A DNA stretch of 64,000 bases from Perkinsus marinus ATCC 50983 (taxonomy: Eukaryota > Perkinsozoa > Perkinsida > Perkinsidae), in the NCBI RefSeq assembly GCF_000006405.1, contig NW_003216064.1, forward strand, positions 311,009-375,008, read 5' to 3'. The notes beneath the pieces were generated by a model. It was given only the letters and a program-made list of their open reading frames with translations, was not told where the DNA came from and searched no databases. How positions within the stretch are numbered: position 1 is the first letter of the stretch; each line of letters starts with the position of its first letter. The position numbers and the translations under genes were made by a program. Positions 1 to 64,000 of this stretch are shown piece by piece.

Positions 1-76
1 AGTTTATCCCTTCGAAGGTTGCATCATGCAGTTCAATTTCTCGTGACCTGTTTCGTGTGGTAGGTACCCGGGAAGC

Positions 77-1235
77 TTCAGTCCTGGAGACATTCTCATA
101 AAGCAAGGAGATGAGGGTGATGCCTTCTGGATAGTCGAGAGTGGTCAATATGACATCTACGTCTATCGATCCCCTGAGGGCGATACCGCTCCTGCTGGCG
201 ATGATGTTCCTCTCGGTGACAAAGTGAGCCCCTCCGTAGTGGCTAGGAGTACCGTGGAGGAGTGTAGGTCCTGAGCTGTACGAAGGGTGCATGCTTTGGT
301 GAGCTAGCCCTCATGTACAAGGCTCCTCGAGCGGCAACAGTGAAGTGTACAGAGGCCGGCAAGGTAAATGCGAACAGAGAAGAAGCACTTGCTTTGTTTT
401 TCAACTCGTTGTGGTATGTTCAGACTTGGGGACTCGACCGTTTATCCTTCCAAATGATGGTCATTTCGGCCGAGTCGACTAAGAAGAAGAAGTACGAGGA
501 TTTCTTACGATCAGTAAGTGAGGACTAACTTGGTCATCATCACAGCTGTGCCATCCTCGAGGGCCAAGTGAACTGTTTAGTCTCATCTTAAGCCTCATTA
601 CGTTGGGGATGACTTCATTGTCATTCTCCCATGGCAGATGCCCATACTGAAGGATCTCAATCACTACGAGTTGTGCCAACTGTCGGACATGCTGGAGCCG
701 AAAGAGCACAAGGCCGGAGATGTCCTCATGAAGCAAGGAGAGCCCGGCGATAAGTCCTCCCCCACATGCAGCGGGGAATCCTTCATAGTGCGTTGCTCAG
801 CTTCTACATCCTCGAATCGGGAGAGGCTAAGGCTTGTTTGACTGGTGAGGATGGCAATGAGGTCGTCGCCAAAGTTTATAACACCCCTGGGGAGTAGGTT
901 TGAAACGCATAATTTAACGCTAGAATGGTCATACCACTCTTCCAGTTACTTTGGCGAGCTGGCTTTGTTGACCAAGGCCCCTAGGAAGGCTACAGTCTAC
1001 GCGTCTGGTAAAGGCTGCCGAGTGTTGAGTCTCTCGAAGGAGAAATTCGACCGCGTTCTTGGGCCTATCAGACGCCGCTTGGAGGACAAGATGAGCGATG
1101 TAGCAGTGCGGGGCTGTGAGCTTTACAATTGGTGTATTTCAGTACCCTCAGTATGCGGACATCATTCAGCAACAGGCCGAGTGTGAGCCCGGTAGCGTCC
1201 CACCTCGGTTTCGGACGAAGGATAGTTCTTGTTAG
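77..1235 (+). CDS. cAMP-dependent protein kinase regulatory subunit, 3' part
   Basis: Two tandem cyclic-nucleotide-binding domains of a PKA regulatory subunit, which binds cAMP and releases the catalytic kinase subunit. Domain A shows FSPGDILIKQGDEGDAFWIV (from 77) and, after an intron, FGELALMYKAPRAATVKC (from 295). Domain B starts PILKDLNHYELCQLSDMLEP (about 641) and has GDYFGELALLTKAPRKATVY (about 946-1005); FGELAL...PR.ATV is the phosphate-binding cassette signature with its Arg. Introns read as 366-423, 514-637, 754-800, 894-945 and 1100-1142, all GT-AG; the domain A intron near 224-275 has ambiguous limits. The stop TAG is at 1233-1235. The N-terminus (dimerization region, inhibitor site) lies upstream of the window. 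No kinase domain follows, which argues against PKG. Confidence 0.85.
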
Positions 1236-3239
1236 GTTCTCCTAGCGACATGATAGGATCTTCTGACGACGAAGTAAGTGCAGGAGTATTATCAATACAC
1301 TTCCAAGTTGTTTGCCTCAGGAGAGTAATCAAGCCCGCTAAACCCGGCAGACCCGTGTATGAAAAAAACTGGTGTTTCAGAATGTTGAAGACTTTGTGGA
1401 GGAACCGTAGATGGAAGCCTAATGACAACATGATATTATCATGCGCATGATATGTCGATTATAGGTCGATTTGTTCTTGAACGTTGTGGTGTTATAGTCA
1501 AGCAAAGGGAAGAACCCGGAGGGAACACCCAAGTTCGATGATTCATACAAAGAGGCCCATTTTCTTCACTTTCTTTCTCAACGTGTCGAATACTATTACA
1601 CGCCATGGAGGATATGTACACGTCTACACTGTTCTTGCAACGTAATCGCCAACTCGATACGATGAGGCATACATGACGGGATAATCCTCGAAGGATCCAA
1701 CCCTGCATGGAAAGTACCCTGTGATGTTCTATACAAGGCCTGTTCTCATCGAACCATCGATGTCACAATGACGAAAATCCGTGAATGCTGTTCCGCTCCG
1801 CCGTCGACCACGATTGAACTCAAGATGCTGCTGGCCGTAGGAGTAAGCATATTCGCCGGGGTCGACTTGGCGGGACGAAGGGGGAGGTTGGGCTCTCCTA
1901 CATTCAACTGGAAATTTGGTCCAGTGGGCCAAGCGTGATGATATGTAAACCTTTCTGTGTATTGCTGGTATCGCTGATGACCCCGGTTCGGAGTCTATTG
2001 ATAGGTGGTCCCAATACGCTCCAGGTCGGAAGAGAACGAAACCTCGTTAGGTTCATAGGCTACAACGATGTAGCGATTAACCTGGTCTCGCCCCTCGGTG
2101 GCATAGGCCGACAGCCTGTCCTGTTACTCGGCGTCAATATCAGCTTCATCAAAGGCTTCCTGGCGAGTGTGCATCATTGTCAGTACTCCTCTTGATCACA
2201 CCCACCAGATCCTCTGCTCAGACTTGTCTCTGCGGCCCAATATGCGGCCATATATGCATGTATGAGAGTATCCAGATCTCCTAGCACAAAAACCGGAGAA
2301 CTTCATCGCTCGCCATCGAGCACTCCAGTCACCCATGTATGCTGTCACCAATCCCTTGCCGAAACATAAAGCTTCCATACAATTTCGTTTCTCGTTACTG
2401 TTTCGTTTTTGCCTAGTGTCGAGTTAGTTTGGCCTCATAATTTAGTTAATTGAGACTAAATTGTAGTCTTAATTCACTTTCCCACTCTGTTGATCGCCCC
2501 AATCAACTTCCCATGGGAGATCCCCATTCCACAGCCGTTGGACACCCTCTACATGAACAACTATGTACCACTGGAATGTATTAGCTTGGAATACAACTGA
2601 AGCTTATACCATATACTGCGAGGGTAAAGGAGCACGTGGCGTAGATGTGTTGACAGCAGTATACTCACCGCGACTGGATGGAGACATCCTCCATAAGAAG
2701 GGGCAAACTGCCCCGTCCTCAGCCACATTACGGCTGCTATTCAGAATCTTCACGTAAAGCTGTTGAAAATCTCGGGTGCCAATTTGGCAGTGTCAAAGTA
2801 ACCACTGTGGCGCTGCCATGTTAATCGTCACATTGCATAATACTCAACACCTGTTTTGAAGATTCGTCTTCGAAGTTCAAGGTTAGCTTAATCGTAGTCA
2901 CCAGTCAGTGGCCATATATCCACCAAAATTCTCGAGCATTGACTCCAATCAACACTCGATTATCACAGTGATAATATACTTGTGGTATCAGAGATGTCTT
3001 ATCTTTTTTCTATGATAAAACAAAAAGACATTTCGATTAGCGTAGATCCCAGGTCAGTACGAAACTGGGTTATTACTATCGCTGTATAACTGATCCATCG
3101 ACACCTCCCAACTACTCTCAACACATAACCAACAATATCATGCTGAAATCGAACGTTATGTATGGGTCTCGCTTTGACAAGTTACTGAAACAAGCAAAGA
3201 CTTCTTCGACCGTACAATAACACCCTCATAAATCCTAGC
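1236..3239. other. intergenic stretch, no supported gene
   Basis: About 2 kb between the PKA regulatory subunit and the convergent coiled-coil gene. Short open frames exist on both strands, the longest about 86 codons at 1935-2195, but none shows a recognisable motif or a convincing splice structure. The stretch 2400-3100 is AT-richer than neighbouring coding DNA. I see no RNA gene or clear repeat. Confidence 0.5.
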
Positions 3240-3881
3240 TCATTGGGGAGCAGGAGAGGCACCAGTGCTGGGTTGTTGGATCGTGCTGTATATGACGTTA
3301 CCCGATTGCTGAGCTGTGTAGTAAGGATAGCTAACCGGAGCGCCAGGGTATGCAGCAGGAGGCATACCAGCGACCTGACCAGTCCGCTTGCGTTCACGCT
3401 CTTGATGCTCCTGAACCATCTTCTGTTGATGAGCCTGGATATCGAGCTGCATAGCAGTAGTCTCAATCTGCATGCGCTGTTGAATTGCAGCCTGCTCTAG
3501 GCCTCTGTTGTTAGTCTGGTACTGGCCCTCGAGATCGAAAAGGGCAGCTTGTCGCTCCTTCTCAATAGTTCCCTTGGTGTATTCCATCTGTCTGTCATGA
3601 TCGGCGTTGATGTGGGACTTCTGGAGCTGATACATCTGATCGTGCTGCTGCAAGGCAAGCTTCACGCGAGACTCCAACTCTCGAAGAGCCTTCTCTTTCT
3701 GCTTCATGACTATCTTCTCATCAATCATAGGACCAGATGGCGGGACAACGGAGGACGTAGTTGCAGGTTGATTAGTGTAGTAAGTAGAGCCAACTGTGGG
3801 CTGAGTAGAGTAGTATGTAGCCCCAGCGGTGGTCTGTGTAATAGTAGAAGGAACCTGTTGAGGAGTGATAGAGATGCTCAT
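3240..3881 (-). CDS. Gln-rich coiled-coil protein (213 aa), function unknown
   Basis: An intact single-exon frame of 213 residues ending in TGA. The N-terminal 50 residues are Thr/Ser/Tyr/Pro-rich with Y-Y-x-T-Q-P repeats. Residues about 53-165 are highly charged and Gln-rich with no prolines, starting MIDEKIVMKQKEKALRELES, and should form a long coiled coil. The C-terminus again turns Pro/Tyr/Gln-rich. There is no signal peptide or membrane segment. The layout (disordered ends, central helix) resembles cytoskeletal or pellicle-associated proteins of alveolates, but I do not recognise the family and assign no function. Frame length and composition make it a real gene; upstream non-coding exons cannot be excluded. 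Confidence 0.7.
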   Translation of the reverse strand: MSISITPQQVPSTITQTTAGATYYSTQPTVGSTYYTNQPATTSSVVPPSGPMIDEKIVMKQKEKALRELESRVKLALQQHDQMYQLQKSHINADHDRQMEYTKGTIEKERQAALFDLEGQYQTNNRGLEQAAIQQRMQIETTAMQLDIQAHQQKMVQEHQERERKRTGQVAGMPPAAYPGAPVSYPYYTAQQSGNVIYSTIQQPSTGASPAPQ

Positions 3882-4887
3882 CGGTACTGGGAGACTCTAA
3901 ATGAGAACTGAATGCATAGAATAACCCCTCGGGATCGGTTAAGCACGGGATCACAAGTTTTCGACCGAGAAGAACATCTGGGAGGGGACGGTATACCTGA
4001 AACGGTTAGGGCGAGCGAGGGACGGTAATGCGCCGAGACCAACATGCGCAGCGAAACTGTGAGTTCCCAAGTTTGGGACACCAATATCAAGGGAAATTTC
4101 GAGTGATGATAACTCCAGAAGTCTCATGAAAAGGTACCCTGTAATCAAATTATAGCGCTTGTAATCCCCACTACTGCTCACCAGGGTAGGATCCTCGAGC
4201 TTGAGACTTCAAGGAAGCTGTGGGCAGACATGACTCTCCCCAAATGCTGAACTATTGGCGTGATTAGCTCGACATGTGATACACTTCATTCCAAGTGGGA
4301 TTCTCCGGAGGTTCTGATGGAAATTGCAACAAGTCCACCCCCGGAAGAGCACACTTCATCATTCGAGCTGTCGGAAATTCCGACTTGCAATCCTAGGCGG
4401 AATAGACTCTATTCAATAGAGTAGAAGTCGTCCCGACGAAATGGATCGTAGAGCCTAGATCTTGGGTCTGATCCAAGCGTTTTGTGGAAGCAGTCTGCAC
4501 CCTCTACCTGGGTTTTTCGGGGATTAGGCAATGATAGATGGAGGATAACACTGAACGCGAGTGGCAAATCATCAATTTATGTATTCTTATCGGGTATTCG
4601 GACATCGACGATCAGATTTGTTTTGGTTTAAGATTGAGCTCCATAATTGAGTGACAATTGATTCCATTGAATTGAACCATTCGATCTATCAAAAAGCTTT
4701 AATAAGAGAAAAAGAGTGTGATGCCTGCGAGAAGCTGAATACTTCAGTCGCTCCAAGCGGGCCGAATGGACATACTATTAGATTCATTCCCTTCAATCGA
4801 CTGGATGATACTGGCTGATCCGCAGATCAAAGAATCCAGCAGCCTTCGAGGGCAAGTTAGTTGCCTCTGCTGAGGCCGACTGGTGAG
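3882..4887. other. intergenic stretch
   Basis: About 1 kb between two minus-strand genes. It should hold the promoter and 5' UTR of the coiled-coil gene and the 3' UTR of subtilisin 1. Only short frames are open and no motif is recognised. Confidence 0.45.
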
Positions 4888-6336
4888 CTATTCAAGAGCA
4901 ATATGCACCGCTTTTAGTGCATCTACTTCCCCGATACCAGATAGGTTCAACCTATTGGGTATACCGGACGTCCTGGATTTCATGATAATGTCCGTAATAT
5001 TCTGACCAGTTAAACCAAGAGTACCGAGCAGAGCAGCGATACCAGCAACTGTAGGGGTCGACATCGACGTACCACTCTTAGTTCCGTACGACCCTACGGG
5101 TATCGTCGAGTTTATATCTACACCTGGAGCGGCAATTTTCGTCACGGAGCCAAGGTTAGACCACGATGGAATAGAGACGTTTGAGTCTGGAATGGAAGTA
5201 CTGGCAGCAACACAGATCATAGACGAAATGTTCTTCGCCAAGGAGCAGGCATAGTACGGTTCTTTATCTAGGGTCAATCCCTCATTACCAGCTGCAACGA
5301 TGGTGACCTGTCCGGCCGCAGCAGCGTTCTTGAACGCTGTTTCGACGATCTTATAGTAGTGATGCCATCCATATGAATGAGAGGACACTGCCGCTCCATG
5401 CGCAATTGAATAGTTTAGAGCCATTAGTGCACTACTGGTTAGACCAATTCCGAAGGAGTTGAAGATCTTCAATATCATTAGCTTCACATTAGGGATCGAC
5501 CCGTTAACGTTCGCCACTCCTGCAATACCAATGCTGTTGTTAGTCTGGGCGGCCGCGATACCAGCACAGTGAGTACCGTGACTATAACCATCAGTTACAT
5601 TGGTGTTATTGTTAACATAGTTGTAGCCGATGGAGCCATCAGCTGGGTTCCTCCAGAATTGATGAATCAGATCCGGATGAGTCATGTCGACACCGGAGTC
5701 GATGATGGCGAGCACAATATTCTTCAACTCTGGTTTGGCCGAGCGAGCGGCTCTCCAGGCAGCTCCCATTCGAATGACTTCGAGGTTACGCTGGCAGGAA
5801 GATATGGGGTCGTTGGTACCAAGAATAGGATTGCCACCAGTACAGTTGGATAGATCCCGTACCTTAGTCGGTGCAGGGATAGGACTCAGTGTGACCTCCG
5901 AATCCGGCTCACAATCAAAGTCGATGCCCAAGATATCTTCAGCTTTCCTCAAGTAGTTCAGAATTTCGCTGTGGCCAACTGAGCATGTGGACTCAACAAT
6001 TTGGATCCCCACGGCAGTCAAGTCATAGACCATACCATCTTGTTCGAAGCATCTCTCACACTTACGGTCATCTTGGGTGAGGATGTGGGCCCTCACACGA
6101 GTGGCAGCCATGGCCTGTGCCATCATATTAGGTACAAGACGGATGTCGAGTGGAGCGCCTCGATGAGATACCCTCACCAATGTGCGGTGGGAGGTACCTT
6201 CACCCAAGCTCATGACGTATACGAGCACCGTCGATAAGAATGCCGAACGTGCGAGCATGATGCTGATCAACAACAACTGATGTAGTGTCCTCTTGATCAA
6301 AGCAATCACCACTGGAGAACAACTCAACACTGACAT
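4888..6336 (-). CDS. subtilisin-like serine protease 1 (S8 family)
   Basis: A secreted S8 serine endopeptidase. All catalytic elements are visible in order: Asp in VLAIIDSGVDMTHPD, His in GYSHGTHCAGIAAA, the oxyanion Asn in VAAGNEG, and Ser in SGTSMSTPTVAGIAALL. A propeptide of roughly 130-150 residues with several cysteines precedes the domain. The frame opens at 6336, but an in-frame ATG at 6258 starts MLARSAFLSTVLVYVMSLGE, a much better signal peptide, so I prefer 6258 as the true start. The product then has about 456 residues and no introns. Abundant extracellular subtilisins are known in Perkinsus; the role here is inferred. A paralogous but divergent protease lies at 29842-31221. Confidence 0.9.
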   Translation of the reverse strand: MSVLSCSPVVIALIKRTLHQLLLISIMLARSAFLSTVLVYVMSLGEGTSHRTLVRVSHRGAPLDIRLVPNMMAQAMAATRVRAHILTQDDRKCERCFEQDGMVYDLTAVGIQIVESTCSVGHSEILNYLRKAEDILGIDFDCEPDSEVTLSPIPAPTKVRDLSNCTGGNPILGTNDPISSCQRNLEVIRMGAAWRAARSAKPELKNIVLAIIDSGVDMTHPDLIHQFWRNPADGSIGYNYVNNNTNVTDGYSHGTHCAGIAAAQTNNSIGIAGVANVNGSIPNVKLMILKIFNSFGIGLTSSALMALNYSIAHGAAVSSHSYGWHHYYKIVETAFKNAAAAGQVTIVAAGNEGLTLDKEPYYACSLAKNISSMICVAASTSIPDSNVSIPSWSNLGSVTKIAAPGVDINSTIPVGSYGTKSGTSMSTPTVAGIAALLGTLGLTGQNITDIIMKSRTSGIPNRLNLSGIGEVDALKAVHIALE

Positions 6337-6994
6337 CTGCGCTGAATGATGAGTTAGTCAACACAGTTAGTCACACATGTCTGCCCATCCAAGTGGGGCT
6401 CACTCGGCAAGCTATATAGACTACGAGTTGATAGCTCGGACCTACGAGCCGCAACACAATACCGAAGCGGTACGGTGCGCCTCGTGCTCACGCCGTGAGC
6501 CTACACAGCCTCACGGCGTGAACACATCCAACCTGGATCCGGCTCGGAGGTTTTGAGTGAGAGCATCCGATCATATGTGGATCTGTTCAAATAAGGTACA
6601 TCTCAATCGAGCTGCAGTTCGACTATATGGGTCTTCAAGACCCGGTCTTGTACGACGTCTTCTACATTCCCATAATCTACCCGACGCTGTCGGTTCACGC
6701 TGACGCGAGAAGCATGAGATCGGACGGGCGATCGCACAACATAGGCAACTATTTTTTGCGACAACATGAGTTTGTCGAGGGCTCGCGTTACAAGTCGGCT
6801 TTCCTCTGTATGGTAACCCATATAACAGAGCTATGCGATGAGGTTCTTTACGCGCTTGCTTTTTCTCGCGTTCGCGTGCCTCCTAGAAGGAACTTGGAAT
6901 CCCCTGGGGGCCCGATCCTCAACTCAGTCTCCGGCATACCAAGAAGAAAACGTAGGATGTTATACATACACTTCGACCAATAGGATCACTCCGA
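6337..6994. other. intergenic stretch containing a hairpin
   Basis: About 650 bp between the start of subtilisin 1 and the stop of the first hydrolase gene. It should contain the protease promoter. The one clear structure is the perfect inverted repeat at 6488-6521. Plus-strand frames here have no support. Confidence 0.5.
6488..6521. repeat. perfect 12-bp inverted repeat (hairpin)
   Basis: The arm TCACGCCGTGAG (6488-6499) is followed by a 10-nt loop and the exact reverse complement CTCACGGCGTGA (6510-6521). It lies 152-230 bp upstream of the two possible subtilisin starts. It could be a protein-binding site or an RNA hairpin; no family is recognised. Confidence 0.7.
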
Positions 6995-8560
6995 TCAAGA
7001 CAGAGGTTCGGCACTGCCGGTCAACGACACTGAGTAACAGCCACTCGGGCCTCCACCACGACCATCGAATACGTCGATGCAGAACTCCGCCCATTTCTCA
7101 ATTGCCAACTTCCCCTCCTTCAGAATCTGAGCACAGCAAACGGAGGCGAGAATATGGGACTCCGTAGCTTACTAAGCTGAACATGGGGAACACGTGTATC
7201 ATATTGTCATACACTTCTAATCGACAACTCGCCTTCATTGCAACACGCTGAGCGAACGGCAAGATATCTTCCATGAAGCCCTCGACCTCTCCAGCCTGAA
7301 GCTTTGCTCATTTGATCGATTTTCTCAGCATCTACCTGCAACAAGATTGGGCAGCCTACGAGCATACCTGAATCTCCTAAGACGACACTCGCCAGCTGGG
7401 CCTGACCGACAAACCAACCATCAAACCATTTCCAATGGTAACCATAAGACTTCTTCCGTGTTGTTGAAGCTCTCATTTCTGCTCACGATATGCCATTCAT
7501 CGGTCCTATCGGCATCCTCGGTACAAGGTAATCTATACCATTCGCCTTGCAGTAGAGTCACTCCAGCGTTCCACACCATCACATTCGATAGCATATCTCG
7601 ACTCATGTCGTATTCGTAGGCACTCAGACTTTTGCCCAAGTCCACCACGGGGGACATAGCCAGACAACACGCCGGTGTAGGCAAGGTGTAACCGAACGTC
7701 TCCTTTCCCAAACACTTGAGAAGCCCCAGAGCAAGCGCGCCTCCTGCTGAATCGCCGGCGATGACGACACTTTCGGGCTTCGTGGGGAAGCGGCTTTGAC
7801 TCAAGACGTATTTATAACCCTCCAGCACCTCTTTGAGCTGGTTAGGGAACACGCAGTGAGGGGCCAGGGAATAGTCAATGATCATAGCGACAACTTTCCT
7901 TCTCGCTCGTCCACAAGAAATCAACTTGGTCTGCAACTCACTTATCAACGATGCACAAAGTTCTAGGTGGCTCGATGCTCCATCGAAAAAGCAATATCCC
8001 CCACCATGAATGTAGTAGAGGACGACGTGCTCGGTCGAAGCCGCAGGCGTAGTAAAGTCAGAGAAATACACCTAAAGGGATGGATGATCCTGGCTCCGAC
8101 TCACAGCTCACATTCCACAAATGATCGCGGTGATTCTGACTATTATTCCACCATGGAATTTCCATGCAAGTTTCTCGGTAATAGCAAGTTATGTGTTCGC
8201 CGATCTGGCAAGATGTAGCATTCAATGTCCTCACCCAGGTGCCCTTCAGCGAGGATTTCTGCACAGCGACACTCTCTGTCCTTAAACGCGGATGAAGCAT
8301 CTCTGCGAATGGCGGCCCAAAGACCTGGGCAAACGCTTGTGAGGCACTCTCATAAAAGACTTGCCCACTTTGGTAAGGCTGTCCACCACAGCCATAACTT
8401 CAGCGAAGTACTTCGGCGCGTCGCTGGACTTGTCGGAAAACTAGTAAGCGGCTCATCTATACATCAGAAGCTCCCACTACCTCAGGCGGAAGCTGTAGCA
8501 GTAGCGCTAGCGTCAGGGACCAACTGATATCACAGCTGAAGAATACATGGGCCATGAGCT
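6995..8560 (-). CDS. alpha/beta hydrolase, HSL-like (tandem copy A)
   Basis: An esterase/lipase of the hormone-sensitive-lipase type, hydrolysing carboxylic esters. The core exon (about 7460-8071) shows the oxyanion motif [15 protein letters not shown] and the nucleophile elbow [15 protein letters not shown]. Downstream exons continue with [26 protein letters not shown], then [16 protein letters not shown], which carries the catalytic His, and finish near [20 protein letters not shown] with TGA at 6995-6997. Exons upstream of 8071 include [20 protein letters not shown]. The 5' end is unresolved, so 8560 is approximate. Two paralogs follow head-to-tail at 9631-11829 and 11867-13809. No signal peptide was located. 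Confidence 0.8.
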
Positions 8561-9630
8561 GACAGAATCACTTGCGTGGCGAGGGAAAGTTGACACAGGC
8601 GCTACCTCTGCCACAACACGAATAGAGTTCTTGATGAGGTATCCGCAGGCGCCAAGGTGCAAACTAGAGAGGCTTCTGCCCAAGAAGAAATTCCAAGTGG
8701 AGCTCTCCTTAAGAAAGACTCACCTGACGAGCTCCTCCCCCTGGTTTCTGTAGCTAAGACGATACACGACCGAGACCAGGAACCTTGGGACTCGGAAAAT
8801 GATACCCCAGGCAAGCATGATCGAGAAATGCAACAACGAGACTTATCTCACTAAAGAAAGACACTGATTCACAACCCCCGTTACGAAAACAGAACTGAAG
8901 TATCCCTCCCATGGCAGTGACTCGAAACCAAGCAGTGGCTCAGTCAAGGTCTGGATGTGGCTTCACGGAGCCTATTGGACGAGCTACGTCGAGTCAAGTG
9001 CTGACCAACGAGCAGAGACTTGTCAATGAGGCTGTGAAAAAAATCCCACTCCTTGAGGGGCATCTCTCTCTGTGGTATTAACCGAGACTCTGGGATACAG
9101 CATGACAAGCTCAGCAGAAGTAGATTGACCCGAGAGATCAGTGCAAAATGTGGAAGGTATTTAGACGCGAGTGGCCCTATCAGCATGGTCGAAGGAGAAC
9201 ATCAGAGAGCTGCCCTACGCCAACGACCAAGTCCGGCCGCCTTCACCTAATGCTTCGATTCGCCCTCATTCAATCCATTAATTCTTTCCCTACTCCGTCA
9301 TCGGATGACCAGTAGGCTTCATCGTGCCACTCACCGAAACGCGACGGACGACCCTACAAGGAGCAACTGGCAGTATATCATAGTAAGCAATTTGAGAGAC
9401 AATCTCGATCGAAACTCAAGGGGGGCTGAAGGACAGCACGAGAAGGTAGGTTCGCAGAATTAACACCACCAGAGCAATGAGGGTCTTCAGCAAGGCTAGT
9501 GGCATGATTCGCTCGAACACAGACAATATTAACAACTCAATACGGCAATCCAGAGAACACAGTAGGTATGAGTATGTTGGTGAATGTCAATTACGACATC
9601 ACCTAGACGGACTTCGTCGTCGATAGCCCA
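8561..9630. other. region between hydrolase genes A and B; may hold 5' exons of A
   Basis: About 1.07 kb with short open frames on both strands. By analogy with copy B, which has several small 5' exons, some first exons of copy A probably lie here, but I could not follow a splice chain with confidence. Confidence 0.35.
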
Positions 9631-11829
9631 TCACGCTGCTTGGGCCATAGCAGCTTTTTCCGGGTGCACATCCTGCTTATGCAAAGGCTCCACAGTATCC
9701 TCGAAAATGGCGAAGGCTTGTCCGACAGGCATCTTCTCGCCCTCAATCGCCTTAGAAACGAAATCGGCCCAACGATTTATTGCGATTTGTCCAAGAGGAA
9801 TCACCTAGACAGAAATAATGGCCACAAAGTGCAACAAGAGGGCGGACAAGCTGGAGCCCGCCAGGTGTAGCAAAATGATCTTACAGATGAAAACATAGGG
9901 AAGACGTGTATCATCCGATCGTAAACTTCATAGCAGACGGCCTCTCGTGCTTTAGTGGCAAATGCATCGACGCCTCCTCTGAGTGCTTCAGTAGCTCCAA
10001 TCTACCAAAAAAACTACTTGTCGATTGAGCAACAAGCTTCTCACCTGCAGTAGGATCGGTACGTTGCCGAAAGCTGAAGGGTCCAACTTGCCACGTGCGA
10101 CCGAGAACAAAGGATGCTGAGGCGAGAGAAAAATCACGACATCATAAAGCTGCGCTGAAGAGTACCTCCTCCATTTTGCCATCGGGAGCCAACGCTCTCA
10201 CCCTAGCCCATTCCTCATCACCAAACCTGCCGGCCTTTTGCACGTAGTCGTCACTCTCCAATGGGCGATCGACCGTATCAAGCCTCTCCCCAGGATGGGA
10301 GGGCCTACCGTACAAGACAGATACACAGTACCAGATCATACCGTTTGAGAGAATATCACGGCTAATATCACAGGGCTTGCGTGCAGCAACGTAAGACATA
10401 TCAACGCACGGTTCCATTGCTAAGCAGCAAGCCGGACGAGGCAGATCTCCACAGAAATCGTGCTCTGCTAGGCACTTCAGGAAACCCAAAGACAAAGCTG
10501 CCCCCGCTGAGTCGCCACCGACGACGATGTGATCGCTCTTTATGGGGAACCGTTTTTGGGAGAGCAAGAATTCATAGCCCTTCACCACTTCTTGCAGCTG
10601 GGTAGGGAGTATTTTCTCGGGGGCGGTGTCGTAGCTGAGTATGTACGCAACCACAGCAGCGTCCCTCAAACCATCGCTGCGGAGTTTCTCCTGCATAACC
10701 TCGACCATGTTCGCGACCAGCTCCAGATGACTCGTCACGCCGTCGAAGAAGCAGTAACCACCTCCATGAATATAGTAGAGAACCACGAGATCTTTGGATG
10801 AATGAGGCTCCTCTCCACTCCACACCTGGCAACAGTACACACTCAGTTGAGACGTCTTTGCTGCTCCCGACGGAAAACTTCTAATCTCAGGAGAGTATGC
10901 TTACCCAAAGGCCGCTGTTGACATCCTCGTTGGCGGGAATTTTCTCGGTGTTCATCTCAGGATGATAGAAATACGCATAAACGGGCAGATACACCTGCTC
11001 AAGAAGATGCTTAGACACTAGTTATCGTGATCATACTAGCACTCACCTTGCCGAGAGCCTCTTCAACTCTTACAATTTCAGGTACTAATTCAGTGTCTTC
11101 ACTCGACTCGTCATTAAGCTGAAAACAACGAGGGAAATGCAACCATCGATTGATAAGAAGCAGATTTACTTCCTTAGGCATCTGCAAGAGCTTAGCCACG
11201 AGCACCTCGCTCGTCACAGCTTCACCTTTCACGCGCATCCACAGCAACTACGATGAACTCTCCCAACAGATCGATTCGGCTAAGCCGCTTACCGCCGATG
11301 ATGTCTCCACCATGTGCTTGACCACGAGATACCACGCCCTGGGACTCATCCCGAGAAATGACCTACAAAGTCGGTATGAGTGATAATGGACCTCGAAGAC
11401 TCCTCACTTTAGAAGTTCAGTCCCTTCGGGTGTGACGAAAGGCACCGAATGTAGACCAGCTTCTGTCAAGACTTGAAGTGTCTTGAAAAGGGTCATACAA
11501 ACAATAGAAAGTAACAAAGAACAAATCCTTCGAGAAATGAAAACCCCATTATTGGCAATGGTTGAACTAGCGAATACAACTCCGATGCAGCGGCAGCATT
11601 GGAGACAGCGCAGTCGTAAGTTGCACAAATCACGACACAACGAGGACGGTGAAGGCACTTGAGACAACAATACGATCGCTGTTGAGTCGAAGGCTTTGAT
11701 AGATAGTCTAAATAGGATTGTGAGCAATAGTACCGGAGAAATAATGGATAATAAAAAGTACACGACGTTTGACTTTACTCACGCAACAAATTGCTGAAGG
11801 CTGGTGAAAACCAGTATTGCATCGTTCAT
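9631..11829 (-). CDS. alpha/beta hydrolase, HSL-like (tandem copy B)
   Basis: The best-resolved of the three paralogs. Exon 1 starts at ATG 11829 (MNDAILVFTSLQQFV) with a GTGAGT donor. Further 5' exons include TLFKTLQVLTEAGLHSVPFV, AVTSEVLVAKLLQMPKEVNL and VYLPVYAYFYHPEMNTEKIP. The core exon (about 10163-10840) has [14 protein letters not shown] and HIVVGGDSAGAALSLG; note Ala for the second Gly after the nucleophile Ser. Then come HPLFSVARGKLDPSAFGNVP, the catalytic His in [16 protein letters not shown], and a last exon IPLGQIAINRWADFVSKAIE ending in TGA at 9631-9633. Introns are about 40-70 nt. The stop of copy C lies only 37 bp upstream of this start. Substrate unknown; likely cytosolic. 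Confidence 0.82.
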
Positions 11830-11866
11830 TGTGGATCGATTCCACTATGCTGAAAATGTCAAGATT

Positions 11867-13809
11867 CTAGTTCTGTTCGTATGTGCCAACCCATTCTGCT
11901 GAACGACAGGTCAAATCCACACTCAGCGAGCGACCAAGCGGGCATCCTTCAGAATACGATCGGCCTATTGGAAGTTTCGGAGGAGCTCGAAGAGCTTCCG
12001 ACACGAACTGGGCCATGCGACGCAAAGCCAGAGGAGATTGTGGGAGGCTCTGAAAGAAACGCGGTTTTCAGTCAACCCGGAGTCACTCGCCTCACCGAGT
12101 ACTGCTGGAAACAGTGGAACATGTTCTCATACAACTCCAAGGTCACCGCGCCATGAGCAGCCTCGGCGAAGGCAGCTATCTGTTCGGCTAAGCCTTCAGA
12201 GCCACCCGCCTGACATCCCAGTGCCGAGCCTTGCCAATTCCCAAGCATCTTACCTGTAGGAGTATCGGCACTTCACCAAATGCTCGCGGAGATAGTTCAC
12301 CGCATATGAGGGAGAAAAGAGGATTCTATGAGAGAGAAAATAATACGCCTTGATACCTTGCGAGAGCATGGTTACTCACATCTTCAGGTTTCCCCGAGGG
12401 AGACAACTGCCGCACACGTTTCCACTCCGCATCCTTGAACTTGCCACTCCTACGAAGATGTTCATCATCTTCGGCAGGCCTGTCTTGAAGGTTCATCCTC
12501 TCTCGAGGTCTTGATGGCCTCCCATAAAGAGCACAGCTGCCCGCATACCATCCAGCGGAGTTCAGCACCACATCCCTGCCCACATCCAGCGACCGTCGAC
12601 CAAGCCTTCCTCGCATGTCCACCACGGGCGACATCGCAACACAGCAACCCGGGCGCGGCAAATCGACGGCGAAATAGTTGCATACCAGACATTTGAGTAA
12701 GCTCAATGAGAGTGTGCCTCCCGAAGAGTCACCCGATACAACCACATGACTAGCTTCAACCGGGTATCTGTCTTGCGTGAGTATGTACTTGTAGCCCTGA
12801 ACAACCTCCTGCAGCTGTGTTGGTAGCACAGCCTTCGGTGCCAATGTATAATTGACAATTAACGCGACCACTTTAACCCCGTCCATGCCATCTTCCCTAA
12901 GCCTCTTTTGCAAGACGTCAACCATCCTAGCGACGAATAGACGATGCGTTGATACCCCGTCGTAGAAGCACAAGAATCCACCATGCATATAATAGAGTAC
13001 AACATACTGCCTTACCGGCATCTCATACCGCTCCCTCAACAGAACCTACACTATCATCACTCGAAGATATCACAGTCAGGTTCAAGATCAGTCAGTGCTT
13101 CCGAGTCGAGTACCCAGAGCATCTCAGGTGTATCCTCCGTAGGTGGCACCTTCTTTGTCCTCAGCCCAGGGAAGGCAGCGCGAGCCAGTATAGGGTCGTG
13201 TGCCTGATGACCGCGATGCTCTCAAGGAGATGTTAGAGATCATGCCTCTTGGATTGCTTCTCGAACCCGTAAGTAGCTCGCTATGAGTTTCGAACTTCTG
13301 CTCCACTCGATATCAAACTGTGGGAAGACTGACCGAATACGAGACACACAGCCAAACTCAGCTACCTTTTCCGGAGGATGATCAAACAGTACTATACGCT
13401 CCTCAGGCCGAAGATGCCGGCCTCTCACCTTGTACCACACCAACTGAAGAATTCACGAAATCCAATGCTTTTGATAGTTATCAACGACTCCTGCATACCA
13501 CAGGCAGAATAACCTCAATAGACTCACCTTGAAGCCTATTCGTATCCATTTTAGACAGACGTAATACCACACCCAGATGTTCGTACTGATAATAACTCTG
13601 AAGCGGTGCATCTTGCGATGAACATTTGCACGGCAGCTGATACCTCCATAAGTGCGTTCCTTGTGGTGACCAAAATGGCGTTGAGCGCTGCAGGAGCTTC
13701 GCCCACAACAGTAATTCCTTCGAGGGCATGAGCCAGTGACCCTATTACTATCGAGCTTACAAGAACTGCGTTTAACAGGAATCACTAAACGCAAAAACTC
13801 GACTGACAT
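11867..13809 (-). CDS. alpha/beta hydrolase, HSL-like, atypical oxyanion motif (tandem copy C)
   Basis: Third tandem paralog. The core exon (about 12370-13039) has VVLYYMHGGFLCFYDG, so the usual HGGG is HGGF, and the nucleophile elbow is VVVSGDSSGGTLSLS. Downstream exons read NPLFSLICGELSPRAFGEVP, then AGGSEGLAEQIAAFAEAAHG and LELYENMFHCFQQYS with the expected catalytic His, and finish near SLPQSPLALRRMAQFVSEAL with TAG at 11867-11869. The 5' exons (13240-13809) contain two competing open frames around 13600-13730, so the start is uncertain. Changed oxyanion and elbow residues suggest shifted substrate preference (inference). The next gene, copy B, starts 37 bp after this stop. Confidence 0.75.
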
Positions 13810-13860
13810 AAGTTGAGACGAAGCTCGTAATACTTGGTGAGAAAACAGAGATGAACTCCA

Positions 13861-14517
13861 TCATGGATTTACTCCCAGATCGTCGAACCTAACTGGGCAG
13901 AATCTAATCATAAGGTAGAGATTGTAGCACGACAGCGCCACGTAGGCGAACCACATCAAACTCTCCAGAATGACAGCGAACCACCAATAGCCTCTAACGT
14001 GGTAAGTGAGATCCTTCAAGAAGCCGTTGATGGCACCTCCTCCGGCTAGCATAAAGTAGAGGCCAATGATGATCATAACGCCCGCGGCAATCTTGTAGTA
14101 CAGTAGGTGCTTCTTAGAGCGCATCGCCATGCCCAAGTATCCGAGGTAAAAGACGGTGAATGCTGCGGAACCAAAGATGATGAAATTTAGAAAAGTGTAC
14201 AAGAGGTTGATCCAGGGAGCCTCGTAAGCTAGTATGGTGATGATGGTGTTGAAAATGTTCACAAGGAGAACCGCCACAGCCACGAGGTAGTTCGCATGCA
14301 GTAAGTTGCATCTGTGGGCGACGTTGATCGGTAGGTCATCCTGTGGCCTGTAGTGGAAGAGCTTAGCTCCCTTCGGATAGTTCAAATCGTTCCAATCAAG
14401 CCCTCGTCCTGGCGGCGGCGGCGGCGGTCCGGTAACATTGAACGAGTATTGTTGATCGGAGCCTTGTGGCGCCACATCCCTTGATGAGGCGGGCGGCGAC
14501 TCGACGGCAGAATTCAT
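13861..14517 (-). CDS. four-TM membrane protein, possibly SCAMP-like (218 aa)
   Basis: An intact 218-residue frame without introns. The N-terminal 75 residues are polar and proline-rich with a run of seven prolines. Four hydrophobic segments follow: about residues 76-97 (NYLVAVAVLLVNIFNTIITI), 103-128, 140-162 and 177-202. This cytosolic proline-rich tail plus four-helix layout resembles secretory carrier-associated membrane proteins, which cycle between Golgi, endosomes and plasma membrane. I do not see a diagnostic SCAMP motif, so the family call is tentative; MARVEL-type proteins are an alternative. Its ATG (14517) has no close upstream gene. Confidence 0.65.
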   Translation of the reverse strand: MNSAVESPPASSRDVAPQGSDQQYSFNVTGPPPPPPGRGLDWNDLNYPKGAKLFHYRPQDDLPINVAHRCNLLHANYLVAVAVLLVNIFNTIITILAYEAPWINLLYTFLNFIIFGSAAFTVFYLGYLGMAMRSKKHLLYYKIAAGVMIIIGLYFMLAGGGAINGFLKDLTYHVRGYWWFAVILESLMWFAYVALSCYNLYLMIRFCPVRFDDLGVNP

Positions 14518-15180
14518 CGTGACTCAAACTCTGAACCCAAATTCGAGTATCCTACTCAAGTCTCATCCAGTTGTCAATACGAAAAGTGCATGTATTGGAT
14601 GTAGACATGAAAGGTCGGCAACATGCAACATTCACACTACACTTCGTGAAAAACACATGCGAGCAGTGAATAACGCGTAAAACACGTGATGTGATCCACG
14701 TGATATAGGTTGATTTGTCCGGTGCAATTCACCAAGTGCTTCCAATTCACTTCGCATATTCCGCATTTTTCACATGGAGTATTACGCCACTTCACGGGTG
14801 AAACTCCAGTGAAATAATACGAGTCGAATGTCCCCAAAAGTGAATGCATTTTCCATCATAGGCCACATGCGTGGCCAGTAAAAGACAACAGTTGACCTGA
14901 TAAGATTCTTAACCCCATACAACCGCGACAGACAAGGAAGGATAAGCTCCTTCATCCAACTGATGGGAATAGATCTCATCACACTTTAAGGCCTCCAATA
15001 GAAGCCTCATCTGCCGACGACAATATTACCACAACACTGCCCTACAAGATAGTCACTGTGTTGAACCTCTATGAACACAACGACGTGCCATGTCACAAAC
15101 CATTGAGGCTCATGCTCCTTGGGACACACTATCGACATGCCTATAATGAACTATAGATGGTAGGGATTCCTCCAGCTTCC
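14518..15180. other. intergenic stretch
   Basis: About 660 bp with only short minus-strand frames. One (14782-14982) contains a Trp/Tyr-rich segment faintly like a retroelement integrase zinc region, too weak to annotate. It should contain the promoter of the four-TM gene. Confidence 0.4.
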
Positions 15181-17816
15181 TCAGCTCCCCTGGTTTCGCG
15201 TCCTGAATACGCTACTTAAATCACCAGGCAGACCTAGTCTCAGTTTTCTCAACACCTCAGTGACGCTAGGAGCCTTCATGTGATCAGCCACAGGCTCCAA
15301 GCCGATACGCTCACATGCCTCTTGTACCTTCTTCCTGACGGCCAACTTCTGCTTGCCCGACAAACACACCTGCGACTCGACCAATGAGCCCCACTGCAGT
15401 TGGAGTTCTTCGCCTCTCACTTGATGCTTGAAGGTCTCTACGGAAAGTCTGCTGCCACATCCCGTCACCATGGCCTCCGCAAAATCCTGTCCCGACTCCT
15501 CTCCCATGAGACCATTGACTTCGAGGCAACCTATGAGATCAACCCGAAGAAAAAGAAGAAGTAAGTCTCCTGCTGAGCACTCACCGACATATATCCTGTC
15601 AAAATACCGCTTATATTTCTGCCTTTGCAGTATGTTGCTGCTCAGGTCACCCGACAAGAAGTGTATACGCACCTGATATGTGCCGAATCGAACCTCTAGA
15701 CTAGCCGATGGTCACATTCTGGAATCCGGCCGGTAAAAGTCGCTCCTTGACGCCCTCAGTGACTCCAGCATCATCACTGTCATCATCATCGACTTCCTCT
15801 ACGGTACACCTCACTCGCTCCAGCGGGCTCTTATACCTAGTATACAGAAAATAACAACATAGCTCTGTCGAATTCAAACGGACGGAATGCTTTCGAAGGA
15901 GCTCTTACGGATAGGAGTCTTCGTCTTTGCTTTTCGGAGGCAATTTCTTGACCTGTCGAGTGGCGATCTCTGCCAATATGCATGCGAGATTAAAATCAGC
16001 AATCTCGTGGCTGCTATGAACATGTTGCTCATTCGATATCTGCGCGTGAGAAGACTAGCCCAAAGGCTCTCCAACTTCAACCACTCGCCTTGAATAGGCG
16101 CTCTTGATCACATTTATTATAGGCCTCGGCACCGAAACAGGGAAATGGCGAATTCACAATATCACCCCAAAAACCGCGAACCTGAGATCATTTCTATAGG
16201 CTGTTCAGGGCATTTGCAGTTGCGTCGCATGCTGTGCTAAAATATATGTTTCCTTCCCTCACTAATTATAGAAGTTTATATACGAATTCGTCTGAAAGTT
16301 TTCACAAACCAACAAAAATTTCCCACAACTTCCTCAGAATTTTCATACTGTCACCAACACATGTAGTTGACCATGTGCATATTTTTCCACACTGGTCGCG
16401 CGACCGCAATGCAAAGCTGACGCTCTCAGCCAGATTGAAGATCTCACACTAGTGTCGGAATATATGTTCGCTCTCCTCATCTGCGTCTAGAAGTTTCTTC
16501 ACTAATTATACAGAAGTTAACATACAAATTTGAGTAGAAGTGTCCATAAACAATGAGAATTTCCTCAATTTTCCACAAAAGTCACCTACACATGTAGCTG
16601 ACCATGTGCATATTCTCCGGCACCGCTTCACACACAATACCTGCACGCTGGTCCCTCGAGACCGGCAACGGCCATCCACATAGCTAGCCATAGTCCGATT
16701 CGGTTCATCATAAGTTCCAAGCCGTGTCTCATAACAGACGCCCGTTAGCCCAAATGACTTGTACTCCTGTCATAGAGTGGCAACACTCTACAGGGCCAAG
16801 ATGTTACCTGCCAGTGCACTGCAGGAGCCATGGGCTTGATTCCATTATGGTAGTCCCAATCTAGGAGATTCTTCCGGTGGTCGTAACGTGTCTTATAATA
16901 ACCCCTCAGACGCTGGTCTCTTAGGCTCCTCGCATCGAACTCCACCGACTCCCCCCAGAACCCTAATAAAGGGGTGCACGAAGCTCAGCTTGAAGCCTTG
17001 AGTAAGAGCGACCAAGCCTGAGCTGGCTAGAGCCAGCATCCTACCGATGGCCTCATGGACATCATCTCTGTCCCTAAACTTGAGGGTTGAGAAGTCAATG
17101 AGTTTGCTCAGACCTAGAAAGCACGCGGTTCGGAGGAATACCATCAGAAAGTCTAACACACACCACTGAGAGAAGGATCGTCTTCAGCATCACCGCTGAC
17201 CAAGGCCTGCAGTCGACTAACTTGCTCGCCAAGATAACGGGCATCTTTCTTACGAACCTTCGCAAATGATCGGGATAGGGGGATCCGGAATCCACGGCAA
17301 ACACAGAATTACTAAACCGGACCGAACACGCGTCACCCACCAGTAAATTTGCATACAAGGAGAGGAAGAGCTCGCAGCGTTCCCGAATAGTCAGTGCAGG
17401 ATTAGTGACGAGGTCCAGGAAAAAGATATGCCGTGCGATGGTCTCCGGAGACGACTCGTGCACCTGCTATCTGTACACGCCACACGCCTCTATGAAGCCC
17501 ACATAAAAATGCAAAGGTGGCTCGTCCACGTGACGCCTAGCCACAGTCTTCAATATGTGCCTAATATCCCCAGCGCCCGCCATCAGAATGTTCACTGCCT
17601 GCGACGATGGCCGTTCTAAGATAGCCACATGCTCACAACACGAGTCATGCTCGAGCTCGCACCAGAGAGTTCCGTCCTGTGTTCTCCAAGAGGTTCCTCG
17701 ATGAGGTCACAGGCAAAGCTGTTGCCCCAGAACTGTGTGAAGCCTATGGCCTCGCTGACCTCACCAATGTGCATGGAGGGCGGAGCAGATGCCAACGAGA
17801 AAGGAATTGACATCAC
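15181..17816 (-). CDS. DNAAF3: axonemal dynein assembly factor 3 (DNAAF3 / ODA7-PF22 family)
   Basis: Cytoplasmic factor for preassembly of flagellar dynein arms. Family hallmarks appear in order on the minus strand: ILMAGAGDIRHILKTVARRH, then across a 39-nt intron LHFYVHESSPETIARHIFFL, then LTIRERCELFLSLYANLL; next FDARSLRDQRLRGYYKTRYD followed by LLDWDYHNGIKPMAPAVH, very close to the conserved DNAAF3 core. The C-terminal exon begins IHFLSGDLSSNILQRQKYKR and LFLRVDLIG and ends NQGS with TGA at 15181-15183. The probable first exon (about 17616-17816) has GFTQFWGNSFACDLIEE; start at 17816 or a nearby in-frame ATG. Some middle exons (15700-16740) are unresolved. It fits a biflagellate zoospore stage. 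Confidence 0.85.
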
Positions 17817-18634
17817 ACAGCCGTAACGCTTTCATCACACTAGAATCGACGGTCACAAGTAGAGTAGTGAACTAAAGACGTATAGCGGGGGTCATAACCA
17901 AGCCACAGGTCTGCAATAGCAGTCAATCACCGAAGGACTCTGCTTTGCTAATGACGCTGTCAATGTCCCACCTCTGCTTTGACAATGGTCTCTCGGAGAC
18001 GAGCTCATCATTGGTTAGAAGCTTGTCGTCCATGCCATAGAATCGCTTCGCTCCGCAGTGGGCGTAGGCTATTGGCCGACGCACTTGCATGTACTCCGGC
18101 TTTTAACGGCTTGAACGGCCAATACAACGTATACAAGCATATCGAAGCGCACCACAAGACGCTCGTAACCCCATCCAGTGTCAGTAAAAGCAAGACTAGA
18201 AGACTATCTGTCTCCCTGACCAACAACAACAACTAGTGTACCTTGACGGCTGCCCATAGACGTCCAACTTCTGCCTTGCAAAGTTAGAGCAACATCGCTG
18301 CTTTCACCAACTGCTTCCCTGTGTGGGAGTGCCATAGACAAAGTCGGCCTGTCAAGTAACAGAGATTTGAGATATCAGACTACAGAGATATTCAAGGGCA
18401 TTGGGAAACCCACCAGGTAGTCCCCAAGGCGCCGATACGGGACAGGGGTTCTCCCCTGCGGGAAAGTTCGTGCGGCCGTTGCTGACAGTAGGAGACCCAT
18501 GATGGTAGTGCCATCGACAAAAACAGAACTACCGAGAGTAGCCATCGCATAGTTAGATCTTCGACGGGGAACTATCCCAAGTACAAGTATTCCCGATTGA
18601 CCAGAACTAACTCAAGACAACACCAACACTGACG
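17817..18634. other. intergenic stretch
   Basis: About 820 bp between DNAAF3 and the methyltransferase gene, both on the minus strand. Overlapping short frames on both strands near 17979-18236 show no recognisable motif. No RNA gene or repeat was seen. Confidence 0.4.
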
Positions 18635-19869
18635 TTAGTGGCCTGATCCGAGCTTGATCCGAACCACCACAACCTCCGGCGACAAGTACTCTTCCTTCGC
18701 GATGCAAAGTCTTCCCCCGGCTCTCGCCAGAGCACAGAAATCGTCAACGTCGTGTCGAGCGTTCCGAAGGGTGATTGCGAAGATTGCTTCTCCTTCTGGT
18801 GCCAAAGCTCTTTCGAGCACGCGCACCAGGCCCGGCCACACGAAACGGTTGCCGTAGAGAATCTACAACAGATGCCACTATAGACCATGTCATTCAGGAG
18901 GACCAATAGGGCCGCTATGGATCACACTAATAACGAAAATACTTGACGGATAGAGGCGCTATGCTCACGATAGAATTGCAATATGTGATGGCGCTAGAAT
19001 TTACACAAGTCACCTTTCGAATAGCCTCCATACTGTCTATAAAATTTCGAGTTTTACACAGAGTACCGAAGAGTAAATCATCTCCACTGGAGCAAGGGAC
19101 GCGAGTGGGAGAGCCATATATTGATCGTACCTCGCAACAGACGATAACGTCAATGCTTCCTTCGAGCTCCGCCGGAAAACTATCCTCATCAACCCAATCC
19201 AGAGCCAAGGCTTTCGCCCGACCTTTGAGACGAGGATTCACTTCAGAGCTGCAATTGACTTCGAGGAGAGGCAGCAGTTCAGGAAGGTCCGACACGAACA
19301 CCTGAGCACACACACCTTTAGGCTGTCTGCCCACGAGGAAGTCAGCAAAACTGAGGTTCCGACTAACTTCGGTCGCATAATTCCGGAGCGTGGACCGACG
19401 ATATCCATCGACGCTCTACCTCAGCAGCGCCATCAGCCGCCAGAGCAAGGGATGTGACACCCGTACCCTCGCCGAGCCCTAGGATTCGAAGACCCTTGTA
19501 ACTACATCGGTACTTCGCCGCCCAGTTTAAGAAGCGGATCTGATAACAATCCACAAGATGTTGCCCGAACGAGCTCCCCAACTTACCGCTGCGTCGAACC
19601 ACAAGACACTCCCGAGGGACTCGGAGACAGATTCTGGTAAACCATCCACGAGCTCCACTGGAGGATGAGATTTCTGTCAAAACAATGAGATGAAAATCAG
19701 TAAGTGAGCTCGGAAACCTCGTTCGAGAGCTCACCCTAGAGCATCTTGAGTGAGAACATATTCCCTCAGTGTAGGTTGCACCATCAAACGCCGAGTCATC
19801 CACTACGTCAAAGTTGACGACATGAAAAGGATGACCACGGAATGTGAAACGACTACAGACCCAGTCCAT
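18635..19869 (-). CDS. METTL21-like protein lysine methyltransferase
   Basis: A seven-beta-strand SAM-dependent methyltransferase of the METTL21/FAM86 (Methyltransf_16) type. The start at 19869 reads MDWVCSRFTFRGHPFHVVNF. The SAM-binding motif I is GLRILGLGEGTGVTSLALAA (about 19435-19495); motif Post-I is VFVSDLPELLPLLEVNCSSE (about 19245-19300). It continues KGRAKALALDWVDED and IDVIVCCEV, the position of the DxxY-like motif of METTL21 proteins, here changed. The last exon (to 18635) reads FVWPGLVRVLERALAPEGEA and ends IKLGSGH. Several short introns interrupt it; a C-terminal alternative frame reaching 18607 is less likely. Target protein unknown; METTL21 enzymes methylate chaperones and elongation factors. 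Confidence 0.8.
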
Positions 19870-20771
19870 AGTCGCTAATTAGCAGGAATAGTAACCAAGG
19901 AACTACATAGGAAAAACCTTCACATACGATGCGGGGGACTTCAACACAACATCATAGCCGTCAGCGAACAACAAGCGTAGCAGTCATTGAGACATCACCA
20001 CGTCATAGTACACTTGGCACTCCCAGAGCACGAGCCCCCTCCGAGGGCCTGCTCAGTACCAACCACACCGCTCCTGCACTAACAGGACCGAAACCCGAAA
20101 CCTTTCCACCAAAGAGTATACTGCCAGCGTCGATTGACCTATCGTGTTGCTTCTCTTGCCACGAATGGGCGGTGTATAGTACAAAACCTGAGGAGATGCT
20201 AAGACCTGCCTGCTCCACTCTGACCCATCAGGGTCAGTGCCGAGCTTAGCTCGGAATACAAGAGCTTCCGAGAGCATTACGCCCCTGTAGCGAGCAGAGA
20301 ATATCTGCCTCTAAACTCTCGCTCTACCCGTTGCGTGCCCTGCTCGGATATTGTGGCGAAGTCCTGAACTCTTCCCTGTCGGAGACGACACGAAGGTGCT
20401 CTCAAACATCTAGAGAGACGCCCGCCCCACCATGCAAAGCATTGATGACCGCATAGATTGGACGAATAGTCTAGCACCTCTGTATTCCGTGAGTCCTCAG
20501 CCGCAAGCTCCCTGATGACTCCGAGAGTTGCTGGCCCTGGTTGATTGCTGTCTGAGTCTTCTGGGCTGCCCTCCCGAATCCAAAGACACATCGGCTTCCC
20601 AACTTTCAGCTGTCGTTTTCAACACCGCCATCACAACTTGCTGAGGCTCATATATTGTCATCACAACTATATTGTCTATATCGTCTCATACATTGTTGCG
20701 ATGTAGGATACTTCCTACCCTTTCATCGGGGGGGTCTCCTGATACTCCACAACGGGGGCATGCTAAGACGC
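19870..20771. other. no supported gene
   Basis: About 900 bp with a few frames of 60-105 codons on both strands, none with a known motif. Part may be the 3' UTR of the tandem-repeat gene. Confidence 0.35.
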
Positions 20772-21524
20772 CTACCTCAAAGAGAAGGCCCTGTCTAGGA
20801 TATGCCTATACTCAGCGTCGACTCTGTCTAGGATATGCCTATATTGAGCGTTGACTCTGTCTAGGATATGCCTAAACTGAGCGTTGCCTCTGTCTAGGAT
20901 ATGCCTATACTGAGCGTTGACTCTGTCTAGGATATGCCTATACTGAGCGTTGACTCTGTCTAGGATATGCCTATACTGAGCGTTGACTCTGTCTAGGATA
21001 TGCCTATACTGAGCGTCGACTCTGTCTAGGATATGCCTATACTGAGCGTTGACTCTGTCTAGGATATGCCTATACTGAGCGTTGACTCTGTCTAGGATAT
21101 GCCTATACTGAGCGTTGACTCTGTCTAGGATATGCCTATACTGAGCGTTGACTCTGTCTAGGATATGCCTATACTGAGCGTTGCCTCTGTCTAGGATATG
21201 CCTATACTGAGCGTCGACTCTGTCTAGGATATGCCTATACTGAGCGTTGACTCTGTCTAGGATATGCCTATACTGAGCGTTGACTCTGTCTAGGATATGC
21301 CTATACTGAGCGTCGACTCTGTCTAGGATATGCCTATACTGAGCGTTGACTCTGTCTAGGATATGCCTATACTGAGCGTTGACTCTGTCTAGGATATGCC
21401 TATACTGAGCGTTGACTCTGTCTAGGATATGCCTATACTGAGCGTTGACTTTGTCTAGGATATGCCTAAGCTGAGCATTGACTCTATCTAGCCTTGACCC
21501 CCGTTGTTCTGCTAGTCTATCCAA
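20772..21524 (-). CDS. 11-residue tandem-repeat protein (250 aa)
   Basis: A 250-residue frame: an 11-residue head, 21 consecutive copies of the consensus LDRVNAQYRHI, and an 8-residue tail before TAG. Variation is restricted: V-N becomes V-D or G-N, Tyr becomes Leu or Phe, Gln becomes Glu once, Arg becomes Lys once. Only this frame is open through the array; the plus strand is stopped in each unit. Hydrophobic Leu1, Val4, Tyr8 and Ile11 recur every 11 residues, the spacing of hendecad (right-handed) coiled coils, so a long helical rod is plausible. Expression is not proven. It may be one exon of a larger gene or an open minisatellite. No family recognised. Confidence 0.55.
   Translation of the reverse strand: MDRLAEQRGSRLDRVNAQLRHILDKVNAQYRHILDRVNAQYRHILDRVNAQYRHILDRVNAQYRHILDRVDAQYRHILDRVNAQYRHILDRVNAQYRHILDRVDAQYRHILDRGNAQYRHILDRVNAQYRHILDRVNAQYRHILDRVNAQYRHILDRVNAQYRHILDRVDAQYRHILDRVNAQYRHILDRVNAQYRHILDRVNAQYRHILDRGNAQFRHILDRVNAQYRHILDRVDAEYRHILDRAFSLR
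20799..21491 (-). repeat. 33-bp minisatellite, 21 units
   Basis: Twenty-one head-to-tail 33-bp units with no spacers, plus-strand core GTCTAGGATATGCCTATACT. Inner units are nearly identical; edge units diverge (AAACTGAGC near 20873, AAGCTGAGC near 21468), typical of unequal crossing-over or replication slippage. The unit length keeps the minus-strand reading frame. Confidence 0.95.
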
Positions 21525-21698
21525 GCGACCACGTACATTCAGGCACTGTGATCCCTCGAATCAGGCATAGCATCGTCACAGGTTGATCGTCGTAACTTCC
21601 ACTCTCGTCCTCCTCAACACTGACGTGCGTGAACCTGGAATGGTGAACAGCTCATTGGAACAGCTATCCCAATAACAAGCAAGTCCGGTTAACGCACT

Positions 21699-21821
21699 AT
21701 GGAATTCTTCGCGACTACTGTCGGCCTCCTAGGCACACTGACTCTACATGCTCTGGCGCTGGAGGTAGCCTTCGAGCGCGACGCCGACCCGCCCTTCCCA
21801 CTCTGTCCTTCTAAATTTGAG
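21699..21821 (+). CDS. possible first exon of a secreted protein
   Basis: ATG at 21699 opens MEFFATTVGLLGTLTLHALA, a good signal peptide, followed by an acidic stretch with one Cys, and reaches GAG just before a GTGAGA donor at 21822. Possible downstream exons on the same strand lie between 21970 and 22450, for example the frame reading DYNPNVVSLRSTDTLWSDLG near 22264. The splice chain could not be completed. The ORF interrupted by the retrotransposon at 22590 may belong to the same gene. Family unknown. Confidence 0.3.
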
Positions 21822-22585
21822 GTGAGAACAGACCCGAAACAGTCTCATGGGTTCCCAATGAATACAAACCACAGCAAAGAGCAGCGCTCCAGTCATCATC
21901 CAATATCTCGTCGTCGAAGATCGCGGTACCGCATCACCCCCTCCCTAGAACCTTCATGTGACCAATGAGCCTCGAGCTCTCCTTCCAAAGCTACTGCTGT
22001 CCTTCATGCCATCGAAAATGTCTACCTCGAGCTGCAACCATTCATGGACCCGAGAAAAGAAATATAGCTAGAACCGGCTATCGATTTCGCACCATGAGGG
22101 AGCAGTCTCAAGTACTTATAGAGTGGTAAACCCTACAGAATCAAATAGCTAGTGTAGTAATTGTGCGTAGTGCAGCAATAGCATCATCCTTATGGCCAGT
22201 TCCTCACCATTTCCATAGTTAAAAACAGACTCCTCGCTATCACAAACAAAATCATCGTCACCGACTACAACCCAAACGTGGTTAGTCTGCGCTCTACAGA
22301 CACCCTCTGGTCGGACTTGGGGAGGACGACTCTCAACTCGCCCCGCCATACAAGGACCTGACCATGGGCGTTGCCGCCGCTGCAACACTCGCCACGTATG
22401 GGTTCAGTAACGGGAATTTTAGGTAATCGGGCGAGGTGGTATCTACTTCTCGACAGTCTCAATGTTAACCCCCCCCGCCCTCGCGTATCCTTCCGCTCCC
22501 CTCTGCTGCGCTTCCTATACCTGTTCTCCCCCCTCCTGATCTTCCTATACCGGACTCCAGTAGAGGCAGAGCTCAAGGGATGAAG

Positions 22586-22590
22586 GGCGG
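22586..22590. repeat. 5-bp target-site duplication (left)
   Basis: GGCGG immediately before the 5' LTR; the same five bases follow the 3' LTR at 28500-28504. Confidence 0.9.
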
Positions 22591-22666
22591 TGTGACGTAT
22601 TTTGACGTATTTACTAGAGTATTGAGATCGTGACGCACGTAGCATTATTGGGCGTGCGCTTTTCCT

Positions 22667-22673
22667 TATATAG
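22667..22673 (+). promoter_or_regulatory. TATA-like box in 5' LTR
   Basis: TATATAG lies 64 nt before the SL-like sequence; the same box is in the 3' LTR (28341-28347). Use of TATA-like elements by this lineage is not established, so the role is inferred from position. Confidence 0.4.
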
Positions 22674-22730
22674 CGAATCGTATGGTTCTTAGAACCTACG
22701 TTTCTCGTTGTAAGTCTCTAGTATTGAGGT

Positions 22731-22752
22731 TCCGTAGCCATCTTGGCTCAAG
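22731..22752 (+). promoter_or_regulatory. spliced-leader-like 22-mer in 5' LTR
   Basis: Reads TCCGTAGCCATCTTGGCTCA followed by AG. It matches the dinoflagellate-type spliced leader (D-CCGTAGCCATTTTGGCTCAAG) over all 22 positions except C for T at position 12, a variant I recall being reported for Perkinsus leaders. It is followed by AT rather than a GT donor, so this is a mature leader joined to downstream sequence, not an SL RNA gene. Confidence 0.9.
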
Positions 22753-22760
22753 ATCTTAGT

Positions 22761-22833
22761 GTCGTGTTATTGGTCACCGCATGTCGGCGAGGAGTTCCTC
22801 AACACCGGCGGAGAGTTATGCGACAAATTGGTG
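22761..22833 (+). repeat. source copy of the 73-bp duplication (LTR tail plus start of primer site)
   Basis: This segment runs from GTCGTGTTAT in the LTR to AATTGGTG just past the LTR end. An exact second copy is at 23667-23739. Confidence 0.9.
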
Positions 22834-23761
22834 GTCGATGCAGGGCCTACGGGACGTGCAAGCAGAGCAGCCCGATGATGAGCGAGTGTCCGAGAAAGTC
22901 TGCGACATAGTAGACGGACTCCTAGCTGTTGATGATAAGGTGAGAGCACGGGCTAAGATCGGGGTTTTGATACGTAAGGGGGCCGTTGCATTAAAAGAGT
23001 TTTTCCGAGAGGTCGCGAGGGATGCGAATGTGACGAACTATAGTGATGTTTGGCGTTCGATATATGCGGCTTTATATTGGTGCACTTTGGATAGTGGCCT
23101 GACAGAGGGAGCTCAGGAGTTAGCGTACTGTTTGAGCTTGGGAGTGATGAGATCACTAGTGAAAATATCAGCTCTTGATGCGTGCCTCACGGAAAGAAAT
23201 CCGGTGATGCTCACACGATTGTTGGTGGTCTTGGGCATCGAGGGGAGTGATTCAAAGAATAAAATGACTCCTGCTCATCGGATCGAGAATAAGATAGAGT
23301 TGAATAGTCTCCCTCTGGTAGAAGCTGCTCCTTGGGACGTAGACGGGAAGAATGCTGATAATGTGTTTATGACGTACGATATATTTAAGAAGAGAGTTCG
23401 ATCGGCTTGTAAGAGTTATCAGTTGAAGGGTCGGTTGGCGTGTTACTATTTGAGCAGAAATTTGGTCGGTAGAGCCAAAACGTACTGCCAAGAGCAGTTG
23501 GGGATGTTGACGGAATTGGAAGATGATGGTTTGCAAGGGGATATTTCCGAAATGTTGTGGGAGCGATTAGATGAGAAATTTGCGAATTTATGGAGTGAAG
23601 GGCGAGCTGTGAGTAATTTCGGGAAAGTTTTCAAGAAGAGTGATGAAAGCGTCCTTTCCTTCTGTGGTCGTGTTATTGGTCACCGCATGTCGGCGAGGAG
23701 TTCCTCAACACCGGCGGAGAGTTATGCGACAAATTGGTGCAGATGCAGCAGAGTTTTATGA
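22781..23761 (+). CDS. retrotransposon Gag-like protein (326-codon frame)
   Basis: The start ATG lies inside the 5' LTR, 28 nt after the SL-like sequence. After about 15 LTR-encoded residues the product becomes a helical, charged Gag-type protein, for example VRARAKIGVLIRKGAVALKE and, near the end, LWSEGRAVSNFGKVFKKSDE. The frame runs into the internal 73-bp duplication at 23667 and stops at 23761. The zinc knuckle expected at the end of Gag is instead in the next frame. Gag would form the virus-like particle that packages element RNA. The frame break looks secondary: the inserted length is 73, one more than a multiple of three. Confidence 0.8.
   Translation: MSARSSSTPAESYATNWWSMQGLRDVQAEQPDDERVSEKVCDIVDGLLAVDDKVRARAKIGVLIRKGAVALKEFFREVARDANVTNYSDVWRSIYAALYWCTLDSGLTEGAQELAYCLSLGVMRSLVKISALDACLTERNPVMLTRLLVVLGIEGSDSKNKMTPAHRIENKIELNSLPLVEAAPWDVDGKNADNVFMTYDIFKKRVRSACKSYQLKGRLACYYLSRNLVGRAKTYCQEQLGMLTELEDDGLQGDISEMLWERLDEKFANLWSEGRAVSNFGKVFKKSDESVLSFCGRVIGHRMSARSSSTPAESYATNWCRCSRVL
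22829..22845 (+). other. putative tRNA primer-binding site
   Basis: TGGTGGTCGATGCAGGG begins three bases after the 5' LTR. The leading TGG is the complement of a tRNA CCA end, as expected for a minus-strand primer site. The tRNA species was not identified. Confidence 0.55.
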
Positions 23762-26700
23762 GAAAGATTATAAAGATTCGAAGTCCTTAGTCACGGGGAA
23801 AGGTGCTGGCAAAGGGCAAAGGCCAGGATCGATCCGCCGTGAGGGTGATTCTAAACCACCTCAACTGAAAGCGAGTCAGGGCCTCAACGGTGCGAAAGGA
23901 TCATTACAATGTTATAATTGTAGAGGATTCGGGCATATAGCTCGTGATTGTCCGAAGAAAAATCCCAGCTCACAAATTGAGAAATCTAACAGAGTCCAGG
24001 GTGCGGGCACTACGAGCGGTGAGGCGAAACCGAACAACTCCACCAGTCGAGGAGCGATGGCAGTCGACATCGATCAGGGATTGATTGATATTGCATCTGT
24101 TGCCGAACAGGAGCCGAAGGAGTTGAAGTCTCTTACGTTAGCAACGGCATGTCCCCCTAGTACATGTAAAGTGACTCTGGCAGGAGAAGTCTTCGACGCG
24201 CTTGTGGATAGCGGATCGGCTTTGGCGTTGATCAATAGGGATCTCGCCAAGCGTTTGAAGTTGAGTAGAAGAATTATTGCTCCTCTGCGAGCGGTGTTTG
24301 CCAACAAGCAAACACAATTGATCACGGAAGAGACGATCGTTCCGTGTCGAGTAGGAGATAAAGAACTGATTCTCCCATTCTTGATAGCAAATGGGCTATC
24401 ATACGACCTCATCTTAGGAAGGTCGGCGTTGCGCTTGTGCGGTGCGAAGCTCGTTTACAGATTTGATGATGAGACAGCCTTGGAAAAGATCCAATCGGAG
24501 TTATTGGAAGCATCCAAGGAGTCAGAGAGCTCGCGTAATAGGACGGTACCGTCTCTCAATGAGGAGGACGGGTCCTACGAGTTCTCGGAGATATCCTCAG
24601 TGGATATTATCAATCCAGAGAGGATTGATTGCAGTGGTGTGCATCTTAATGGTAAGATAGCATGCTCAGTCTCAGGCGATGATCTGGCGGTTACTGAAGC
24701 ACCAGATTCTGAAATAGAGGAGTACAGCTCGGCGGAGTCTGAGTTGGAATCTCCTAGTTGGACACCGACAAGCATCCCCAGTAGAGATAGTAAGTGCGAG
24801 TGGGAGGATTGCGACTCGATTGAGCAGTGTCTTGAGAAGCTTTGTGGTTTTGGATGGAGACCAATAAAGAATGCGGAAGCTTACAAGATGCGATTGGTTA
24901 AATTAGAAACCGATGATGTTCGCGATACGCCGTCGCAGGAGTATCGATTTCTAGTAGATTGGGAGGAAGTCGAGAGTGCGAATGAGCGACGGTCGTGGTC
25001 TCCGAATAGATTGTTGCAGAAGCTCAGTCCTGAGCAGTATCAGCTCTGGCTAGATGAGCTAAAAATGTATGAAGATCGCCATTGGTGGGAGAGAGTATCT
25101 GACCAGGAAGTGCCGAGGGATAGGGCCACGGCATTTCCAATAATATCGATGGCTAAATCCACGAGGATTAGGCCAGTTGTAGATGCCAGGGTACTCAATT
25201 TACGAGCACCAGTCGCATCGAGCCGTAAGCACAGCATCGGTCGTATTACTCAGCAGTTACGCTCCATCATTACGCCGTCTGTGGAGATTCGCCAATACGA
25301 TTTGGCGAAGGCCTTTTATAGGCTCGCCATTATGAGGCCAGTCTATATCAATTATGGTCGTGGTATAACAATGAGGAGCTCTCGCCTGACCTTCGGGCTG
25401 GCGATAGGCCCAGGGGCCTTAGAGCACTCATTGGACCTACTATGGAGTATACTCGACCGATTCCACCCTCTGGTGCGTACTCTCAGAATGATGGACGATA
25501 TCGTTGTGGTGTCGTCAAAAGTACACTTGGATGAGTTCGAGGCTACACTCTATAAATTGTTGGATTTGGTGGGGTTCGACATTCCGCAGGAGAAGAAAGC
25601 TGTATGGAGTGATGAGTATTCCAAGTGGCTGGGTGCTTACTGGGCGTGGGACGGCTGTGTCTTACGCATGAAGCCACCGGTGATTAACTTTACGGTTTCC
25701 ACTACTAAACGTGAGGTCTTTCGTCAAGCAGGTCGCTTCCTAGATCTCTGTCAATCGTTAGAAGAAGTACAAGCTCGAGCGCATTGTGATTGGGCCCGTC
25801 GAGTGAGTGGGTCTCAGAGTATAGCTTTCGATGATGTGTTGCCTCCTGACATTCAGAAGGAGGTGAATAAGCATTTAAATGCTGCTGTAGAATCATGGGC
25901 ACGCATTCCTCTCGAGGTGCCCTTATTTTCTACTGTTAAGTCTCTCGTGATAGGGAATGATGCCTCGAACTGTGGGTTTGCATCTGTATGGTATTCTACC
26001 GTACTTTCTGACACCACAGAAGCTGCGATTCCGCATATGATGATCCTTTGTGCGCGTTCTCACCTGTTCGCTACCAGTGCTCGTTTCTGGCATGCAAATA
26101 GGAGGGAACTTTTCTGTCTGAGCAGCTCTCTGGGGCAGTTTTGTTCTTCATTGCTCGATGGTTTCTTCCCACAGTTGGAGTCAGTCGTTCTCTCGAGTGA
26201 TTCTACTACGGCGATCCGACGACTAGATGATCGCCCTCATAAGATGAAAGGAGTAGAGTGGTTATCTACTTCTCGATTACGTGAGTGCTGTCTTGATATG
26301 TTAAGACTTGTTCGTTCGTATAAGGTCTCTGTTCGCTTCACTCATGTATCAGCTGATCGAAATGCTCAACCAGATTTGCTCTCGAGGATAGATCAAGATA
26401 TTCCTGCGAGAGACATTCGAAAACTTCCATCTGTCGTTGAGTCTCATTCAGAATGCTGTACAATCTCATTATCTACTATTGATAATCTGCCTACTTATAG
26501 ACGCTTTATCCTGCTGAATAAGTGTTTTCAGGGATGGCGTCATGAACATATTAACAATTCTGATGACTACTTATTGAGGTTCATCCAATCTCAGCAGCAA
26601 CGTGATGACATGGCTGCTGCTACTTTCCGTGTATTGAGTAGTAATGTATCTGTTCTTCACGATGAACCTATTCGTATCCAAAAGTATGCGCAACATATGA

Positions 26701-28238
26701 TGATCGTTAATGGTCTACTTTGTAAGATTTCAACTAAGACTAGTACTAAGTACTATGATGATTCTCCTAAAATAGTTCTACCACGAAATGCTTGTGCTCC
26801 GTTATTCATTAAAGAGATTATTCTCTATTTTCATAGATTACATGGGCACATTGGTATCAATAATACTTATCGATTAATAATGTCGAATTTCTGGTGGCCC
26901 AAGGCTCGTTCTGATGTTAAACGTATTGTTAAGTCTTGTGAGGCCTGCCAGTTTACTAGATTTCCTAGAGTCGATAAGTCAGCTGCCTCTCATTGGTTTT
27001 GTCCCTCTAGAGCTTTCGAGACTGTCGGAGTGGATTTATTAGGTCCACTCATTGCTGCTAAACGTAATGAGAGGTATGTCATGTCGATTACATGTTTGCT
27101 GACAAAATTCTGTCTTTTCTTCGTGATGACGAAGATATCTGCTAGTGAGCTTTGTAGGGTATTCGAGACTGAATTCCTTCTGAAGTATTCATGCCCTCGA
27201 ACGGTTATTTCTGACAATGGAATACAGTTTGTGAAGAGTCTCGACTTCAGCAGCCTATTATCACTATATCATGTGAGACATGTCTGTATTCCAGTATATC
27301 ACGCAGCGAGTGGTGGCTTCTATGAGAGAGGCCATGCCGTGGTGAATATGGCCCTACGAGCAGTTCTGGATGAAAATCGTCATGTTACCCTACACGAAGC
27401 CTTAGCCTTCGCTCAAGCTCGAGTCAATAGTACTATCGATCCGGTTCTGGGCGTCAGTCCTCATGAAGCTGTTTATGGTTTCCCACTCCAATCTCCATTA
27501 GCACAATGGGCTTCTTCGCATATTAGTACAGCTCAGGTGAATGATGATGCTATTGAAAGATTCATCGCACACCCTAATAAGAAGCATAAACGTGCTATCA
27601 GATCTGCTTGTGACAAGCTACGGCAGAGGAGGGAGAAGATTATGGAGGACTGGAAGCAGCTTTGGCAAGAGCGTAAGCCGCAGCGGGCTAACGAGCCGAA
27701 CGAGTTCGATGTGGGAGATAAGGTTTTGGTATGGACGCAACCAAGCCACAAACTCGACCGTATGTGGCGGGAAGGTGAGATTATACGCAGGGTCGGTTCC
27801 CGTTGTTATGAAGTCAAGTCTAATGGTAACCGTTCCCAGCTCTACAGTGCTGATCACCTGAAGGCCTTTCTTCCTAATGGAGCTTATGATGACGACGATA
27901 ACCACAAGATCACTGACGATGAGCTTTCTGGAGAGCCTACTCTGTCTACACGTTCACTGAGGCACACTAAATTTATATTGTGGAAAGATCCACAAGATTC
28001 TAAAACTCGTTACGGTAAGATTGAGCGTTGGACAGGTAGCGGTCAGTATATGGTCCACGAGTATCGTCTACTAAATAAACGACTTCTACCACTATGGATT
28101 GGTCCCGATGGTAAGCTATCAACTATCGGTAATGTCGCAGCCTTTGTGAGATTGTCCCCAAGGGATGTCAAGAAGATCAAAGTGGATGAGGTCACAAACA
28201 CCCTACTAGAAGAGAGCTTAGATGAGGTGGCTCCTTGA
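23640..28238 (+). CDS. retrotransposon polyprotein: zinc knuckle, protease, RT, RNase H, integrase
   Basis: A 1532-codon frame. The first ~30 codons lie in or beside the 73-bp duplication and are probably not native. Domains: CCHC zinc knuckle at residues 91-104; retropepsin with Asp-Ser-Gly at about 190; reverse transcriptase from about 500, with RQYDLAKAFYRLAI and the catalytic box RMMDDIVVVSS near 615; RNase H with VIGNDASNCGFASVW near 770; integrase with an HHCC zinc region (LHGHIGINNTYRLI, then CEACQF) near 1065-1105 and the DDE core VDLLGP, ISDNG (about 1190) and GGFYERGHAVVN; then a C-terminal FDVGDKVLVW fold and about 130 residues of unknown role. It copies element RNA to DNA and inserts it. 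No internal stop. It lacks its own clear start, so it was probably expressed as a fusion with Gag. Confidence 0.93.
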   Translation: MMKASFPSVVVLLVTACRRGVPQHRRRVMRQIGADAAEFYEKDYKDSKSLVTGKGAGKGQRPGSIRREGDSKPPQLKASQGLNGAKGSLQCYNCRGFGHIARDCPKKNPSSQIEKSNRVQGAGTTSGEAKPNNSTSRGAMAVDIDQGLIDIASVAEQEPKELKSLTLATACPPSTCKVTLAGEVFDALVDSGSALALINRDLAKRLKLSRRIIAPLRAVFANKQTQLITEETIVPCRVGDKELILPFLIANGLSYDLILGRSALRLCGAKLVYRFDDETALEKIQSELLEASKESESSRNRTVPSLNEEDGSYEFSEISSVDIINPERIDCSGVHLNGKIACSVSGDDLAVTEAPDSEIEEYSSAESELESPSWTPTSIPSRDSKCEWEDCDSIEQCLEKLCGFGWRPIKNAEAYKMRLVKLETDDVRDTPSQEYRFLVDWEEVESANERRSWSPNRLLQKLSPEQYQLWLDELKMYEDRHWWERVSDQEVPRDRATAFPIISMAKSTRIRPVVDARVLNLRAPVASSRKHSIGRITQQLRSIITPSVEIRQYDLAKAFYRLAIMRPVYINYGRGITMRSSRLTFGLAIGPGALEHSLDLLWSILDRFHPLVRTLRMMDDIVVVSSKVHLDEFEATLYKLLDLVGFDIPQEKKAVWSDEYSKWLGAYWAWDGCVLRMKPPVINFTVSTTKREVFRQAGRFLDLCQSLEEVQARAHCDWARRVSGSQSIAFDDVLPPDIQKEVNKHLNAAVESWARIPLEVPLFSTVKSLVIGNDASNCGFASVWYSTVLSDTTEAAIPHMMILCARSHLFATSARFWHANRRELFCLSSSLGQFCSSLLDGFFPQLESVVLSSDSTTAIRRLDDRPHKMKGVEWLSTSRLRECCLDMLRLVRSYKVSVRFTHVSADRNAQPDLLSRIDQDIPARDIRKLPSVVESHSECCTISLSTIDNLPTYRRFILLNKCFQGWRHEHINNSDDYLLRFIQSQQQRDDMAAATFRVLSSNVSVLHDEPIRIQKYAQHMMIVNGLLCKISTKTSTKYYDDSPKIVLPRNACAPLFIKEIILYFHRLHGHIGINNTYRLIMSNFWWPKARSDVKRIVKSCEACQFTRFPRVDKSAASHWFCPSRAFETVGVDLLGPLIAAKRNERYVMSITCLLTKFCLFFVMTKISASELCRVFETEFLLKYSCPRTVISDNGIQFVKSLDFSSLLSLYHVRHVCIPVYHAASGGFYERGHAVVNMALRAVLDENRHVTLHEALAFAQARVNSTIDPVLGVSPHEAVYGFPLQSPLAQWASSHISTAQVNDDAIERFIAHPNKKHKRAIRSACDKLRQRREKIMEDWKQLWQERKPQRANEPNEFDVGDKVLVWTQPSHKLDRMWREGEIIRRVGSRCYEVKSNGNRSQLYSADHLKAFLPNGAYDDDDNHKITDDELSGEPTLSTRSLRHTKFILWKDPQDSKTRYGKIERWTGSGQYMVHEYRLLNKRLLPLWIGPDGKLSTIGNVAAFVRLSPRDVKKIKVDEVTNTLLEESLDEVAP
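23667..23739 (+). repeat. 73-bp internal duplication inside gag
   Basis: Exact copy by eye of 22761-22833, lying 906 bp downstream in the C-terminal part of gag. Both copies are followed within 3 nt by ATGCAG, a possible microhomology. It shifts the reading frame between gag and pol. Confidence 0.9.
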
Positions 28239-28251
28239 GATGTCGCCACCT

Positions 28252-28263
28252 GAGGGGATGAGA
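28252..28263 (+). other. polypurine tract
   Basis: GAGGGGATGAGA ends one base before the 3' LTR, the expected site of plus-strand priming. One T interrupts the purine run. Confidence 0.6.
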
Positions 28264-28264
28264 T

Positions 28265-28499
28265 TGTGACGTATTTTGACGTATTTACTAGAGTATTGAG
28301 ATCGTGACGCACGTAGCATTATTGGGCGTGCGCTTTTCCTTATATAGCGAATCGTATGGTTCTTAGAACCTACGTTTCTCGTTGTAAGTCTCTAGTATTG
28401 AGGTTCCGTAGCCATCTTGGCTCAAGATCTTAGTGTCGTGTTATTGGTCACCGCATGTCGGCGAGGAGTTCCTCAACACCGGCGGAGAGTTATGCGACA
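28265..28499 (+). repeat. 3' LTR (235 bp)
   Basis: Identical by eye to 22591-22825, including the SL-like sequence (28405-28426) and the ATG (28455). That ATG is in frame with the interrupted host ORF downstream. Confidence 0.95.
28405..28426 (+). promoter_or_regulatory. spliced-leader-like 22-mer in 3' LTR
   Basis: Same sequence and position within the LTR as 22731-22752. In the 3' LTR it sits upstream of an ATG that reads into host sequence. Confidence 0.9.
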
Positions 28500-28504
28500 G
28501 GCGG
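28500..28504. repeat. 5-bp target-site duplication (right)
   Basis: GGCGG directly after the 3' LTR, matching 22586-22590. Five-base duplications are usual for Ty3/Gypsy integrases. Confidence 0.9.
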
Positions 28505-28646
28505 CACCGTGTATGCTTACGATTTCGAGGCTAATACTCATAGCGGCGTTGTCCAAGGCAGCCTTCATCGTTTTGAAGGCGTCATCGAGGATGGTACCGT
28601 CGACCACGATCTGGTTTTAGGGATCAACAACAAATGCCCTAAATAG
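28500..28646 (+). pseudogene. host ORF interrupted by the retrotransposon
   Basis: Right of the element the sequence encodes GGTVYAYDFEANTHSGVVQG and continues about 30 residues to TAG at 28644-28646. Left of the element an ATG at 22580 (M-K-G) is in the same phase once element and one target duplication are ignored, so the empty site carried a small ORF of about 50 codons, perhaps an exon of a larger gene. The composition (EANTHSG, FEGVIEDG) looks like real coding sequence. Family unknown. The 3' LTR ATG at 28455 is in frame with it, giving a 63-codon chimeric frame. Confidence 0.45.
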
Positions 28647-28863
28647 GAAAAACTTGCCGATGGGCCTATTCAACTTGCACTCATCAAACGGGTAAGGAAT
28701 ACCAAATCTAATACAAAATCTCTGAATCGTCAATAAGACTGCACGAAAATTGCATGAACAGCGCAGGTTGCCCTGGGAGCGACCTGGTGGGCTACACTCT
28801 CGCTGGACTGATAAGATGGCCCCGATAGGTAGCTCGACCACGATCTGGTTTCAGGGATCAATA
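28600..28863 (+). repeat. pair of ~30-bp direct repeats
   Basis: TCGACCACGATCTGGTTTTA at 28600 recurs as TCGACCACGATCTGGTTTCA at 28834, with GGGATCAA following in both. The spacing is 234 bp. Confidence 0.7.
28810..28841 (+). repeat. dispersed 32-bp repeat, copy 1
   Basis: Contains GATAGGTAGCTCGACCAC. It matches 32253-32284 at 30 of 32 positions and overlaps the second direct repeat at 28834. On the minus strand both copies open with Met-Val-Glu-Leu-Pro-Ile. Confidence 0.65.
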
Positions 28864-29841
28864 AACGGATTTGTCACTATATTATAGAGGCTATTCTTCC
28901 GCGCTCAGCAAGAGTTCAATAGTGGGATTGCGTTCATTCCGAGTGATAGGCGGAATCCGAATCCGAATGCGATTTTCAAACTCGGCACTTTAACACGAGA
29001 AAACGCGCTCGTGCTTCAAGCTCGAAAGACCACCTGGAATTCGGTTCATCCGACGACCCGCACCTTGATGCGTGGGAACTCGGAGAAAAAATGTTTCCGA
29101 GTTGGATCTCGGGTTCTTGCACTAAGACTTGAAGCTCGGAGGAGCTGCGCATTTTAATTGGCTCCAGGGTTCATATACGGCCTCAGGTGAGACTCCTGTG
29201 TCACCAGGCCAGAGGCGAGAGTGCTCGCCAACTGAGCTTGTATCGTCTTGGTCGGTGAAACTCTTGCAGAGGTTCTCAAGGCTACAGGAACCCGAGAGGA
29301 TCCTGTTATCCCATGTCGTCACAGATTGATAGGAAACGCGTTAGGCTCGCTTGGGAATTCACGTTAAACACACTCCGGCGGAATACGTTTCTCGCGGTGC
29401 GTCTCCGTTGTGGACTACGGCGAACCCTCCCCACTTTGCTATGAAACTCCGTCGAGCTTGGTAACAGATCGCGTGTTTTGTTTCCTACATTGTATTTTCC
29501 CTCAGCTCTCCACAGTTTTACTCTGATGCGCATTGTGCCGATCCGAATCGGGCCATCCGATGTTGGCACTGAAGTTCAGTGACTGGACGCTCTATTCCGT
29601 CTCCGGCACGGGCATGTCTCGGCTGTTTCTCACATGTCTCTTGGCTCGCCCTTGAGGTTCTCAAGTTGAGGACGAATGACGTGTAGCGGTGCCCCACGTC
29701 TACTCTGATAATGCAAAGTTTTCCTACACTCATCCCTTCCAGATTAGTCTTCCGATTACGTCGACTATCGCCTCTCTAATTCCTCACATCGAATTGCTCT
29801 CTCTCCCTATCCAGTCTTCCCACAGTTCTTCATTCTGTCTG
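28864..29841. other. intergenic stretch upstream of subtilisin 2
   Basis: Nearly 1 kb without a supported gene. It contains the promoter and a pyrimidine-rich leader (29800-29840) before the subtilisin ATG. Short frames only. Confidence 0.45.
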
Positions 29842-31221
29842 ATGCATATCAATACTGCGCTCTCTGTTGCCATCCTGTGCAATGCTGTCATTGCTCAGAA
29901 TAACACCATCGTAAGCCTAAGGTCTGGTATCAATCAGGTTGACATCCGCCATCTGCCCCAAATGCTGAGGGATGCCGGTGAAACCCCTGATCAGAACATT
30001 GTAGCCTTTTTGGAGGCCACTGAGATCACCACTTTGCAAAATGTTAAAACCCAAGTTGTCCAGAGTTCAGCTGCCACCATCGACAGCAACGAGCTTTGCG
30101 ACTTCGTGGCTAAGGCAAGTAGCAAGCTATCTCTGCAATCTCAATGTGCAATGGATGCCACTGGTAAACTTCACCAGGCTTCACCAGGTGAAGCCTTCGG
30201 GGAATACACTAACGATTTGCACGTGAACGATGCCGATGCCATGTATCAGGGGCATCTCGAGTGGATGAAGATGGGTCAGGTGTGGCAGCTTGCTCTTCCG
30301 CATGTTACTCGAAGAATCAAAGTGGCTGTAATAGATTCCGGAGTCGACTGGACTGACCCGGATCTGGCCCCTTTGAAGGGAACGCTGAAGAAGAGAAGCG
30401 GCGGTTACATCGACGGAGGTTGGAATTTCAACACCAACTCGTCGACACTGACGTTCGCGAACACGCATGGTACCAGCGTTAGCAAGATCCTCGCCGCCAA
30501 GAGTAACAACTCGGTTGGTGTCGCTGGGATGGCTCCTAATGTCACCCTAGTACCGCTACAAGTAATGGCAAAGGACTCTCCTCTGAGTCTATCTAAATTC
30601 TTGCTTGCTCTCGAAATGGCCATTGACATTGAGGTAGACATCATATCGGTGTCTCTAGGGTTCACATTGAGCGCGTTTGAAATGGAGTTGCAACATATGC
30701 TGTTCGATGCCCTACGTGCTGTACAACAGAATAACATTATACTCGTTGCTTCCGCAGGCAATGACTTCGAGGAAGCATCTGATGTTTACCCCTGTTGGTA
30801 TGGTGGCCCACTCGGAATGTGTGTCGCTTCCTTGTATGACTACATGTGGGACAATAGGACTGAACCAGTACTCTATCTGGAGTCGAATTATGGTGATAGA
30901 GTTGACGTCGCAGCCTATGGCACTCAACTCGTGGTCGGCCGTGATAAGGCAGGTGAATTGATAAAGTTCAGCGGCACATCCGCTGCTCAACCGCAAGTAG
31001 CTGGTCTGGCTGCTATCCTCCTGTCAATGAATGTCGAACCGTCGTTGGTGAAGCGACTGATCCTGGCTAATGCTGTTCCAGCCGGGCTCGAGATGCCAGA
31101 ATATTTCCCTCAGTATATACGGGGCGGTGCCATTGATCCTCTGAGGACTGTGGAACACGCTATCAGCTTTCTCCCTTCGACACCACGAGGCCTGCGAGGG
31201 AAAGATGCATCCTTCCAATGA
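29842..31221 (+). CDS. subtilisin-like serine protease 2 (S8 family, 459 aa)
   Basis: A secreted S8 endopeptidase. I chose ATG 29842 because it starts MHINTALSVAILCNAVIAQN, a clean signal peptide; the frame is open 51 codons further upstream without coding character. A propeptide of about 130 residues precedes the catalytic domain. Catalytic residues: Asp in KVAVIDSGVDWTDPD, His in NTHGTSVSKILAA, oxyanion Asn in VASAGNDFEEA, Ser in FSGTSAAQPQVAGLAAILL. The blocks around His (HGTSV, not HGTHV) and Ser (GTSAAQP, not GTSMAxP) deviate from the consensus and from subtilisin 1. No introns. It stands alone between the retrotransposon and the Fe-S ATPase. Confidence 0.9.
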   Translation: MHINTALSVAILCNAVIAQNNTIVSLRSGINQVDIRHLPQMLRDAGETPDQNIVAFLEATEITTLQNVKTQVVQSSAATIDSNELCDFVAKASSKLSLQSQCAMDATGKLHQASPGEAFGEYTNDLHVNDADAMYQGHLEWMKMGQVWQLALPHVTRRIKVAVIDSGVDWTDPDLAPLKGTLKKRSGGYIDGGWNFNTNSSTLTFANTHGTSVSKILAAKSNNSVGVAGMAPNVTLVPLQVMAKDSPLSLSKFLLALEMAIDIEVDIISVSLGFTLSAFEMELQHMLFDALRAVQQNNIILVASAGNDFEEASDVYPCWYGGPLGMCVASLYDYMWDNRTEPVLYLESNYGDRVDVAAYGTQLVVGRDKAGELIKFSGTSAAQPQVAGLAAILLSMNVEPSLVKRLILANAVPAGLEMPEYFPQYIRGGAIDPLRTVEHAISFLPSTPRGLRGKDASFQ

Positions 31222-32318
31222 AAAAGTGCCCATTGGATGCTGTATCAATCTTACTATCCATCCTTTTCAATTCTCGTATTGACTACGTAGAGGTCATTTT
31301 AATCGTCAGAGAGGATGCGAAAGCTGCTCCTCCAATCTCCCTCTACCACTCTAGCAGTGCACACGAAGAGTTGTGTATTCAGTACGCCTAAATCACTTTA
31401 CCGAGGATTCGTACCAGATCATCAGATTACGGTATCGTACGAACGCACAAGCCACTTCTTACTGGCCAACTCATAACAGCTTTATATTATGCAGTAGCCT
31501 GAGGCTGATAACCCTGCGTGACTCGCACTGTGCAAGATGGGTCTGCTAGCGGATCTTCCCACTTGCACCGGCGTAACCAACACAGAAGACGGTACGTTGA
31601 ACGCAGTAACAATATACAATGTACAATGAGGAAAAAGCAACAATTGATCGATAGCTCCAAAGGCAGATCGAACACGATTGTTCACACGGTGTGATTCACA
31701 CCGCTATCGTAGAAATGGAATTGACGCACAAGTCGCGCGTCAATCGCGTTAACAGGCGCGATGGAGTAAGATGGAGCCACGCGCGCATAGCGCACCCCAA
31801 TCACTGGAGAAAACTCACGAACTTCTTCCTGTTGCTTTTGGTCGGGCTCAGATATTCATATGGCATCGATATCGGATACCATCGGTCATTTATTTACGAG
31901 TAGCTCTGATGACTCGAATGATCCTCTCTCGAGAAATACATTCGACCCACAGACGCTACACTTGAGATGGAGAAACTCGGGTGAATCCGGGAAACAACGG
32001 AGCACAGAAATTGAGAATATTACGCAGAAAACTACCAGTTGGCTTAACTTTAATACAATTGTCATCGCTTACATGGACACCGACAGGCACGCTATAAAAG
32101 TTCCCCAGTCCTGAATCACCATTGGCAAATGGTCGTAGATACCTTTGACCCCACGAGGGCTGCCTGACGCTTGACAGGATGCTGCCACAATTCTCGCGAG
32201 CTCCGAAAAGCAACGTTCAGTAGAGGAGGCCGGAGACGCTATAAGATGCGATGATAAGGTGGCCTCGATAGGTAGCTCGACCACTGGTACCTGAGAACAA
32301 CTCCAATGTCAAGTCCAT
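31222..32318. other. intergenic stretch
   Basis: About 1.1 kb between convergent genes. It holds a small near-perfect palindrome CGGTGTGATTCACACCG (31687-31703), GC-rich inverted motifs near 31725-31790, and the 32-bp dispersed repeat at 32253. Plus-strand frames 31691-32114 lack motifs. Confidence 0.45.
32253..32284 (+). repeat. dispersed 32-bp repeat, copy 2
   Basis: Second copy of the 28810-28841 repeat, about 3.4 kb away on the other side of subtilisin 2. Similarity fades quickly outside the 32 bp. Confidence 0.65.
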
Positions 32319-33353
32319 TCAGTGACCGAATCGCCGACCACAGGCAGAACATTCACGACGAGTGAATGGCATTTCGACGTCGCCTCCTATTCCCTTGGTG
32401 GATACGAACGGTACAATGCAAACAACGTGATGCACATACCTCCTTGCCAAGCCCCAGAGCACAATGGACATCTGCTTCACCAAAAGGGTGGATAATCCCG
32501 CTACAGTGAGGGCATTCTAGATATGCCATATTCTCAACGATAGCACCGATGGTGACCTGATGATGGGAATATAGAGACACCTCATAATGCGAGACTCTTA
32601 CGCCATCTCTGCGCATCTTGTCCACACCCGACTTTGTATCCATCAGGGACAGCTTGTGTGGAGTAGTCACAACCACGGCACAAGAGGGATGAACACCACC
32701 GCCTAATAGGAGGTTCGGTATGTCCCCAGTCCCAGGCGGACAGTCCACTACCAGATGAGTAACGTCTGAATTACATAATCAAACAATAAAGCTATTTCAC
32801 CATTCATGCCCTGCTCACTGCCATAGTCAGTCTGTGTGAGCATCATGGCCACAACTTCCTTAGCACTCTGTGCGGAGAGGCCAGCGCCCTGCTTCGATGC
32901 CTTGTTCACGTCAAGCCAGCCAAAGGATTGGCAACAGAGAGATCCACGAGCGGTCGGATACCTAACCATCACGAAAAAGGAAACTAAACCCGCCAGTTAG
33001 GCGTCCTACTTCACTGGTTGTGCCCATTTCTCGTTTTTCGAGAAGTACAGGTGACCTTCCTCCGGCTTGATAAAAGCCGGCAGAGATGGTCCCATGACAT
33101 CAGCATCTACCAGACCTGGCTCAAAACAAGATCAGGGCAATACCCCCACCCTCTAATACTCACCAACATCAAGTCCACTATTCGCAAGGGCCACACTGAG
33201 GTTGAAAGCGACTGTGCTCTTGCCAACGCCGCCCTTGCAGCTGTGGACTACGATGACGTAGGGAGGCCTGGCTCCCGGAGTGGCCGATAACGGTCTGTCA
33301 TAGTTATCATTGGGCAACTCGTCACCGCTCTCACCACGGAATGTACTGAACAT
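32319..33353 (-). CDS. Mrp/NUBPL-type P-loop ATPase, Fe-S cluster carrier
   Basis: A deviant-Walker P-loop ATPase of the Mrp/NBP35 family, which carries Fe-S clusters to apoproteins. ATG is at 33353. Exon 1 has VIVVHSCKGGVGKSTVAFNL (Walker A); next LVDADVMGPSLPAFIKPEE, the family's DADVxGPS motif; then THLVVDCPPGTGDIPNLLLG (Walker B region), and MAYLECPHCSGIIHPFG with the CxxC that binds the shared cluster. The C-terminal exon is read in one of two possible frames, ending about 32319. There is no N-terminal DUF59 domain, unlike HCF101, and no obvious targeting peptide. NUBPL/Ind1 serves mitochondrial complex I; cytosolic or plastid roles are alternatives. Confidence 0.85.
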
Positions 33354-33691
33354 TATATCAAACTACTAAACAATCTACCATCAAACACACATCAATCATG
33401 GAAGTGATGACCCCACATGGTCCGCTATGAATCCACGATTCACAAAGAGTCAGAATCCTCCTGGGAGAGCTCCAATGTAGTTACTTCCACCTATCTTAAC
33501 TGGCCGCTAACTATGAACTCTACATGATTGTTGATGAAAATCTACACTACGCCGCGTTGAGCGATACTCCATTATACCAGATCCGGTTATAACTACGTCA
33601 AAATTGGCGAGCCCGGAAAAACGTGCATACGCCCATTTCAGGATAGCGCAGTCGGAGGGCTAGCTAGCTTCAAAAGTGCTTGCCATTAATA
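33354..33691. other. intergenic stretch
   Basis: About 340 bp: promoter side of the Fe-S ATPase gene and 3' side of the phosphoglycerate dehydrogenase gene. Nothing else recognised. Confidence 0.5.
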
Positions 33692-35009
33692 TTAACCTGA
33701 CAAGAACTCCCATGACTTCCGAAATAGACTCCGAATGTTAACTACTTGATGCTTAACGAGACCGCCTCTGAAAAACTCTACAATCTGCTTGGCGGCAGCG
33801 ATACCAGAATTACTGTTGGCCTGGGCCGTCTGAGCTCCCATCTTCTTAGGAGTAACCAGGAACTGAATCAAGCAGCAACATATAGACCTTCACAGTACAG
33901 CATCGTACTTGTTTCTTAACACGGGCCTCACCAAGGCTCTCCTTGATCTCCTCAGTATTCTCCGGCTTATCATCTGCCAGATAACTGAGATCAGGACGTT
34001 CGACCAACGCCTTCAGCAGGTCCGCCTCTCGTATGATCTGAAGCGTACTAGATCAAACCAACTTCTACTACCACAGCTACTCTACATTCTTCCTTGCAGT
34101 ATTAATGAGAACTCCTCCTTTAGGCATCGACCTCAGCAGCTTCCCATCAATCGATTGCTTAGTCTCTCTGGTGGCCGGCACATGGAGGGAAACAACGTCG
34201 CATTTAAAAATTGAGGGCACCTACATCAAGACGTCAGACACACCGACCCGTCATAGCCAAAACTCACATCATAAAGTGGTTCTGCCCCCAGGTCCGCGAT
34301 TTGATCTGGAGTAAGAAATGGGTCATAAGCATAAATCTGCAGCATACAAATCCACCACGAGAGCCCATCAAGGCTACCCTACGTCCATGCCAAAGCCTTG
34401 GGCTGCCAGAATCACGAATCGCGACACGTTGCCACAGCCGTACAATCCAAGACTGCTTCCTCTAATCTCTGTTCCAGAGTTGCCTAAGTTCATAAATATC
34501 ACACCCGCCTATGCCACATCAAGTACCGTCGAAATAATTCCTTTTATGCGCTAGAAGCATGCCAAAGACCAACTCCGCGACCGCATTAGAATTCTGTCCC
34601 GGAGTGTTCTGGACGCAAACTCCTAAACCAACAACACAAGAAAATTCTAAGCTCTACCTATAAAGGTTCAACTCACCGTGATTTGTGGCTGCTGGCAGGT
34701 CTATTGCGTCCACACCCGCACCAGCGCGTACCAGAACTTTCAAGTTCTTAGCATGGGAGAAAAATTCTTCGTCGCAAACATCACTGCGAACAATGCAGGC
34801 TTCGGCTGTGGCCACTGCCTCGTACAGCTCAGCTCGATCCTTATACCTTGACCAATTTGAAAATAACACCACCGCTCCCGAGGGCGGCGTCCTCACCCTT
34901 CCAGCTTCTCGAATACAAGACCGTGCTCTTCACATATAGTCTTGATAGCGCCTACAGCGTCCCTCGCAAAGGGTTTCGTAGTAGCCAGAAGCACTGTATG
35001 GGGAGTCAT
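33692..35009 (-). CDS. D-3-phosphoglycerate dehydrogenase
   Basis: NAD-dependent oxidation of 3-phosphoglycerate, the first step of serine synthesis. ATG 35009 reads MTPHTVLLATTKPFARDAVG. Later exons give EACIVRSDVCDEEFFSHAKN, LKVLVRAGAGVDAIDLPAAT and VQNTPGQNSNAVAELVFGML, the classic substrate-binding blocks; LGLYGCGNVSRFVILAAQGF is the NAD-binding loop; DVVSLHVPATRETKQSIDGK and MPKGGVLINTARKNV follow. The C-terminus reads VTPKKMGAQTAQANSNSGIA and ends at TAA 33692-33694. About six short introns. No ACT domain is seen, so it is the short type without the serine-feedback module. Confidence 0.92.
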
Positions 35010-35127
35010 GAACACCACCAACAGTAAAGCTGCTAAAAACACCATCCAATAGACATAAGACGCGACGCCTAGGGCTCAGTAAAGAGGGGAGCTGCAGTGT
35101 ATTCATTGATGTGGCTTGAATGGTATT

Positions 35128-35876
35128 CTAGTGAGTTACTCTCTGTCCCCCATTGGCGACGTCCTTCGCTTGCTGCTTCACACGACGGAGGTACCTACAC
35201 ACCACGCAAGAGGTCCCGAGTTCGATTCCCAGCCAGGACATACTCCTCTTTATTCTGTGTAAAAAGCTGGAAGGGCTCCGCCTGAGCAGGACTAGCCGAG
35301 TTGGGATTGTCCAGAAGGTCCTGGACGCCCAACAAGATCTGCTTAATCGTAATAGATGGCTTCCAGTCCTCATCCTCGTTGAGAATACTAAACAACGATG
35401 ATAGACACCTAGTGCAGGGCGAAGACGACTCACCTCAGACACACTGTTCCAGATGGGTATATATTTGGATGGAAGAGTACCTTCCCATTCACAAACACGA
35501 ACTTGCACTTGGGCGGTTTGCCAGGGTAATCTTCAGAGAAGTCCATCGTTAATTTGTATCTGATTTACTCATATCCTTCTCCACTACTACACGATGTCAA
35601 AACCCGAGACGAATTAGAGTTGATACGGAATCTATCATGCCAATAGAGTAGACTTACGTCGCGCCCTCCCACGGCGTTCCAGCCCGACCAGGAATACCAC
35701 AAATCCATCGAAAGAGGTTCTGACCTGCACCACGGGGATGTTCATACCACACCTTGCCGATTTCCACTACCTTTCCCATCAGGATTAGCCATAGGCTTAG
35801 CCGAGAACCCAAATGGATGATCTTTCCGCCACTCAGCTCTCTCCTTCTGAAGCCTTCGCGATGCAAAGGATGCCAT
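35128..35876 (-). CDS. UBC9: SUMO-conjugating enzyme UBC9
   Basis: E2 enzyme that transfers SUMO to target lysines, mainly in the nucleus. Start ATG 35876: [20 protein letters not shown], then [15 protein letters not shown]; after a 46-nt intron [11 protein letters not shown]; then [36 protein letters not shown] with the catalytic Cys, and [20 protein letters not shown]. These match UBC9 rather than ubiquitin E2s. The last exon reads [17 protein letters not shown] and is reached by removing a 49-nt intron (35195-35243) with donor GTATGT. Without that splice the frame would end [13 protein letters not shown], unlike the family. TAG is at 35128-35130. Confidence 0.92.
35195..35243 (+). other. 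tRNA T-arm-like sequence filling the last UBC9 intron
   Basis: On the plus strand the intron reads ...AGGTCCCGAGTTCGATTCCC followed by AGCCAGGACA, very like the T-arm and 3' acceptor strand of a tRNA, with a B-box-like GAGTTCGATTCC. Only 3 of 5 T-stem pairs form, and no A box, D arm or anticodon arm is recognisable upstream, so it is not a functional tRNA gene. Confidence 0.45.
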
Positions 35877-36072
35877 GAGTTCCAAAGACGACAGATAGCG
35901 GTAACAAATTCAAAGGACTTCAAATAACGCCATTACTCTAGAAACTTGTGAACAACGATCAATATGGTATACCAACATGATTGCCACAACTTGCCATAAT
36001 CAATGCTCAGCATGAAGGGCTCGAGAGAGGAGGCTATCCACTATGTGGGAGTCCAGAACATGAACGACACAG

Positions 36073-36138
<66 letters not shown>

Positions 36139-36626
36139 CGAGCCGTGGATAATATCGTTATAGTCTTTCTAAACCGGAAAAGTGCTCCCTGCCTTATCTC
36201 AACTGCTACCCTAATTTCACTCTCAAACGAAGCCTCATCCCGCGGAGCGATTCACTCACCCTGCGTTCAACCTCAGGCCTTATGATACCGAGTGATGAAG
36301 CATGATCGGCGACCAAGGACAGGCCTGGCGAACAACAACTAAACAAATGATCCCAGCGCAGTAGCACAACTCTTGAATTCATAGTAGAGTAGACGTTGTA
36401 CAAGCAGATAGAGAAGAAACATAGACAGCAATAGGGGTAGTAGTTTCGAACAGAGATGGCTTATGCCTGACTCGTTAATCCTCACTAAACAGACATAGAC
36501 GCAGTTCTTCCGAGTTTGGAAAAGTGTATACAACATGAACCATACGATGTGATGATATACAGGGCAGTTCAGGCGTGGGTGAAGAATCATCATTTTTCTT
36601 GTCCTCGTGGCACACAAGGTGGATGC
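35877..36626. other. intergenic stretch with a microsatellite
   Basis: About 750 bp between UBC9 and the 3' end of the uridine kinase gene. It contains the (ACT)n tract at 36074-36138. No supported gene. Confidence 0.5.
36074..36138. repeat. (ACT)n microsatellite, about 21 units
   Basis: An uninterrupted 65-bp run of ACT/CTA triplets in non-coding sequence. Confidence 0.98.
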
Positions 36627-38089
36627 CTAATCGCACGGAGCGACGACCGCGAGCTTTGGCGGAGCAGGCCCAACCGGCTCCGACGCCACCGACACGCTGG
36701 CGCTCCTTATGTTGGAGAGTCTAGACTCGATCCATTGCACTAGGAGACTTATCGCAACCTAGAAGAGGACAAGAATAACATCATCAATAATTGTGCAACG
36801 ACAGATGCCTACGTCGTTCACCGCTGCGTGAGGCACTATAATGTCCGCATTACGGGCAGACGGCTGAATGAACGTCTCGAACGCTGGCTTCACGAATCTG
36901 ACAAGCTGAAGAGATACCCAGGTTCTGAATAGAGCGATCGAAAAGAGAACAACGGGGTCTCCATTTCAGCAACTTTGCAGACAAGACACTCTGAGTATCA
37001 TCGCAACACAACCTACGAATACTCTTACGCTTCATATTGGGTCAACGTGGCATCCACTGAAATGCCCCTCTCTCCACAGTCACGCTTGATTCGTCGCACC
37101 AGGCACAGATCTGCATCCTCTTGTGTGAAAACTTTCATGTCTAGCACCTATTCAAGAGCCTCTAGCGTCTACCCCTGAGACGCCCATAACTACTACATCT
37201 GCGAGCTCGGGTACATAAAGAGCGAAAATGCCCTCGACTATAATAACCTCCACTTTGGCTCCATGAATGACTGTGGCGTTGTCTGTTCGCGTATGAGAGA
37301 CAAAGTCGTACTCGGGAACACTACCAAGGCGGAGACTTTCACTCGATGGTAAATTCTGGAGTACTTACTAGACCACTGGCTCCTTCCTTTTCAAGGCCAG
37401 GAGATGCTCGCGCATAAGCGCAAAGTCTAGCCGATTCGGATCATCGAAGTTGAAGTCACCCTGAGAACCATCCATGGTAACACATATGAGAAAAGCCTCC
37501 TACTTTCAATGCCACTTCGTGGTCGGCTCTAGACAAAGTCCTGTAGTACTGGTCGGTCGAGAAGGTCACCGTACGCGTCTGAGGAGAGCAGATGGTACTC
37601 GAGGGTTGTCATTCACAGTACTTTCTTAACGCCTAGTCTCCGCATTATCTCGGCACAAAGACTGGTCTTGCCAGCGGCTGAGGCACCAGCCACACCAATG
37701 ACGAAAGACTCTGGAAAAGAGGCATTCGGCAACTGTGACGGTGTTGAGGACAACGACTCTACTGATGCAGGGGAGCCACCTGCGTATTCACGACTATAAC
37801 GGTGGACTACTGTGAGGAAGAGGAAGTCCCCCTTCTTACCGCTGGCATCCCTAGTAGTATCACTCGACGAGGCCGTGGTAGAGTTCTCCTCCACACCATC
37901 GAGCATTGGCATCACAGCCTAAGGTAATGGTCCTAGTATGATATTTGGAATCCTCCTTACCTCTGGCAATTCGAGAGATTCGGCGCCATCGAAAACGGGG
38001 GCGTTGGCGCTTATTTGCTTTATAGTGCTGCCTGGAGAGGCGACAGGTTGACGACTAGGAGAGAGAAGAATGGAAGAGGCACCGCTCAT
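36627..38089 (-). CDS. uridine kinase (uridine/cytidine phosphorylation)
   Basis: Phosphorylates uridine/cytidine in pyrimidine salvage. ATG 38089 begins MSGASSILLSPSRQPVASPG; a 42-nt intron leads to the second exon. Walker A: FVIGVAGASAAGKTSLCAEI. Then FSTDQYYRTLSRADHEVALK, GDFNFDDPNRLDFALMREHL, VPEYDFVSHTRTDNATVIHG, VEVIIVEGIFALYVPELADV, DADLCLVRRIKRDCGERGIS, VKPAFETFIQPSARNADIIV, and, after a last intron, VAISLLVQWIESRLSNIRSA, ending in TAG at 36627-36629. These follow the eukaryotic uridine-cytidine kinase order. An extra N-terminal region of about 85 residues is disordered and Ser/Thr-rich. No C-terminal UPRT domain. The start lies 90 bp from a plus-strand gene, so a shared promoter region is likely. 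Confidence 0.92.
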
Positions 38090-38178
38090 AGTCAATCACT
38101 GACGATACTTCAAACTGCTTCTGGTACGTCCGAACAATAAAAACCCGACATACAAATCGATCATCATGGCGCGCGCGA

Positions 38179-40231
38179 GTGACATTCTTCTCTAGGGTCA
38201 GTACTACACTTCTTTGGCAGAATACGTCCTTGCTTCAGGCCTTTTTTATTGCAGCCATTCGAACGATAGATATGCCTTCAACACCACCACATGAACCGAG
38301 ATCGGGTGATAACCTCTCCGATGACCCTCTGGGCGAAGCTAGTTTTACTCCGCAACACGTGATATGCGTGAACCCACTGTGCAGGAGGAAGTGGAAGCAG
38401 TTGACTCCCAAGAGCATCCCTATGTTCTGTCCGAGCTGTAAGAAAGCTTCTGAGCTAGGCCTTTGGGAGACCTGGGAGGGCGTCGTCACTGACGACACTT
38501 TTTATTATAACCTACTGAAGTACTGGTATGCTATTTACACGGACATCGCATCGATCTTGGGATACCCCAAGAGCACCGACCTCAACCTACCGCAAGACCC
38601 AACGGATGTCACCATAGTCAACGTGATGGACTTCTACCACGAAGTGTTTCCGGAGCACCCAGTTCCCGAAGACGTCCGAAACTGGAGCTCCATGGGCCAG
38701 CGGAAGAAACAATTGACTGGCACCATCATAAGGCAGTGCGGTAGGCTACTCTGGGAACTCACTGTATTGGAGGATCCACAGCATTTTTATGGTAATAGCA
38801 ATATATCCTACTGGGGAGGTTCAGCTGGGCGCGACTCAGGCGGTCTTCAACGTCACCACGATATGGTCGGTCGCCGTTTTTATATCATCGATTGGAGAGG
38901 AGCTCTCAAAATTGGTGACCATGTTCAGTTCGTCGCCTTCCCGAATCCCTCTGTGGACGAGCGTATTAAACTTCCCCACGTGATCAAGGTAGGGCCGGTC
39001 TCGACGCGTCCTGTAGACACCGTGTCGACACTCTTGGTTAGGTTCTAGACGATCGTGTCAATCCTCCCCACCACCGAGTAGAGCAAGGCTGGGAGGCGGC
39101 CAGAAGGTATCCAGGTGAACAGCCACAACCCCAAGTGCTGACCAGCAATGGGACGTAAGTCATCGGTTTGGTCATTTCCTTTCGCCGTTCACTTCGGTCC
39201 TTCAGGCATAAGAAAAGCTTCGATCCGTTCAACAGATCAGCGGCCCCGTCGCACCGGGACCAACGTCAATCTGAGTCTGGCCCGAGAGGATTCCCACAAT
39301 GTCTGTCTAGTGGGCTCCGGGACAACCGAAGACCTTTTGGGAGCAATTCTAATGGCAATGCTACTGGGCTCAACCAAGTAGCCTCCACGACGGACCAGCT
39401 TCACTCTAAGTCTGGCCCCGCACGGAACACAGTTGTTAGCTCCGGAGGTCACCCCCTTAGGAGGAAGAGCAAAGGTAATAGAAACCTCACCTGCTGGATA
39501 TCCGATGCCGACGCTGTTCAGATACCAAAATGAGACCTCCGGCAGATAGAGTTACCGCGGCATCAGCCAGCACTAACGGCAAGTCCCCCGCGGACCAGGT
39601 GGAGAACAAGTTTCCCCCAATGGTCGGGTCGATGGTTGCCCCTCTACCGGGCTTCGATGACACCAATGCCGCCTGGAGTGAATTAGCTCGGCTTCTATCT
39701 GTTGCTGCCAACAAGGAGGTTCCTCGTACTCCTCAAGCCCCGACCCTTGAGCCCAAGATACCAGAGTGGACTACGGTCCGTGCCCCTGCCCCAAGCCCTG
39801 CCTTGCCTGCTAGGCCCGATTGGATACCGGACACTCCAGCGAGCCCTCTGTATCTCCATCGAGACATGAACTTCAGGCAGGCCCCCAACCCTCTTGTCCA
39901 GTTCCTGCAAATGCAAGCTGCAGCTGGGGCTGCCAGCCAGGTACCCTCGGCTCCTCCTCTGCCCTATGGGTCTGGCCAGGGCGACTCTAATTCTATGGTG
40001 TCACCGTTTACCCCCACGGGTGGCGTGCCGCCGGTATCGGCAGCCGCAGCAGTGGGTCTGGACGGTGACTTGGCTGGGCTGGCCGCCTGGGGAGCATCGT
40101 GGCCGTCTTCTGGTATGATGAAACGACAGAGCACGAGTCAGCCTCCTACCCCCATCCAAGAGGAAACGGTTGGTGAAGGAGGAGAATTCTTTGCGCCCCC
40201 TTCGACCGGCCAAAACCGTGTCGTGTATTAA
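38179..40231 (+). CDS. zinc-ribbon and proline-rich protein, function unknown
   Basis: A multi-exon plus-strand gene. Exon 1 (38179-about 39040) has a Cys cluster CVNPLCRRKW...FCPSCKK (Cx4C...Cx2C), then a folded region with DFYHEVFPEHPVPEDVRNWS and FYIIDWRGALKIGDHVQFVA. A better start may be ATG 38272 (MPSTPPHEPRSGDN). A 48-nt in-frame GT-AG segment after HFYG may be an intron. Later exons, joined by GT-AG introns near 39155-39206 and 39475-39521, read HKKSFDPFNRSAAPSHRDQR and MRPPADRVTAASASTNGKSP and become Pro/Ala/Ser-rich and disordered, ending NRVVY at 40231. That the two halves form one gene is inferred from splice-site continuity; the junction near 39040 is not exact. Confidence 0.6.
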
Positions 40232-40830
40232 TAGCAAATATTATAGTAGCAGTCGGAATGGCCGTATTTCTGTTCCGATGAGGTTTATCAGTGAGATGTG
40301 TCCTTCGTGCCCTTATTGAGCCCCTTGGTAAAGTCGTCGCCTTCTGTCATCGGCTTCTACGTTGAGAAGCCTGTATTGGCATTGCCCTGTTGCTAAGCGA
40401 GAACATTATCTCGATGAGTCGTTATCCAGGGAGAGGGGGGGCCTTTGAGGTCTCTGGCCCTAGTCACTCCTGTTTTTACTATTATTACGCAGCTCATCCA
40501 GTTTTGTTGCTCCGACCTATCCGGCTTCAGCTCTCCCTTCTCCCACTACTACTACACTAGGGGAGTAGGTCTTGGTCCCCAGCTGCAACTCGCGCCTATT
40601 GTGCTCATCAGACCTTGTATGGTCTTCGTGACGAAGGTAGGGCATGGTTCCCCGTCTAACTGATATGGTGGGCGTCTACCGTCGAGTCTAGTCTTGTTGT
40701 TTTGGCATTGATGGCCGCATTTCTATTATATCATACTTCTCATAGGCCTTTCCCGTAGCAATCAGCTCCACCCATGTTTTGTTCTGGCGAGCTGACTCAT
40801 TGGGGTCTCTTACAGCTTTGCCCCTCCTCT
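40232..40830. other. intergenic stretch
   Basis: About 600 bp, presumably 3' UTR of the preceding gene and promoter of the RS/RD gene, possibly with 5' non-coding exons. No supported ORF. Confidence 0.45.
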
Positions 40831-43357
40831 ATGGGTTCGTCGACTCGGTCCCGGTCGAGGTCCCCCGCAGGCACTACCACTACTGAGAGCACTGTCCCTC
40901 GGGGTGAGGGCCGGGCTCGGAGTCCGTCCAGCGACGACGTGGTCCTCCGCCCCTCGACGCGTCATACTCGTCGGAGGTCTCGTAGTCGTGATGCTGGGGT
41001 AAGTCGGCGTCGGAGCTCTACGGAAGAGGTAGGGCTGATAGAGCTCGGCGATTGTGTTAATCACTGTTGTTGTTGCTCAGCATTACTACCGTGAGGGTGG
41101 CAGTAGCAGTTCTCGTCGGAATCGGTATGGCTCGAGGGAGCCTCGGGGGTCCTCTCCTTCAAGGGGATACTCCTCTTATTTTGACGATAGACGCGGGAGG
41201 CGGGACAGTGATGGCCATCGAAGACGTGACAACGACGATTACAGGAGGCGTGACAATGACGATTATAGGAGGCGGAATCAGGACGATTATGGGAGGCGGG
41301 ACAAGGACGATTATAGGAGGCGGGACAAGGACGATTATAGGAGGCGGGACAAGGACGATTATAGGAGGCGGGACGACGACGATTATAGGAGGCGTGACGA
41401 CGACGATTATAGGTGGCGGGACGACGACGATTATAGGAGGCGTGACGACGACGATTATAGGAGGCGGGACGACGACGATTATAGGAGGCGGGATACTGCC
41501 GATCATAGGTCGAGGTGAGGCCTGGTATCATTCTTCTCCCTGGAGGCTGATAGCTGTTTCTCTTTCTTCAGACGCCGAGAAGACCGTTCTGATCGTCCGG
41601 CTGGCGGAGGTGGCGGCTCCTACTATGACGTCCGCTCCTCTCAAGATCCCCCAGACGGCTCTTCTTCACTCCACTACGTCAACAGCTGCTCTCGAGGGAG
41701 CGGTCAAGATGCTCCTTGGCCTGCTAAACAGGATGAGACCCGTGGCCGCATAGTCGACGACCGAGCTCCTCGTCCAGGCGAAGATAGCCTGTCTCGACTC
41801 CCAAAGCCAAGCAGTCAGCATGATCCTCCCGAGGACTCGCCTGACAGTCTTCCGCGAGAGGCCAAGGCTCGAAGCGTCGCCCCTCCCAGCAAGGGGAAAC
41901 CTGTTGTCCAGTTCGGCAAGGCTATGCGGCCAGACCCCCGGGCCGCAGCTGACAAAGGTAACGTCTTGGAGCTCAGTTGCGACTGTCCACGGAAGTACGT
42001 CTCTCATGTCCGACCACTACGAGACCCGGCATGGCTACCGACCGTCAAATGGGGTGAGGCCACCTTCGAGGAGCGCATTCTTTTAAAGCGCGAATTTGCC
42101 CCCCGAGCTGTTGCCAATGCTCGGGGCCAGGCAACGGTACCGCCCCCAACGGTGTCCTATGGCACTGCTGTGGATGGGTCTTGGCATGAGACTTGGCCCA
42201 GCGATGTGGACTGTCGGATAATCTGCGTACTGCGGTTACCCGACTTGGTCACTTCGGACGAGACCTTCCTGCGAGCTGCAAGAGAGGCCATCCCTTCCCA
42301 TTTGCGGGCGCGTGACGCTCTCCAGAAGGCCGTTGTTGTCAGAGCCTCTGGGCTTGGTGGCTCGGTGATACCGGCCAAGTGTGGTTACCTTGCATTTCGG
42401 ACACGGCGTGACGCTCGAGAGTGCTGGTCTCTCCAACACCTGAAGCTGTATGGATATATATGTCCGCTAATAACAGATCCTACAGCATTCAGAATACTTT
42501 GTCAAATTGCATTGGTTTTGAAACTTTATGAAGGCCATTCAATTGGTGCTACTACTAGTATAACAACACCTCGGTTGGTGCCAGAGTCCGGTCCCTCGAC
42601 GGCCCCGGTCCCTTCAACGCAAGTCGGGTTCACCAGCACCAAGTTCGGCGGCGGATTGTCTTCGAGGAAGCCTCTATCGGGCGCCGTTCGTGGGGCCGAC
42701 GTTAGTAACGGTGCAGCTGGTGGTAGCACATCTAGAGGCCGCTTTGTCCTCCGTGGTCTCAAGGAGAGTCTGCAACGCCTTAATGGTCCTCCTGTTGAGA
42801 GCTGTGGTAATTTCTCAGCGTCTGCGGTCCGTTATAGTCGTCTTGATCAACGAGATGGCGCTGTAGTTGGGAGGTCTGAGTATGTCCGAGCGGAGACTTC
42901 TTCCGATGGTCAGAGTCAGAAGCTCAACATTGGCCTCACTAAGGATCGCAATGTGGTGGTCTTAGAGACTAACGATGACAGCACTCTGGTTGATTGGCGG
43001 CCCGAATGGGTCTTCAGAGATTGGGCTTGGGGCTGCCGACCAATTTCCGTGGCCCTAGCTGAGAAGAAGTCTGCTGTTGGCGAGATAGACCCCGCGGAGC
43101 TCTCTGACTACAGCACCTATAGCGTCCCGGATATGAGCGTGTTCAAGCCTGTTCGGTCTGTACCATTGACAGGGGGAATGTCACCGCAGAGCAAGGCCCG
43201 GTCAGGGGCTACTAGCCGGAAGGGCAAGAAGTCCAAGAAGGATAAGAAGAAGAAACGAAAGACTAGCCACGAGTTGACTACGAAGCTCGCGACGGAAGTG
43301 AAGGCTGATGGAAGTGCTGCCACCAAGGCTGGAGAGAGGATGCGGGCTGAGAGCTGA
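40831..43357 (+). CDS. RS/RD-repeat protein with possible RRM, splicing-factor-like (about 805 aa)
   Basis: Start ATG 40831: MGSSTRSRSRSPAG, an RS-rich head. Introns 41029-41080 (52 nt) and 41515-41571 (57 nt) join three exons in one frame. Exon 2 carries 12 tandem RRRDxDDY octapeptides. Exon 3 has a globular stretch with CVLRLPDLV and CGYLAFRTRRDARECW, resembling RNP2 and RNP1 of an RNA-recognition motif, followed by Ser/Gly-rich linkers and a Lys-rich tail (KKGKKSKKDKKKKRKT) that could be a nuclear signal. RS/RD proteins of this type act in pre-mRNA splicing, so a nuclear RNA role is inferred. A short AT-rich in-frame stretch at 42450-42560 may be an unrecognised intron. Confidence 0.75.
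41219..41506 (+). repeat. 24-bp minisatellite encoding 12 RRRDxDDY units
   Basis: Twelve 24-bp units with core GACGATTATAGGAGGCG. Encoded variants run RDND, RNQD, RDKD, RDDD and RDTA in order, so neighbouring units are most alike, the pattern expected from slippage or local duplication. Two plus and two minus frames are open across the array. Confidence 0.95.
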
Positions 43358-43898
43358 CACTATGCATCGTTTGCCTCTATTGTGTAAAATGTATTGTACC
43401 ATATTGAACCATTGAAAGGCTACTGGAAACAGACTCACGATGGTGTTACTTGAAAGTAAGGGTTGGTCACTAAAGTTTAACAGATGAGCATTTGTTGCAT
43501 GGCGGTCATGTAGAGTTGTCGCAAGTGATGATGGTTGGTGACTGCCGTTAAGGGAAATTCAACAAAAATTGTCTGTTTTCGGGTTGTAAGATTATTGTTG
43601 CGTGTGTAATAAAATTATGAAACGTTGCGAAACGTCATGCATAGATTGGCTGTGTAATCTCACACATATACACTAAGTACGTCAGGGGATTATTTAACAA
43701 CCTCGAGGCAGCCGAATACAGCACATCTTCAGAATTCACTAGACCGGCGTCGTATGCTCACATACACTTGAGCACTAGTTGCCTTTACTAGTTGCACTAG
43801 TTGCCGTGGTCTGGATTATGAACACAACTACAGCTGATAGTTGCCATCATGCATCACTCACTTCCGAAAGGATTCGTGTACATGCGTGCTAAATAGAC
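43358..43898. other. intergenic stretch up to assembly gap
   Basis: About 540 bp of relatively AT-rich sequence after the RS/RD gene. CACTAGTTGC-type short repeats occur at 43770-43804. No ORF supported. Confidence 0.45.
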
Positions 43899-43998
43899 NN
43901 NNNNNNNNNNNNNNNNNNNNNNNNNNNNNNNNNNNNNNNNNNNNNNNNNNNNNNNNNNNNNNNNNNNNNNNNNNNNNNNNNNNNNNNNNNNNNNNNNN
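43899..43998. other. assembly gap (100 N)
   Basis: Exactly 100 Ns, a conventional scaffold gap of unknown true size. Open frames drawn across it are meaningless. Confidence 1.
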
Positions 43999-44543
43999 TT
44001 TTACCGGCGTGGTTACACAAGCCATTCGAAGGGATCTGCTCCCCACCCCCTGAGGTATATCGCGTGGTGATAGTTCAACTCAGCAAGACTCGATACCTCA
44101 TCCTTCGACACCGTTCGCTACCAGCGTCAAACCTCCACAGCGCCGTGGGTGGCCTTCCAGAGAGTCCCTTCTCTCCTATCAAATCCATTCAATAGCAACG
44201 CTTATGCACTAACAAGGTCCGAGTGAACCGCGCAGCATTAGACTACTCTGATGGACTCTGGTGAAGGAGAACGAACAAGTTGACTCCATTATATACCCTC
44301 CTGCCCTCCAGCATTGCTTGCTGAGACCAGGTAACAGGTATTCTTGCTTACCTCACCCGCTGAACTCCGCCCACTACTCCCTGCAGTCGGCCCTCATCCA
44401 TTTCTAGACATGCTCTCTGCAAGAGCAACTCCAGTACGACTCTCCCACATACTAGTAAACTCAGATTCGAGATTGTCAGGAGACCATGAATGGTAACATG
44501 CCACGATGTGCCTTGTCAAGTGCACAGGCGAGCTTCATTATCA
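43999..44543. other. no supported gene next to gap
   Basis: About 545 bp. It could hold the last exon or 3' UTR of the minus-strand kinase gene, whose C-terminal end I could not fix. Confidence 0.35.
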
Positions 44544-46455
44544 CTACAACTGGAACATTCGCTGGGCCTGGACTCCAAAGAAACCCGTTGACCTCGAGGG
44601 ACCAGTGCTGGGCAGTATGCTCTCAGCACTGGGTAGGACCATCGAAGGGAAGTGCGCGGCCAATGGAGGGGTAAGGCCGCCCTTCCCAGTGACCGACCCG
44701 GCCCGGTACCGCGGCATGCTCACGTGTCGCTGTCCGCCACTATTGCAGACACGCCAGTGAGACTGAGACCCCTGTTGCTGGTGTGCCAGCGAATGGGACT
44801 GTGGGAAGGGGTGGGGAGTGGGAGCATGCTCATTTAGCACTAAGAAAGGATAATGTCGCCTGCGATAGTCATAGCGCAGCACTCACCAGCATGCAAGCCA
44901 GGCAAGGGGATGCGACGGCCGCCCTCCGCCGTACCAGAGCAACTACTAGGGGCCCAACCTGTAATCACTTTAGTCGTAGGTTACCACACGCCATACTACC
45001 CCCGCGATGAGCGGCACTCGACGATCCATTCCCGAGGGAAGGCCGTCTTGATAGGGGGTAGGTCGGTGGGAACTGAGGTCGTTGCTGATCCTGGGACTGC
45101 TTGTAGGGAAGTACGAGGTTGACAGTATGGGGAAAACTCGGTCGCGGTTGTTGCGGTGGTGCCTGTAGATAGTGAATATGGCGGCCATAGGTTTATATGT
45201 CCCCACCCTTCCTCCTGAGGGAGGCCTGTGACCGGTAGTGGGCAGCACTGTACAGGGTAGTGACGCTATAGCTGTAGCCACCTGCCGCTGGAGTGTTGCT
45301 GTATGAGTCGCGAAGAAAGGATGGCTCAAGCACTGGTGCGCCGTTAACCTTTCAAAGGAGAGCCTCCTACGCACAGACACAAGGAGACTACCGTTTGCTG
45401 GGGTCCCAAGTCAGTACTGCTTTCATGAAGTCAATACCATCTCTGGAGGCTGGCGGGACCAAGTCTGTGAGGTCAGTAGGCTCACATGGGAGGAAGCGAT
45501 ACCCCATTTGTGATGCTAGGCGACAGCCCTCGGACCATATCTGCACTTCTCATGATAGTGACCAGGGCAGGCCCCGACACACCTCTGCCGTTGGCGTCCC
45601 GATCACTGTGCAGATCCTGTACAGTTCATCAGTCTCAGAAGAGCCAGGAAATAGTGGTCGACCTGGTAGCATTGTGAGTGCTCTGGTCCCACTCTAGTCA
45701 ATACCAGTGTATAGTTCTGCCATGATGCCCCCAGCTGCCCAGAGATCCACAGGTGAATTATAAGAAGGGTTTCTAAGCAGGACCTCCGGGGCTCGGTACC
45801 TGCTCACACCGGGCTGGCAACGACGAGGTCTGAACGATTCAACACCATCTAGTTGAGACGTAGTCTGTAAAGGGCGGTCGCGACCTGATCTCCCGAGCCA
45901 GGCCGAAGTCGGCCAATTTGAGCAAGTCTCTGGTCACCTGTCACCGTGTCGACTCACTCCACAGTCCGCGACAGTACCAGTAAATTCTCAGGTTTGAGGT
46001 CCCTATGGAAGTAGCCGTGCTTATGCATGAAGTCCAATGCCATTATAGTCTGATACATGTACAGCCTAACCTGGGCTTCTGGGAAGGCGTTCTCTTTTTT
46101 CCTCAAGAGTTGGTATAGATTTCCCTCTAAGAATTCGAACACCTACAACTTCATAATTCCAACATCGATCGGCCCAATCTACCAAGTGGAGCTCATCAGC
46201 CTCTCGAATGACCTCCTTTAGTCGTACTATGTGGGGATGCGTGAGTTTCCGTAGACTTCTGACTTCCCTCAAGGCCATGCACTCATCCCAGGAGTAGTAT
46301 CTGTCAGTGACTCCCTGTATCGGTGAAGGCAAGTTTTGGTACTTTTTCTTCATCTTTTTGATAGCGACTATTTCCCCCGTGTGTTTGTTCTGCCCTCGCA
46401 AGACGCTACCATAGGTCCCATCGCCCAGCATTCTATGTACTTTATATTTATTCAT
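44544..46455 (-). CDS. MAK/ICK/RCK-type protein kinase
   Basis: A CMGC Ser/Thr kinase of the MAK/RCK branch, whose members control flagellar length. ATG 46455 reads [20 protein letters not shown] (glycine loop); then [13 protein letters not shown] (catalytic Lys), [35 protein letters not shown] (HRD), [13 protein letters not shown] (DFG), FTDYVSTR and [40 protein letters not shown], and [12 protein letters not shown] closing the domain. The activation loop keeps the T-D-Y triplet. At least six short introns. After the domain a Pro/His/Gln-rich tail extends to about 44544; its exons and stop are uncertain. DNAAF3 elsewhere in the window fits the same flagellar biology. Confidence 0.85.
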
Positions 46456-46904
46456 GGTCTATCTCAGTGTACATTATAATAGCAACTGACACTCACTCTT
46501 CTACACTGTCAAGAGAATATTCACGTTATATCGTCTATATGCTCTTTCGCGTAGTGGATGTATAAGGGATGGATAATAAGTGATAGAGATGGTAGATAAT
46601 AATATGGATAATAATGGATGTATAAGGAGCATACAGTCAAAAGTCCCACGTCCCGACTACCCCTAAATTCTACGGTCGTGCCCTTCAAGCACTCCATAAG
46701 AGTTATACGCTCACTCTGGCATTACAGCTATTTCCCTTTAAGAGATCTCTAAGGGCATGGCAAGGCAAGCTTCCCTCGATCGCCGCCAATTCGCGTCGTC
46801 GAGGGTGATCCTGCGCAGAGCTAGCGCAAATCGATCAGATGATCGATATGATTGTACGAAGCCCCATGGCGCGGACTATCTCAGTGGAGTATCAGCCTTA
46901 AACC
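46456..46904. other. divergent intergenic region
   Basis: About 450 bp between the diverging kinase and eL21 genes, expected to hold both promoters. A GATGGATAATAATGGATG-like short repeat lies at 46570-46625. No ORF. Confidence 0.5.
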
Positions 46905-47525
46905 ATGCCCCACTCCTTCGGTCTTAGAGCGCGTACCCGCGATAAGTTCTCCAAGGGCTTCAGGGAGAAGGGTCTTCCCAACCTTACCCGCTACTTGACC
47001 CCCTTCAAGCGTGGTGACTTCGTTGACATTGTTGCCGATGCCTCCATCCAGAGGGGTATGCCCTACCAGTTCTACCACGGCCGTACTGGTGTCGTCTTCA
47101 ACGTCACTCAGAAGGCTGTCGGTGTTGAGGTAATTCACCTTTGAGCTATTTCTTCGTCTACTTTCGTTTGTCTATTTTCGTGTTTCCTACAGTGTTCTCA
47201 TTCAGGTGACCAAGGTCGTCGGCAACCGTCAGCTCCGCAAGCGCCTTCATGTCCGTATTGAGCACGTCCGCAAGTCTCGCTGTAACGAGGCCTTCCTCAA
47301 CCGTGTCAAGGCTAACGATGCTCTCAAGCATGACGCTAAGGTCAAGGGCGAGAAGGTCATCACTAAGCGTGAGACCCCCGGCATGCCCAAGTCTGGCAAG
47401 ATTGTGAAGGTCGGCCGCAGTGGCGAGACCAAGGTAATGTCCAATTGACTTCGCGCCATCTTCTACTTCGTGTCATTTAGGTTCATGTCCTTGAGGCTCT
47501 CCCCTACGTCGAGAACTACTTCTAA
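46905..47525 (+). CDS. RPL21: 60S ribosomal protein L21 (eL21)
   Basis: Structural protein of the large cytosolic ribosomal subunit. Three exons: 46905-47129, 47206-47433 and 47481-47525, with GT-AG introns of 76 and 47 nt, giving 165 residues (family about 160). It starts MPHSFGLRARTRDKFSKGFR, continues YLTPFKRGDFVDIVADASIQ and GMPYQFYHGRTGVVFNVTQK, then VTKVVGNRQLRKRLHVRIEH, and ends VHVLEALPYVENYF. C-ending codons dominate, more than in its neighbours, as expected for a highly expressed gene. An ACC precedes the ATG. Confidence 0.97.
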
Positions 47526-48361
47526 GCTGCTATTGCTCAATGACGAAAAGGGAGCGGGTCTCTGGCCGAGAAATTATTGGCTGATACATTCTTGTTGTGT
47601 TCATTATATAAATCACGTATACTACACTGGTGGTGAGAAAATCATCTATTCACTGCTTACGATGTTTATGTCCACGACGAAGTAACTGCCTTGGGTGTAC
47701 TTATATTTTAGGGGGCAGTACTTCCCACTCGAATGATACCTTGACGATATGGAAGTTTTTTCATAATTTTCACCAGGATAGCAGTATAGAAATGTGGCTG
47801 CGAGCTCAGCAGCTCCGAGATGAGTGACCATGGCCTGATGTAAGTAAACAAATAAATTCACGTGCATAGTATACGTATAGACATAAGGCGTTTCTCTATG
47901 TAGCTAATTTTGCGTTTGACGATAACCCAGTGCACAATGCGAATCTCAGGACGGTTCGTACAGCGTTGGAAAGAGCTCGATAGAAGCCTTTGAACGGTTC
48001 CTATTTTGTTCATGAACTCGTATACAGCCAACAGAAGATAGTCTACATAGTGTAGACAATGTTCCGATGTATAGTACTTACCAACTCTATACCATAATCT
48101 CGATAACACACACAACGATTTGTCACCATGGGGAAATGTATAAGTAGTAGTAAACTTTGACAACAACTTAGAGACAAAGTAATTGTCAGAATAATCGTCG
48201 GCATCATCATCAAGGAAAGGAACAAGGTAACTTTAGACTCAGGCGAATGGGACTGTATAGAAGCAGTCAGCAATAGAACAAACTGTAGCGCTACGATGGC
48301 TACAGTAGTACAATAGTATCATTATCATGCATTATTGACAGAGTGGAATAAACCTGGCGTC
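47526..48361. other. intergenic stretch between convergent genes
   Basis: About 830 bp, AT-rich. It should contain the 3' UTRs of eL21 and of the acidic protein gene. No ORF with coding character. Confidence 0.5.
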
Positions 48362-49549
48362 CTACAGCTCGGACAGGGCCCCCCGTGGCATGGCCATGAG
48401 ATCCCGTATATCTACACAGAAGTTGCTACTATTCCCAGCCATCCTTCCTGTTGTAGTACATGATAATTCATCTGTAGTGTACTCGGCCAGACTACTGGTC
48501 TCCCAGTCCTCATCCTCCTCTTCATCATCGTCGGCTTTCCCATCGCTCTCAGCGGTTGATGGGCTATCGTCTTCCCCTTCATCGTCTTCTTTCACCTCCT
48601 CCTCCTCCTCTTCACAATCGTCCTCCATCATCGGTTCGTCGTCGTCGTCTTCTTCCATCGTGGTGGAACCGATGTAGTTAGCCTGGTGGCTCGACTGCCC
48701 ATCGAACGCCTTTATCTAAAGCGACCCATGAGAGTTCCCCCCCGATCATCATCCGCCCAATGCTATTACCTCTAGAGGGAGACTGTGAATGTGGGTGTCG
48801 GCCATGGAAGCCGCCGAATCGAAAAATCGAACTAAGCCCTCGGTCGAAAAGCTGATCGACTGAGCCTTGGACTCCTCCTCCTCCCCCTCCTCATCCTCCT
48901 CCTTAACATTCTTGATACACATCTCAGTCAACAGATCTCTGTTGACTTCAGTGTTGCTGAAAGCATCCAAAAGCTCCTTATTAAGACGGAGCTCCTCCTG
49001 GTCCTGAGCAGCCCGTCCGAGCTCCAACGCTATCACCGACCGATGAGCAAAGTCGGGGCACATACTATCCTCTGAAATATCATCATCATCATCGTCGTCC
49101 TCTTCCTCGGGCTCTTCGATTTCGTATTCGTAGTTGTTTTCATTCATCTCCTCTTCTACACCACCATACTGGTCCTCGTCGTCACTGGATTCCTCCCAAG
49201 ATTCATTCTCCACTGTGCGCTCGTCATTGAGCTCAGCTGCTTGGGTCTGTTTAGATTCTTCCCAACAATCCTCGCAGAGACGGTTTCCACTGCCGGCCTC
49301 AACCAAAGTGCTGCCGTCTTGACTACCGCACACATCACAGATCGAACCTTCGGTGTAGTCTACTTCTAGTGGGAGGAAGGTTTTGGAAGCTAGTGAGTTT
49401 GATGATGGCATTTTTGAGGGCGGCACTCGCTTCAGTAGAGTCCGCTTCACGGCGTAGGGCGACCGTCGAGTGCTACTGCTGCTAGGACGGGAGGAGGGGG
49501 AGGAGGAGGAGGCGTAGGGAGATGAATGCGAAATTATAGGAGTTCGCAT
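48362..49549 (-). CDS. acidic protein with CxxC zinc-finger-like motif (about 375 aa)
   Basis: Two exons (48362-about 48719 and about 48770-49549) joined by a GTAATA...TTTAG intron of about 57 nt, so SLPLE continues into IKAFDGQSSHQANYIGS. The N-terminus is Ser/Arg/Pro-rich. A compact zinc-binding-like pair follows, ICDVCGSQDGSTLVEAGSGN then RLCEDCWEE (CxxC...CxxC). Most of the rest is acidic, with long Glu/Asp runs, plus a helical block SVIALELGRAAQDQEELRLN. No signal peptide. Acidic stretches of this type occur in chromatin-binding and nucleolar proteins, but I do not recognise the family. Its ATG lies 232 bp from the next, divergent gene. Confidence 0.7.
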
Positions 49550-49781
49550 TAAAACGCTGATGGGCGGAATTTCGAAATCATACCACTCCTTGAGAACATC
49601 GTATCATCCCTTACGATGCCAAGCGCTCGAAAAACGACGCAATGGGACAGGATTTGCTTCGCTCCGCTGTAGCGCAACAATCTAAGATCTAGCAGAGTCA
49701 CTCACGGAAGTTGTTGTCTTCGTCGACTTTATTATAATCGAATTCAAGCAAGGCTTGCTGCTGTTGCTGTTGTTGTAGAAC

Positions 49782-51092
49782 ATGTTGAGCTCCGTCGTGA
49801 ACACTTCCATCTCTTGGTGCCAAGCCAATTTACCTGTACAAGCTGCCAGGGAAAGGATTCCCCTCGTGAACACGAGTATAAGGGTAGCTGACGCCTATGG
49901 TATGCCCGTGGTTGTTAAAGTCGACTCTATCATTGACGGTATCATCGGCAAGGGCAACTACTATGTCGCTGTAAGTAGTCTCTCAGGTGATTGCTCTGCT
50001 GTTCACTTCTATGTGTTTAGAATGTTCGTGGTAAATCCGTTGCTGCTTTCGAGGCAGTTGAAGGTCTGAGAGACTCCCTCCGGAAAAAGGAGGAAGCAGT
50101 TCGAAACAAGGTTGGTGATCTCGTTGCTGAGAAGAAGAACGAGTTCACTAATGCTAAGCACATGGCCATCACTAAGGTCAACAACACGTATCATGTGAGT
50201 AATCCATGTCTGCTCGTGTGTTCATTTCTGGTATCAGGTATTATCTTCAAGGTTGCAGAAGATACCAAATTCCATCGACTTCGACATCCACGTATTACTC
50301 GATCAAGACAGTTGGCTGGTTGGTGCCATGCTGGGCATGAGGGGTCGTATTCTGGCGATCACTGCGAAGGGTAAGGCTTGTCGATAGAGTTGAACCGTCC
50401 CTTTATCTGTATTATAATATATATCTATAGAGACTTATACATGTATAATAATATAAATATATCGTGTATTGAGTATCATTAAAAGGATGCTGAACTTGTC
50501 CGTTTTGGGTCATACGGTCGTTCTTGAGTATCCTACTGTTCTCCTCTGATGGTTGGTTTTAAATGAACACTTTAATGAATTCAACGTATTCGTCCTTAGT
50601 CCTTTCGTAATGTAATTATATCACATGTAGTGCAATAGGCTTCCCTCATATGTTCGATACACTCGTAGAGATTCTATATGTCGGGTTCTATCGGAAGTTG
50701 TAGTAATACACCAAGTATGATACGGCTCATTATGCTCGGATGGTTTCCTTCTCTCTCTTCCATCGCTTAGTAGTTTTGTACTGTTCTTAGGTTTGGACAT
50801 GACCCTTGGTGAAGAGAGACGGTCTGCCATCTTTGAAAGAGGTTCTGTTACTTATGAGAGAGCACTCGATATGGCATGTGGTTTCCTTGGAGTCGAGCGT
50901 CGCACTACTGTGGCAGTCCCTACTAGTCCCAGTGAGAGCTCCCAAGCCGCCACTGATAAGGTCTCCGAGACTAGCACGGTTGAGCCGGTGAACGTCTTGA
51001 AGGAGCAGAAGGAGTCTTTGATGGTTGACGAGAAGCATTCTGTTGTTAGGGTTGAATCGAAGAAGTGCAAAAATTCAGGTCTTCCCAAGTAG
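49782..51092 (+). CDS. conserved-looking protein of unknown function
   Basis: Exons inferred from splice signals and frame. Exon 1 reads QANLPVQAARERIPLVNTSI and VADAYGMPVVVKVDSIIDGI, then donor GTAAGT; exon 2 reads NVRGKSVAAFEAVEGLRDSL, then a Lys/Glu-rich helix VRNKVGDLVAEKKNEFTNAK; exon 3 IDFDIHVLLDQDSWLVGAML; and, after a long AT-rich intron (about 50371-50791), a final exon LDMTLGEERRSAIFERGSVT, ending at TAG 51092. Amphipathic helices are frequent; no signal peptide, no TM segment. The start at 49782 is the first ATG of the open exon. Joining the last exon is inference; it could be a separate short gene. Confidence 0.5.
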
Positions 51093-53252
51093 GACCTGGA
51101 ATTTCACCTAGCGGCAGCTTCCTATCATTTTTCTCTAGTTTTACGCTGATCTCTGATGATACTGTATTCACTCAGTCTTCCCAGAATCTGTCACTATTAC
51201 CAGTCTCGGTCACTTGAGGAGAAGGATCTACGATGATGGAGTGTGGCGCGACCCTAAAGTGGATCGTCGGACTTCTGTCCAGCGGCATTTATCTCTCGTT
51301 ACGATGAACCGCCCTTCCCCGCCGCTGTTGCTGCTCGGACTTGACTACTGTTTAGGTCCCCTTCATCGTAGTAGTCGGGAGGTTCTTTATTACTATATCA
51401 TCATCATATTCTGCTTCGCCTATCGTCGTCGTTGTTTTTTGTGTATGCGTGTGACCATTGAAAACTATCTACTCTTATTGATGATGAATGCATATTTTCC
51501 TTCGTGGTAGTAAAGTAGTGTTATGGTCTCTTAACGTAGTCTCTATTGTTGAGAAGCATTAGAAGTTTTAGTTGACATTCTGCTGGCTTTGAGTTGGTGT
51601 AAGGCGAACTGAAAGAGTCTGGTTCCCGTAGTGTCTGGTGGGTATATATCGTCTAATGCTTCACTCTCTTAGTGCATTGAGCTGGTGAGGGTGGTTGTTA
51701 TTTATAGATATCATAATATAAAATATATAATTAGAGATAATAGTTCATTATAATATAAGATATAGTAGCTGGGTTAATAGCGTCTAATGGCAGTTTATTA
51801 TATATTGTTAGGGGTTAAGGGTTAAGGGTTATCGTGTGGGGTTGTTCGCCGTCAGCAGGAAGATTGTGGCTGAGTGAAAATTTAGAGAAGGTTACCGCTT
51901 TTGAAGTTGGGAGATGCCCTCAATGCTTGGACTCCTGAGTCTGGAGGGCTCCAAGCCTTGGAGTGAGGATGACGTTGAAGAGAGCTGAACGGAGGTGGTC
52001 ACGGAGGATGATATTGGTTTAGGGGGTAGTAATGATGGGAATGTTCGCGCTCGAGGTACGTTCACTTTCTGCGGGATGTCTTAGTGAAGACTCAAGGTTT
52101 TTGTCGAGACCGAGTCGCTGAAATTTCTAACTCGGGAAAGAGTTAAGATTTTTGAGCGTGTCTTTGATTCGTGGTTTTTACCCGAGCTCGTGACACCGGC
52201 TTTCTGAGAACTTGGGGACGTGGACGTCGGGGTATTCTAATTGGCTCCTCGTGAGACTTAAAGGTTCGGCAGAGTAGAGTTCCTCAGTTCATTCTCGTTT
52301 ACATCTGTGTGCCCTTAGCATGGTTCGTTAGCGATAGAGAGGTCACCACTCTACAGGTCTTATCCCTTTATTGTAGTAAGAGAAGTTGAAGGAGTGGTCT
52401 GGATGAGAACTCTAGCGAAGACGATCCAGCTGCATATGGTGGACTGGCCGTCCTGGACCATAGGCTCCAGTGTGGGATCATCACACGAGCGTTTGTCGAA
52501 GAAGCTCAGTAGTTGCCGAGCCGCGAACCAGCTGATTAGGATGCTGTTGTTGGAGCCCAATAAGGCTCGAGTTTTCCAAGAAGAATGACAACATTCTACT
52601 TCACTCTTGGTCTCTCGAATTTGCGGTTACCGCACATCCCACACGAGGAGTCAAGGAGAACCATGAGAGATCGAACCCTTTCACTATCTTCACGACAGTG
52701 TAGTGTTGCTACCGCCTTACGTTGAGCCATAGTGACCTGGTCCTGGCCGATATGGTCTTGAGAATTGTCTCGGCGCTGGCCCGTGGGCAACTACGCTGGA
52801 AAATGGTAGTAAAAGACGATTAGAGCGGTTATTTCAAGATTAGTGATGGTAACTACTGACAAACATGAGAGCAGTGCTGTGGCTATGATAAGGGAGGATG
52901 TTGAGGCCCTCTGTGGGGAACTCACGTATGTGAATGTACGGCGTTTTCTGGAGTAGTTTCGGTTATCAGAGGTATATCGGACTGTAGAGCCTCTCTACGG
53001 GCATTCCAGAACGTTGTTCATGACGATACACTGAGAACTTCCCTTCCGAGGAGCCTCCTCACTACTCAGCTTAGCTGCTGAATGAGCAGCAAGGGCCTTG
53101 GGTTTCGTTAGCCAGACATTGGGGTATGCCTGTTATAGAGTGGGGGAGCCGACATAACGAAGGCCAGTTGAATGCGTGTTTCCGATAGCAGTAGAGGTCT
53201 GTGTTGGTGCTAGGGACGTTCGCTATCGTGATTGCAGTCTGCTCATCGTGAC
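51093..53252. other. long mostly non-coding stretch with possible orphan exons
   Basis: About 2.1 kb, AT-rich at 51700-51800. Two short plus-strand frames look mildly coding: 52394-52588 (IRMLLLEPNKARVFQEE at the end) and one from ATG 52846 (MVTTDKHESSAVAMIREDVE, ending at a GTATGT donor). They may be exons of an unrecognised gene upstream of SAP18. A telomere-like tract lies at 51811-51830. Confidence 0.35.
51811..51830 (+). repeat. short telomere-like tract
   Basis: GGGGTTAAGGGTTAAGGGTT, about three GGGTTAA units. It resembles but does not equal the TTTAGGG-type telomere repeat expected for this lineage. Confidence 0.6.
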
Positions 53253-54287
53253 ATGTCTCGTCGACCTGAGCGCGGGGAATCCGATGCACCCCGTGCATCG
53301 GAGAGAAGATCTGGCCCTTACAATGAGGAAGGCCGCAGGTATGCATTACGGTGGTTCCCTTAGTCTGCATCTACTTCTGGACTGCCACCTAGCATGATCC
53401 TATTCGTTTCAGATCAGACTATCGGAGACCTCTAATGCCACCTCCAGGTAGCGGTCCTAGAGGAGGCCCCAGAGGAGCAGGGCCACCACCTCAGCGTAGG
53501 AGGGGCATTGCCATTGACAGGTAGAACTGCGGGGCGGCCTTTTTAACTCATAGGCTCTATCATCCAACAGTGTGGAGAATCGTGGTCAACTACGCGTCTT
53601 GATGACAGGAAAACAATTCTCGTTAGGGTCGTGGGTGAATTTCTGTAGTAGGGTAAATTCCGAGCTCTAACATATACTTCAACTCTGTCATTCAGAGCCC
53701 AGACCTGCCCCTTCCTCCTTCGAGTTTTCTATCGCATGGGATCTCATCACGATGACGGTGACTTCGCCAAACTCGGGGAGTTGCCAGTAGACGAGGAGCT
53801 GCAGGTCTACACTTGGCCCGATGCCTCCCTAAGGGAGATCTCCGGTACAATCCCCGCACCCTCTGTTTTTTCCACTCTTTTAATTGTTTGATCTCTCCAG
53901 ATCTGATTGAAGATATATTGCCTGAGTCTCGTGGCCGTACCAAGAAGCTCAGCTTCAAACTCATCTATCCGGACAGGAGTGGCCGCTTCGTGATGGCTAG
54001 GATAGGGGAGGTATGATCTTAGGGCGAACCTGAGGTCCAGTTGTGAATTTCGTGGCGCGTGACGGTCGTCTGAGCAGGTTTTTAACAGTCACGAAACTTT
54101 CCCGGATGGGCGTACATTAGCCGAAGTAAAGTTCCAGCCGGGAGATTTCCTCGACGTGGCGATCCTCGATAACGAGAAGCTCACAGCACCTCTACCAGAA
54201 CGGCCCTCGAGGGCTCCTCGGAACCGGGCCCAGAACGGGGAAATGGCTGAGAATAAAGACGAGGGGGGCAAGAAGAGAGATGAGTGA
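53253..54287 (+). CDS. SAP18: SAP18-like protein (Sin3-associated polypeptide p18)
   Basis: A ubiquitin-fold protein of the ASAP/PSAP complexes (with RNPS1 and Acinus/Pinin) and of Sin3 corepressor complexes, acting in the nucleus. ATG 53253 gives an Arg/Gly/Pro-rich head, MSRRPERGESDAPRASERRS and GPRGGPRGAGPPPQRRRG. The conserved domain starts IAIDRAQTCPFLLRVFYRMG, then ELQVYTWPDASLREI, SFKLIYPDRSGRFVMARIGE, and LAEVKFQPGDFLDVAIL, matching SAP18 block by block. Five exons reconstruct cleanly with GT-AG introns; the 56-nt intron inside SLREIS-DLIED preserves the frame. It ends GGKKRDE, TGA at 54285-54287. The head is longer and more RG-rich than in animal SAP18. Confidence 0.9.
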
Positions 54288-54494
54288 AACTAAGAGAATG
54301 GGCATTAGTTTTAAACGCTACACGTGAGGGGTCTCATAAAGTAACTTTAAACTTGTTGTTTTATATGGGGAGGAAGCTCTCTGGTTATTTTCCTACCTTT
54401 GTTGGGGGGCTACATCTAAATTGTCGCCAACAGCTGAGGTCTCCATAGCCGTGATGAACGACTGGGTTCTTGTATAGTCTTCCAGGTTTCTTAG

Positions 54495-56613
54495 ATGACC
54501 CTCAATGTCTCTCGTGTAGCTGCACTACTCACCCGACTTGTAGTATTACTAGTGGTGTACTCGGTCGCGGCATCTCCTACACCTGCTGGCGATGTCGCGA
54601 GTGAACCCGTACCGTTCATCCTACACATCTCAGATATACATGTCTCACAGTGAGTACTTACCCCTTGAGAGCATATCGGCATATCTCTACTCAGGTTTAA
54701 CAACATTACTATTGACAAGCTCTCAACCTTCTGTCGTGAGTTTCTCCCCAGGGTTAAAGACCACGGCCTGGTCGCTACAGGTGAGTACTGTACCATCACA
54801 TAGTGTCCTCATCGGTCTACTGCAGTTCTCGGGGGAGATCTAGTCGACTCTAATGTAGCGGCCTGGAGCGGTCAGTATCCCGGCCCTATAGCAGGGGAGT
54901 GGGCTAAGCTCAGTCATGTGCTCCTCGAGGAGTGTGCTCCTAATGGCAGTCCGATTCTGACAGTCCGGTGAGCCCAGCATTTCCGCGATGGCTTGTGACC
55001 TCTTTCCACAGAGGCAACCACGACTCGTTTGCCGTTGCTGGTTATGATGATGAGAAGAACCACTTCTATCGTGAGATGGTCGAGCAGGTGAGGACTTTAC
55101 GGCGGACTTCCTCACGTGTCGACGTCAGTTGTGGCCGAAGTCGGCAGACCTCATCCGGAGCCAAGGCGGCAGTTGGATGTTACCCGTCAATGGTTACTTG
55201 CTTATTGGACTTGACCTCACGCCTTCGGCTGGGGCCAGTCGACACTTTTTCGGGGAACTTTCTGAAGAGACCGAGGCCTGGCTCAGAGAGGAGTGGCTGG
55301 GAAAAAGACGCCACATGAGGACTATCATCATAACACACTACAACTTCGGTACGCATGATATGATTCTCTTCGTCATCTAAAATGCCTCTTTTGTTCAGGC
55401 ACGTTAGAGCCACCGAGTCGCCGACGGTTCGCGCAACTCTTACATGAAGCCTTGGACGTACACGTTGTTCTGACGGGGCACACCCACACAGTGATGGGCC
55501 ACTGGATGTATGCTGAGTTTGAAAACCTCCTCGAGATGGAGGTAAGATGAACCCTCGTTGAGTCGATGTGGCAATAGCTCTCGTCAGATCCCGGACTTCA
55601 AATTCAACGGAGTGGTGCGGCTCCTACAGCTGCCTTCGCCTACCTCAGAGACCGCAGTCCCTAGGGAATGGCGTTACTCAATAGAGCCTAATAAGGATAT
55701 TGTTCCAATCATCCTGCCACCTGTCGTTCATGATGATGGTAAAGTTCTTGTAACCGTGCTAGGAGCACCCGATGTTGACAAGGTGGAAGTCATCGACAAC
55801 AGTCGCATATATACCCTCACCCGCGAGAGTTCCGACGAGACGGTGTATACGGGTCGGCTGGAGTCAGCACAATCCATACAAGATGCCATAGTGCAAGTTA
55901 CTTACAATCAGGGAGACTCCTCTGTCGAGACCAACCTCGGTCCAATCAATCCGCAGAGGAAACTTTTGCCATGGTCCATGCAACGAGTCTTCACCAACAT
56001 GCATACAGCTATGTTCTTGGCGTCTGTAGCTTTCTGGATCGGTAACATGTTACTGGTTTGGTTTATGCGATCCACTCTGTTACGCTCTGGGTGCTTACTG
56101 CAGTATCTCCTAGAAGGTATTGCCGTGTTCTTGCCGGTATTGCCTTGGAGTCTAGCTGTCGGTTATCATGGTTGTCCGAGCATCGTATTCGCCTTCGGCA
56201 TATTCTGTCTCCGTTCACCTTCTTGGTTGCCCAACGACACTTACGCCATCGCGTTCATTGGTTTGAGTCTAAAATTGTCGTCGTGCCTGGCCGTGGTGAA
56301 GAGTCTAGATGCGAAGAGCCGTTGGTCCTTCTTGAGCATTCCAGTGCTACTCTGGGGAGAGTACTTCAGTCTACGGTGGACGGCGATGTCTTATGGACCG
56401 TACGCTTACATATTTGCGCCAGCGACGTTACTCTGGGATGTGATCTTCTGGATAGGAGTTTTCCGAAGATATTTCGGCCTGTGCCTCCCCAAGAGAACAC
56501 CAGTACCATACACTCGGCTACACTTGAATCGTGACGATTCCACTACTTCATCTGACAGTTCTGATATCGGTAATGCTGTATCCAGGCGTGCCCGTCGGCG
56601 TGCATCGCCTTAA
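54495..56613 (+). CDS. TMEM62-like membrane metallophosphoesterase
   Basis: A calcineurin-like phosphoesterase domain fused to a membrane region. ATG 54495 starts MTLNVSRVAALLTRLVVLLV, a signal peptide or anchor. Metal-binding motifs in order: FILHISDIHVS, GGDLVDS, TVRGNHDSFA, IIITHYNFGT and VVLTGHTHTVMGHW. After IPDFKFNGVVRLLQLPSP comes an Ig-like region, VLVTVLGAPDVDKVEVID, then at least five hydrophobic segments (for example AMFLASVAFWIGNMLLVWFM) and a short basic tail ending ARRRASP. Six short introns were followed. The DxH...GD...GNHD...GHTH order and the C-terminal helices match eukaryotic TMEM62. The catalytic domain would face the lumen or outside; substrate unknown. Confidence 0.88.
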
Positions 56614-56734
56614 GTCAACTATGTTGAGTTGTTACAAACGCGACCGTTTCTCAATAGGAAAATGAGTATGAAAGAGTGACGAACTTCCCAGGTGTGAAAA
56701 ATTTGTACAATGATAGGTATTTACTAGAAATTCT

Positions 56735-57985
56735 TTACAGTAATTTGATCGATTGGTATATACCAAAGGACGAACCAACAGCCGAAACGGCGAGGATGAA
56801 ACCTAACCCTACGATAGCTGCTATCTTTCTTGGGGATGAATCTACACGGCGACCTCGCAAATACGATAATCTCAACCAGAAAATGACGGGGTAAAAGTTG
56901 TGGATGAGCGAGAAGCAAACCGAACCTAGAAGGCCGACAAGACCTTGGAAACTGGGAATGAGGATGGGTATGATGATTGTGAATCCAACCATAAGTGTGC
57001 GTATCAATAGAGACCAGATGATAGGCTTATCTGTAACATTCAGTGCCTTCTCGACGATGCGAAATGATGGGTTCATAAGCACAACATAATGAGTTGCACA
57101 TACAACCAGGATAGATAGAATGGCTAGATACGCGACTACACTTATTTTCTTGCCGGCGGGGGCCATAGCATCAATGACTGTATCATAGGTGAGCAGCTGA
57201 TGACCCCAACCAGCATAGCCTGATGCGGCTATAATACAGTAAAGAATGATGAGAATAATCATCGAAATGTATATGGCTCGACTTCGCTCATGTGGGTGCT
57301 TCATATCATGCAAGATTGTTGTTGAAGTACAGGAAACAGCATAACCAAAAGTCATACTAGCAAAGGTGATACCAAGCCCAACGAAGGACTGCGGCGCGGG
57401 GTCATAGGAATGGACATCTTTCTCATCTACTGCGTGGAGAATACCACCGATGACGATCGAGACTAGGAGGATCACTAATGCAGCCACGCCAACGGTACCA
57501 CTCACATAGCCGACATGTTTCATCGTGCGTAACCACGATAAAGGGAGCATAGCAGCTCCCCAACAGAGTATCCAATACTTCTGTTCCAATTGAGGGAAGA
57601 GTTTCACAGAATTGGAGCCCAACAGGAGCATCAAAAGGCAACCTGTTCCTATCAGAGCGGCGTTCAGGGCGATGGTCACACAGATGAGGCCGATTCGACC
57701 GAAGGCATCACGGCCGATATCTTCATAGTTCTGCGTCGTAGGTGTCATACACAGTCTGAGCAGTTGAACGTAGAGGATACCCAAAATACCAGTTGCAATC
57801 AAAATAAGAAAACCCAAGATGTAGCCAGCCTCTGCCACGGCTCCGGGGATGCTCAGCATGCCAACACCGACACCAGTTAGCAGCATATTGATGACTGCAG
57901 ATCTGGTAGTCTGTTTGCCAGGCTCGACTTCGACTTTGATTGACGATATAGATTCACCTTCCATGATGACGGGGAAACTGAACAT
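56735..57985 (-). CDS. amino-acid transporter, AAAP family (copy 1)
   Basis: A polytopic transporter of the amino acid/auxin permease superfamily (SLC32/36/38-like). The N-terminal block INMLLTGVGVGMLSIPGAVA is the family signature in TM1. About eleven TM segments follow; other landmarks are LLRLCMTPTTQNYEDIGRDA, MKHVGYVSGTVGVAALVIL, TSTTILHDMKHPHERSRAIY and LLGSVCFSLIHNFYPVIFWL. ATG 57985 (MFSFPVIMEGES) or 57964 is the start; the open frame runs further into the N gap but that is not real. Single exon, about 416 residues, ending TAA 56735-56737. It is convergent with the TMEM62-like gene, 121 bp away. Substrate cannot be told from sequence. Confidence 0.92.
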   Translation of the reverse strand: MFSFPVIMEGESISSIKVEVEPGKQTTRSAVINMLLTGVGVGMLSIPGAVAEAGYILGFLILIATGILGILYVQLLRLCMTPTTQNYEDIGRDAFGRIGLICVTIALNAALIGTGCLLMLLLGSNSVKLFPQLEQKYWILCWGAAMLPLSWLRTMKHVGYVSGTVGVAALVILLVSIVIGGILHAVDEKDVHSYDPAPQSFVGLGITFASMTFGYAVSCTSTTILHDMKHPHERSRAIYISMIILIILYCIIAASGYAGWGHQLLTYDTVIDAMAPAGKKISVVAYLAILSILVVCATHYVVLMNPSFRIVEKALNVTDKPIIWSLLIRTLMVGFTIIIPILIPSFQGLVGLLGSVCFSLIHNFYPVIFWLRLSYLRGRRVDSSPRKIAAIVGLGFILAVSAVGSSFGIYQSIKLL

Positions 57986-58019
57986 AGAAGCATATAACGA
58001 TTCTTCACAGTGGTTTTCA

Positions 58020-58119
58020 NNNNNNNNNNNNNNNNNNNNNNNNNNNNNNNNNNNNNNNNNNNNNNNNNNNNNNNNNNNNNNNNNNNNNNNNNNNNNNNNN
58101 NNNNNNNNNNNNNNNNNNN
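58020..58119. other. assembly gap (100 N)
   Basis: Exactly 100 Ns just upstream of transporter copy 1, so its promoter is partly missing. Confidence 1.
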
Positions 58120-58429
58120 AGTGATGACGATCCTCCACATCACAGATTAGAGTGTATGAATGCTAATCAAACGTTTTACGCCGTAAAATTTACGGTATTC
58201 TTCAGCAACGAATCCCCCAATTATCATCAAGATCCCGCACAGATATCGCAAAGCAGTGCACGAATGATGACTTGTGGGATGGTTCGACGAGTTGATGTGA
58301 ATACAAGCATAAACTTCACAGATGAGGTGAAAGGCGTTAATAATCGCCGAGTCGAGTTCAAATGTATTCAACCGGTCAACTGGAAAACTTCCTACAACGT
58401 AGCCGCTATGTCGCAGCCCGATGTTACAA
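58120..58429. other. intergenic stretch between transporter copies 1 and 2
   Basis: About 310 bp from the gap to the stop of copy 2. No ORF supported on either strand. Confidence 0.5.
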
Positions 58430-59686
58430 CTACTTAACTAGAATGGGAATGGCTTCGTATACACCACACACCGAGCCGATAAAAGAGATGATCATAAGAA
58501 GACCAAGTCCTGCTATCTTCATCATCATCATCCATCTGGAGCATTCCCGCGGCTCGCCCAAAAGAACGAGACGAATGTAAAATATCGAGGGATAGAAATT
58601 ATGGATGAGTGAGTAGCAAACAGATCCTAGGAGGCCGACAAGACCTTCGAAGTTGGGCACGAATATAGCAGTGATAGCAGTAAAAGCAACCAAAGTGCTT
58701 CGAGCCAAATATGACTTGAAGAGTTGATGTTCATCAATCCGAAATGCTTCCTCAACGATACGACTGACTGGATTCAACAAGACGGCATAGTGAGTAAGAC
58801 ATAGCACCAAAATGCTAGAAATACATAGATATGCCTCCGGACCATATGTGGGTGTGCCCTCAGTGATAGCGTCAATGATATTATGGAATTTACTCAGTGA
58901 CGCACCCCAACCAATGTAACCTGATAACGAAACTAGGAAGTACACCAATCCAAGAAGGCCAACTCCCCAATAGATGACGCGGCGATGGGCAGAAGCGTCC
59001 TTCATATCATGCAATACAGTGGTACTCGCGCATGTAACGGTATAAGCGAGAGTCATACTCCCGAATGATATCCCCAGTCCGAGAGCACTTTTCGGATACG
59101 GTTCGTAAACAGAATCAATCCCAGCATCATCATCCGCGGCTCGAACAAAACCTGCGTAGATAATGGTCACCATGAGGATGATGACCGAAGCTGTGCCTAC
59201 TGTACCACTGATGTAACCAACATGTTTCATATTACGTAACCAAGAGATAGGCAGGAGTACAATCACCCAGATCAAAACCCAACATTCCAGGCGGATCCCA
59301 TCATAGAGCTTTAAAGAGTTTTCACCGAGAAGTACTACGAGTAAACAACACGAGCCAAGTAAACCACCGTTCACCCCGAACGCGACGGCGACAACACCCC
59401 ATCGACCGAAAGCATCCCTACCAATATGTTCATAGTTTCGGGTATTCGGCTTCATACAGGCACGTAACAGTTGAGTGTAGAGCGTACCAACGATGCCACT
59501 ATAAATAAGGAGAGCGAATCCAAACGCATAACCAGCCCGCGAAACCGCCCCAGGGAGGCTGAGCATACCAACACCGACACCAGTAAGCACAATGTTGGCC
59601 ACAGCATAAAAATTGGACTGCCCACCTGCCGATTCGAACTCAACCTTGAGCGTTTCAATTGACTCCGTCGACTGCGTGGTGAGCAT
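58430..59686 (-). CDS. amino-acid transporter, AAAP family (copy 2)
   Basis: A paralog of copy 1 with the same single-exon structure, 418 residues from ATG 59686 (MLTTQSTESIETLKVEFESA). Signature TM1 block NIVLTGVGVGMLSLPGAVSR; then NYEHIGRDAFGRWGVVAVAF, MKHVGYISGTVGTASVIILM, CASTTVLHDMKDASAHRRVI, and LLGSVCYSLIHNFYPSIFYI. It is complete with no internal stops. The cytosolic N-terminus shows the shared pattern of polar, acidic residues ending in K-V-E. Differences from copy 1 concentrate in the luminal loops and the C-terminal tail (LGEPRECSRWMMMMKIAGLG). Likely plasma-membrane or vacuolar uptake of amino acids. Confidence 0.93.
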   Translation of the reverse strand: MLTTQSTESIETLKVEFESAGGQSNFYAVANIVLTGVGVGMLSLPGAVSRAGYAFGFALLIYSGIVGTLYTQLLRACMKPNTRNYEHIGRDAFGRWGVVAVAFGVNGGLLGSCCLLVVLLGENSLKLYDGIRLECWVLIWVIVLLPISWLRNMKHVGYISGTVGTASVIILMVTIIYAGFVRAADDDAGIDSVYEPYPKSALGLGISFGSMTLAYTVTCASTTVLHDMKDASAHRRVIYWGVGLLGLVYFLVSLSGYIGWGASLSKFHNIIDAITEGTPTYGPEAYLCISSILVLCLTHYAVLLNPVSRIVEEAFRIDEHQLFKSYLARSTLVAFTAITAIFVPNFEGLVGLLGSVCYSLIHNFYPSIFYIRLVLLGEPRECSRWMMMMKIAGLGLLMIISFIGSVCGVYEAIPILVK

Positions 59687-60176
59687 GGTGATGAAAGATC
59701 AACTGTCAGAAAATTGGGAGTGACAACTTCCATACAAGGCACAATGTCGCTCTGACTACTCGTCATATGGGGATCATGCAGCAAACTGTTCGCATACAAA
59801 GACTGCCACACCATTTAAAATACTGTAGTCGATAATAGGTACACTATATCCGGTTGACGACACGATGGTATGGCGAGAAGGAAAGCTGCGTTGCGCCAAT
59901 GGCATATCACTAATTTTCTACCTGATCTCTATGCTCGCTAGACACACTTATTCAAGGCGAAAACCATCCGCAAACCAGCAAACAAAACGTCTAAGCAGTT
60001 CTGATCACGGGAAATCAGATGGAGACATGCTGAGTGTGCTCATTGGGAAGCTCTGCCAGGGAGCCACAGGGCCGTTCAAAGTCTCTAGCAAGACCATTAG
60101 GAATACAGCGATCGGATTGAACCTAAATACCGCTTTGCGAAGCACTCATCATGACTAACACAATAGGATGCGGTGC
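59687..60176. other. intergenic stretch
   Basis: About 490 bp between the start of transporter copy 2 and the stop of the Hint-domain gene, both minus strand. Promoter of copy 2 expected; nothing else recognised. Confidence 0.5.
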
Positions 60177-61850
60177 CTAAACACAGCACCAGTCGAGTAT
60201 TGGCAGTAGCAGCTCCAGCCAAGTCGTCAGTCTCAGTATAGGGTACGCAACAGAGTGGATCACCGACTGGGATAGCATCCCTGCAGAACTTTCTCTTAGC
60301 GCGTAACTGGAGACCGCGAAAAGAGCTTGTGTCCACACATAAACGCCACGAGCGGTTTATCAAGCTCCTACCTCGAAACATACACCCCGTCTACAACGAG
60401 CTCGCCCAGGTCAGTAAGAGGAGCGTATAAACCCTCCTTGTTCCGAGTAATTCGTATATCGCCTGCGATGTTCACTGGAAAACACATGACTACGTTGGCA
60501 CTACTTATGCGAGATCGCCTGGGCCCGAAGGCAGTATCGACCATGATAAAATCTCCGACGTGCAAATCTGCCGAACGACGGAAGTGCTCCCCTCCGGCAG
60601 CCGTTCGGATGAGATGATCTACTGAGGTACACAGTTTGACTCCACCGGCCGTTGTTATCTCGATCTGAGGATCATCTTGCGAATGCAATCATACCAAATT
60701 CAGTCTAGCTGGATCCCGCCCTATGTCCTACATAGTGCATCTTCACAGCAACGTTCCTGTGGATCCAGCCAACCAATGTTGTCGAGGCACCACTCCCCAG
60801 GACGATGCTATCACCGACGGCGGCTTCCGATAGGCGTTTATAGATGTGCGCTATCAAGGGCCATTCCAAGATAGTTCCTCAGACTATAGGGATACCTCCG
60901 TCGGACGCGACCTTTACTATCGCATCGCCAGGAAAGCAGGCTGGTCGACACAATGAGCCATACTCGTCCACCTGTACAGGATATCTCCGCAATGAATCAC
61001 GACGGAGTGGGAACTATTCGTCACATTCTCCAAGCCCTTGGCATACCATCAATTGTCCAAGAAGCTTGAGAAGCTTAGCACCCTGTTTGGAACGGGCCTT
61101 GAACCTCCGCTCGCGACACAGTACGAGCGCGTTGATTTCGGTCCGACACTCTTGAGAGCCTGAGCCACTTGAGGTCATAATAATCCATGACTCTAGTGCA
61201 CAGCCCAGCTTACAGAACTTTCTGTGGTCCTCCGGCAGAAACGTACTACGGTGTAATTCTCCGCACTTCTTATCCTGGATCAAACCGCACAGACAATATG
61301 ATACGAATGGATCCACATCCCGAAGGGTCAGAATATTGATATCAAGGTCAGTATCGCAGTAGACATCCACTGAACCTAACAGTGTGGATCGATCATTGAA
61401 TCCACATAGTCAGATGACTGGGATCACTTGGAGAACAATGGTGCAAAAAGCATTTCGGTTGAGTCTCTCGAGGGGAATGGTTACTCTGGTAGACGAGGGA
61501 ATCGAACAATATCGTGCAAGGTAATGGAGATAACTGAGCTCATAGCTGATAACCCGGACACTGGTCCGAGCTCTCGCTTTCCGTATCGGTGTGATAGACC
61601 CCAAAAACGTGCCCTCCGAGTCGAAGTCAGCCCTCGCGAACTGCAACACCTTGCACCGAATTCAGAGACCATCCGACCTCTGGCGAGATGCATACAACTC
61701 AGGGATTGCGTAATATAACGTGCACTGATTGCGCGTCATGCTCAATAACTCAATGCTGATGGCCGGAGTTGAATCTCCGTCCAAAAGCTTGTGACAGATT
61801 ATCCTCAATAATTTCTCCATAGTGGAAACGAGCCAGTCGCTATGCAAAAT
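60177..61850 (-). CDS. Hedgehog-type Hint (autoprocessing) domain protein
   Basis: Multi-exon gene with a C-terminal Hint domain, which cuts itself at a Cys by an N-S acyl shift. The domain begins CFPGDAIVKVASDGGIPIV (about 60880-60935); next LSEAAVGDSIVLGSGASTTL and VGWIHRN; then IEITTAGGVKLCTSVDHLIR with the T-x-x-H motif; SADLHVGDFIMVD; and LYAPLTDLGELVVDGVYVS joined by an intron to SYALRESSAGML, matching the G-x-L-V-V-x-x-V-x-A-S-x-Y-A end of Hog domains. The tail AYPILRLTTWLELLLPILDW is hydrophobic; TAG at 60177-60179. Upstream exons are Cys-rich (DKKCGELHRSTFLPEDHRKF, SQECRTEINALVLCRERRFK). The 5' end is unresolved and may reach 62881. The released N-terminal product is unknown. Confidence 0.75.
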
Positions 61851-62382
61851 GACATAACACGATAGTATTCATAGCAGTCATTACGCCTTTTTCGTAACAC
61901 CTTGTTCGAAAATGGGAGGCCGGCTCCAACATGACGCGATTGGCGCGTCTTGCGGACATATAATGCGAAACGACGCGTCAACGATCGATGACTCCATCGA
62001 GTGTTAAGTCGAGTCGACTCAGTCTACTAAGTCCTTTTCCTCCCATTTTAGACGATTTTTGGATAACCAGGAAACTAAAATTCCTTGGAAGTCTTAGTGT
62101 AAACTTATGAAATCCCTGAAGATCTCAGATGATGAAATCATCCGCTAAGTTATCGAGAAAGAAAGCATTTTCTCGTTGGGAACCCCAATACCAAAACTCA
62201 CCTGGATGGATGCCCGAAGTCGCGCTGCCCCATGACGTTCCCAATAACTGAAGACCAAGCCGCTACAAATGCTCGAGTCGAGTGGAACGAGTGAGACGCC
62301 GCGATCACCTCCTTCCGAATGGGTGAGGTATCAGAGGAAAAGTGTAATTGACCTGAAGATTGTACGGTGACACTCTCCAAGG
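61851..62382. other. unassigned stretch, possible introns or spacer
   Basis: About 530 bp. Near 61931 a GACGCG...CGCGTC inverted motif recurs several times with CGCGTCAACGATCG. It could be the promoter of the Hint gene or an intron if the exons at 62383-62881 belong to it. Confidence 0.35.
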
Positions 62383-62881
62383 TCAACTGAGCTTACTGAC
62401 ACCATGTACCAGATGATACAGAGTTAGCGACTGCGTGAATATAACTAGATATGGGCGGTGGAATAGCATGAGCAGCAAGACCTGATACCGGTTGAGTCTA
62501 GGGATATACCCATGACTCGTTAAGCGCGGGACCTCACTATACACCGAGTATTCAGAAAATCGACACGCGCTCAAATAGTCGAAAACTTCGTAGACATCCA
62601 AGACATCTTCGCACTCCCACCTCTGGAACACGCATACACCATCATGGCATTTAATGAAGCTTCTGGCAAGAACAACAGCGAATGGGGCATATCTCACTCA
62701 ATGACATGAGAAACAAACCGCATTTCCTCGAATGTAACCCTCACGTTGGTTCCTGGGCACACTCTGCCGTAATTCCATCCAAGAGAACTCTTCAATAGGC
62801 CACTTACACGTTCGTTTCTGGCAGTACCTCCACTATGAACATCTTCCTACACAGCGTGCTGAATACATCAAGAGGAGCCAT
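62383..62881 (-). CDS. possible exons of unknown gene, perhaps 5' end of Hint gene
   Basis: ATG 62881 reads MAPLDVFSTLCRKMFIVEVL up to a GTGTAAGT donor. A further open stretch (62530-62697) reads FIKCHDGVCVFQRWECEDVL and DVYEVFDYLSACRFSEYS before a GT donor. The Cys-rich composition resembles the upstream exons of the Hint gene, and the strand is the same. There is no clear signal peptide. Neither family nor exon chain could be established. Confidence 0.3.
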
Positions 62882-63214
62882 GAAGAAAACCACAAGCATG
62901 ATTTATAGCACTAACTCAAGATAGGACTCTAGGAACACGAAACGGGGAAAGGACCAAGACTGCCCTGTAGTAAGCAGCCGAAGCGACAGAATAACAAGGC
63001 ACGTGATGACCCTCCACATAAGCGTGTGTATTATACAGCAACAACAGTAATTGCAGTAGGTCGACGAACGAGCTGAACTCCGAACGCCGTAACGTACTGC
63101 CATGAGTATAAGCAAAATTACGAATCAGAAACGGAGGAAGAGATAACGTATCAGGATCGAGAATTTTGCGATATGAATGAAAACACGAAGTAACCAAAAT
63201 AACTGAACTCTATG
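62882..63214. other. intergenic stretch
   Basis: About 330 bp downstream of transporter copy 3. No supported gene. A short segment near 63000-63022 (GTGATGACCCTCCACATA) resembles 58121-58140 just beside the second gap. Confidence 0.4.
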
Positions 63215-64000
63215 TTACGCGCATAGTTCTTTAATAGCCGCAAGTACACCGAACCCAGAACCTATGATAGAGATAAGCATCAAAACACAAAGAAACAATG
63301 TCGTCGATATCCACTTCGGCGACCCAAATATCTTCTCGCCCTTCATGCTGGAGAGACGTAAGTAGAAAACGGATGGGTATATGTTGTGGATAAGCGAAAA
63401 ACAGATAGAACCAAGGAGATTAATAAGAGCTGAGAAACTGGGGACAAATATTGCTACCAGGACAGTAACAGCAACAAGGCAGCTTCTCAACAACACGGAC
63501 CTAAAAATCTGATTACTCTTGATACCAACCCATTCCTCGAATATTCGACAGGACGGGTTCATCATAACAACATAATGGGTGGCACATACAATGAGGATAC
63601 CAACGATACACGTGGTAGCGACCGCGGAGTTATTTCCCGGTACTGGAGCCATCGCGTTGATGATAGTATCAAAATGCAAGAGCTCTTGTCCCCAACCGAT
63701 ATAGCCTCCCAAGGAAGCTGCTAAGAATAGCAGTATCAAACAGATGAATGCTATCAAGAGCACCTTGGACTGTGCTTCTGGATGCTTCATATCTTGTAAA
63801 ATAGTAGTTGTAGTACTGGTGACCGCATATGAAAACGTCAATGTGGAGAATGTCGTGCCCAGGCCTACTACTGAGATCGGCGCCGCTCGATACGGTACCG
63901 ATGTAGTAGTTTGAACCCGTTCTTGAACGCCAGCAATAACGATCGTTATGAGCACCACAAAGACGGCAGCGACTCCCACAGTTCCGCTGAAATACCCAAC
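63215..64000 (-). CDS. amino-acid transporter, AAAP family (copy 3, truncated by window end)
   Basis: The C-terminal two-thirds of a third paralog; the frame is open to the end of the window, where VGYFSGTVGVAAVFVVLITI matches the VGYxSGTVG block of copies 1 and 2. Landmarks: TSTTTTILQDMKHPEAQSKV, LGGYIGWGQELLHFDTIINA, ATHYVVMMNPSCRIFEEWVG and LLGSICFSLIHNIYPSVFYL, ending in a stop at 63215. It is closer to copy 1 than to copy 2 in the IINAMAP loop (copy 1 VIDAMAP, copy 2 IIDAITE). The N-terminus and TM1 lie beyond the window. No introns in the visible part. Confidence 0.92.
   Translation of the reverse strand, partial: VGYFSGTVGVAAVFVVLITIVIAGVQERVQTTTSVPYRAAPISVVGLGTTFSTLTFSYAVTSTTTTILQDMKHPEAQSKVLLIAFICLILLFLAASLGGYIGWGQELLHFDTIINAMAPVPGNNSAVATTCIVGILIVCATHYVVMMNPSCRIFEEWVGIKSNQIFRSVLLRSCLVAVTVLVAIFVPSFSALINLLGSICFSLIHNIYPSVFYLRLSSMKGEKIFGSPKWISTTLFLCVLMLISIIGSGFGVLAAIKELCA

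What the first reader, a model, noticed from the sequence alone, without database searches (positions are those of the whole stretch)
22591..28499. LTR retrotransposon whose LTRs carry the host spliced leader
Seen: two identical 235-bp LTRs each contain a 22-nt sequence matching the dinoflagellate/Perkinsus spliced leader except for one C/T, placed between a TATA-like box and the gag ATG, and not followed by a GT donor. Known: nuclear mRNAs in these lineages receive this leader by trans-splicing, and SL relics mark retroposed genes. Inference: the element's RNA begins with (or acquires) the leader, and carrying it in both LTRs lets the SL act as the R repeat needed for strand transfer, so that a trans-spliced genomic RNA can still be copied to full LTRs. 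An SL fixed inside an active LTR would be a distinct strategy, beyond a relic.
Basis: partly seen in the sequence, partly recalled or inferred. Interest (0 to 1): 0.93.

Follow-up and report, generated by a model that had tools for sequence, protein, structure and literature searches.

The report
Retrotransposons carrying the host's spliced leader
Many distantly related jumping elements in this oyster-parasite-type genome carry, in both of their end repeats, the same short tag that the cell splices onto its messenger RNAs, apparently using the tag as the matching end they need to copy themselves.

Summary
The window has a recent Ty3-like LTR element (two identical 235-bp LTRs, TG...CA, 5-bp target duplication). 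Each LTR carries the Perkinsus spliced leader SL1 (nts 2-22 exact; the C/T 'mismatch' is the Perkinsus form), 28 nt before the gag ATG. Genome-wide, 17 LTR pairs in 11 families have SL1 or SL2 in both LTRs; with the SL masked, only two of the 11 LTRs align. Within families SL nt 3 is the most mutable position (16 changes; next of 142 offsets, 8) while nts 4-22 stay nearly fixed in young copies, and some families share sequence on one side only, breaking at the SL. I read this as first-strand transfer at the SL: element RNA begins with it, and the LTR copy is the matching R end. Trans-splicing as its source is likely, not shown: no RNA data. Against: old copies lose the SL, two of seven families lack the hotspot in young copies, and 129 of 150 integrase matches have no listed SL nearby. 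Over 100 unexplained P. marinus SL copies 'arrayed in tandem repeats' (PMC3101222) may be such LTRs. The window copy's gag is scarred.

The parts
22586..22590 (.). target-site duplication GGCGG, 5' side
   Evidence: matches 28500-28504
22591..22825 (+). 5' LTR
   Evidence: 235 nt, 100% identical to 28265-28499; TG...CA
22666..22673 (+). TATA-like box in U3
   Evidence: sequence; starts 65 nt upstream of SL nt 1; function inferred
22731..22752 (+). spliced leader copy in 5' LTR, TCCGTAGCCATCTTGGCTCAAG; proposed start of R
   Evidence: PmaSL1 sequence from PMC3101222; nt-3 hotspot; role inferred
22781..23758 (+). gag open frame (326 codons), starts inside the LTR and ends early at the scar
   Evidence: no Pfam match
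22829..22846 (+). putative tRNA primer-binding site beginning TGG
   Evidence: just after the LTR; most other paired families also have TGG there; inferred, no tRNA was matched
23667..23748 (+). copy (BLAST length 83) of the LTR 3' end plus primer region inside gag, in place of about 142 nt present in the sister copy L033
23613..28238 (+). pol open frame, uninterrupted: zinc knuckle 23907-23957, protease 24168-24434, integrase H2C2 26808-26954, integrase core 27051-27302
   Evidence: matches to PFV integrase and Ty3 Gag-Pol
28265..28499 (+). 3' LTR
28405..28426 (+). spliced leader copy in 3' LTR; proposed acceptor for first-strand transfer
   Evidence: role inferred
28500..28504 (.). target-site duplication GGCGG, 3' side

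Best explanation
A Ty3-like LTR retrotransposon, one of many families in this Perkinsus-type genome, whose genomic RNA begins with the host spliced leader. Inferred mechanism: transcription starts in U3; the SL is trans-spliced to the AG that ends the LTR's own SL copy, or less likely the SL is transcribed in cis. Reverse transcriptase, primed near the 5' LTR, copies U5 and the SL and stops at about SL nt 4 below the modified cap. The minus-strand strong-stop DNA then pairs with the SL copy in a 3' LTR, so the SL is the 5' end of R. Each round rewrites SL nts 4-22 from the RNA, takes nts 1-2 from the old U3 and makes errors at nt 3; transfer to another family's RNA gives mosaic LTRs that break at the SL. 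Shown: the SL in both LTRs of 11 families, its place just before the first ATG, the nt-3 hotspot, mosaics breaking at the SL. Inferred: RNA 5' end at the SL, trans-splicing, strand transfer at the SL.
For: SL in both LTRs of 17 pairs in 11 families (window; 14 of 19 loci tested; two SL2 pairs). With the SL masked, one representative LTR of each of the 11 families was compared: only F5a and F5b align. Pol identity between families, where detectable, is 21-33%. Both host SL types occur: 71 SL1-core and 36 exact SL2 sites, SL RNA genes included. The first ATG is 19-36 nt after the SL in 10 of 11 paired families, 85 nt in F7. SL nt 3: 16 parsimony steps over 7 families, next offset 8 of 142; copies >=93% identical: 9 against 4, all other SL nts together 1; 0 of 200,000 random draws reach it; 200 CpG columns average 0.38 steps against 2.29. 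All four bases occur at nt 3. In 67 sites chosen on nts 7-22 alone, nts 4-6 match 99% each, nt 3 52%, nt 1 51%. Mosaics: F5a and F5b share U3 (77-81% over about 160 nt in the best matches) right up to the SL and nothing beyond it; F9 and L068 share 64 nt (94%) from the SL on and no U3; L081 and L102 likewise. One F7 copy has SL2 where 98-99% identical sisters have SL1. Extra SL tails join at the SL 3' end in five loci.
Against: No RNA evidence. F2 and SA show no nt-3 hotspot in young copies. Over all copies SL nts 4-22 are no better conserved than the flanks in the two largest families (F6 0.84 against 0.74 steps per site, F2 1.42 against 1.09), though in F1, F7, F5b, F9 and SA they are (0-0.06 against 0.05-0.17). 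Two window-family copies have a deleted SL 3' end. Only 21 of 150 scored integrase matches have a listed SL on the same strand within 8 kb (6 on the opposite strand), so many LTR elements do without it or have lost it. F5a and F5b share U3 but no Pol, which needs more than one template switch. Extra tails of 6-7 nt are not preceded by AG, and the L039 doublet sits next to a fold-back. The SL1-to-SL2 change is one base in one copy. In Perkinsus ESTs the longest SL recovered was 13 nt (PMC2868825), so stops there were not at nt 4.
Confidence: 0.65

Rival explanations
1. Cis-encoded leader mimic: transcription starts at the LTR's SL, giving an mRNA that looks trans-spliced and is capped and translated as such. 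No trans-splicing is needed; selection keeps the SL.
For: SL sits just before the first ATG in 10 of 11 paired families; nts 4-22 nearly fixed in young copies; the nt-3 hotspot and the mosaics would also arise at any RNA 5' end at the SL.
Against: A TATA-like box was found upstream of the SL in only 5 of 28 loci looked at, at differing distances; nt 1 and nt 3 are not kept as a mimic would need; one F7 copy has the other SL type.
Confidence: 0.2
2. Passive scars: genomic RNA is sometimes trans-spliced and the SL is copied into LTRs by chance, without a role in strand transfer, as in retrogenes.
For: Retrogenes with SL relics are known in dinoflagellates (PMC12014239, passages; PMC3229502, passages); many integrase matches lack a listed SL nearby; old copies lose it.
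Against: A full SL before the first ATG in both LTRs of 11 families is more uniform than scars; mosaics break at the SL; without homology in the 3' LTR an SL-ended strong-stop DNA could not be extended (established mechanism, recalled).
Confidence: 0.1
3. One ancient capture inherited by descent in a single element lineage, or a DNA-level motif (promoter or binding site) unrelated to the leader.
For: Families whose pol was scanned look broadly Ty3-like: H2C2 integrase matches in F1, F5a, F6 (over cut-off) and F4, F5b, SC (under it); F2 only a weak integrase core.
Against: With the SL masked the LTRs of 11 families do not align, F5a/F5b apart, while the SL stays exact; both SL1 and SL2 occur; the hotspot lies inside the motif.
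Confidence: 0.05

Closest known systems
Ty3/gypsy-type LTR retrotransposons
   Same: paired LTRs, target duplication, zinc knuckle, protease, integrase with H2C2 zinc domain; integrase matches PFV integrase and Ty3 Gag-Pol
   Different: a host spliced leader inside the LTR just before gag; no such report met in the searches
Dinoflagellate retrogenes with relict spliced leader (DinoSL)
   Same: genomic copy of a trans-spliced RNA end; relicts truncated after SL nt 7, an AG (PMC3229502, passages); one LTR of L039 has the same kind of doublet
   Different: here a full leader, in both LTRs, in 11 families, with a nt-3 hotspot
P. marinus genomic SL copies without intron (Zhang et al. 2011, PMC3101222, section 16 read)
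   Same: >100 SL1/SL2 copies, 'arrayed in tandem repeats', variable downstream, not SL RNA genes
   Different: not recognised there as LTRs; that they are the present elements is my inference. There most started with T; here 32 of 67 SL1-core sites do
Cer1 of C. elegans (PMC3315495, passages)
   Same: Ty3-type element in a host with SL trans-splicing
   Different: its 8-kb genomic RNA did not appear to be trans-spliced; the spliced 2.4-kb mRNA occurred with and without SL1

Membership tests
Ty3-type LTR retrotransposon | two direct LTRs with TG...CA ends and target duplication | tested here: met
Ty3-type LTR retrotransposon | gag zinc knuckle, aspartic protease, integrase after the polymerase region | tested here: met
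   zf-CCHC, gag-asp_proteas, Integrase_H2C2 over cut-off; rve below its cut-off
Ty3-type LTR retrotransposon | reverse transcriptase and RNase H domains | tested here: inconclusive
   no RVT or RNase H match in the window pol at E 1e-3; weak RVT_1 or RNase H matches in L041, L044, L048, L042; a MDD motif is seen by eye only
SL RNA gene | SL exon followed by GT and the SL RNA intron | tested here: not met
   window SL is followed by AT; SL RNA genes with GTAGATATC or GTAAATATC are L003, L004, L021, L075, L076, L104
trans-spliced retrogene relic | single scar at the 5' end of an intronless host-gene copy | tested here: not met
   SL is inside both LTRs in 17 pairs
element using SL as R | genomic RNA 5' end at the SL | not testable with these tools
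   no transcriptome held; indirect: nt-3 hotspot, mosaics breaking at the SL

The most novel reading that the evidence does not exclude
A guild of LTR retrotransposons has taken the host's spliced leader as its R region: genomic RNA is trans-spliced onto the AG of the LTR's own SL, the host SL RNA thereby rewrites SL nts 4-22 in both LTRs at every round, the hotspot at nt 3 records where cap-proximal modification stops or misleads reverse transcriptase, and the shared leader lets unrelated families swap promoters by strand transfer.
Probability: 0.5. Interest if true: 0.93.

Novelty: new variant of a known kind. Interest (0 to 1): 0.86.

Why it matters
Trans-splicing replaces the 5' end of an RNA, which should break LTR retrotransposition because the first strand transfer needs matching ends. 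Carrying the leader in the LTR is a simple way out, and a way to make the element's mRNA look like a host mRNA. It would explain a puzzling set of genomic leader copies reported in 2011, give a genomic read-out of where reverse transcription ends on a capped leader RNA, provide a shared 22-nt joint at which unrelated element families exchange promoters, and offer a source of the reverse transcription behind SL-marked retrogenes. One suitable RNA data set could decide it.

Tried and rejected
Chance: rejected. SL RNA gene: rejected for the window. CpG decay as the cause of the nt-3 variation: rejected as sole cause, because A and G also occur and other CpG columns are calm. Variant SL RNA genes as the cause: the eight SL RNA genes whose sequence I read all start ACCG; three more in the C102 array were not read, and unassembled variants are not excluded. 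Tandem SL tails as proof of trans-splicing: weakened, since 6-7-nt tails lack AG and L039 has a fold-back. The L045/L044 difference (TGCGAG present or absent after the SL) fits trans-splicing at a downstream AG but equally a small deletion between repeated AGs. A common TATA-like spacing: not found. Links between SL1 and SL2 families beyond L089: none at the sensitivity used. In one search the one-sided pairs L035/L055 (far from the SL) and those with L059 (whose downstream side still aligns over a short stretch) were set aside; L054/L073 is weak (55 nt, 82%). One search splits the sequences at the SL, so it cannot say how often mosaics break elsewhere. Rfam on the window: nothing. Paper searches of little use: 5 papers listed, none opened for this question; no papers.
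Full report
Observation. The window holds one LTR element at 22591-28499: two 235-bp LTRs that are 100% identical, TG...CA ends and a GGCGG target duplication. Each LTR has the 21-mer CCGTAGCCATCTTGGCTCAAG; nothing else in the window comes within three mismatches, and shuffles give none. Zhang et al. 2011 give P. marinus SL1 as ACCGTAGCCATCTTGGCTCAAG and SL2 as ACCGTAGCCATCTGGCTCAAG (PMC3101222, passages). It has SL RNA genes of both types with a GT after the exon (L003, L004, L021; L075, L076, L104), as reported for P. marinus; I call it Perkinsus-type and do not name the species.

It is genome-wide. The 21-mer occurs 34 times, 112 times at up to three mismatches against 1 for the reversed pattern (100 listed). 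The 16-nt SL1 core occurs 71 times and SL2 36 times exactly, SL RNA genes included. Held sites (122, some held twice) fall into 13 clusters with two or more members besides the SL RNA genes, and 10 singletons; in that loose clustering F4 joins F6, F5a joins F5b, and F8 joins F10. LTR pairs with the SL in both LTRs were seen at the window, in 14 of the 19 fetched loci tested (L033, L038-L045, L047-L050, L054; not in L031, L032, L034, L036, L046) and at two SL2 loci, C190 and C197: 17 pairs, which I sort into 11 families (F1, F2, F4, F5a, F5b, F6, F7, F8, F9, SA, SC; labels mine). LTR length runs from about 169 to 416 bp, and the SL ends 21 to 138 nt before the LTR end. With the SL masked, only F5a and F5b of the 11 representative LTRs align at E 0.01. 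Pol identity between families, where BLAST finds any, is 21-33%, for example F1-F6 26% over 1384 aa, F2-F4 27% over 1412 aa, F6-F9 33% over 1506 aa; F7 and several F5a pairs gave no match.

Position. In 10 of the 11 paired families the SL ends 19-36 nt before the first ATG; F7 has 85 nt. Other SL sites vary more, from 11 to 164 nt, some with short frames (28 loci looked at). In the window the gap is 28 nt, and gag starts inside the LTR. A TATA-like box was found upstream of the SL in 5 of the 28, at differing distances.

The nt-3 hotspot. For 67 SL1-core sites outside SL RNA genes (70 of the 71 were counted; 3 SL RNA genes dropped; both LTRs of a pair count), chosen on nts 7-22 only, agreement with the leader is nt 1 51%, nt 2 93%, nt 3 52% (C 35, T 22, A 9, G 1), nts 4-6 99% each. 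LTR trees were built without the SL columns for seven families and parsimony steps counted per column. Copies for F1, F2, F6, F7 and SA came from LTR searches, so they were not chosen on the SL; F5b and F9 came from core matches. Matches under 80 nt, and rows with more than three missing SL positions, were dropped. SL nt 3 collects 16 steps; the next of 142 offsets has 8. With copies >=93% identical it is 9 against 4, and all other SL positions together have 1. Per family: F1 3, F6 6, F7 2, F5b 2, F9 1, F2 2 (0 at >=85% identity), SA 0. No random draw of one column per family in 200,000 reached the value, and CpG columns outside the SL average 0.38 steps (n=200) against 2.29.

Mosaics at the SL. 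Of 88 SL sites compared pairwise with upstream and downstream sides kept apart, 183 pairs match on both sides, 37 upstream only and 14 downstream only at the cut-offs used. Most one-sided pairs come from a few events. F5a and F5b share U3, 77-81% over about 160 nt in the best matches, right up to SL nt 1; after the SL they share nothing, neither U5 nor the interior, and their long frames have no protein match. F9 copies (L037, L047, L067) and the three L068 copies share 64 nt at 94% from the first base after the SL and no U3. L081 and L102 share 300 nt at 94% after the SL and nothing before it. L054 and L073 are a weaker case (55 nt, 82%). A shared leader through which strong-stop DNA of one family can pair with RNA of another predicts such joints. 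A single such transfer would keep U3 and interior together, so F5a/F5b needs further switches.

Reading. In LTR elements the strong-stop DNA ends at the RNA 5' end and is transferred to the 3' LTR; errors at that end are known for retroviruses (recalled; one search found no paper in the library). A hot column at SL nt 3, with nts 1-2 following the family and nts 4-22 nearly fixed, is what one expects if the RNA starts with the SL and copying ends at nt 4. Joseph et al. 2010 note that incomplete SLs in cDNA are believed to come from 5' modifications that hinder reverse transcription; their longest SL in ESTs was 13 nt, so their stops were not at nt 4 (PMC2868825, passages). This supports the SL as the 5' end of R. 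It does not by itself tell trans-splicing from transcription that starts at the SL.

Trans-splicing. For: it is the established route of SL addition in Perkinsus; one F7 copy (L089) carries SL2 where 98-99% identical sisters carry SL1; extra SL tails join at the SL 3' end in L039 (15 nt, cut after nt 7, an AG), L082 (20 nt, sisters have AG just before it, plus 7 nt), L081 (17 nt), L073 (7 nt) and L090 (6 nt); L102 matches L081 only from about SL nt 3 on, like a copy of an SL-started RNA. Against: the 6-7-nt tails have no AG, L039 lies beside a fold-back, the SL2 case is a single base, and no RNA was seen.

Results against. In the window family 8 of 10 copies that span the SL keep nts 4-22; both C234 copies have an 8-nt deletion there. 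In F6, 14 of 21 spanning rows keep nts 4-22 without change, and in F2 9 of 31 rows do, counting two whose one-base gap is ambiguous, so dead copies are not protected: steps per site in SL nts 4-22 are 0.84 against 0.74 in the flanks for F6 and 1.42 against 1.09 for F2; the five smaller families show 0-0.06 against 0.05-0.17. Of 150 scored integrase matches (218 candidates), 21 have one of 137 listed SL sites on the same strand within 8 kb, against 6 on the opposite strand. The list omits the 12 weaker sites that one search did not print, and some SL families score under the integrase cut-off.

This copy. The pol frame is open from 23613 to 28238. In gag about 142 nt present in the sister copy L033 are replaced by a copy of the LTR end and primer region at 23667-23748, and the gag frame ends at 23758. 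The identical LTRs say the insertion is recent; the scar suggests it moved with proteins from elsewhere (inference). The sister L033 lacks about 650 nt of pol.

Known work. Zhang et al. 2011 (section 16 read) report over 100 genomic SL1/SL2 copies without recognisable intron, most starting with T, arrayed in tandem repeats, with variable downstream sequence, and got no clear RNA product from them. LTR pairs of these elements could look like that. Joseph et al. [quoted passage not shown] C. elegans Cer1 makes a genomic RNA that did not appear to be trans-spliced (PMC3315495, passages), the opposite solution. I met no report of a spliced leader inside an LTR in the listings (no papers), nor in the passages seen of PMC5890265, PMC12014239, PMC9399869, PMC4558846, PMC3942190, PMC7245778, PMC6050394 and PMC11453091. 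The library lacks most subscription journals.

Verdict. A new variant of Ty3-type LTR retrotransposon: leader-bearing LTRs, shared by many families. The role of the SL as the start of R is likely (0.65 for the full account, unchanged after the mosaics); trans-splicing as the source is probable but unproven.

Noticed in passing
window 23667-23748: A copy of the LTR 3' end and primer region sits inside gag in place of about 142 nt of the sister copy, a likely template-switch scar; the gag frame ends at 23758.
   Followed up: yes
L038 and L048 (families F5a, F5b): Their LTRs share U3 up to the SL, but U5, interior and proteins are unrelated.
   Followed up: partly
L039 (3' LTR, C176 near 50404): The 3' LTR has a doubled SL followed by an inverted fold-back of the adjoining LTR sequence, while the 5' LTR is normal.
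   Followed up: partly
L044 and L045 (C281, C39): Sister elements differ by TGCGAG between the SL and TTTCG, as if the leader had been joined at a later AG, or by a small deletion.
   Followed up: partly
L060: A decayed second SL (ATCTTGGCTCA) lies directly upstream of the intact one.
   Followed up: no
G000:C70:375751, 743 bases past the window end (L037): Another SL-bearing LTR of a different family (F9).
   Followed up: partly
L068 (C281:22640-24780): Three SL-bearing copies in tandem, about 566 bp apart, with F9-like sequence after the SL and a different upstream.
   Followed up: partly
window 29680-31218 (+) and 4891-6357 (-): Two subtilase-family (Peptidase_S8) frames about 23 kb apart.
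   Followed up: no
window 56738-58162 (-) and 58433-59698 (-): Two adjacent transmembrane amino-acid transporter frames.
   Followed up: no
window 20791-21491: Direct repeats, 107-173 bp, 92-94% identical, upstream of the element.
   Followed up: no
C228:8612/13173 and C247:32368/36929: SL-bearing F2 LTRs on opposite strands 4.6 kb apart, with the same spacing on two contigs.
   Followed up: no
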